From Bacillota bacterium (GTDB lineage Bacteria; Bacillota_I; Bacilli_A; Izemoplasmatales; Hujiaoplasmataceae), in NCBI GenBank assembly GCA_029559915.1, contig JAKPZU010000350.1, forward strand, positions 1-39,499: DNA of 39,499 nucleotides, read 5' to 3'. Positions 1 through 39,499 of this stretch are shown in pieces; position 1 is the stretch's first letter; each line of letters begins with the position of its first letter. The position numbers and the translations under genes were made by a program. The notes beneath the pieces are model-generated. The model did no database searches. It was not told where the DNA came from and saw only the letters and a list, made by a program, of their open reading frames with translations.

Positions 1-1776
1 ATTATTGCCCATATCGATCACGGTAAATCAACCTTGGCAGATAGAATTTTAGAAATGACCCATTCGGTGGAACAAAGAGATATGAAAGCACAGTATCTCG
101 ATTCAATGGACTTGGAAAGAGAAAGAGGAATTACGATAAAATTAAACTCGATTGAGTTGAAATATAACGCCTTGGATGGGGAACAATATATATTCCATCT
201 AATCGACACTCCAGGGCATGTCGACTTTACTTATGAGGTATCAAGATCACTGGCTGCCTGTGAAGGTGCATTATTGGTAGTTGATGCCACTCAGGGTATT
301 GAAGCTCAAACATTAGCCAATGTTTATTTGGCTTTGGACAACAATCTGGAAATAATTCCCATTATCAACAAGATTGATTTGGATGCCGCTGATGTTGAGG
401 GCGTTATGAAGCAATTGGAAGACACTATCGGTCTAGATTCCAGAGACTGTATCTTAGTTTCCGCTAAAACCGGTTTTGGTGTCGATCAAGTTCTCGAAGC
501 AATTGTTAAACGGATCCCAGCACCTAAAGGTGATTTGGAAAAACCATTGGAAGCTTTGATATTTGACTCGTTTTATGATAGTTATCGTGGCGTCATTCCT
601 CTTGTCAGGGTCATGAATGGGGTAATGAGAATCGGCGATCAAATAAAAATGATGGCGACTGATGGAAAATATGAAATCATTGACTTGGGGGTTTATCTTC
701 CCAAAGAAGAGCATCGAGATTATCTATCATCTGGAGATGTTGGCTGGATTAGTGCTTCCATCAAAGAGATAGAAAAAATTCATGTCGGAGATACAATCAC
801 TAATAATTTAAAGCCGGCCTCTAAACCTTTGCCGGGTTATAGATTGCTGACACCAATGGTTTATTCTGGGGTTTATCCAGTTGATGCTGATGATTATAGT
901 GACCTGAAAGATTCAATTGAAAAAATGAAATTAAGCGACGCATCCCTAATCTTTGAACCTGAAACTTCAAGCGCTTTGGGCTTTGGTTTTAGAGTCGGAT
1001 TCTTGGGTATGCTGCATATGGAAATCTTCCAAGAACGTTTGGAAAGAGAATTCAATCAAAATTTAATTACCACCGCCCCATCGGTTAATTATAAGGTGTA
1101 TTTAGAAAACGGCTCTGTCATCGATGTTGATAATCCAGCCCTGATGCCAAAAAACCAGATGATTAAAAAAATCGAAGAACCATATGTCTTGGCAACCATC
1201 ATTTCTCCAAGTGATTATGTCGGAAACGTCATGGAACTTTGCCAGTACAAACGTGGCATTTTTAAAGATATGAAATACATTTCTGACTCTAGAGTGGAAA
1301 TTATCTATGAATTGCCTTTATCAGAAATAATCTATGATTTTTTCAATCGCCTTAAATCCAGTACAAAAGGATATGCATCCTTAGATTATGAAGTAATTGG
1401 ACATCGTGAATCCGATCTGGTTAAGATTGACATCCTATTAAATTCAGAACCGGTAGATGCCTTGGCATTTTTGGTTCATAGCGATTTTGCAAGACAAAGA
1501 GGCTTGAAAATTTGTCAAAAACTTAAAGATTTGATTCCACGTCAGCTTTTCGAGATTCCAATCCAAGCGGCGATTGGTTCAAAAATCATCGCAAGAACCA
1601 ACATTAAGGCTCTGAGAAAAGATGTATTAGCCAAATGTTATGGCGGGGATATTTCCAGAAAGAAAAAACTTCTGGAAAAACAAAAACAAGGTAAAAAACG
1701 TATGAAAAATGTTGGCTCGGTGGAAATCCCTCAAGAAGCCTTCATGTCGGTTTTATCACTTGAAGATGATGAATAG
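1..1776 (+). CDS. lepA: Elongation factor 4 (LepA), 5' truncated by window start
   Basis: Frame 1 open from base 1 ([18 protein letters not shown]... then [23 protein letters not shown]); LepA-type C-terminus ([33 protein letters not shown]). Confidence 0.97.
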
Positions 1777-1800
1777 CACTCTCAAAAGGAGTGCTTTTTA
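1776..1800 (+). terminator. Rho-independent terminator after lepA
   Basis: GCACTC-tcaaaag-GAGTGC stem followed by a T-run. Confidence 0.8.
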
Positions 1801-1863
1801 TTTTTTACAGCCGATACACTTTTAAAAAAACTAAGATTATGTTAACATAATAATGGTGATAAT

Positions 1864-2973
1864 ATGATAAAGGGTTTATACATTCACATTCCTTTCTGCG
1901 ATCAAATATGTACATATTGTGATTTTGTCAAGATGGTTGCTAGTGATGAATTGAAGGTGGATTACGTCCGGGCACTGATAAAAGAATTGGAGTATTTTTC
2001 TGATTTGGTGGAACACACGAAGACAATATATATTGGCGGCGGAACGCCGTCATCACTCGACATCGATTTGTTGGAGGCTTTTTTATCTGAATTGTCAGTT
2101 ACAGTCAATCTTAAAGAAATTGAAGAATTCACCATAGAAGCCAATCCTTGTGACGTTAGTGATGAGCTCTTGAAATTGTTCAAGAAATTTCATGTCAGTC
2201 GCATCAGCATGGGTGTCCAGTCCACCGATGATGGCTTGTTGAAGTTTCTTGGTCGCAACCATACTCTTGAATCTGTAATAAAAGCAGTTGAACTGATAAA
2301 AAAATACAATTTCAATTTAAATCTTGATTTTTTGTATGCAGTTCCGGGTCAGACTGAAGAGATGATTCGAAAAGATTTGGATTTCATTAAATTATGTGAT
2401 CCTCAACACGTGTCCTATTATTCTTTGATAGTTGAGGATCGTACTATCATCAATCATTTGATAAATACTCATAAAGTAGCTGATTTTCCTGATGATTTAG
2501 CAAGAGATTTCGCTGATATTATTGACCAGCATTTGGCTGACTTAGGCTATGATAAATATGAAGTTTCCAATTATTGCAAACCTGGGTTTGAATCCAAGCA
2601 CAATTTGATATATTGGAACGTTGAAGAATATCTTGGCATTGGTTTGAATGCCAGTTCACAATATAATTACATTCGCATGAAAAACCCAAAAAGCATCAAG
2701 GAATATATTGCCGGTACCAAGAAAAATGCTCTCAATATGCATCAATTGGAAGAATACAATCCAAAATTGGAACTTTTGTTACTGGGACTCAGAAAAACTA
2801 AAGGTGTAAGTTTGGAATACTACAAATCAAGAATTAAAAAAGACGTTTTTGAAGTATATCCGGTTTTATCCAAACATCTGGAAAATAAACTTTTGGAGTT
2901 GAAAGATGGCTACCTGAAGTTTACAAAAAATGGTATGTATTTAGCAAATCAAGTTTATATTGATATTATTTAA
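1864..2973 (+). CDS. hemW: HemW-like radical SAM protein (heme chaperone / coproporphyrinogen III oxidase-like)
   Basis: YIHIPFCDQICTYCDF (CxxxCxxC radical SAM motif), IYIGGGTPSSL, EANPCDV, MGVQS; downstream of lepA as in many Bacillota. Confidence 0.93.
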   Translation: MIKGLYIHIPFCDQICTYCDFVKMVASDELKVDYVRALIKELEYFSDLVEHTKTIYIGGGTPSSLDIDLLEAFLSELSVTVNLKEIEEFTIEANPCDVSDELLKLFKKFHVSRISMGVQSTDDGLLKFLGRNHTLESVIKAVELIKKYNFNLNLDFLYAVPGQTEEMIRKDLDFIKLCDPQHVSYYSLIVEDRTIINHLINTHKVADFPDDLARDFADIIDQHLADLGYDKYEVSNYCKPGFESKHNLIYWNVEEYLGIGLNASSQYNYIRMKNPKSIKEYIAGTKKNALNMHQLEEYNPKLELLLLGLRKTKGVSLEYYKSRIKKDVFEVYPVLSKHLENKLLELKDGYLKFTKNGMYLANQVYIDII

Positions 2974-2985
2974 TGGGTAAATAAA

Positions 2986-3900
2986 ATGCTGGAATCATAT
3001 TTGAAAGAATATCTTTATTATTTAAAAGTTACCAAGAATTTAGCTAAAAATACCATTCTGTCATATGAAAGAGATTTGTCGGATTATCTTGATTTTATCA
3101 AGCGAAACTATGATATCAAAGACTATAATAACATTTCTGACGAGCATTTGAGGAACTACCTCAAGAGTTTGGCGCGTCGAGAAATCAAAGCTACATCCAT
3201 TACCAGAAAGATTAGTTCCATTCATAATTTTCATAAGTATTTGACAACCGAGGATTTGGTTGACAAAGACGTAAGTGAAAGAATCAAAAAACCAAAAACT
3301 AAAAAAACTTTACCAACGGTCTTGAATATTCAAGAGATAAACGCTATTATAAATCTTACCTATAAAAATGAAGAACCATTGGAAATAAGAAACAGAGCTT
3401 TGGTTGAGTTAGCTTATGGATCGGGCCTTAGAGTTAGTGAATTGCTGGAACTAAAGATTAGTGATTTACATCTCAACAAGGGTTTGGTGACGGTTGTTGG
3501 CAAAGGAAATAAAGAAAGAATCATACCCGTAAGCGAAGCTTGTGAGCAAGCTCTAAGGGATTATATTGTTAAAGCCAGACTTAAACTGAATCCCAAATCG
3601 CAAAACACGTTATTTGTCAATAAATTCGGCAACAAGTTAAGCCGAGTCGGCTTTTATAAAATTGTACAGACTTTGGCGGAGGAAGCGCATATCAATAGAA
3701 AGATATCGCCTCATACCTTCCGTCACACTTTCGCAACTCATTTATTAGAGAATGGTGCTAATCTAAGGTCTGTACAAGAACTTCTGGGACATGAAGACAT
3801 TATGACAACCGAACATTATACCCATGTCTCCAAGTCCCATTTGAAAGATGTTTATAATGAAGCGCATCCCCGCGCTGATGGAAAAGAGGAAAAATCATGA
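2986..3900 (+). CDS. xerD: Tyrosine recombinase XerD/XerC type
   Basis: Phage-integrase fold: ALVELAYGSGLRVSELLELK, HTFRHTFATHLLENGANLRSVQELLGHEDIMTTEHYTHV; next to deoB as in Bacillus ripX-drm. Confidence 0.92.
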   Translation: MLESYLKEYLYYLKVTKNLAKNTILSYERDLSDYLDFIKRNYDIKDYNNISDEHLRNYLKSLARREIKATSITRKISSIHNFHKYLTTEDLVDKDVSERIKKPKTKKTLPTVLNIQEINAIINLTYKNEEPLEIRNRALVELAYGSGLRVSELLELKISDLHLNKGLVTVVGKGNKERIIPVSEACEQALRDYIVKARLKLNPKSQNTLFVNKFGNKLSRVGFYKIVQTLAEEAHINRKISPHTFRHTFATHLLENGANLRSVQELLGHEDIMTTEHYTHVSKSHLKDVYNEAHPRADGKEEKS

Positions 3901-5075
3901 AATTTAAACGTGTAATTTTAATTGTAATTGATTCAGTGGGAGTCGGAGAAATGCCTGACGCCGATGTTTTTGGCGATAAAGGAGCTAATACAATCGGCAA
4001 TTTGGCAAAAGCGGCCGGCGGTATCAACTTACCGGTTTTAAAAACTTTTGGCTATGGGAATTTAACAGAAATTTTAGGGGTTGAACCTGTCGTTTATCCG
4101 CGCGCAAATACAACTAAAATGGCTGAATTATCCAATGGTAAAGATACGATGACAGGGCATTGGGAGTTGATGGGAATTAAGACCGAAGTGCCGTTCAAAA
4201 CCTTTACCGATACCGGTTTTCCTCAAGATTTGATTGAGGAAATCGAAAAGATTACCGGTAGAAAAGTTGTTGGTAACAAGTCAGCTTCCGGTACGGATAT
4301 TTTGGTGGAATTGGGTGAACACCAAATGAAGACCGGAGATTTGATTGTTTATACTAGCGCGGACAGCGTCTTGCAGATAGCAGCTCATGAGGAAATCATT
4401 CCTTTACAGGAATTGTACGATATTTGCGAAAAGGTTAGAAAATTGACCTTGGTAGACAAATGGCGAGTGGGAAGAATTATTGCCAGACCTTATCTAGGAA
4501 ATCCAAAGGATGGTTTCAAAAGAACGACAAATCGCCATGATTACGCTTTGAGTCCAACCTCAAAAACGGTATTGAATATCTTGGAAGAATCAAAGTTTGA
4601 CGTTATTTCCGTAGGAAAAATACGCGACATATTCAATGGTTCCGGCATAACTGAACATTATGGTATAAAGTCAAATCATGATGGAATGAATCGAGTAATC
4701 GATCTGACAAAAAAAGATTTTACCGGTCTATGCTTTGCCAATCTGGTTGATTTTGACGCTCTATACGGTCATCGCCGCGATGCAATGGGATATAAGTTGG
4801 CTATGGAAGAGTTTGACAGCGATTTAGGACGATTACTAAAATATTTGAAAGATGACGATTTATTGATGATTACAGCTGATCATGGTAATGATCCAACATT
4901 CAAAGGCACCGATCACACCAGAGAGTATGTGCCGCTATTTATCTATGCCAGAAACTATAACGGCAAGTTCTTGCCTGAAAGAGCTACGTTCGCTGATGTT
5001 GGCACAACGATTGCCGATAACTTCAATCTTCCGGGAACTTCAATCGGCTGCAGTGTTTTAAGAATTCTTGAATAA
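3897..5075 (+). CDS. deoB: Phosphopentomutase
   Basis: VILIVIDSVGVGEMPDA, DTMTGHWELMG, ADHGNDPTFKGTDHTREYVPLF; 4-nt overlap with xerD. Confidence 0.96.
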   Translation: MKFKRVILIVIDSVGVGEMPDADVFGDKGANTIGNLAKAAGGINLPVLKTFGYGNLTEILGVEPVVYPRANTTKMAELSNGKDTMTGHWELMGIKTEVPFKTFTDTGFPQDLIEEIEKITGRKVVGNKSASGTDILVELGEHQMKTGDLIVYTSADSVLQIAAHEEIIPLQELYDICEKVRKLTLVDKWRVGRIIARPYLGNPKDGFKRTTNRHDYALSPTSKTVLNILEESKFDVISVGKIRDIFNGSGITEHYGIKSNHDGMNRVIDLTKKDFTGLCFANLVDFDALYGHRRDAMGYKLAMEEFDSDLGRLLKYLKDDDLLMITADHGNDPTFKGTDHTREYVPLFIYARNYNGKFLPERATFADVGTTIADNFNLPGTSIGCSVLRILE

Positions 5076-5082
5076 TAAATTA

Positions 5083-5110
5083 AAGGGGCTGATTATTCAG
5101 CCCCTTATTT
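5083..5110. terminator. Bidirectional terminator between convergent deoB and coiled-coil gene
   Basis: GGGGCTGA-ttat-TCAGCCCC with A/T tracts on both sides. Confidence 0.85.
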
Positions 5111-8038
5111 GTTGATAAGCAATGGATTACGTCTAATTTTTCTTGCTAGTCTCTTTAGTTCAATCTTTTCTTTCTTTTGAATCTCCTTATCGGTTTTCTT
5201 GACAATTAGCCTGATGCGACGATTGGTTTTGGTCAATTTTACGTAAGGTTTATAAGTGGAAAGGACCTTGTCAAAAGATTGGGAGAGATCCAGGATGTAT
5301 TTTTTACTTTCGGTCAAGGTTAAGTTGTATTCTTTTGTCAAATTGTCTACTTCGGCTTCATAGAAAGATCTTTTATCATTTTGTTGTTGCTGATACCTGG
5401 ATTCAAGCATTTGCAATTCCAATTGTTTTTGATAAATTTCGGCTTCCTCTTTTTTTATTAAGTCTTCCTTAATTCTTTTGGCTTCCTCGATGATAATATC
5501 TCTTTCAACATTAAGTTGCTCAACATTTTTTTGATATTCATTATCGATGTAATGGATTTCCATTTGGTATTCTTTGACTATCTTGTCTTTTTCATTTTGA
5601 ATTTCAATAATGTAGTTTGAAAGTACATTTTGGTCTAATTCTGGCTGTTCACGATAATAAAGTTTTAAATATTCATCCAACAAGTCCTTAGTTTTGTTGT
5701 CAAGTTCAGCTTCAGCCAATTTTAGTTTAAATTCATACCTTTTCTTCATTCGTTCCAAAGTATCAAAGAAAGTTGGTTCCAGTGGGTTCACTTTGTTGAC
5801 TAGGTAAACCTTAAGGTATTCATATCGTTCTTTGGCGTTATTATAGATGCCCTGCATTTCTTCAATGGTTTCATCTCTCAAAGCCATGGCTTCCTCAAGC
5901 GCTTCTTCTAAATGGTCGTCGAGATTTTTTAATCTAATCTTGGCATTGTTTATCACTGAATTTTCTTTGAGGGTCATTTCTGAATTGTCAATCAATTCAG
6001 CATATTGATCCTTAACTTTTTTGAAATCTTTTTCCAAAGACTTAAGATCTTTTTGATCAGGATTTTGCGAGAGCAGAAGATGATGATGGGTATAGATTTT
6101 TGCCTGATACTCATCAATGATATCACGTTTGCGTTTCTTGGATTGTGATTCTTGGTTGATGATAATGTCGTTGAAATATTCTCTTTCTTCGTCAACTGCG
6201 GTAATTATTGCTTGAACTCTTAACTTGAACTCGTCATTGGCAAGTTTAATTTGCTCTTCCGCAAAACGCATTTGATTTTCATAGGTTTTCAAAACAAATT
6301 CATTATGGATTTTAGTCTCATCTTCAACGCGATTGGATTGCATAACCAAAAATCTTTTCTCGTTCTCAAACATGGTGCGAAAATGAATTGCGGTGATGTC
6401 ATATTCTTTTAGAGCCAACTTGATGTCTGATAAAGCTTCGACAAGTTCAATTTCGTGGTCTTCCTTGCTACGAATGAACTTAATCATCATGTCAGTTATA
6501 AAGTTCAAATACTTGCGATTTATACCATTGATCTTTACATCGTGTTTCAGATAAGAGTTTATCGCCTTGTCCAATTTGAAAATATTTTGTTTCTCAATCT
6601 TAATATGGTTGGCTGAAAGTGATGTGTCGGCTTTTTTTTCCACAAAGAAGTTTTGAACATCGAGGATATTGCTGATGAGATCGATATCCTGAAGATATAT
6701 TTGCCTTTCGACTTCATATATCAACTTAGCTTCAATCTCGTTGATTTGTTGGTTTAATTTCAAAGTTTTAATATCATAATTTACATTGATTTTGTGTTCT
6801 TTGTTTATCTTCAAGGTAGATAGGTAATTTACTTCATCCTTAATGATTTTTGTGGCTTTATCTCCAATTATTTGGGCTAGGAAAGGGTCAACCATAAGAA
6901 TGTCGAGATAAAGTTTGTAGTATTTTTCCATTTGGAAAATTAGTTTTCTCGACTCTTTTTGATATTCGAAGAAAATTATTTTTTTGTCTTCCAAAATCGA
7001 TTTGGTCATTTTTCTTGCTTTTTTTTCAGTTTTAGCGAGGATATCCTTATACTTGATGGCAATATTATAAGTTCTGATAAGTTGACCTAACGACGCCAAG
7101 TTCTCGTTTTTAGCCCACACTATCTGTTCTTTGAGATTTAAAAGACTCTCTTCGACATGACTGAAGAAATTAGGGTCATTAATAATCATGTTGCCTTTGC
7201 GTTGCAAAAGTTTATCCAATACCTTTTGATAAAGGCTTTGATATTCTTCGTGTAATATTGATTTAATCTTCGCTTCTTGGGTCAATAGATGCTTTTTAAA
7301 CAATTTGAATTGTTTTAACTTGTCGGAAATCAAACTTTTCATTTCTTGAGAATTCAAATTTGTTTCAGCAGTGAAGGTCATCTGATTATCTAGATATTCA
7401 GCGGTCTCTTGTTGGAAAAAATCATAAATTTTGTTCAATTGTACATTCTTGTTCTGCATCAATTGGGCAATGCGATCGTTCATTTCAAAGATTTCATTGT
7501 CAAGCGTCGTAAAAAAATCCATCACTTCAGACTCATATTTTTGAATGATTTTTTCAAAAGTTTTATTCTTTTCTGTCAGGAATTGATAAAACTCATCCAA
7601 ATCGATGATATCTTTGGCATAATACATTTTGAGTTCATTGAAGAAGTCAAATGATGATTGAAGCAAGGCTTTATTCAAATAATCGAAATTCATCAATTTA
7701 TCTTGGGCATTCTTGTATTCGAATTCCAAAATATTTTGATTTTGATTTTGAATCTGTTTTTCAGTATTCATGATGATATTCTGACGATCAATAATAACTG
7801 TTTCATTATGATAGAAGATGCTATGTTTCAGTTCCTTGACTTTATCTTTTAATTCGGTTAATGACTGACGACTTTCTTGTAAATTGTTCAAGGTCACTTG
7901 ATGATGATTTTTTGCACGATGGACAATTGATTCAGCGAAACGTTCAAAAAGCGATAACTCTTCTTTCAAAGCGTTATCAATCTTTTCCTTGTAATCATCG
8001 AAATTGTCGTAATTCACTTGAATCTTATCGTCACTCAT
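5105..8038 (-). CDS. 977-aa predicted long coiled-coil protein with strongly basic C-terminus, unknown function
   Basis: Single long ORF rich in E/K/Q/L/I/N; no Cys seen, one Trp, very few Gly/Pro; no Walker A; C-terminus TKTNRRIRLIVKKTDKEIQKKEKIELKRLARKIRRNPLLINK. SD AGGTGA overlaps the stop of the upstream gene. Confidence 0.85.
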   Translation of the reverse strand: MSDDKIQVNYDNFDDYKEKIDNALKEELSLFERFAESIVHRAKNHHQVTLNNLQESRQSLTELKDKVKELKHSIFYHNETVIIDRQNIIMNTEKQIQNQNQNILEFEYKNAQDKLMNFDYLNKALLQSSFDFFNELKMYYAKDIIDLDEFYQFLTEKNKTFEKIIQKYESEVMDFFTTLDNEIFEMNDRIAQLMQNKNVQLNKIYDFFQQETAEYLDNQMTFTAETNLNSQEMKSLISDKLKQFKLFKKHLLTQEAKIKSILHEEYQSLYQKVLDKLLQRKGNMIINDPNFFSHVEESLLNLKEQIVWAKNENLASLGQLIRTYNIAIKYKDILAKTEKKARKMTKSILEDKKIIFFEYQKESRKLIFQMEKYYKLYLDILMVDPFLAQIIGDKATKIIKDEVNYLSTLKINKEHKINVNYDIKTLKLNQQINEIEAKLIYEVERQIYLQDIDLISNILDVQNFFVEKKADTSLSANHIKIEKQNIFKLDKAINSYLKHDVKINGINRKYLNFITDMMIKFIRSKEDHEIELVEALSDIKLALKEYDITAIHFRTMFENEKRFLVMQSNRVEDETKIHNEFVLKTYENQMRFAEEQIKLANDEFKLRVQAIITAVDEEREYFNDIIINQESQSKKRKRDIIDEYQAKIYTHHHLLLSQNPDQKDLKSLEKDFKKVKDQYAELIDNSEMTLKENSVINNAKIRLKNLDDHLEEALEEAMALRDETIEEMQGIYNNAKERYEYLKVYLVNKVNPLEPTFFDTLERMKKRYEFKLKLAEAELDNKTKDLLDEYLKLYYREQPELDQNVLSNYIIEIQNEKDKIVKEYQMEIHYIDNEYQKNVEQLNVERDIIIEEAKRIKEDLIKKEEAEIYQKQLELQMLESRYQQQQNDKRSFYEAEVDNLTKEYNLTLTESKKYILDLSQSFDKVLSTYKPYVKLTKTNRRIRLIVKKTDKEIQKKEKIELKRLARKIRRNPLLINK

Positions 8039-8047
8039 TCATTTCAC

Positions 8048-11000
8048 CTAAGCATTGATGATTCGATCTTGTTTTTCCTTGGATTTTTGTTTTTCGTCAT
8101 TGATTATTTCTCTGGATTCAGCGCTTTTCAACATCGTTTCTTTAAAGTTGAGTTGGAAGATTGTCAATAAATCCATATGATAAGTATTCAATTTTTCGAA
8201 AGACTTATTGATTCTTGAGTCATTGTCGATTAAAAGTCGATTGGCAAACTGTTTGTTTATGTAATCCTGATATGTATCGTAGTAACTTTCATTAATCAAG
8301 GTGTATTGTTGTAAAAATTCGTTTTCAAGTTCTTGAATTTCCTTGTATAGTTTTGCATAGTCTTCAGGCAAACGATTTTGAACGGCGATTATTTCTTCGA
8401 GAAGGCCAGGCTTTGACATTAATTTATTGCCTTCAATTTCAGAGAATTTTTTAAGAAGTTCGTCCTGTTTTTCAAGATATAATTGTTCTTTTTGAGTATC
8501 CATAGAGGTCAACAATTCAACTTTTTCCTGAGGAAGTTGATTAATTTTTTCTTCAAGCAACTTGATGGTTTTAGAGATGTCTTCTTCCCGCTTGAAGTTG
8601 AGTTCATAAAGGTATCTAACTTCTTCATCATATGCATCTGTCATATTCGCTCTAAATTTGGCCAACATATTGACGTAACGCTTGTGTTGATTGGTAAAAA
8701 TTACTCTTTCTTTAGCAATTTCTTCATCTATCAATTTTAGCATGTGCAGCAATTGACGGTCATTTTTTATGATGATATCGGTAATTTCTTTTTCCAAGAA
8801 AGCCAAGAATTCAGTTGATTGTTCTTTTTCAAGCAAATATTGATCGTTTATCGCTTTAACTCGCCTTTTGAATGTATTATTAATTTTATTGGCATTATCA
8901 AGCAATAAATCTATTTGTTTTTTTCTTTTGGTCTTATATTTTATTGCTTGAAAAGCCAGTTCATCATATTCTTGGTTAATTATCCCAATGTTTTCTTCAG
9001 TTTGAATTCTGGCCTGAGCGATAAAGTCAAGATCGTTTTCGGCGATTTTATCGCGAATATAGAAAATGTTCTTGGTAATCTCTGTCATGTAGTTCTCAAG
9101 AATCTTAACTGCAGAAATGAAGTATTTTTGCAGACCATGATAGAAAACTTTAGTTTTAGTCTTGTTGTTAAATTGGTCAAAAATACTTACAACCAAGAGA
9201 TTAAAATCAGTCAAGGCTTTTTCGTAATTAAACGTCAAGTCGTTGATTAAGTCTGGTATTTGATATTTGTATATTTGGTTCAGGGTTTTGTTATAAATAT
9301 AAGTTATCAAAGCTGATATTTCGCTAAAATAACCTCTAGATTTGATGATTGACGATTCATTGTTCAAGAAGTTTTCTTCATTGAATATTAAAAGCTTTTT
9401 GAGCTTCAAGATATATTCTTCAGCCAAAGCATTTAGGCTATCGCTCAAGTCGTTATGTTCTCGATGATACAGACTAGCAGCTTTCATGCAAGCGGAAATC
9501 TTTTTGTCCAGCTGTCTCTTCAATTGTTTTTGCACTGCCAAGCGATTCTTTTCAACAATAGTCAAATAAGTCCAATTATTATTGCTTTTGGATAAGTATT
9601 GTTTAAAGGCGGCAGTAGTAGTATTGTTCGTGTTAATCAATTTCTGCATATGGTGGATAAAATCAATTACAGAATCGGAACTGATTTTATCTTTCTTTAG
9701 CTCTTTGTTTCTAATATCGAAAAACTTTTTGGCATAAGCGAAATTAGCACTTTTAACTTGTTTAATTATTTCCAATTTTGCGATTTTGTACATCAAGTAA
9801 GACATTTGATTTTGTTGCTTGAAGAAGGCTTCTTGCTGGGAAATCAGTTTATCAAAACCAAGTTTATGAATGCTTTCTTCCTCTTTGCTTAGATTCAACA
9901 TGTACTGGAGGTGTTCAGCGCCGAGTTCTTTATTCTTGTTAAGTTCAAGAACATCGTTGTTTATTTTTAGAAGACCCTCTTTGTATCTAGTTTTAATTTG
10001 AATAGACTCGATATTTTTATTATGCTGATACGTGGCGAAGAATTCGTCATTTTCCAAGGAAGCCAAATACTTCTGGTAGTCTCCCAAGATTTCCAATGCG
10101 TCTATTTTTTTTCTAATTTTCGCTACTTCCAGTCTATTGCTAGATTCTAGAGTAACGATTTTTAGAGAAACATCGTCTATTTTTGCGATTAAACGGGTCA
10201 GATTGCCCGTGACTTCGTTGATGCGAACCATCATATTGATTTTGTAGTCTTCATAAGCTTTGGAAGTGGTGGTGACGAAATTGTTTTTTGTATCCAAAAG
10301 TTCTTGATGGAAGTCAATAAGACCGTTAAGCAAACGGTCGAGTTCATCAAAGCCTTGGTTGAGATAAAAGGCGAAATTGGAATATGTATCAATTGAATTC
10401 TGTAAAAAAGTTATCGGTACGGAATATGCAAGCTTGATTTCTTCACTTCTTTTAAAGGAATCGATCTTGATTTTTTTGATTTCCTGTTGATATTTTCTGA
10501 TAGTGAAATTTGTCAGAGTTGTATTTCTTTGTAGTAAATATTCAGCTTTTTTTTCGATTATTTGTTTTTGGAGAATATATTTCTTTAAGTTTGCATCATC
10601 ACGTTCATCATGAGCTTTAATCATTAATTGGTAAACTCGGGTAAGAGAAGATTCTAAATCCGCCTTTACTTTTGCTTCGAAGTTTATTTTTTGGGTATTT
10701 AACTCTCGGATTTGAACAACATATTTTTTGATCATCTGTTGATTTAATTCCGAATGAGGTTGTTGCTTGTTCTTAGAAATCTTTTTGATATTTTCTCTCT
10801 GAAGTTCAAGATTATTGGAGTTTTCCTTGAATAAACTAATAATGCCAATTTGAGTTCCACGGAGGTGTTCCAATGATTTTAAAACAATCTGGTTTAGTTC
10901 CTTGGAGTCGCTGATATTAGCTTCCTTAAGAGAGTCATTAAGTGAATCAAGCGCATTTTTAGCCTTTTCCATGGTGTTGAGCAAATCATTGGCCAAGAAG

Positions 11001-11503
11001 TTGTTAACATCTTGATAGTACTCTTTCATGCTATCATTCTTTTTTGTTTCTTGTTCAATGAATTGATAGTGAACATCGACTGATTCATCAATTTCTTTTT
11101 CACTTTCACGAACCAATTCCAAATATTTATTAAGAGCTTCCTGTTTTCTTTCTTCAAATTGATTTAAGACATCCTGATAAAGTTTATTTTCTTCGTCAAG
11201 CAGATTTTGAAGGTCTTTATTGTTAAGAGAGAATTCATTCGCTAGTAATTCAAAACGTTCGCGAAAGTCTTCATCGATTATAGCGATTCGTTTTTCGTGT
11301 TCATCTTCTTCAAAAAGATATTTGTTGAGATGTAAATTTTGGTCAGCATCATATTCGATTTCAATCTGTTTCAGTAAGTTTTGATAGGTTATTTTTTCAT
11401 TATTAAAAGCCCGTTTCAACTCATGTAAACGGGTTTGATATTCTGTTTCAAATTGGGTGAAACTAGTGAAGTAATTCTGTAAGATATCGCGTTTTATTGC
11501 CAT
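8048..11503 (-). CDS. 1151-aa predicted long coiled-coil protein, unknown function
   Basis: Single long ORF, heptad-like charged/hydrophobic pattern throughout, one Cys, one Trp, no catalytic motif or TM segment recognised; GGAGTG SD before the ATG. Confidence 0.85.
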   Translation of the reverse strand: MAIKRDILQNYFTSFTQFETEYQTRLHELKRAFNNEKITYQNLLKQIEIEYDADQNLHLNKYLFEEDEHEKRIAIIDEDFRERFELLANEFSLNNKDLQNLLDEENKLYQDVLNQFEERKQEALNKYLELVRESEKEIDESVDVHYQFIEQETKKNDSMKEYYQDVNNFLANDLLNTMEKAKNALDSLNDSLKEANISDSKELNQIVLKSLEHLRGTQIGIISLFKENSNNLELQRENIKKISKNKQQPHSELNQQMIKKYVVQIRELNTQKINFEAKVKADLESSLTRVYQLMIKAHDERDDANLKKYILQKQIIEKKAEYLLQRNTTLTNFTIRKYQQEIKKIKIDSFKRSEEIKLAYSVPITFLQNSIDTYSNFAFYLNQGFDELDRLLNGLIDFHQELLDTKNNFVTTTSKAYEDYKINMMVRINEVTGNLTRLIAKIDDVSLKIVTLESSNRLEVAKIRKKIDALEILGDYQKYLASLENDEFFATYQHNKNIESIQIKTRYKEGLLKINNDVLELNKNKELGAEHLQYMLNLSKEEESIHKLGFDKLISQQEAFFKQQNQMSYLMYKIAKLEIIKQVKSANFAYAKKFFDIRNKELKKDKISSDSVIDFIHHMQKLINTNNTTTAAFKQYLSKSNNNWTYLTIVEKNRLAVQKQLKRQLDKKISACMKAASLYHREHNDLSDSLNALAEEYILKLKKLLIFNEENFLNNESSIIKSRGYFSEISALITYIYNKTLNQIYKYQIPDLINDLTFNYEKALTDFNLLVVSIFDQFNNKTKTKVFYHGLQKYFISAVKILENYMTEITKNIFYIRDKIAENDLDFIAQARIQTEENIGIINQEYDELAFQAIKYKTKRKKQIDLLLDNANKINNTFKRRVKAINDQYLLEKEQSTEFLAFLEKEITDIIIKNDRQLLHMLKLIDEEIAKERVIFTNQHKRYVNMLAKFRANMTDAYDEEVRYLYELNFKREEDISKTIKLLEEKINQLPQEKVELLTSMDTQKEQLYLEKQDELLKKFSEIEGNKLMSKPGLLEEIIAVQNRLPEDYAKLYKEIQELENEFLQQYTLINESYYDTYQDYINKQFANRLLIDNDSRINKSFEKLNTYHMDLLTIFQLNFKETMLKSAESREIINDEKQKSKEKQDRIINA

Positions 11504-11533
11504 TTAATCACTCCATTACTTGCTACATTTTCA

Positions 11534-11562
11534 ATTATATTATAATAGACGTCTTTATTCAA
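11534..11562 (-). promoter_or_regulatory. Sigma-A-like promoter of the coiled-coil operon
   Basis: On the minus strand TTGAAT - 17 nt - TATAAT. Confidence 0.6.
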
Positions 11563-11605
11563 CACATTATCTAGAAATAAAAAGTGATTTTTACCTAAAG
11601 TTTGG

Positions 11606-11611
11606 TATAAT
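11606..11611 (+). promoter_or_regulatory. -10 element candidate for ruvB-queA
   Basis: TATAAT (tttggTATAATatac) 18 nt upstream of the ruvB ATG; no clear -35. Confidence 0.4.
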
Positions 11612-11628
11612 ATACTTGAGGTGGAGCT

Positions 11629-12633
11629 ATGGACGAAAGAATTATTAGCAATAATCTATTGATAGATGATGAAGTAGATGTAACGCTAAGACCTAAAAGT
11701 TTTGGTGAATACATTGGCCAAAAAGACGTCAAGGAAATGGTTGAAATAGCTGTAAAAGCGGCTAAAATGCGCAACGAATCACTGGATCACGTTCTTTTGT
11801 ACGGACCTCCTGGATTGGGAAAAACCACTTTAGCTCAAGTGATTGCCAATGAATTGGGTGTAAATATAAAATCTTTGAGTGGACCGACCATTGAACGCAC
11901 TGGCGATCTTGCAGCGATATTGACTTCTTTGGAACCTGGGGATGTCTTATTTATCGATGAAATTCACCGCTTACCAAAAATTGTCGAAGAAATACTTTAC
12001 TCTTCTATGGAGGATTACGTGATTGACATCGTTGTTGGAAAAGATTCTGGCGCAAAGTCCATAAGGGTTGATTTGGCGCCATTTACACTGATTGGAGCGA
12101 CCACCAGATTCGGCGATTTGACCGGACCTCTTCGTGATCGTTTTGGCATTGTTCATAAGTTGGAGTTCTATTCTGACGCCGAACTGGAAATAATTTGCCA
12201 ACGCACTGCTAAAATATATGATTGTCAAACCGAGCCACAGGCAATTGTTGAACTAGCCAAAAGAAGTCGTGGGACACCAAGAATAGTAAATCGTTTGTTT
12301 AGGAGAGTCAGGGATTTTGCAGATATATTAAGTGAGGGCTTAATCACACTTGAAGTGACTAAAACCGCCTTGCAAAAACTGAAAATTGATGAGTTGGGAT
12401 TAGATAATAAGGACCGAGAATATTTGTTGGGCATTATAGAAAAATATCACGGCGGTCCAGTGGGATTGGATACCATTGCGACATCAATAAGTGAAGATGC
12501 CGGAACTTTGGAAGATGTCTATGAACCGTTTTTAATTCAAAAAGGTTTTATCAGTCGGACACCTCGAGGACGAGTTGTTACGGAAAAAGCATATCGTCAC
12601 CTAAAAAAATCTTATCAAGGAAGTTTGTTTTGA
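11629..12633 (+). CDS. ruvB: Holliday junction branch migration DNA helicase RuvB
   Basis: [83 protein letters not shown]. Confidence 0.97.
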
Positions 12634-13661
12634 TGAAAACGAAGGACTTTGATTATTATCTACCGGAAGAGTTAATCGCTCAAACACCTCTTGCAGTTCG
12701 CAGTGATTCACGTTTATTGGTCACACATCGTGACAGTTTTCATTTAAAACATGACATCTTTAGAAATATTGGCGACTATATAAAACCAGGCAGTGTTTTA
12801 ATTTTGAACAATACAAAAGTCATACCTGCACGTTTGCATGGCACAAAAATTGACACCCACGCCAACATCGAAGTATTACTGCTTAATCAATATGGTCTCA
12901 ACAAATGGGAAACATTAGTTAAACCAGCAAAAAGAGTAAAAGTAGGAACTACCATTTCTTTTGGAGAAGGCTTACTCAAGTTGTTTTGTACGGAAGAACT
13001 CGAAGAAGGAATTAGGCATTTTGATTTGGTTTATGAAGGTGATTTAGAAACAATACTTGTGCAATTAGGCGAAATGCCCTTGCCACCATACATACATGAA
13101 AAATTGGAGGATCAAAGCCGTTACCAAACTGTTTATTCAAAAATTAACGGTAGCGCTGCCAGTCCTACGGCTGGACTACACTTCACCAATGAATTGCTTG
13201 CTGAACTTAAGGAAAAAGGCGTAATTATAGATTACATTACGCTTCATGTCGGATTGGGAACTTTTAGACCGGTAGTGGTTGATGATGTTTTTAATCATAA
13301 AATGCATTCTGAATTTTACTCCTTAAGCCAAAGCACTGCCGACATCTTAAACGCTGCTAAAAAAGATAATCGAGAAATATTTGCTGTTGGCACGACAACT
13401 GTTAGAACCTTAGAAACCGTTTATAACAAATTCGGAGAGTTTCATGAATCTTCTGGTTTTACAGACATTTTCATTTATCCCGGTTATGAATTCAAGGCCA
13501 TTGATAATCTAATAACAAATTTTCACTTACCAAAATCGACATTGATGATGTTAGTATCCGCTTTTGCGACAAAAGAAATAATCATTAACGCCTATCATGA
13601 AGCAATTGATAAAAAGTATCGATTTTTCTCCTTTGGAGATTCAATGTTAATAAAAAAATAA
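12633..13661 (+). CDS. queA: S-adenosylmethionine:tRNA ribosyltransferase-isomerase
   Basis: [62 protein letters not shown] overlaps ruvB TGA (ORF track adds one upstream TTG). Confidence 0.96.
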
Positions 13662-13685
13662 ACGGCTAATCTTAGCCGTTTTATT
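13661..13685. terminator. Bidirectional terminator between queA and yhhQ
   Basis: AACGGCTA-atct-TAGCCGTT followed by T-rich sequence. Confidence 0.8.
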
Positions 13686-14361
13686 CTTCGTTAGGTTTTA
13701 TTTTCTTTGCCAAATATATAAATGGAGTATCCAATAAAGCCACAATAACTTTTATAGCATATGTGGAGAGCATGAGTCCGAGTAAAATCTCATTGCTTAC
13801 GACTCCATAAAAAGCAATTGGTACAAATATTGAAGTATCAATAGCTTGCGATATTATCGTTGACACATTGTTTCTAATCCACAGAAATTTGTTTTCAGGA
13901 AGTTTTCTTTTAATTTTATCAAATGCATAAACATCAATAAATTGGGAAATTATGAAAGCCGAAAGGCTGGCTAACAAAATTCTTGGCATAAAACCAAAAA
14001 TCGTTAATAATGAGTCTTGGGCCCAATCTTCAGGGTGAGGATTGAAATTAATGGCAATAGTCATGATGATGACAGTTATAATCATTACGGAAAAACCGAT
14101 AAAAACTGCTTTTTTTGCTTGTTTTTTACCATAAATTTCGTTTAAAACATCAGTGCCCAAAAAAATAGTCCCATACATGATATTGCCTAGATTGGCTTCT
14201 AGGCCAAAAAGAAAGATTAGTTTTGTCACTTGGATGTTTGCCAAGATGGTTGCTAGAGTAATCCAAACAAAAATCCCCAAACGGCCAAAAAACTTATAAA
14301 CCAATAAAAATAGAGTAAAATTCACAAGCGCAAAAATTACCCATAACAACTCGTTTGACAT
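13681..14361 (-). CDS. yhhQ: YhhQ/DUF165-family queuosine precursor transporter
   Basis: Multi-TM protein with LATILANIQVTKLIFLFGLEANLGNIMYGTIFLGTDVLNEIYGKKQAKKAV, typical of YhhQ; preceded by a preQ1 riboswitch. Confidence 0.9.
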   Translation of the reverse strand: MSNELLWVIFALVNFTLFLLVYKFFGRLGIFVWITLATILANIQVTKLIFLFGLEANLGNIMYGTIFLGTDVLNEIYGKKQAKKAVFIGFSVMIITVIIMTIAINFNPHPEDWAQDSLLTIFGFMPRILLASLSAFIISQFIDVYAFDKIKRKLPENKFLWIRNNVSTIISQAIDTSIFVPIAFYGVVSNEILLGLMLSTYAIKVIVALLDTPFIYLAKKIKPNEE

Positions 14362-14366
14362 AAATT

Positions 14367-14405
14367 CCTCCTAGTTTTGTTAACGCAGGATGGTTGCGAA
14401 CTGCG
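14367..14405 (-). ncRNA. preQ1-I riboswitch controlling yhhQ, overlapping its Shine-Dalgarno
   Basis: Minus strand CGCAG-UUCGCAACCAUC-CUGCG-UUAACAAAACUAGGAGG: P1 hairpin, A-rich tail UUAACAAAACUAGG and SD in the tail, as in class I type preQ1 aptamers. Confidence 0.87.
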
Positions 14406-14415
14406 AATCTTTAAT

Positions 14416-14443
14416 ATTATAACATTATATTCGCAAAAAACAA
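14416..14443 (-). promoter_or_regulatory. Promoter for riboswitch-yhhQ
   Basis: TTGTTT - 16 nt - TATAAT on the minus strand just upstream of the riboswitch. Confidence 0.6.
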
Positions 14444-14451
14444 TATTTGGT

Positions 14452-14480
14452 TTGATTAAATAAGGGAAATTGTGTAAAAT
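14452..14480 (+). promoter_or_regulatory. Promoter for pduL-tgt
   Basis: TTGATT - 17 nt - TAAAAT, 27 nt before the pduL ATG. Confidence 0.6.
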
Positions 14481-14507
14481 ATAAGAGGAAATTCAAGGAG
14501 GTTCACT

Positions 14508-16195
<1,688 letters not shown>

Positions 16196-16280
16196 ATTTT
16201 GTGTTTCTTTTGATAATTATATTTATTATTTCACTTTTTTATGATAAGATAAGTGTAAGATCATTAATTGGGGGTACCAA

Positions 16281-17450
16281 ATGTTTAATATTGACGATAA
16301 ATTCAACCAAAAGCCGACAATTAAAGTGGTTGGTATTGGTGGCGGCGGTGGTTCAGCCATCAATCGAATGATTGAAAATGAAGTTCCTGGAGTCGAATTC
16401 GTTGCTATGAATACCGATGCCCAAGTGTTAAGGCTTTCCAAAGCAGACGTAAGATTGCAATTAGGGAAAACTTTAACTAGAGGGTTAGGGGCTGGAGCCA
16501 ATCCAGAAGTTGGACGTCAGGCAGCGCTTGAAAGTGAAGACGAAATCAGGGATATTTTAGCAGAAACCGACATGGTTTTCATTACCGCAGGTATGGGTGG
16601 TGGAACCGGAACCGGCGCTAGTCCAGTAGTAGCAAAAATAGCTCGAGAAATGGGCTGTTTAACCATAGGCATAGTTACAAAACCTTTTGGCTTCGAAGGC
16701 AAAAAAAGAATGGCTGTCGCTCTTGAAGGTCTGGAACAACTTAAACCTTATGTTGATACTTTGATTGTTATCCCAAATGATAAATTATTCTATATCGTTG
16801 ATAGAAACACTTCATATTTGGATGCTTTCAGAGAAGCTGATAAAGTTCTCCGTCAAGGTGTTCAAGGTATCACGGAAATCATCGCAATGCCTGGCGTTGT
16901 CAACGTCGACTTTGCCGATGTTAAGACCGTTATGAAGGATAAAGGAACTGCTTTGATGGGAATCGGGGTTGCTGAAGGACCTAATCGGGCAATAGAAGCT
17001 GCTCGCGAAGCCATTAGATCACCTTTATTGGAAACTTCAATCAACGGCGCGACCGATGCAATTGTCAATATCACCTCCAATTATCAAGCTTCGCTGTATG
17101 AAATTGATGAAATCATTGCTGAAGTCCATAAAGCTTCAACAACTGACATCAACGTTATTTACGGTTCAGCAATCAATTCGGATTTAGGTGATGAATTGGT
17201 GGTTACAGTGATTGCAACTGGCTTTTCTCAAGATCCGGTTTTCAAAGATGACATACTTCCACCAAAACTTACTTCAAATCATACTGAAAAACCCAAAGAA
17301 GAAGTGGAAATAGACATTCCAGAAAAAAAGCATGGCAAATTTTTCAAAAAGAACAAGAAAAAAGAAGCTTTAGAAAAACAAAAACCGGAAGAAGAAGAAA
17401 AAGATGACATCAAAATTCCTTCTTGGTTAAAGGATAGATTCAACAAATAA
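16281..17450 (+). CDS. ftsZ: Cell division protein FtsZ
   Basis: [38 protein letters not shown]-terminal peptide [15 protein letters not shown]. Confidence 0.97.
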
Positions 17451-17475
17451 GGCTGGATTTCCAGTCTTTTTTTAT
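17451..17475 (+). terminator. Terminator after ftsZ
   Basis: GGCTGG-attt-CCAGTC followed by TTTTTTT. Confidence 0.75.
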
Positions 17476-17496
17476 ATTTAATATTTGGCTTTTTAA

Positions 17497-17525
17497 TTGT
17501 AATTTGCAACATTAAATGATACAAT
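17497..17525 (+). promoter_or_regulatory. Promoter for mgtE pair and downstream genes
   Basis: TTGTAA - 17 nt - TACAAT, 25 nt before ATG. Confidence 0.5.
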
Positions 17526-17550
17526 TTTTATAGCAAAGGAGGTGTAATTC

Positions 17551-18951
17551 ATGGAAGACTTCGAAAAAGAACTTCAAGCGGAAAACGCAATAATTCTGCT
17601 GTTGAAAGAAGAGGAAAATCTAGATGTTTTAAAGGAAAAATTGGATGATTATCACGATTATGAAATCGCAAAAACCTTGTTGATGTTGGATGGAAATCTT
17701 AGAAAGAAGTTGTTCAACATCCTCCCTATCCGAAAACTCACTGAAGTCTTTGAAAAATTAGACCCCGAAGACGCTTTTTCTATTTTACAAGAAACAAGTC
17801 TGTCTGTTATTGTCAGAATTTTCCGAGAAATGGAAACCGATGATTTGGTCGATATCATTTCCGCTATTGATGACAAGGATGACAGAATTACTTACTTATC
17901 ATTAATTGATGTCAATAAACGCTTGACAATCAAATCTTTGCTTGATTTTGAGCAGGGGTTGGTAGGTTCAATTATGAACAATGACTTTATCGCAATAAAT
18001 AAGAGTTTTACGGTGAAAAAAGCGATAAAGACAGTCGTCAACCTAGCCCCGGAAATTGAATTTATTCATAACATTTATATCACTGATGAAGCCGGTGTTT
18101 TGGAAGGTGCAATGTCCTTGAAAGAATTGATTAGTGCTGGTTATGATCAAAGTCAAATCATCGAGGACTTGATGAGCACCAATTTGAAATTCGTTACGCC
18201 TTCAACCCCAGTCGAAGAAGCGATTGAAATTATGAGAAATTACGATTTCTTGTTGCTGCCAGTTGTAGAAAAAAATCAGAAATTAATTGGAATAGTTTCC
18301 TTTGACGATATCTTGGAAACTTTAAGTGAAGAATCAGCCGAAGATTATTCCAGTTTGGCTGGTTTGAGTGACGTTGATGTTGATGAAAAGGAAACCGTGT
18401 TCTCGACTATAAAAAAACGACTTCCTTGGCTAATTATATTGCTATTTATCAATCTAATAACCTCTATCATAATCACCGGGTATGAAGAGCAGTTGCAATT
18501 ATTGCCGACACTTGCTGTTTTCATGCCGTTAATTTTGAATATGGCTGGAAATTCAGGAACTCAAAGTTTAGGAATAATAATCCGGCTTTTTGCAACCAAT
18601 CAACTCAATCACAAAAAATCAATTTTCCGTCATCTTCTGATTGAATTTTTGACTGGATTAGTCAATGGTTTTGTTATTGCCATCGGCCTTTTTTTGATGG
18701 TAATTATCTTTAATCTAATCAGAGGACAGGATTTAGCAACTGGCTTAAATTTTGCTTTTGTGGTTGCCCTCTCAATCAATATTGCATTGATAGTGGCAAC
18801 ACTTGCTGGCGCAATAGTGCCATTATTGATAAATACCCTAAAAATAGATCCTGCCGTAGCATCCGGACCCTTTATAACAACAATTAACGATATTCTTTCC
18901 TTGCTAATCTATTTTGGTTTGGCTAGTCTTTTGATCACGTCTTTAGTATAA
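17551..18951 (+). CDS. mgtE: Magnesium transporter MgtE (paralog 1)
   Basis: N domain plus CBS pair (DFLLLPVVEKNQKLIGIVSFDDIL) plus TM domain with FMPLILNMAGNSGTQS and DPAVASGPFITTINDILSL. Confidence 0.94.
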   Translation: MEDFEKELQAENAIILLLKEEENLDVLKEKLDDYHDYEIAKTLLMLDGNLRKKLFNILPIRKLTEVFEKLDPEDAFSILQETSLSVIVRIFREMETDDLVDIISAIDDKDDRITYLSLIDVNKRLTIKSLLDFEQGLVGSIMNNDFIAINKSFTVKKAIKTVVNLAPEIEFIHNIYITDEAGVLEGAMSLKELISAGYDQSQIIEDLMSTNLKFVTPSTPVEEAIEIMRNYDFLLLPVVEKNQKLIGIVSFDDILETLSEESAEDYSSLAGLSDVDVDEKETVFSTIKKRLPWLIILLFINLITSIIITGYEEQLQLLPTLAVFMPLILNMAGNSGTQSLGIIIRLFATNQLNHKKSIFRHLLIEFLTGLVNGFVIAIGLFLMVIIFNLIRGQDLATGLNFAFVVALSINIALIVATLAGAIVPLLINTLKIDPAVASGPFITTINDILSLLIYFGLASLLITSLV

Positions 18952-18964
18952 GGAGGATTATTTC

Positions 18965-20383
18965 ATGGAAGAATTAATTGAAAATGTAAATGATTATGAA
19001 AATGAAATAGAAAACCTTATCCTCAAGAATATTGACAACCCCAATCTAGAAACTTTATTGGAAGAGTTCCATTTTTATGACATTTCTCTAGTTTTAATCA
19101 AAATGGACGACGAAATAATCAAAACTTTCTTTAAAACCGTCTCAAATGATTATGCTTCAGAAATCTTCGAATATCTTGATGAAGTTGAAGCAAAACACAT
19201 TGTTGAAGTCATCGGCGACAATCTGGCAGCGAGAATCATTCAAGAAATGGATTTGGATGACGCCGTCGATCTCTTGAAAAATCTTGAAAAAACCGGCATG
19301 AGGATTTTAAGACAAATCAATCCCGAAAGACGTAAAGAATTATTGCAAATAATGCTTTATGAAGAGGATGAAATCGGGGCTTACCTAACCGATAGCTTTA
19401 TTGTTTTAAATGCTGATTTATCTGTCAAGGAAGCAATGAAAGTTGTAACGAACAAAGCGCATGAAGTCGACTATATTTCCATCATTTACTGTATTGACAC
19501 TAATGGAGTTTTATTGGGCTATATTAAACTGAAAGATTTGATTATTGCCAGGGCAAATGAAATCCTTCGGGACATCATAAAAGAACGTTTTCCAAAAGTA
19601 TACCCTTCTGACGACAAGGAATATGTCGCTAAATTGATGCAGGATACATCAGAATCTTCGATACCGGTCATCAATGAAGAAGGAAAAATTGAAGGCATCA
19701 TCACCCATGACGATATCATGGATATCATATCCCTGGCCGCAGAAGAAGACTACACCAAGTTTGCCGGATTAGGTGAAGTGGATATTGACATTGAAACTAT
19801 AACTCTAAAAAAATCGGTCAAGGCTAGGTTGCCCTGGTTGATGATATTGCTGTTTCTCAGTATGATTACTTCAATTATTCTTTCATTATTCGAAGGTAGT
19901 TTCACTGGCAGTGAAAATGCTAAAATTCTCGCTGCCAGGCTAGCTGTATACTTGCCACTGATTCTTGATATGAGTGGCAATACCGGGACCCAGAGTTTGG
20001 CGGTCATGATTAGGTATTTGACTAAAAATCAAGAACAAGAAAAAAGGAAAATCAAAAAGCATTTGTATCGTGAATTCAAAACCGGCATCTTTCAAGGGCT
20101 TTTGATGGGATTATTAGTTATGGGTATGATTATTTCTACCACTTATATTACCCATAATGAAATTAGTGATAAAAATTGGATTTATGCGATTGTAACCTCG
20201 GCATCTATCTGGTTAGCCTTAATCATCTCTACAACATTGGGAGCAGTTATCCCCTTTATTATGGATAGATTTAAAATTGACCCTGCAGTTGCATCCGGTC
20301 CATTTATCACCACGATTTCTGACATCATTACTCTGACGGTTTATTACTCGATCAGTTTACTAATATTATTGCCAATATTTTAG
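18965..20383 (+). CDS. mgtE: Magnesium transporter MgtE (paralog 2)
   Basis: Same architecture; YLPLILDMSGNTGTQSLAVM and DPAVASGPFITTISDIITL. Confidence 0.94.
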   Translation: MEELIENVNDYENEIENLILKNIDNPNLETLLEEFHFYDISLVLIKMDDEIIKTFFKTVSNDYASEIFEYLDEVEAKHIVEVIGDNLAARIIQEMDLDDAVDLLKNLEKTGMRILRQINPERRKELLQIMLYEEDEIGAYLTDSFIVLNADLSVKEAMKVVTNKAHEVDYISIIYCIDTNGVLLGYIKLKDLIIARANEILRDIIKERFPKVYPSDDKEYVAKLMQDTSESSIPVINEEGKIEGIITHDDIMDIISLAAEEDYTKFAGLGEVDIDIETITLKKSVKARLPWLMILLFLSMITSIILSLFEGSFTGSENAKILAARLAVYLPLILDMSGNTGTQSLAVMIRYLTKNQEQEKRKIKKHLYREFKTGIFQGLLMGLLVMGMIISTTYITHNEISDKNWIYAIVTSASIWLALIISTTLGAVIPFIMDRFKIDPAVASGPFITTISDIITLTVYYSISLLILLPIF

Positions 20384-20395
20384 GAGGAACAAATC

Positions 20396-20686
20396 ATGAA
20401 TTTAACAGGTAAACAAAAAGCAAATCTACGCAGGTTGGCAAATGACAAACCAATCATGTTTCAAATTGGACAGTCCGGTCTGACTGAAATCGTTATCAGC
20501 AATATTCTCGATTATCTAAAAAAGCATGAAATTGGCAGGATTTCATTACTTAAGTCGGCACCGGAAGATATCAACGACATCATTAGAATTCTTGGCGAAA
20601 ACAATATTTATGTCATTTACCGTATTGGTAGGGTTTTATTGCTTTATAAAGAAAATAAAGAATTGAAGAACAGGATTATCATATGA
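20396..20686 (+). CDS. yhbY: YhbY/CRM-domain RNA-binding protein
   Basis: LTGKQKANLRRLANDKPIMFQIGQSGLTEIVISNILDYLKKHE. Confidence 0.9.
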   Translation: MNLTGKQKANLRRLANDKPIMFQIGQSGLTEIVISNILDYLKKHEIGRISLLKSAPEDINDIIRILGENNIYVIYRIGRVLLLYKENKELKNRIII

Positions 20687-21417
20687 TGAAGATTTTACTG
20701 ACAAATGACGACGGCTATAATAGCGAAGGCATAACTTTGCTATATCAGGAACTCAAGAATTATGGCGATGTTTTATTAGTTGCACCACACCATCATATGT
20801 CTGGAGCTTCAGTGTCCCGTGTTTTTTGGACCAAAGTTAAAGTTCACAAACATCAAGACGATATTTTTTCGATTGAAGGCACACCGGCAGACGCTGTTTC
20901 TTTAGCTTTACATGGTTTGAACTATAGACCTGATGTTGTGATATCAGGAATCAACAACGGTTTAAATGTCGGAGCCGATACCGTATACTCAGGAACAGTT
21001 GGCGCTTGTATGGAAGCTTTGAAGGCCAAGATACCAGCGATAGCCTTGTCTATGGATTTCAATCATTTCAAACAAGGGAAAAAAGATTTGAAAAAAGTTC
21101 TGGATTTTATCTTCGAAAATAATCTGATATCGGATAAGTATTTGCTAAACGTCAATTTCGTCGCCAAGGATTTCAACAAGTCAAAAGGTATCATGATTAC
21201 AGATCTTGGTTTTAGACCGACAGAACACTATTATGTTAGTGATGGTGAGTATTACCTGACCCAACGCAACTTTAGCAATTTCAAGTTTCAACCTGAAACT
21301 GATTTATATGCGGTCAATAATGGCTATATCTCAATCACTCCTTTAAAATTTGCCAATCAGACGGAATTTGGCTTGAAAGAATTAAGAAAAAAGGTGAGCA
21401 ATATTGTTGAAAAATAA
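20683..21417 (+). CDS. surE: 5'/3'-nucleotidase SurE
   Basis: MKILLTNDDGYNSEGI, VAPHHHMSGASVS, GTPADAVSLAL, VVISGINNGLNVGADTVYSGTVGACMEA. Confidence 0.95.
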   Translation: MMKILLTNDDGYNSEGITLLYQELKNYGDVLLVAPHHHMSGASVSRVFWTKVKVHKHQDDIFSIEGTPADAVSLALHGLNYRPDVVISGINNGLNVGADTVYSGTVGACMEALKAKIPAIALSMDFNHFKQGKKDLKKVLDFIFENNLISDKYLLNVNFVAKDFNKSKGIMITDLGFRPTEHYYVSDGEYYLTQRNFSNFKFQPETDLYAVNNGYISITPLKFANQTEFGLKELRKKVSNIVEK

Positions 21418-21574
21418 TTTGACTTTTTTGCTGGTTTACTTAGTTAACATGATTGTGGTTTTGACTTTGATTGCTTTTGTCGTGGAAAGCACGCTTCTCA
21501 AAATCCTTTTAGGCATCTATTTGATCGCATTTTCTACAGTTGTGTCATTTATTACAAGAGATAAGTCGAGGTAG
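21404..21574 (+). CDS. Small (56 aa) two-helix membrane protein, unlisted in ORF track
   Basis: TTG start after AAGGTGAG SD, overlapping the surE end: LLKNNLTFLLVYLVNMIVVLTLIAFVVESTLLKILLGIYLIAFSTVVSFITRDKSR*. Confidence 0.6.
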   Translation: MLKNNLTFLLVYLVNMIVVLTLIAFVVESTLLKILLGIYLIAFSTVVSFITRDKSR

Positions 21575-21580
21575 TTTATC

Positions 21581-22222
21581 ATGATTAATGAAGAGCTTTT
21601 ACCTATATTAAAAGAAGAAACTTCCGGTTTAACCATTGTCGCAGCTACAAAATACGGCGATGAAACCGATATTTTGGCCTTGGTCAATCAAGGTATCAAT
21701 GATATTGGCGAGAACCGAGTTGAAGCATTCTTGAAAAAATACGATAATTTGCATGATTTAGACATCACTTGGCATTTTATCGGCCACTTGCAATCAAAGA
21801 AAGTTAAGTCCGTCATCAATAAAATCGATTATTTGCACTCTCTTGACCGCATGAGTTTGGTTGAAGAGATTCAAAAATATCGAAATCTTCCCCTTTATTG
21901 CTTTATAGAAGTCAATATTGCCGAAGAAGAGAATAAATATGGCTTAAAATATGAAGAAGTGCTATCTTTCTATCGAAATCTGGAAAGTTATGATAAAATA
22001 AAGGTAGTTGGTTTAATGGGAATGGCCTCCTTAAGTAACGATGAAACTTTAATTGCAAGTCAATTTCAAAAATTGAAGCTGTTAAAAAAAGAAATTTTTG
22101 ATGTGACAGGAAATAATCTTCCTTATCTTTCAATGGGAATGTCGAATGACTATAAAATTGCCATCGCAAATGGCGCCACTCATCTCAGATTAGGATCAAT
22201 CTTGTTTAGAAAAGAGGAATAA
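21581..22222 (+). CDS. yggS: YggS-family PLP homeostasis protein (PLPBP)
   Basis: VAATKYGDETDI, GENRVEAFLKKYD, WHFIGHLQSKKVK, VNIAEEENKYGL, LSMGMSNDYKIAIANGATHLRLGSILF. Confidence 0.94.
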   Translation: MINEELLPILKEETSGLTIVAATKYGDETDILALVNQGINDIGENRVEAFLKKYDNLHDLDITWHFIGHLQSKKVKSVINKIDYLHSLDRMSLVEEIQKYRNLPLYCFIEVNIAEEENKYGLKYEEVLSFYRNLESYDKIKVVGLMGMASLSNDETLIASQFQKLKLLKKEIFDVTGNNLPYLSMGMSNDYKIAIANGATHLRLGSILFRKEE

Positions 22223-22225
22223 AAT

Positions 22226-22540
22226 ATGGGTTTACTCAGTAAAAATAAAATCACACCAACCAACGTTGATTTTGAAGATTTGACTTTCGTCAAGGTCAAT
22301 GACAACAAGGATGTTTATAAATATGCGGAAATTATCATGCATAGAATGCCGTTAGTCCTTAATTTCACTGACTGCCTGATTTCTGAGGCTAATGAAGTAT
22401 TAATGTTCTTGACTGGGGTTTTATACGCTTGCGATGGAGAAATCGTCAAAATCAAGGACAAAATTTATCTGATGGCACAAAAGAGCGATTTGTTGGGACC
22501 GACGCTCTCAAGATTCATCAATGAGTATAGGTCACAATAG
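22226..22540 (+). CDS. sepF: Cell division protein SepF
   Basis: SepF core: EIIMHRMPLVLNFTDCLISEANEVLMFLTGVLYACDGEIVKIKDKIYLMAQ; follows yggS. Confidence 0.87.
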   Translation: MGLLSKNKITPTNVDFEDLTFVKVNDNKDVYKYAEIIMHRMPLVLNFTDCLISEANEVLMFLTGVLYACDGEIVKIKDKIYLMAQKSDLLGPTLSRFINEYRSQ

Positions 22541-22547
22541 GTAGAAG

Positions 22548-22793
22548 ATGCAAATATTTCTGATGATAGCATATTATGTGCTGAGCGCATATTTTTATGC
22601 GATGATTATTTGGATTTTACTGGGATGGACGCCGATTAGAAATACCAATTTTTATTACCATCTAGAAAAAATTGTCAGTCCCTACTTAGGTATTTTTCGC
22701 GGTTGGTTTGTTATTTCCAGTATCGATTTTGGACCAATGATTGGTCTAATCCTCTATCAAATGGTTTTAGGTGTGGTCTCTAGAGCGATATAA
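22548..22793 (+). CDS. yggT: YggT family membrane protein
   Basis: YYVLSAYFYAMIIWILLGWTPI...PYLGIFRGWFVISSIDFGPMIGLILYQMV; after sepF. Confidence 0.85.
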   Translation: MQIFLMIAYYVLSAYFYAMIIWILLGWTPIRNTNFYYHLEKIVSPYLGIFRGWFVISSIDFGPMIGLILYQMVLGVVSRAI

Positions 22794-22805
22794 AGTAATT
22801 AATAC

Positions 22806-22834
22806 TTGAAAAAAAGTGAAAAATTGTGTATAAT
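22806..22834 (+). promoter_or_regulatory. Promoter for T-box/ileS
   Basis: TTGAAA - 17 nt - TATAAT. Confidence 0.75.
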
Positions 22835-22849
22835 TGCTAAAGATAATCG

Positions 22850-23082
22850 ATGAATAGGATAAGATTATGAATATTTACCTTTATAGAGAACTGGCGTAGG
22901 GTGGAAGCCAGTAAGGAAACTTCATTATTATCACCTATGAGAGAACTGTCGATAATGTAGACAGTTACGTAATAAGGTAGGCGTTAACTACTTTTAAAGA
23001 AGAGCCGGCATTTTTTTGTCGGAACTAAGGTGGTACCGCGGAAATTTCGTCCTTAATCATGAGATTAAGGATTTTGTTCTTT
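22850..23082 (+). ncRNA. T-box leader (Ile, specifier ATC) of ileS with terminator
   Basis: Stem I base ATAGG/CCTAT (22854-22858 / 22934-22938), specifier ATC at 22930-22932 followed by A, apical GGTGGAAGCC, T-box AAGGTGGTACCGCG at 23027-23040, terminator TCCTTAATC-atga-GATTAAGGA-TTTTGTTCTTT. Confidence 0.93.
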
Positions 23083-23101
23083 AAAAAGGGAGAGATGATT
23101 A

Positions 23102-25834
23102 ATGGAAGAGAAAAATTTCAAAGACAGTTTGTTGATGCCAGTTACAGAATTTCAAATGCGTGGTAATTTAGGCGTAAATGAACCGACAATTCAGGAAAAA
23201 TGGGAAAAAATGGATTTATACAATAAGGTGATGGAAAAAAATAACAATCGTCCAAGCTATATTTTACACGATGGTCCACCTTATGCAAACGGATCGATTC
23301 ATGCCGGACATGCACTAAATAAAATTCTGAAGGATTTCGTTATTCGTTATAAAAACATGAGTGGGTTCAAGGCACCATATCTTCCGGGTTGGGACACCCA
23401 TGGACTACCGATTGAAAACGCTTTGTCTAAGAACAAGAAAGTCAATCGCAAAGAAATCGAACTATCCAAATTCCGTGAATTATGCAGAGAATACGCTTTG
23501 GAACAAATTAATATTCAAAGAGCTCAATTCAAAAGATTGGGTATTCTAGGTTTATGGGATGAACCATACATCACTTTAAATAAAGAATACGAGGCATCAC
23601 AAGTCAGAGTCTTTGGCGAAATGGTTAAAAAAGGCTTGATTTACAAAGGCCTTAAACCAGTTTACTGGTCGCCTTCATCAGAGACAGCTCTAGCTGAAGC
23701 TGAAATCGAATATAAAGATATCATATCCCCTTCTATCTATGTAGCAATGCCTGCAGTCGACACCTTGAATAAACTGCCTAAAAACACTTATTTTTTAATT
23801 TGGACAACAACACCTTGGACAATACCAGCAAACTTGGCAATCGCTGCCGGTTCCGACATCGAATATGTCTTGATCAAGCATAAAAATAACAATTACGTTG
23901 TCAGCAAGGAACTATTACCGAAATTGAATGACCTTCTCGGCTGGCATAATTCCACTTCCCTACAAAATATTTTTGGATGGGAATTAGAAGGTATGACTTA
24001 TAAACATCCATTGTACAACCGAATTTCACCGGTGATTCTCTCAGAACATGTAACTGTAGAAGATGGCTCCGGACTTGTTCACATCGCTCCCGGACACGGT
24101 GAAGAAGACTTCGTCGTCGGCCAAAAATATAATCTTGAAGTTTTTTGCCCAGTCGACTCAAGGGGAATGATGACGGAAGAAGCGGGCGAAAGATTTGCCG
24201 GATTATATGTAGATGACTGCAATGAAGAAGTGATTAAAGCTTTATTTGAAGGTGGATTTTTGTTGGGAAGATTTGATTTTTCTCACTCCTATCCACATGA
24301 CTGGCGTACAGGAAAGCCAGTAATATTCCGCGCTACTTCTCAATGGTTTGCATCAATTGAAAAACTAAAAGATTCAATCTTAAGAGAAATTCAGACAATC
24401 AAGTGGTACCCGTCTTGGGGTGATGTTCGCTTGAGTAATATGATAAAAGACCGAGGTAGCTGGTGTATCTCCAGACAAAGAACCTGGGGTGTCCCAATTC
24501 CTGCCTTCTATAGTGAAAAAGATACGGCGATATTAGAGCCGGAAATAATTGATTACGTCGCAGACATCTTCGAACAGGAAGGTTCAAACGCTTGGTTTAT
24601 CCGCGATAGTAAAGAATTATTGCCGCCAGGATACACCCATCCGGATTCGCCTAATGGCATTTTCAGGAAAGAAACTGATATTATGGATGTCTGGTTCGAT
24701 TCCGGATCATCTCATCATGGCGCAATGAAAGATCTCGGGTATGGATATCCGGCAGATCTTTATTTAGAAGGTTCCGATCAATACCGCGGTTGGTTCAATT
24801 CCAGTTTGATTACCGGAGTTGCAACCGAAGGAAAATCACCATATAAAACTCTGGTTTCTCATGGTTTCGTTCTTGATGGTGAAGGAAGAAAAATGTCCAA
24901 ATCAGAAGGTAATGTTGTCGACCCGAACAAGATTGCCAATAGTATGGGTGCGGATATCTTCCGTCTTTGGACTGCTTCAGTGGATTATCAAGCTGATGTA
25001 AGGTTATCGGATAATCTAATCAAGCAAGTTTCAGAATCTTACCGCAAAATCAGAAATACCATGAAATTTTTATTGGGTAACATCTTTGATTACAACGACC
25101 AAGTCAATAAAGTCGATTTCGACAAATTGAATGACGTCGACAAGTATGTATTGATAAAAAACAATAATTTAATCAAGGAAGTATTGGAAGCTTATTCCGA
25201 TTTTAAATTCGACGTAGTCTACCGCAAAGTAACAAATTACGTCAACTTTATTTCCTCATTCTATCTGGATTTTGCCAAAGATATTCTTTATATCGAAAAA
25301 GCAGATTCCTTATCAAGAAGAAGTATCCAAACTGTAATTTACAAGATTTTGGATACCTTGCTTAAATTGTTGACACCAATCTTACCGCATACAACCTCTG
25401 AAGCCTATTCCTTTGTACCGGACAAACAAGCAGAAGACATTTATTTGTTGGATATGCCGAAAATTGAAAACTTGGACAACGAATTAGAACAAGCTTTCGA
25501 TGAATTCATGGAACTACGTGAAGATGTCTTGAAAGCTCTGGAAAATGCCCGTAATGAAAAAATTATCGGTAAGAGTTTAAATGCGAGAGTCGTGATTTAC
25601 CCAAAAGCGAAAATTGAAAACATCTTAAAGAAAATCAAAGTCAATTTAGCGCAAATTTTCATTGTTTCTCGCTTTGAAATCGCTAAAGACGGATTTGGTG
25701 CCTATAAAGGCACAGACGTCTCAATCGATGTCTTCAAAGCAGAAGGTCACACTTGCGAAAGGTGTTGGCAAGTCGTACACGAAGTAAATGATGACGGACT
25801 CTGCCGCCGTTGCGAAGAAGTAATATCAGAATAA
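23102..25834 (+). CDS. ileS: Isoleucyl-tRNA synthetase
   Basis: PPYANGSIHAGHALNKILKD, GWDTHGLPIE, GRKMSKSEGNVVDP, C-terminal Zn site CERCWQV...CRRCEEV. Confidence 0.98.
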   Translation: MEEKNFKDSLLMPVTEFQMRGNLGVNEPTIQEKWEKMDLYNKVMEKNNNRPSYILHDGPPYANGSIHAGHALNKILKDFVIRYKNMSGFKAPYLPGWDTHGLPIENALSKNKKVNRKEIELSKFRELCREYALEQINIQRAQFKRLGILGLWDEPYITLNKEYEASQVRVFGEMVKKGLIYKGLKPVYWSPSSETALAEAEIEYKDIISPSIYVAMPAVDTLNKLPKNTYFLIWTTTPWTIPANLAIAAGSDIEYVLIKHKNNNYVVSKELLPKLNDLLGWHNSTSLQNIFGWELEGMTYKHPLYNRISPVILSEHVTVEDGSGLVHIAPGHGEEDFVVGQKYNLEVFCPVDSRGMMTEEAGERFAGLYVDDCNEEVIKALFEGGFLLGRFDFSHSYPHDWRTGKPVIFRATSQWFASIEKLKDSILREIQTIKWYPSWGDVRLSNMIKDRGSWCISRQRTWGVPIPAFYSEKDTAILEPEIIDYVADIFEQEGSNAWFIRDSKELLPPGYTHPDSPNGIFRKETDIMDVWFDSGSSHHGAMKDLGYGYPADLYLEGSDQYRGWFNSSLITGVATEGKSPYKTLVSHGFVLDGEGRKMSKSEGNVVDPNKIANSMGADIFRLWTASVDYQADVRLSDNLIKQVSESYRKIRNTMKFLLGNIFDYNDQVNKVDFDKLNDVDKYVLIKNNNLIKEVLEAYSDFKFDVVYRKVTNYVNFISSFYLDFAKDILYIEKADSLSRRSIQTVIYKILDTLLKLLTPILPHTTSEAYSFVPDKQAEDIYLLDMPKIENLDNELEQAFDEFMELREDVLKALENARNEKIIGKSLNARVVIYPKAKIENILKKIKVNLAQIFIVSRFEIAKDGFGAYKGTDVSIDVFKAEGHTCERCWQVVHEVNDDGLCRRCEEVISE

Positions 25835-25841
25835 AGGGATG

Positions 25842-25868
25842 AATAAGCCGATTGACTCGGCTTATTTT
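25842..25868 (+). terminator. Terminator after ileS
   Basis: AATAAGCCGA-ttga-TCGGCTTATT with TTT. Confidence 0.75.
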
Positions 25869-25937
25869 GTCCTTAGTCATTTGACAGTTTCGGCAAAAAT
25901 GAGTATAATTTTTAGTATAAATATCAGGAGGATTATT

Positions 25938-26594
25938 ATGAATTTAAATAAATTGATAGACCACACCTATCTTAAAGCTTTTGGTACAAAAAAAGAGATT
26001 GACCAACTGTTGGAAGAAGCTATTAAATATGATTTTAAGAGCGTCTGCGTTAATCCGACATTCGTGAAATATTGCAGCGAAAAATTAGCTGGAACTGATG
26101 TTTTAACCTGCACAGTAATCGGCTTTCCTTTAGGAGCCAATACCACCGAAACCAAGGTTTTTGAAACACTCAATGCCATAAATAACGGCGCTGACGAAAT
26201 CGATATGGTTATCAATATCGGTAAGATGAAAGAAAAAGATTATCTTTATGTAGAAAATGAAATCAATCAAGTAGTCAAAGCCTCAGGCGATAAATTGGTC
26301 AAAGTAATTATCGAAATTTGTTACCTCGATGAAGAAGAAATCAAGAAAGCCAGCGAAATAGTGGGAAGAACCAAAGCTGTATTCATCAAGACGTCTACAG
26401 GATTCGGTACCTCTGGAGCGACAAAAGAAGCTGTAAAAATCATGAAGGAGTTCGCCAATGGCAAAGAAGTAAAAGCTGCTGGCGGGGTAAGGACAAAAGC
26501 TGATTTGCTCGACATGATTGAAGCAGGAGCGACAAGAATTGGTACTTCCAATGGGGTAAGTTTGATGAATGATCAAGAGGGGTCTGGCTACTGA
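25938..26594 (+). CDS. deoC: Deoxyribose-phosphate aldolase
   Basis: NKLIDHTYLKAFGTKKEIDQLLEEA, SVCVNPTFVKY, CTVIGFPLGANTTETK, KTSTGFGTSGAT; SD AGGAGGA before ATG at 25938 (ORF track starts too far upstream). Confidence 0.95.
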   Translation: MNLNKLIDHTYLKAFGTKKEIDQLLEEAIKYDFKSVCVNPTFVKYCSEKLAGTDVLTCTVIGFPLGANTTETKVFETLNAINNGADEIDMVINIGKMKEKDYLYVENEINQVVKASGDKLVKVIIEICYLDEEEIKKASEIVGRTKAVFIKTSTGFGTSGATKEAVKIMKEFANGKEVKAAGGVRTKADLLDMIEAGATRIGTSNGVSLMNDQEGSGY

Positions 26595-27169
26595 TGCAAG
26601 AAATTCAAAATCAAGTTTTACTTGAATCAAAACGCCTAATTAAAGCCTTTAATCCAGTTAGATTCCTATTTTATTTTGGCATAACCTTTACTTTTGCCCT
26701 TATTGCCTTTCATTTCGCCGAATTGTTGGATACCGTAACATTGATAATAATCATTATTTTGGCAACTGTTTATGCCTTAGTAAGAGATTTGATAATTTAT
26801 CGGTTTTCAAATAAACTAATGGATCAATTCTACAATCATTTAGTTGTTAAAGAACCTGATATGGATCTTTATATTCCTGTTTTGGAAAAGAATTTCCAAG
26901 GATATTTTTTAAAAAAAACTGCCATATATTTTATTGGCAACGAAATGTTCATGGAAGCGTTCAATCAACCCAAAAGCAAAAAAGAACGCCAACAAAGTCT
27001 TCAAATCAAATATGGTAAAGATTTTTCCATTACCTTGATGTATCAGGATAAAACCAAGAAAACGCAACTTTGTCAAGGAACTTTGATGGGAACTCCGTAC
27101 CGTTTCGCCATCATTAATAACGATTTGATCGTTAAAAAAATATCAAGAAGAATAAAAGGAGAGAAATAA
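26594..27169 (+). CDS. Uncharacterised membrane protein with two predicted TM helices
   Basis: Translationally coupled between deoC and deoD (TGATG and TAATG overlaps); hydrophobic RFLFYFGITFTFALIAFHFAE and TLIIIIILATVYALV, then soluble C-terminal part. Confidence 0.75.
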   Translation: MQEIQNQVLLESKRLIKAFNPVRFLFYFGITFTFALIAFHFAELLDTVTLIIIIILATVYALVRDLIIYRFSNKLMDQFYNHLVVKEPDMDLYIPVLEKNFQGYFLKKTAIYFIGNEMFMEAFNQPKSKKERQQSLQIKYGKDFSITLMYQDKTKKTQLCQGTLMGTPYRFAIINNDLIVKKISRRIKGEK

Positions 27170-27876
27170 TGTCGACACCTCATATCAACGCTGAAAAGAA
27201 CCAAATTGCTAAAGTCGTACTCATGCCAGGCGATCCATTACGCGCCAAGTACATAGCTGACACGTTTTTAACGAATGTGACCCAATTTAACTCTGTCAGA
27301 AATATGTTTGGCTATACGGGTTTTTACAAGGGAAGAAGAATTTCCGTTATGGGTTCCGGAATGGGAATGCCATCCATAGGAATTTACTCCTATGAATTGT
27401 ATAAATTTTTCGATGTAGAAACAATAATTAGAATTGGTTCCTGCGGTGCATATACTGAAGAACTTAACCTTTATGATACAATCTTGGTGACAGAAGCATA
27501 TTCTGAGTCAACATTTGCACTTGCTCAAGGCAAATGCATAAATGATACTCTTAAAGCTTCTGATTCAATCAATGCCAAATTAGATAAAATTGCCAAATCA
27601 ATCAACATTCCTTTAGTAAAAGGCAAAATTCATTCTTCAGACGTTTTCTATCGTGAATTTCCGGAAGAAGTGATGAATCTAGCTAAGGAAAAACATCTTC
27701 TCGGCGTGGAGATGGAATCTTTTGCCCTTTTTCATAACGCCAATGTCACCAAGAAAAATGCAGCTTGCTTGCTCACCGTCTCTGATTCATTGGTGACACA
27801 TGAAAGCACCACTGCCGAAGAAAGACAAACCGCTTTTACAAATATGATGAAAATTGCCCTTGAAATGGCAGAATAA
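27169..27876 (+). CDS. deoD: Purine-nucleoside phosphorylase, DeoD type
   Basis: STPHINAEKNQIAKVVLMPGDPLRAKYIADTFL, GSGMGMPSIGIYSYELY, IRIGSCGA, GVEMESFALF, LLTVSDSL. Confidence 0.96.
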   Translation: MSTPHINAEKNQIAKVVLMPGDPLRAKYIADTFLTNVTQFNSVRNMFGYTGFYKGRRISVMGSGMGMPSIGIYSYELYKFFDVETIIRIGSCGAYTEELNLYDTILVTEAYSESTFALAQGKCINDTLKASDSINAKLDKIAKSINIPLVKGKIHSSDVFYREFPEEVMNLAKEKHLLGVEMESFALFHNANVTKKNAACLLTVSDSLVTHESTTAEERQTAFTNMMKIALEMAE

Positions 27877-27901
27877 AAAAGGTTATCAAAACCTTTTTTT
27901 T
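27877..27901 (+). terminator. Terminator after deoD
   Basis: AAAAGGTT-atca-AAACCTTTTTTTT. Confidence 0.65.
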
Positions 27902-27913
27902 GAGGTGATAAGC

Positions 27914-29188
27914 TTGAATTTAGTCAAAAGAAATATAGGTGATCTTGATGTTTATTACATAAAAAATGATAAATTCAAGACAATAGAAGCATTTTTTGTC
28001 TTTAGCAATGAATTCTCGGAAAAAACTGTTAATGAAAGCACATTTTTGACAGAAATTCTCTCAGATAGCACAAAAAAATATCCTAGTACCGAGAAGTTCA
28101 AATTAGTGTGCGACAACCTCTATGGCTTGAGCAAAATGAGCTACTATCATTTTGAAGGAAGCCTTGATATCACCATGTTCGCCATCAGCAGTGTCAATGA
28201 TAAGTATTTGCCAAAAAAACATGTGTTTGATCAAGCCTTCGATATTTTGCTGGAAATGATATACGCTCCTAAGACTGTTAATGCTAAATTTACCAAGAAA
28301 ATCGTCAAGGAAAAACTATCTCAGGCTTCCGAGATGCTTCTTAGTATTAAACAGAACAAGAATGCTTACAGTTACAATCAATTCATGAAAGCATATCTAA
28401 GAAACAACACCGATCATATCGGTATTTTTCCTAATGAAGAAGGTTTAAAAGATTTCACTCAAGAATCTTTGACAAGGGTTCATCAAAGATTGATAAACGA
28501 AGACAATCTCAAGATTTTCATAGCTGGAGATTTTGATTTTACGGAAATGGATAATCTCATCGCAACCAAAGCAGGAAAAATTATAAACCGCTCCCGAAAA
28601 GAGTTTGCATTCAAACCGTTCTTTCGCAGCAAGAAAGAAAAAGACATAAATCTAGTAATTGACAAAACTTCTTCCGGTCAAACCCGGGTTTTTATCGGTT
28701 ATGACCTGAACTTTCCTCATAATCAAGAAAATGCCATGACAATGGCTCTTTTCAATGAACTTTTCGGGGGGTTTGAAAATTCATTGTTATTTTCTAATAT
28801 TAGGGAAAAAATGCATTTATCGTACTATGTTTTTTCTCATTACAGCGTCGGAAATCATCTCTTTTACATCAACTTGGAAACTGCTAAGGAGAATGCCGAC
28901 AAAGCAATCAATGAAGTGAAACAGCAATTACTAAATTGTCAAAACGGTGACATTGATGAGGCGTTGTTTATTCAAGCCAAGAACAACATAATCAATCGTT
29001 GGCAGACAGCGGTTGATTCCCAAGTCAAAACCATGTTATACAACATTAATGATTTTTTCCGTTATGAAAATATTTTTGATGAAACAGAAAAAATCAAAAT
29101 GCTTGAAAATATCAAAAAAGAAGATCTGATTAAACTTATCAATTCAATCAAATTGGATACGGTTTATATTTACACTTCAGGAGAATGA
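27914..29188 (+). CDS. M16 family peptidase-like protein (YmfF type, no HxxEH seen)
   Basis: M16 C-terminal half recognisable (GQTRVFIGYDLNFPHNQENAMTMALFNELFGG..SLLFSNIREKMHLSYYVFS); TTG start after GAGGTGATAAGC; paired with an active M16. Confidence 0.8.
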   Translation: MNLVKRNIGDLDVYYIKNDKFKTIEAFFVFSNEFSEKTVNESTFLTEILSDSTKKYPSTEKFKLVCDNLYGLSKMSYYHFEGSLDITMFAISSVNDKYLPKKHVFDQAFDILLEMIYAPKTVNAKFTKKIVKEKLSQASEMLLSIKQNKNAYSYNQFMKAYLRNNTDHIGIFPNEEGLKDFTQESLTRVHQRLINEDNLKIFIAGDFDFTEMDNLIATKAGKIINRSRKEFAFKPFFRSKKEKDINLVIDKTSSGQTRVFIGYDLNFPHNQENAMTMALFNELFGGFENSLLFSNIREKMHLSYYVFSHYSVGNHLFYINLETAKENADKAINEVKQQLLNCQNGDIDEALFIQAKNNIINRWQTAVDSQVKTMLYNINDFFRYENIFDETEKIKMLENIKKEDLIKLINSIKLDTVYIYTSGE

Positions 29189-29192
29189 GAAA

Positions 29193-30464
29193 ATGGAAAA
29201 AAAATATATCTTGGATGATGAAATATTGTATCTGGAAACTTTGACTAACGGCATGAAGGTCTTCATTCAGCCAAAACCGAAATTCATTCAAACCTTTGCG
29301 TCTTTATATGTAGATTTTGGAGGTAGAGATTTTCGCTATCACAGAAATAACATTGAATACAACTTGCCACGAGGTACAGCTCATTTTCTTGAACACTTGC
29401 TCTTTGAAAACAATGGCGACACCTTGACAAAAAATTTTATCGAAGCCAATGCCGACATCAATGCCTTTACCGCTAGAAAAGTCACTTCCTATTATTTTTC
29501 AACCAAAAATCAATTTTACCCATTGCTTTTAAGATTGTTCGACAATTTTGTCGATTTTTCCTTCTCGGAAAAAACAATAAAAAAAGAAGGCAAAATAATT
29601 GCTCAAGAACTTTCCATAGATGATGATTCTGAATCTGTTAAAGCCTACAAGTCGCTGCTTAGACTGCTTTATAAGGATGATTCGATTTATCAAGATATTG
29701 GCGGAACCAAAGCCACCATCAAAGCAATTGATAAAACCGTTTTGGAACAAGCCATTGAACATTTCTATCATCCGAAAAATATGACCCTGCTGGTAACCGG
29801 TAATGTCGATCCGGTCCAATTGATTGAAACTTTGAACAGTCACGAATTTGTCAAGAAAACCTGGCCTAAGTACTATCCGATTGAACGTTTCGTCGATCTT
29901 ACTGATAAATCAGTACATTATAAGCGAAAAATCGATAAAAAACTGGAAACCAATCTAGTGGAAATTGGCATAAAAATCCCAGAGCATTTATTTAAAAATC
30001 GGCAAATGGAGCATTTCTTATTGCTTGATCCATTTTTGGAAATGATTTTTGACCCATCGACAAAAATCTATAAAACCTTGCAAAAGAAGAATCTCTACAA
30101 TCATAGTTTAACCGTCACCCCTATGTATGATGGTGATTATAGTTTCATCAACATCTCAATTGAAACTAAAAAATCCAAGCAATTTGTCAAGGCGATGAAA
30201 GAATTGTTGCTGGAAATTCCCGTCACCGATATTCCTGATAAAATTTTCAAGGCTTTTCATCGTGCCGAAATCGGTAGAACCATCAAAAGTTTTGATGATG
30301 TTAAAGAAACTCACAATCTCCTGGAAACTCTGATTTTAAACAATGTTGACATCACTGAATATTTTGAAAGAAAGAAAAACATCAAACTTGAAAATTTTAA
30401 TGATTTAAAACAAGTATTCACAAAAAACAATATATATCTTGTTGAGTATGTTAAACAGTCTTAA
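29193..30464 (+). CDS. M16 family zinc peptidase (YmfH type)
   Basis: RGTAHFLEHLLFENNGDTLTKNFIEANADINAFTA (HxxEH motif). Confidence 0.9.
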   Translation: MEKKYILDDEILYLETLTNGMKVFIQPKPKFIQTFASLYVDFGGRDFRYHRNNIEYNLPRGTAHFLEHLLFENNGDTLTKNFIEANADINAFTARKVTSYYFSTKNQFYPLLLRLFDNFVDFSFSEKTIKKEGKIIAQELSIDDDSESVKAYKSLLRLLYKDDSIYQDIGGTKATIKAIDKTVLEQAIEHFYHPKNMTLLVTGNVDPVQLIETLNSHEFVKKTWPKYYPIERFVDLTDKSVHYKRKIDKKLETNLVEIGIKIPEHLFKNRQMEHFLLLDPFLEMIFDPSTKIYKTLQKKNLYNHSLTVTPMYDGDYSFINISIETKKSKQFVKAMKELLLEIPVTDIPDKIFKAFHRAEIGRTIKSFDDVKETHNLLETLILNNVDITEYFERKKNIKLENFNDLKQVFTKNNIYLVEYVKQS

Positions 30465-30489
30465 CAAGTAAGACCTTTAATGATATAAT
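30461..30489 (+). promoter_or_regulatory. Promoter for engB
   Basis: TTAACA - 17 nt - TATAAT, 20 nt before ATG. Confidence 0.55.
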
Positions 30490-30508
30490 TTACTTAAGTT
30501 GGTGAAAT

Positions 30509-31102
30509 ATGATACTCAAAAGCGTAAAATTCATAACTTCAGCAGTAAAAAAGAGTGATTATCCCGATGATGAACTCGCTCATGTTGTTTTTGCCGGCCG
30601 ATCCAATGTTGGTAAATCATCTTTTATTAACTCTTTGCTCAATGTAAAAAACATTGCTAGAGTCTCACAAACGCCGGGAAAAACTCGCTTGATTAACTTT
30701 TTCTTGGTCAATGAAACTTTCTATTTGGTTGATATTCCCGGTTATGGTTATGCCAATGTCAGCCATAATGAATTGATCAGATTTGCAAACATGATTGACG
30801 AATATTTGACCCATCCCAAAATCAAGATAGCAGTTTTATTGCTCGATATCAGAAGGGTACCGAATCAAGATGATTTATTGATGTACCAGTATTTCCGCAG
30901 CATCAATACCAAAACCTTGATTATTCTGACAAAAGCCGATAAATTGTCCAACAATCAAAGAGTGAAGCAAATTAACTTGATAAAAAAATCACTTCCAAAC
31001 ATAATGAACGAAGAGATTATTACTTATTCGACAAAGACAAAAGAGAATCAGGATAAAATTTGGAGTGTATTGGAAACTTCTCTTGAGGTAAAATATGAGT
31101 AA
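30509..31102 (+). CDS. engB: Ribosome biogenesis GTPase YsxC/EngB
   Basis: VVFAGRSNVGKSSFINSLLN, SQTPGKTRLINFF, LVDIPGYGYA, ILTKADK. Confidence 0.95.
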   Translation: MILKSVKFITSAVKKSDYPDDELAHVVFAGRSNVGKSSFINSLLNVKNIARVSQTPGKTRLINFFLVNETFYLVDIPGYGYANVSHNELIRFANMIDEYLTHPKIKIAVLLLDIRRVPNQDDLLMYQYFRSINTKTLIILTKADKLSNNQRVKQINLIKKSLPNIMNEEIITYSTKTKENQDKIWSVLETSLEVKYE

Positions 31103-31823
31103 TAAAATTTATGATGATTTGGCCCAGCGTTTTGATCAAATGGTCAAAGACGATATGGAAAATTTCCGCTTTCCGTATTCTGAATACAATTTATTGCACG
31201 AGATTATCGCTGAATACATCAGCGATCGCTTGAACGGAAAACCAGTAAAGATTCTAGATATTGGCATTGGTACAGCCTCACTATATGAAAGAATTATACC
31301 CGAAGGCATTGATTTAACGGGCATCGACAACTCGGAGCCAATGTTGGAAATTGCCAGATTAAGGGTACCTGAGGCGAGGCTCATCAACCATAATATAAAA
31401 AAAGGTTTGCCCGAAGACATAAAAGACGAAACTTTTGATTTTATCGTTGTTTCTTATCTGTTCATGCATTTCGATTTTGAATTCGTCATTTATTTCATCG
31501 AACTATTCAGACAGTATTTGGCACCTTTTGGAAAACTTTTGATTGGCGATATTTTATTCTTCAACGAAGACAACAAGTTGCGTTTTTTAAAGGAAAATCC
31601 CGATGTCGTAATCAACGACTTGAATTTGCACGTCTATCAAGACGTACTGGAACGCATCGATGATATCTATGATTTGAGCTATATGGAGATCAATTCTTAT
31701 ACCGGTTTGATAATTGTCGAGAAAATGTACCAAAACTCTTTACAATATGATGAAACTTTGGTAAAATACAATGCAAATACAGAGAAGTGGAAGAGTACTC
31801 AGCCAGAGAAAAAAAGCGAGTAA
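31095..31823 (+). CDS. Class I SAM-dependent methyltransferase
   Basis: Motif I ILDIGIGTASLYERI, TGIDNSEPMLEIAR, FDFIVVSYLFMHF. Confidence 0.85.
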   Translation: MSNKIYDDLAQRFDQMVKDDMENFRFPYSEYNLLHEIIAEYISDRLNGKPVKILDIGIGTASLYERIIPEGIDLTGIDNSEPMLEIARLRVPEARLINHNIKKGLPEDIKDETFDFIVVSYLFMHFDFEFVIYFIELFRQYLAPFGKLLIGDILFFNEDNKLRFLKENPDVVINDLNLHVYQDVLERIDDIYDLSYMEINSYTGLIIVEKMYQNSLQYDETLVKYNANTEKWKSTQPEKKSE

Positions 31824-32008
31824 ACAGTTGGTGTGAAGTTTACCTCATAGGCGGTTTTTTAGAGGAAGGTAGCCATGGAGTTGGTTAGATGAAGTAGTAG
31901 TAGTTTAACCCGTAAGACTTGCGTTAAAGGTCTTCAAGAGCCAGATTTATCTGGAATTAAGGTGGTACCACGGATTGAATTCGTCCTTTTTTTAAGGACG
32001 ATTTTTTA
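31820..32008 (+). ncRNA. T-box leader (probable Val) of nudix-valS with terminator; non-canonical stem I
   Basis: T-box TTAAGGTGGTACCACGG (around 31957-31973), terminator TCGTCCTT-ttttt-AAGGACGA-TTTTTT (31981-32007), AAGAC/GGTCTT stem before it; GTA triplets at 31894-31902 next to GTTTAAC that can pair with GTAAAC at 31820. Confidence 0.82.
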
Positions 32009-32025
32009 TTTTCAAGGAGAGAAAG

Positions 32026-32508
32026 ATGGAAGAAAGTTACATTAAAAAAATCAGATCGTTGGTCAAAGACGAATTCATCATGGTAAATGCCACAGCGATA
32101 GTTATTGTGAATGACAAGAATGAGGTTCTTTTGCAGAAAAGGGCGGACAGCGGTTTATGGGGACTGCCGGGCGGTTTATTGGAACTGAACGAAAATATCG
32201 CCATCGGCGCGATTCGCGAAGTTAAGGAAGAGACCAATCTCGACATCAGAATCAAGCGCTTTATTGGTGTTTTTGTCAATCCTTTCATGCGCTGGAGGGA
32301 ACATGACTTAGCTCAGGTATTCAGTTTTGCGTTCTTGGGCGAAGTTGTATCCGGAGAATTGAGAGTCAACGACTTTGAATCGACGGATATGCAATATTTC
32401 AATTATGAAAATTTGCCACAAATTCATTCGATGGACAACATTCAAGTGATTGAGGCTTATTATAACAATCAATTCAATCTAATAGAAGGTGAACCATATG
32501 ATGGATAA
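32026..32508 (+). CDS. Nudix hydrolase
   Basis: Nudix box WGLPGGLLELNENIAIGAIREVKEETNLDI. Confidence 0.92.
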   Translation: MEESYIKKIRSLVKDEFIMVNATAIVIVNDKNEVLLQKRADSGLWGLPGGLLELNENIAIGAIREVKEETNLDIRIKRFIGVFVNPFMRWREHDLAQVFSFAFLGEVVSGELRVNDFESTDMQYFNYENLPQIHSMDNIQVIEAYYNNQFNLIEGEPYDG

Positions 32509-35068
32509 AAAATACAACCCCAAACAAGTTGAACAAGGTAAATATGATTTTTGGCTGGAGAATAAATTATTCTCTTCCGGAGATATGACTAAAAAACCTT
32601 TTACAATCGTCATTCCACCACCAAACGTCACCGGTAAACTGCATCTAGGTCATACCTGGGACAACACTTTGCAGGATATGATAATCAGAAGAAAAAGAAT
32701 GCAAGGTTATGACGCGCTTTATTTACCGGGAATGGATCATGCGGGCATAGCAACTCAAGCGAAAGTTGACGCTAAACTCAAAGAACAAGGCATCAATCGT
32801 TATGATCTTTCCAGAGAAGAGTATCTTGAAGTTGCTTGGCAATGGAAAGAAGAATATTCCAATTTTATCCGCGAACAGTGGAAGACCATGGGTCTTTCCC
32901 TGGACTACTCCAAAGAACGTTTTACCTTGGATGAAGGCTTGTCAAAAGCCGTAAACAAGGTTTTTATCGATCTTTACCATAAAGGCTACATCTATCGCGG
33001 TGAAAGAATTATTAATTGGGATGTTGAAGCAAAAACGGCTTTATCTAATATTGAAATCGAACATGTGGAGACTGAAGGCGCACTTTACTACATCACTTAT
33101 CCTTTCGTGGATGGATTAGATGGTGTAACAGTAGCCACCACCAGACCGGAGACGATGTTTGGCGACAGTGCCATCATGGTCAATCCTGATGATGAGAGAT
33201 ACCTTCACCTTCATGGCAAGGAAGTTTACATTCCAACCACCAAAACCAAGATAAAAATTATCACTGACAAATACGTTGATAAAGATTTCGGTACGGGAAT
33301 CGTTAAAGTCACACCAGCTCACGACCCTAACGACTTCCAAGTGGGAAAGAGACATGATTTGGCAATGCCTCTATGCATGAACGAAGATGGAACAATGAAC
33401 CATTTGGCATTCAAATATGAAAACATGGAAAGATTTGCATGTCGCAAAGCTTTAGTTGAAGACTTGAAACAATTGGGTTTGATGAAAAAAATTGAAGTCA
33501 TAAAACATAATGTCGGACATAGCGAAAGAACCAATGTAATCGTTGAACCAAGACTATCAAAACAGTGGTTTGTGAGAATGGATCAATTAGCAAAAAACGC
33601 TATGGAAAAGTCTAAAGTTTCTTTCGTCCCGGAACGCTTTGAAAAGATTTTTACCAATTGGATGGAAGGTATTGAAGACTGGTGCATTTCCAGACAGCTG
33701 TGGTGGGGCCATAGAATTCCGGTTTATTACCGCAACGAAGAGATTTACTGCGGAGAGAATCATCCAGATGGCGATGGATGGATTCAAGATACTGATGTTT
33801 TGGATACCTGGTTTTCTTCTGCCCTTTGGCCTTTTTCGACTTTGGGTTGGCCGGAAAACACATCTGATTTTAAACGTTATTATCCAAATGACGTGATGGT
33901 AACAGGCTATGATATTATCTTTTTCTGGGTGGCGAGAATGATTTTTCAAGCTATCGAATTTACCGGTGCATCACCTTTTAAAGAATGTTTGATTCATGGT
34001 TTGATTCGCGATAAAGAAGGAAGAAAAATGTCAAAATCCTTGGGCAACGGTGTCGACCCGATTGAAGTTGTCGATCAATATGGCGCTGATGCCCTAAGGT
34101 ATTTCATCACCACCAATTCTTCGCCAGGTCAAGACCTGCGCTATGAAGAGGAAAAAGTATTGTCCAGCTGGAATTTTATCAATAAACTCTGGAATATCAG
34201 CCGTTACACCATCATGAATACAAAGGATGTAATCGGCAAGGAACTTATCTTGGAACCACGAAAATTCACCTTCCCAGATCGTTGGATTATCACTAGGTTG
34301 AACCGATTGATAGATTCTGTGGATTATTTCTTCGATCACTATGAGTTCGGTGAAGCTGCAAAATTAATCTACAATTTCACCTGGAACGATTTTGCCTCCT
34401 GGTATATCGAAATGGCTAAGTTGTCGGATACTTTGACGACCAAGTCAGTCCTTATCTATGTCTTGGAAAACACCATTAAGTTGCTGCACCCTTTCATGCC
34501 TTTTGTAACTGAAGAAATATTCCAAAAATTATCACCAAATTCATTATCAATCATGATTAGCGATTGGCCTAAAAACAATGGTATGCTTTATCCGGATACA
34601 GAAGAAAAAGATTGGTTCTTTGAACTTATAAAAGGTGTTAGAACCGTGAGAAACGACTATCAGGTTTCTTGGACTAAACCAATCGATTTGTTTATCCAGA
34701 CTGACAAGGAAAATATGGCCTTTTTAAGGGAAAACGATCAATATATCAGGAAATTCCTCAATCCAAATCAATTGATAATAGCAGAAACGATTGAGAAAAA
34801 AGACGAAGCGATTAGTTTGATTTTTGCCAACGCCTCAATTCTCATTCCTCTCGGTTCTTTGGTCAACGTTACTGAAGAAATCAAGCGATTGAATGATCAA
34901 TTGGTTAATTTGGAAAAAGAAATCGAAAGATGTACAAAAATGCTTAGCAATCCTAACTTCACGGCAAAAGCTCCGCAAGCAAAGATTGAAGAAGAAAAAA
35001 ATAAATTACAGAAATACGAAGAAAATTATAAAGAGGTTACTTACCGCTTAAAGGAGCTAACAGAATAA
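32498..35068 (+). CDS. valS: Valyl-tRNA synthetase
   Basis: PPPNVTGKLHLGHTWDNTLQD, LPGMDHAGIATQ, GRKMSKSLGNGVDP, C-terminal coiled-coil arm; ATG at 32498 or 32501 overlapping the nudix stop. Confidence 0.98.
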   Translation: MMDKKYNPKQVEQGKYDFWLENKLFSSGDMTKKPFTIVIPPPNVTGKLHLGHTWDNTLQDMIIRRKRMQGYDALYLPGMDHAGIATQAKVDAKLKEQGINRYDLSREEYLEVAWQWKEEYSNFIREQWKTMGLSLDYSKERFTLDEGLSKAVNKVFIDLYHKGYIYRGERIINWDVEAKTALSNIEIEHVETEGALYYITYPFVDGLDGVTVATTRPETMFGDSAIMVNPDDERYLHLHGKEVYIPTTKTKIKIITDKYVDKDFGTGIVKVTPAHDPNDFQVGKRHDLAMPLCMNEDGTMNHLAFKYENMERFACRKALVEDLKQLGLMKKIEVIKHNVGHSERTNVIVEPRLSKQWFVRMDQLAKNAMEKSKVSFVPERFEKIFTNWMEGIEDWCISRQLWWGHRIPVYYRNEEIYCGENHPDGDGWIQDTDVLDTWFSSALWPFSTLGWPENTSDFKRYYPNDVMVTGYDIIFFWVARMIFQAIEFTGASPFKECLIHGLIRDKEGRKMSKSLGNGVDPIEVVDQYGADALRYFITTNSSPGQDLRYEEEKVLSSWNFINKLWNISRYTIMNTKDVIGKELILEPRKFTFPDRWIITRLNRLIDSVDYFFDHYEFGEAAKLIYNFTWNDFASWYIEMAKLSDTLTTKSVLIYVLENTIKLLHPFMPFVTEEIFQKLSPNSLSIMISDWPKNNGMLYPDTEEKDWFFELIKGVRTVRNDYQVSWTKPIDLFIQTDKENMAFLRENDQYIRKFLNPNQLIIAETIEKKDEAISLIFANASILIPLGSLVNVTEEIKRLNDQLVNLEKEIERCTKMLSNPNFTAKAPQAKIEEEKNKLQKYEENYKEVTYRLKELTE

Positions 35069-35070
35069 AG

Positions 35071-36336
35071 ATGTTCAAAACAGTTGAAGAAGCTCAAAAC
35101 TGGATTGAAAATATCAAAAGGTTCGGATCAAAACTTGATCTTAAACGGATGGAAAAGGTTGTTGCACTCTTGGATCATCCGGAAAAAGCCTTCAAATCAA
35201 TCCATCTCGCAGGAACCAATGGTAAAGGGTCAACTTCGACATACCTCAAAAAGATTTTGAGCCATGCCGGCTTTAAAGTCGGCATCTATACTTCGCCATA
35301 TGTTGTAAAGTTTAATGAACGAATTGGCATTAATGACGACTATATCAGTGATGATGAACTCGTTCATTATGCCAACGAGCTATATCCATTGACGGAAAAA
35401 ATGCTGGAAGACGATGAGACAGTCACTTTTTTTGAAGTGTTGACGCTTATGGCTTTCCTTTATTTCCGTGATCAAAAAGTTGATTACGCCGTAATTGAAG
35501 TCGGATTAGGTGGGTTATTGGATGCGACGAACGTCATAATTCCTGAGATTTCCGTCATTACCAATATTTCTTATGACCATATGAAACAATTGGGAAACAC
35601 ATTGGAATCGATTGCCTTAAATAAACTTGGAATCGTCAAGGACAATGTACCTTTAGTTACAGCAATAGAAAACACCAATCTTTTTCCCTTGTTTTCTGAA
35701 GTCACCGCCAAACATCACAGCCGTCTAAAAATCTGCAATTTTGACATGGTGACTAATATCGATGTCAAGGAAGTTACGCGTTTCAAATATCGCGACCAGG
35801 AATATCTGCTTAACCTCACCGGGTACCATCAAGTCAAAAATGCCGTTTTGGCAATTGAAACCATAAGACTTTTAAGAATCATCAATAATCTTCATCTTAC
35901 TGAAGAAGATATCTATGAAGGGCTCAAAACAGCTGCTTGGCCAGGAAGATTTGAAATTTTCAACAAAAATGTTGTCATCGATGGTGCACATAATATCGGC
36001 GGCATCGAAGCCTTGATTAAGAGTGCGAGAACTGTTTTTGCTGGGAAATACATCAAATGTCTATTTTCGGTAATGCGGGATAAAGAGCACAAAAAAATGA
36101 TTGAAGAGTTGGATAACTTTTGCGACGAACTCTATTTTACCGAGTTTGAATATCAAAGAAGAGCTGACGCTGAAGAATTGTTTTCTGAATCCAGCCATTA
36201 TCACAAGTCCTTCCATACCGACTATAAACAGATATTCTTTAAGTTATCCAGCGAATTGAAGGAAAATGAAGTCTTGATTGTCACTGGCTCCTTATACTTT
36301 ATTTCAGAAATAAGAAAACTATTGGTCAAAGAATAA
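35071..36336 (+). CDS. folC: Folylpolyglutamate synthase / dihydrofolate synthase
   Basis: SIHLAGTNGKGSTSTYLKKIL, VGIYTSPYVVKFNERI, VIEVGLGGLLDATNVI, AAWPGRFEIFNKNVVIDGAHN. Confidence 0.96.
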   Translation: MFKTVEEAQNWIENIKRFGSKLDLKRMEKVVALLDHPEKAFKSIHLAGTNGKGSTSTYLKKILSHAGFKVGIYTSPYVVKFNERIGINDDYISDDELVHYANELYPLTEKMLEDDETVTFFEVLTLMAFLYFRDQKVDYAVIEVGLGGLLDATNVIIPEISVITNISYDHMKQLGNTLESIALNKLGIVKDNVPLVTAIENTNLFPLFSEVTAKHHSRLKICNFDMVTNIDVKEVTRFKYRDQEYLLNLTGYHQVKNAVLAIETIRLLRIINNLHLTEEDIYEGLKTAAWPGRFEIFNKNVVIDGAHNIGGIEALIKSARTVFAGKYIKCLFSVMRDKEHKKMIEELDNFCDELYFTEFEYQRRADAEELFSESSHYHKSFHTDYKQIFFKLSSELKENEVLIVTGSLYFISEIRKLLVKE

Positions 36337-36387
36337 AATTAAAGAATTTTGTCGACTAATCAGTAATATTTATGTCGGGTGATATAA

Positions 36388-37074
36388 ATGTATATGATAA
36401 AAGACATGCCGAAACTTGAACGTCCGAGGGAAAGATTGCTCTATAACGGCGCCGAAAGCCTCAGCAGCTACGAGTTGATTGCGATATTGTTGAGAGTTGG
36501 CAGTCAAGGGGAATCGGTAATTGAACTTGCCAAATCGTTAGTCAATTCTTTTGTCGATTTGTCTGAATTAGGCAATATGACAATTGAAGAACTAAGCGCA
36601 TTTAAAGGCATCGGCAAAACCAAGGCCATAACCATCCTGGCTGCAGTTGAGTTAGGCAAGAGAGTATTAAGTCCGCAAAAAGAGAAAATCCAGATATCCT
36701 CGCCGGCTAATGTTTATGAAATGCTCAAAAACGAGTTATCCTTGCTCAAACAGGAAGTTTTGGTCGTTTTGTTCCTAGATATAAAAAGCTGCTTAATCAC
36801 CAAGAAAACAATTTTTATCGGCAGTCTGAATCAAAGTCTGGTCCATCCAAGAGAAGTCTTCATGCATGCCATAAAACATGCATCTTCAAGAATCATCATC
36901 GTTCACAACCATCCTTCGGGTGATCCAACACCTTCAGCGCAGGATATAGCTGTGACCAAAGCCTTTCAGGAGGCTGGGGATTTGTTGGGAGTAAAGGTCA
37001 TGGATCATATTATTATCAGTAGCAATTCATACCGATCAATTCTAAATTATGATTTTCAAAATAAAAGGCGCTAA
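36388..37074 (+). CDS. radC: RadC/JAB-domain DNA repair-associated protein
   Basis: MPKLERPRERLLYNGAESLSSYELIAILLRVGSQGESV and JAMM-like HNHPSGDPTPSAQDIAVTKAF. Confidence 0.95.
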   Translation: MYMIKDMPKLERPRERLLYNGAESLSSYELIAILLRVGSQGESVIELAKSLVNSFVDLSELGNMTIEELSAFKGIGKTKAITILAAVELGKRVLSPQKEKIQISSPANVYEMLKNELSLLKQEVLVVLFLDIKSCLITKKTIFIGSLNQSLVHPREVFMHAIKHASSRIIIVHNHPSGDPTPSAQDIAVTKAFQEAGDLLGVKVMDHIIISSNSYRSILNYDFQNKRR

Positions 37075-37088
37075 ATTTTTAGCGCCTT
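37065..37088. terminator. Bidirectional terminator between radC and hydrolase
   Basis: AAGGCGCTAAA-tt-TTTAGCGCCTT inverted repeat between convergent genes. Confidence 0.75.
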
Positions 37089-37095
37089 CAACATC

Positions 37096-38016
37096 TTATT
37101 TTTCATAAAAATTTAAAACATCTGCATAAACTTCATCTTTATTGAGTTCATTTAAAACTTCATGTCGAGCTTCAGGATAAATCTTATAGTCGATAGCCTC
37201 ATAACCGAGTTTATTCATTTTTGCGACCAGTTTTTCAATCTCTGTTCCGTAATTTGATAAAGCATCATTGCCGCCAGAAATGAAATAATGCGGCAGTTTT
37301 AAATTTCCTAAACTCAGATTTTTAGTTTTGGAGACAAATTTTATCCATTTGAACATATCTAAATTAGCCGCAACGGTGAATGGTTGTCCACACATGCGAG
37401 AATTATGATAGTATTGTTGGATGATGGTATCTCTTGTCAACCATTCCTCGTTGATGCCAGAAATGATTTTATCTTTTCGCATCTTTTTCGGATTGGCATC
37501 AATGGCCATGTCCTGGATCATCTTGGAGACATATTTTGGTCCCTTTAGGCATTTGATAATATTCGTTAGGAGCATACCCATGCTAATGAGCATTTTTGGT
37601 GGGTAAGCAGTACCAGATAAAACCGCTTTGGCGTAAAATTCCGGAAAATCAAGAATCAATTTTCTAGCCAAAAAAGAACCCATCGAATGTCCCAATAAAT
37701 AATATTTGAAGGTAGGATAAGTTTTTTCAATGTATTCCTTAACTAAAACTACTGATTCATAAGCCAATAAATCACCATTTTTATCCGCAAAATGAACATA
37801 GTCGTAAGTGTCAGTCGAAAGACCGTGGCCGATAATATCGCACCCAATTACCAAATAGCCGTTTTTAGCCAAAAATTCCGAAAACAAACCATATCTGGCA
37901 AAATGCTCTGAAGCACCATGGATAATCTGGACGATTGCCTTTGGCTTTTCTGTTGGTTCATAAAGATAAACGTGAATTGAATTATTATGATAGTCCTGCA
38001 AAGTAAATTGTTTCAT
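37096..38016 (-). CDS. Alpha/beta hydrolase, lysophospholipase / monoacylglycerol lipase-like
   Basis: VQIIHGASEHFARYGLFSEFLAKNGYLVIGCDIIGHGLS, YLLGHSMGSFLARKL (GxSxG), EARHEVLNE; SD AAGGAG before ATG at 38016 (ORF track start 38049 less likely). Confidence 0.9.
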   Translation of the reverse strand: MKQFTLQDYHNNSIHVYLYEPTEKPKAIVQIIHGASEHFARYGLFSEFLAKNGYLVIGCDIIGHGLSTDTYDYVHFADKNGDLLAYESVVLVKEYIEKTYPTFKYYLLGHSMGSFLARKLILDFPEFYAKAVLSGTAYPPKMLISMGMLLTNIIKCLKGPKYVSKMIQDMAIDANPKKMRKDKIISGINEEWLTRDTIIQQYYHNSRMCGQPFTVAANLDMFKWIKFVSKTKNLSLGNLKLPHYFISGGNDALSNYGTEIEKLVAKMNKLGYEAIDYKIYPEARHEVLNELNKDEVYADVLNFYEK

Positions 38017-38090
38017 AAAAATCTCCTTCGATGACATAATATTCTTCATTTATTATATCATTATACATTTTATTTTTAAATATGATTTGA

Positions 38091-38096
38091 TATAAT
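38091..38096 (+). promoter_or_regulatory. -10 element candidate for glpK
   Basis: TATAAT 17 nt before ATG; no convincing -35. Confidence 0.4.
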
Positions 38097-38113
38097 AAAT
38101 GCGGAGGTTCGAG

Positions 38114-39499
38114 ATGAATAAATATATTTTGGCCATTGATCAGGGAACAACTTCCTCTCGAGTCATAATCTTCGATGAAGAGGGACTTATAGTTTCTTTT
38201 CACCAAAAAGAATTTAAACAATACTTCCCAAAACCGGGATATGTTTTACATGACGCTGTAGAGATATGGGAAAGTGTTGTTTTTTGTATTGATAAAGCTT
38301 TATCTAAAGCGAAACTTAAGATTGATGATATAATGGCAATCGGTATTACCAATCAAAGAGAAACAACTGTACTATGGGATAAAACCACCTCACTACCATT
38401 AGCTAAGGCGATTGTTTGGCAATCATCGCAAACCAAGGATTATTGCGATGAATTAATTGGCAAAGGCTATCTTGACAAATTTAGAAGTAAAACTGGTTTG
38501 ATTGTTAATCCTTATTTTAGCGGAACGAAAATCAAATGGTTGCTGGACAACGTTGATAATGCCAGAGAAATGGCAAAAGCCGGAAATGTTGCTTTTGGGA
38601 CCATCGATTCCTGGTTAATCTGGAAATTGAGCAACGGAAAATATCATATTACCGATTATTCCAATGCTTCCAGAACTTTAATATATAATATCCATGATTT
38701 GAAGTGGGACGAAGAATTACTGGCTATATTGAATATTCCAGAAAACATTCTTCCCAAGGTGGTCGCTTCCAGCGGAATCAATGCCTATACCGATAAACAA
38801 GTTTTAGGCAAGAAAATTCCTATCTCCGGTATAGCTGGCGATCAACAAGCTGCACTCTTTGGCCAGACTTGCTTTAATCCCGGCGATGTTAAAAACACGT
38901 ATGGAACGGGCTGTTTCTTATTGATGAACACGGGAACTGAACCTAAACCTTCAAAAAACGGTTTGTTAACAACTATTGCTTGGGGTATTGATGGTAAGAT
39001 TGAATATGCGTTAGAAGGTTCTATCTTCGTGGCGGGAAGCGCAATACAATGGCTGAGAGACGGATTAGAAATTATCAAATCAGCAGATGAAACTGAAGAA
39101 ATGGCCAGAAAAGCCAAAGGTAATTTGGGAGTTTATTTCGTTCCTGCCTTTGTCGGACTGGGAACGCCTTATTGGGAAGAGGATGCAAGAGGAAGTTTCT
39201 TTGGACTTACAAGAGGCGTTACAAAGAATCATATCGTCCGCTCCGCTCTTGAAGCCATCGCTTATCAAACAAAAGACGTCGTTGAGTTGATGCAAAAAGA
39301 AGCCAATATTAGGCTTTGTGATTTAAAAGTTGACGGTGGCGCAGCTAAAAACAATTTCTTGTTGGAGTTTCAGTCAGATATACTGAATTGCAATATTTAC
39401 CGCCCAAAAACAAATGAAACTACGGCTTTGGGAGCTTGTTATCTAGCTGGTATCGGGATTGGTCTATGGGACAAATCAACTATTAAGAATAAATGGGTA
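38114..39499 (+). CDS. glpK: Glycerol kinase, 3' truncated by window end
   Basis: [76 protein letters not shown]; open to window end. Confidence 0.96.

Follow-up and report, generated by a model that had tools for sequence, protein, structure and literature searches.

Long helical rod proteins encoded as a conserved pair beside ruvB are a candidate internal scaffold of the wall-less Izemoplasmatales

Two adjacent genes, here called A and B, encode very long, all-helical proteins in which a hydrophobic stripe repeats every 3.62 residues and stays coherent over 200–300 residues, and the pair was found in almost every genome examined of the order Izemoplasmatales. A and B appear to be undescribed protein families, near-universal in an order of wall-less bacteria, and we propose with moderate confidence that they are a dedicated internal structural scaffold of these cells. 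The window, i.e., the whole 39,499-nt stretch of DNA that was analyzed, carries the pair in a slot bounded by ruvB and deoB:

3897..5075, plus strand: deoB (phosphopentomutase), convergent neighbor that bounds the slot opposite ruvB; same order in most loci of families f1 and f2
5083..5106, no strand: bidirectional terminator hairpin where B and deoB converge, with a 10-bp stem and a T tail on both strands
5105..8038, minus strand: gene B, 977-aa all-helical rod (open reading frame, homologues, AlphaFold2)
8039..8052, minus strand: A-B junction, 9-nt gap with an AGGTGA Shine-Dalgarno overlapping the TAG stop of A
8048..11503, minus strand: gene A, 1151-aa all-helical rod, transcribed first (open reading frame, homologues, AlphaFold2)
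11534..11562, minus strand: candidate promoter of A, TTGAAT-N17-TATAAT, sigma-A type, in the divergent interval with ruvB
11629..12633, plus strand: ruvB, 334-aa RuvB, divergent neighbor that marks the conserved slot; same-position homologues throughout the order

A preliminary description of this DNA had reported two adjacent, co-oriented genes of 1151 and 977 codons, 9 nt apart, and both open reading frames were confirmed in place on the minus strand. It had also proposed translational coupling: the Shine-Dalgarno of B, AGGTGA, indeed overlaps the TAG stop of A (...GCTTAGGTGAAATGAATG), and across 38 loci with both genes the gap had a median of 12 nt and in 35 of them lay in the range of -30 to +20 nt. 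From this arrangement, A and B are a probable translationally coupled two-gene unit. The pair had further been credited with its own promoter. The candidate is no more than a consensus match, at 10 of 12 positions, and such sites are no commoner in the region than in shuffled sequence (20 sites, with 25.8 expected).

Both proteins are poor in four residues: the counts are 14 Gly, 6 Pro, 1 Trp, and 1 Cys for A and 5 Gly, 8 Pro, 1 Trp, and no Cys for B, so that these residues make up less than 2% of each protein compared to 11% of neighboring proteins, much as the near-absence of Gly, Pro, Trp, and Cys had first been described. No Walker A motif ([AG]x4GK[ST]) occurs in A or B of the window, and the aligned sequences of A, B, and the one-gene rods described below contained a single isolated chance match. 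Neither protein has a transmembrane helix or signal peptide (top 19-residue hydropathy 0.83 and 1.07). AlphaFold2 modeled both as all helix, in agreement with the early reading of rods throughout, with a mean pLDDT of 78–79 and a pTM of 0.32–0.43, a value so low that the fold topology of the models cannot be trusted. Conservation was highest at residues ~300–500 of A and ~550–600 of B. The C-terminal tail of B is basic, with a charge of +12 over the last 40 aa, and such a tail was seen in two of the three families of the order (f1 and f2).

The helix periodicity sets these rods apart from the coiled coils that they had been taken for. Power at 3.62 residues was 7.5 and 4.6, against shuffle maxima of 2.7 and 3.2, and in A the period remained coherent up to 300 residues; power at 3.50, the heptad period, stayed inside the shuffle range. 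The same test returned 3.50–3.52 for SMC arms, and in an undistorted alpha helix one turn takes 3.63 residues (PMC9858780). Judged by this periodicity, the rods are not heptad coiled coils, and of the original term "coiled-coil" the long helical rods stood while the heptad coil did not. Because a stripe at 3.62 rather than 3.50 runs parallel to the helix axis, straight multi-helix bundles are predicted instead of twisted two-stranded coiled coils. The core residues are Ile, Leu, Val, Phe, and Met together with Tyr and are not alanine-rich. A straight stripe also raises the idea of an amphipathic helix lying on the membrane; this is disfavored, as the helical wheel showed no interfacial Lys/Arg flank or acidic pole. 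A straight stripe kept up for hundreds of residues makes for an unusual kind of rod, and the 3.62 period could help to spot comparable proteins overlooked by family databases and by coiled-coil predictors built on the heptad.

Homologues of A were present in 32 of 34 family genomes and those of B in 33, and by profile B could be traced through the order. In all three Izemoplasmatales families the pair occupies one slot, divergent from the ruvB operon, which confirmed the conserved co-occurrence on which the first description had staked its proposal. Throughout the order the homologues are open, length-conserved frames (median 1152 aa in f1 and 1194 aa in f2 for A; 977 and 973 aa for B). Rod length is thus conserved while sequence diverges to ~15–30% identity: within the family the identity of A and B drops to 27–46% whereas RuvB stays at 81–87%, and between families B retains 14–18%. 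The dN/dS ratios (0.042 for B and 0.059 for A) are similar to those of housekeeping neighbors and indicate purifying selection. The host had been called a reduced genome, a loose description for a draft assembly of 2.49 Mb (with 5.5% contamination) whose relatives span 0.7–2.4 Mb.

Searches of Pfam, NCBIfam, PHROG, PADLOC, and PDB sequences gave no credible relative of A or B, in keeping with the initial view that they belong to no known family. Single-member matches at 1e-2 to 5e-4 fell on helical, low-complexity sequence and were dismissed. SMC profiles did not match either protein, and a pattern for B found nothing in 2.9 million viral contigs.

Outside the order, three sister families (f12, f16, and f22; probably Acholeplasmatales) carry a single rod of ~1200 aa in the same slot, divergent from ruvAB. 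Gene A and these one-gene rods are alike in slot, length class, and 3.62 period; the one-gene rods differ from the pair in being one gene instead of two, and they bear a basic C-terminal tail that resembles that of B. Profile comparison of all A sequences with the one-gene rods gave an E-value of 2.5e-11 against a reversed-profile null of 1e-11 to 1e-10, and A of f2 with the f12 rods gave 9e-8 against 3e-5. Common descent is not provable by sequence, and we claim position, length, and period alone. A and B may themselves be ancient paralogues: hhalign aligned them at an E-value of 2e-7 across 801 collinear columns, with reversed nulls of 3e-4 to 6e-4, but composition produces comparable values between A and the one-gene rods. 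Rather than a lineage oddity, A and B are an ancestral feature of the whole order that has a one-gene counterpart in neighboring families. Open reading frames of 639 aa in f9 that were flagged by profiles proved not to be low-Gly/Pro rods. The profiles used found no relative in f6 and f17, two wall-less Mycoplasmatales-like families, and hence the pair is not required for wall-less life in general.

Members of the order have been cultured as wall-less cocci (PMC8397711; PMC10470597), and MurG is absent from the order; in wall-less cells a scaffold role is reasonable. In such a role, the straight rods would pack along their stripes as multi-helix bundles, and A and B, made from one operon, would probably assemble together into a filament, mesh, or strut system inside the cell. 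The basic tail of B may tether this scaffold to the nucleoid or to acidic membrane, and the whole may hold the shape of the cell or of the nucleoid. We counted in favor of this reading the shared slot and tight gap, the rod length held while sequence diverges, the dN/dS ratios, the 3.62 period, the wall-less state, and the lack of any enzyme, transmembrane, or family match. We counted against it that f22, which has a rod, keeps a divergent MurG, that MreB occurs in some f2 genomes (only matches below 1e-80 were counted, and weaker ones near 1e-21 to 1e-23 were set aside as Hsp70-type), and that the profiles found no relative in f6 and f17. Of 90 order genomes, 85 have FtsZ; with FtsZ kept and MreB in some genomes, the pair does not simply replace a missing tubulin/actin cytoskeleton. 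The original interpretation, a filament or scaffold pair possibly of a cell-shape system, is partly supported overall. It had not considered chromosome organization, an alternative that arises because this clade has also lost SMC-ScpAB.

That alternative, which we regard as possible if unlikely, holds that A and B organize or tether the chromosome without ATP hydrolysis, the basic tail of B binding DNA. ScpA (PF02616) was absent from all 34 order genomes tested, with positive controls matched, and from every genome tested in the one-rod families f12, f16, and f22, while it was found in f13, f14, f15, and f21 and even in the fast-evolving f6 and f17. A single one of the 90 order genomes carried SMC, on a contig of 4.6 kb with 44% GC in a genus of 56%; this contig is probably a contaminant, which leaves the order effectively without SMC. 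The recurrence of the basic tail on B (f1 and f2) and on the one-gene rods, the recombination operon next to the slot, and a review of phytoplasmas describing a sparse partitioning repertoire and doubtful SMC annotation (PMC3322544) point the same way. However, the correlation of rods with ScpA loss is phylogenetically confounded within one clade, f7, f9, and f20 also lack ScpA and the slot, inspected in f7 and f9, held no rod, the absence of an ATPase precludes loop extrusion, and adjacency to ruvB could be genomic inertia. A fuller scenario, that ATPase-free rods took over chromosome organization when SMC-ScpAB was lost in the Izemoplasmatales/Acholeplasmatales clade and that in Izemoplasmatales the one-gene rod either turned into the A-B pair or was joined by it, strikes us as rather improbable. 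If chromosome organization were the role, it would be a non-condensin, non-motor way of organizing a bacterial chromosome.

It is likewise doubtful that the rods are an organizer like Scy, FilP, or DivIVA that positions FtsZ or the segregation machinery: A is near Scy in size and non-heptad period (PMC3718342) and FtsZ is widespread in the order, but none of the A, B, or one-gene rod sequences has the RGYDxxEVD motif and the Tyr-containing core is not alanine-rich. The divergent position beside ruvB or ruvAB, kept in three order families and the sister families, could reflect an accessory to RuvAB Holliday-junction processing that shares a divergent control region. We think this very unlikely, as the divergent operon of f1 begins ruvB-queA and not ruvA, recombination needs no rods of kilobase-long genes, and many ruvAB lineages have none. 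SMC-like proteins that lost their ATPase heads would be of similar length (SMC ~1180 aa), and SMC, MukB, and cohesin lead the Foldseek list against the PDB for both models; the TM-scores are 0.06–0.18, the hits are generic long helices, and the sole TIGR02168 match located, in one one-gene rod protein, lies in the arm region far below cut-off. With no P-loop, hinge, SMC profile match, or heptad arms, the first judgment that these are not SMC, MukB, or Rad50 ATPases holds, and the headless version is already disfavored and highly improbable. A phage or mobile-element protein such as a tape measure, or a defense system, would fit long helical proteins of variable sequence but is already refuted by vertical synteny: A and B are kept among housekeeping genes, with no PHROG, PADLOC, or viral-contig match (the last for B). 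Form-keeping in wall-less cells, the role that we favor, and chromosome order without condensin are both testable on one conserved locus.

Several known systems resemble the pair in part. Crescentin and other bacterial coiled-coil-rich filament proteins share a putative filament-forming role and a coil-like composition, but A and B have roughly double their length or more, are non-heptad, and show no sequence match to them. HMW2, among the cytadherence proteins of Mycoplasma, is a helical scaffold protein of giant size that also belongs to a wall-less bacterium, though from another lineage and locus and with no relation detectable in Pfam. The arms of SMC, MukB, and Rad50 are similar in length and long helices, but SMC arms measured here have the heptad period of 3.50, and Walker A, head, and hinge are all missing from A and B. 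The IF-like Streptomyces proteins Scy and FilP differ in carrying the N-terminal RGYDxxEVD motif, common to DivIVA, GpsB, FilP, and Scy (PMC9858780), in an Ala-rich core where A and B have a bulky one with Tyr, and in belonging to another phylum, and A and B form a two-gene operon. Like A and B, they are long, all-helical, and without enzyme domain, and their periodicity is of the non-heptad, hendecad type: Scy, which at 1326 aa is near A in size, consists mostly of a non-canonical coil in which 14 turns take 51 residues (3.64, against 3.62 here), and it interacts with ParA and assembles (PMC3718342).

Two adjacent minus-strand genes had been described at 5105-11503 of the window, and both open reading frames were found there:

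8048-11503, minus strand, open reading frame of 1151 aa, first gene of the pair (A)
5105-8038, minus strand, open reading frame of 977 aa, second gene of the pair (B)

As also described, A and B are 9 nt apart, and the AGGTGA Shine-Dalgarno sequence of B overlaps the stop codon of A. In the window sequence, B and the convergent deoB have a common hairpin terminator. The pair had been credited with its own promoter; a promoter-like site is indeed well placed, although the region shows no enrichment of sites of that kind. An antisense 111-aa open reading frame lies within A (8915-9250, plus strand) and is probably a chance frame. Elsewhere, the window carries two T-box leaders, at 22841-23057 (123 bits) and 31773-31991 (116 bits).

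The preliminary description was right that both proteins contain little Gly, Pro, Trp or Cys and that they lack a Walker A motif and transmembrane helices, as neither that motif nor a hydrophobic stretch occurs in A or B. Structural models of the two were almost unbroken helix (pLDDT 78-79), with a pTM of only 0.32-0.43 that makes their topology unreliable. The proposed coiled coil, however, needed correcting: the hydrophobic period was 3.62 residues rather than the heptad value of 3.50. For the window proteins, power at 3.62 reached 7.5 for A and 4.6 for B (shuffle maxima 2.7 and 3.2), and power at 3.50 fell inside the shuffle range for both. The same code returned 3.50 for SMC arms and no comparable peak for globular neighbour proteins. 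With longer windows, normalised power at 3.62 kept climbing, up to 200-300 residues in A and more slowly in B of the window's own family (f1), so the hydrophobic stripe is phase-coherent along very long helices; in B of f2, another family of the order, the stripe was less regular. One turn of an undistorted alpha helix takes 3.63 residues (PMC9858780), so a 3.62 stripe implies essentially no supercoil. Except with an alanine-rich core, unsupercoiled packing favours assemblies of more than two helices (PMC9858780), and since the core of A and B consists of Ile, Leu, Val, Phe and Met plus Tyr with little Ala, the proteins are predicted to form a straight bundle of at least three helices, within or between chains.

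Named relatives were MAGs of Candidatus Izemoplasmatales and unclassified Bacilli/Tenericutes; an Izemoplasmatales MAG was closest, with 95% identity in B. Homologues of B were present in 33 of 34 f1 genomes and of A in 32; one genome, G027, had neither gene and no full RuvB match either, indicating that the region is probably missing from its assembly. Simple searches in f2 and in f3, the remaining family of the order, gave at best a weak match to B and none to A. Reading of the loci revealed the same arrangement in all three families, with queA-ruvB running in one direction and A followed by B in the other. A lack of conserved co-occurrence had been named beforehand as an observation that would refute the proposal, and the pair occupied this one slot in f1, f2 and f3, with both genes at 38 loci and an A-B gap of median 12 nt (-30 to +20 in 35/38). 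The pair is convergent with deoB in f1 and f2. The divergent operon extends further in f3, where its first gene (161-178 aa) is probably ruvA.

Profile-profile comparison confirmed common descent of B throughout the order (E 6e-38 for f1-f2 and 6e-15 for f1+f2 versus f3, with reversed-profile nulls at 0.01 or worse) and of A between f1 and f2 (E 3.5e-11; nulls 1e-3). The A of f3 was tied to the others only via its first ~160 residues (2e-6, null 0.02), its position and its length. There were two exceptions to the pair: in G065 the slot (L134:7679-9787) held one 702-aa A-like frame, weakly matching A of f2 (E 5e-11) and possibly a reduction of the pair, and in G007 (L081 6259-9652) several frameshifts broke A in a 22%-GC stretch of the draft, through either sequencing error or decay, while B was intact.

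Other families of the class are numbered f5-f23. A scan of 398 genomes of the class with the B profile gave no convincing match outside f1-f3 and four further families, f12, f16, f22 and f18. These carry the following rods:

L182, L188, L193-L209, L211 and L213, divergent from ruvAB, one-gene rods of f12, f16 and f22
L190:11312-12598 and L220:6650-8479, beside ruvB, shorter rods of 428 and 609 aa with a period of 3.63, in two f18 genomes

The one-gene rods, mostly 1070-1240 aa and divergent from ruvA-ruvB, are as poor in Gly, Pro, Trp and Cys as A and B, display the same 3.62 period and have basic tails like B. They are mutually related (E from 7e-41 to 4e-12, against nulls of 6e-5 or worse) and constitute a second undescribed protein family; the best profile comparisons of A with them were not clearly above reversed profiles. 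We infer that f12, f16 and f22 are Acholeplasmatales from their position near Izemoplasmatales in a ruvB+queA tree, whose deep branches have weak support, and from partial mur gene retention in f22, which agrees with Anaeroplasmataceae as described (PMC10868615).

Comparison of the window with its nearest relative gave a dN/dS of 0.059 for A and 0.042 for B, values that lie among those of neighbouring housekeeping genes (0.016-0.090). Within the family, identity of A and B fell to 27-46%, compared with 81-87% for RuvB, and lengths in f1 were nearly constant (median 1151.5 aa for A, 977 aa for B). Fixed length combined with permissive sequence is what is expected of a structural rod. Each protein has one better-conserved stretch, residues 300-500 of A (in f1) and 550-600 of B (in f1 and f2), which are candidate contact sites. 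The C-terminal tail of B is basic in f1 and f2 (+5 to +16 over 40 residues), and A has no such tail.

Izemoplasmatales is a wall-less order whose cultured members are cocci (PMC8397711; PMC10470597), and no MurG was found in sampled f1, f2, f3, f12 or f16 genomes; that of f22 is divergent. FtsZ was present in 85/90 genomes of the order. Within the order sample, MreB was confined to several f2 genomes and a single contig of the window's assembly. The gene on that contig (L215, G000:C387:2586-3560) is a true MreB that other sampled f1 genomes lack; contamination of this assembly is 5.5%, and its size is unusually large.

A structural scaffold is the best-supported role for A and B. The two co-produced proteins, whose fixed length and rod character are evident from the genes, would form straight rods that probably assemble together via the conserved patches, and the basic tail of B may tether the scaffold to DNA or membrane. 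A serious rival is that the rods form a nucleoid skeleton, given the apparent loss of condensin in the same clade. SMC was found in 1/90 order genomes, and this sole match (L214, G076:C29:1-4576) comes from a 4.6-kb contig, probably assembly contamination, whose GC is 44% versus 56% in its genus. As long helical proteins could crowd SMC out of the first-look filter, we used the kleisin ScpA as an independent marker: it was found in 0/34 order genomes and in no tested genome of f12, f16, f22, f18, f7, f9 or f20, and it was recovered from f6, f13, f14, f15, f17, f21 and 9 control organisms. SMC-ScpAB condensin thus appears to have been lost across the order and those seven families. No statement of such a loss in this clade was found in the literature searched; a review of phytoplasmas goes no further than noting a sparse partitioning repertoire and doubtful SMC annotation (PMC3322544). 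Shared ancestry, however, confounds the nucleoid-skeleton reading, and no rod is known in f7, f9 or f20, which are without ScpA as well.

The resemblance to a Scy/DivIVA-like organiser is at most a functional analogy, as the family motif is absent. A confident match to a known family had been named as refuting the proposal, and A, B and the one-gene rods are not described in any family database searched. Long helical scaffold proteins are an already known kind in bacteria; novelty, to the extent that the tools used can show it, lies in the two-rod operon, its straight-stripe design and its conserved locus.
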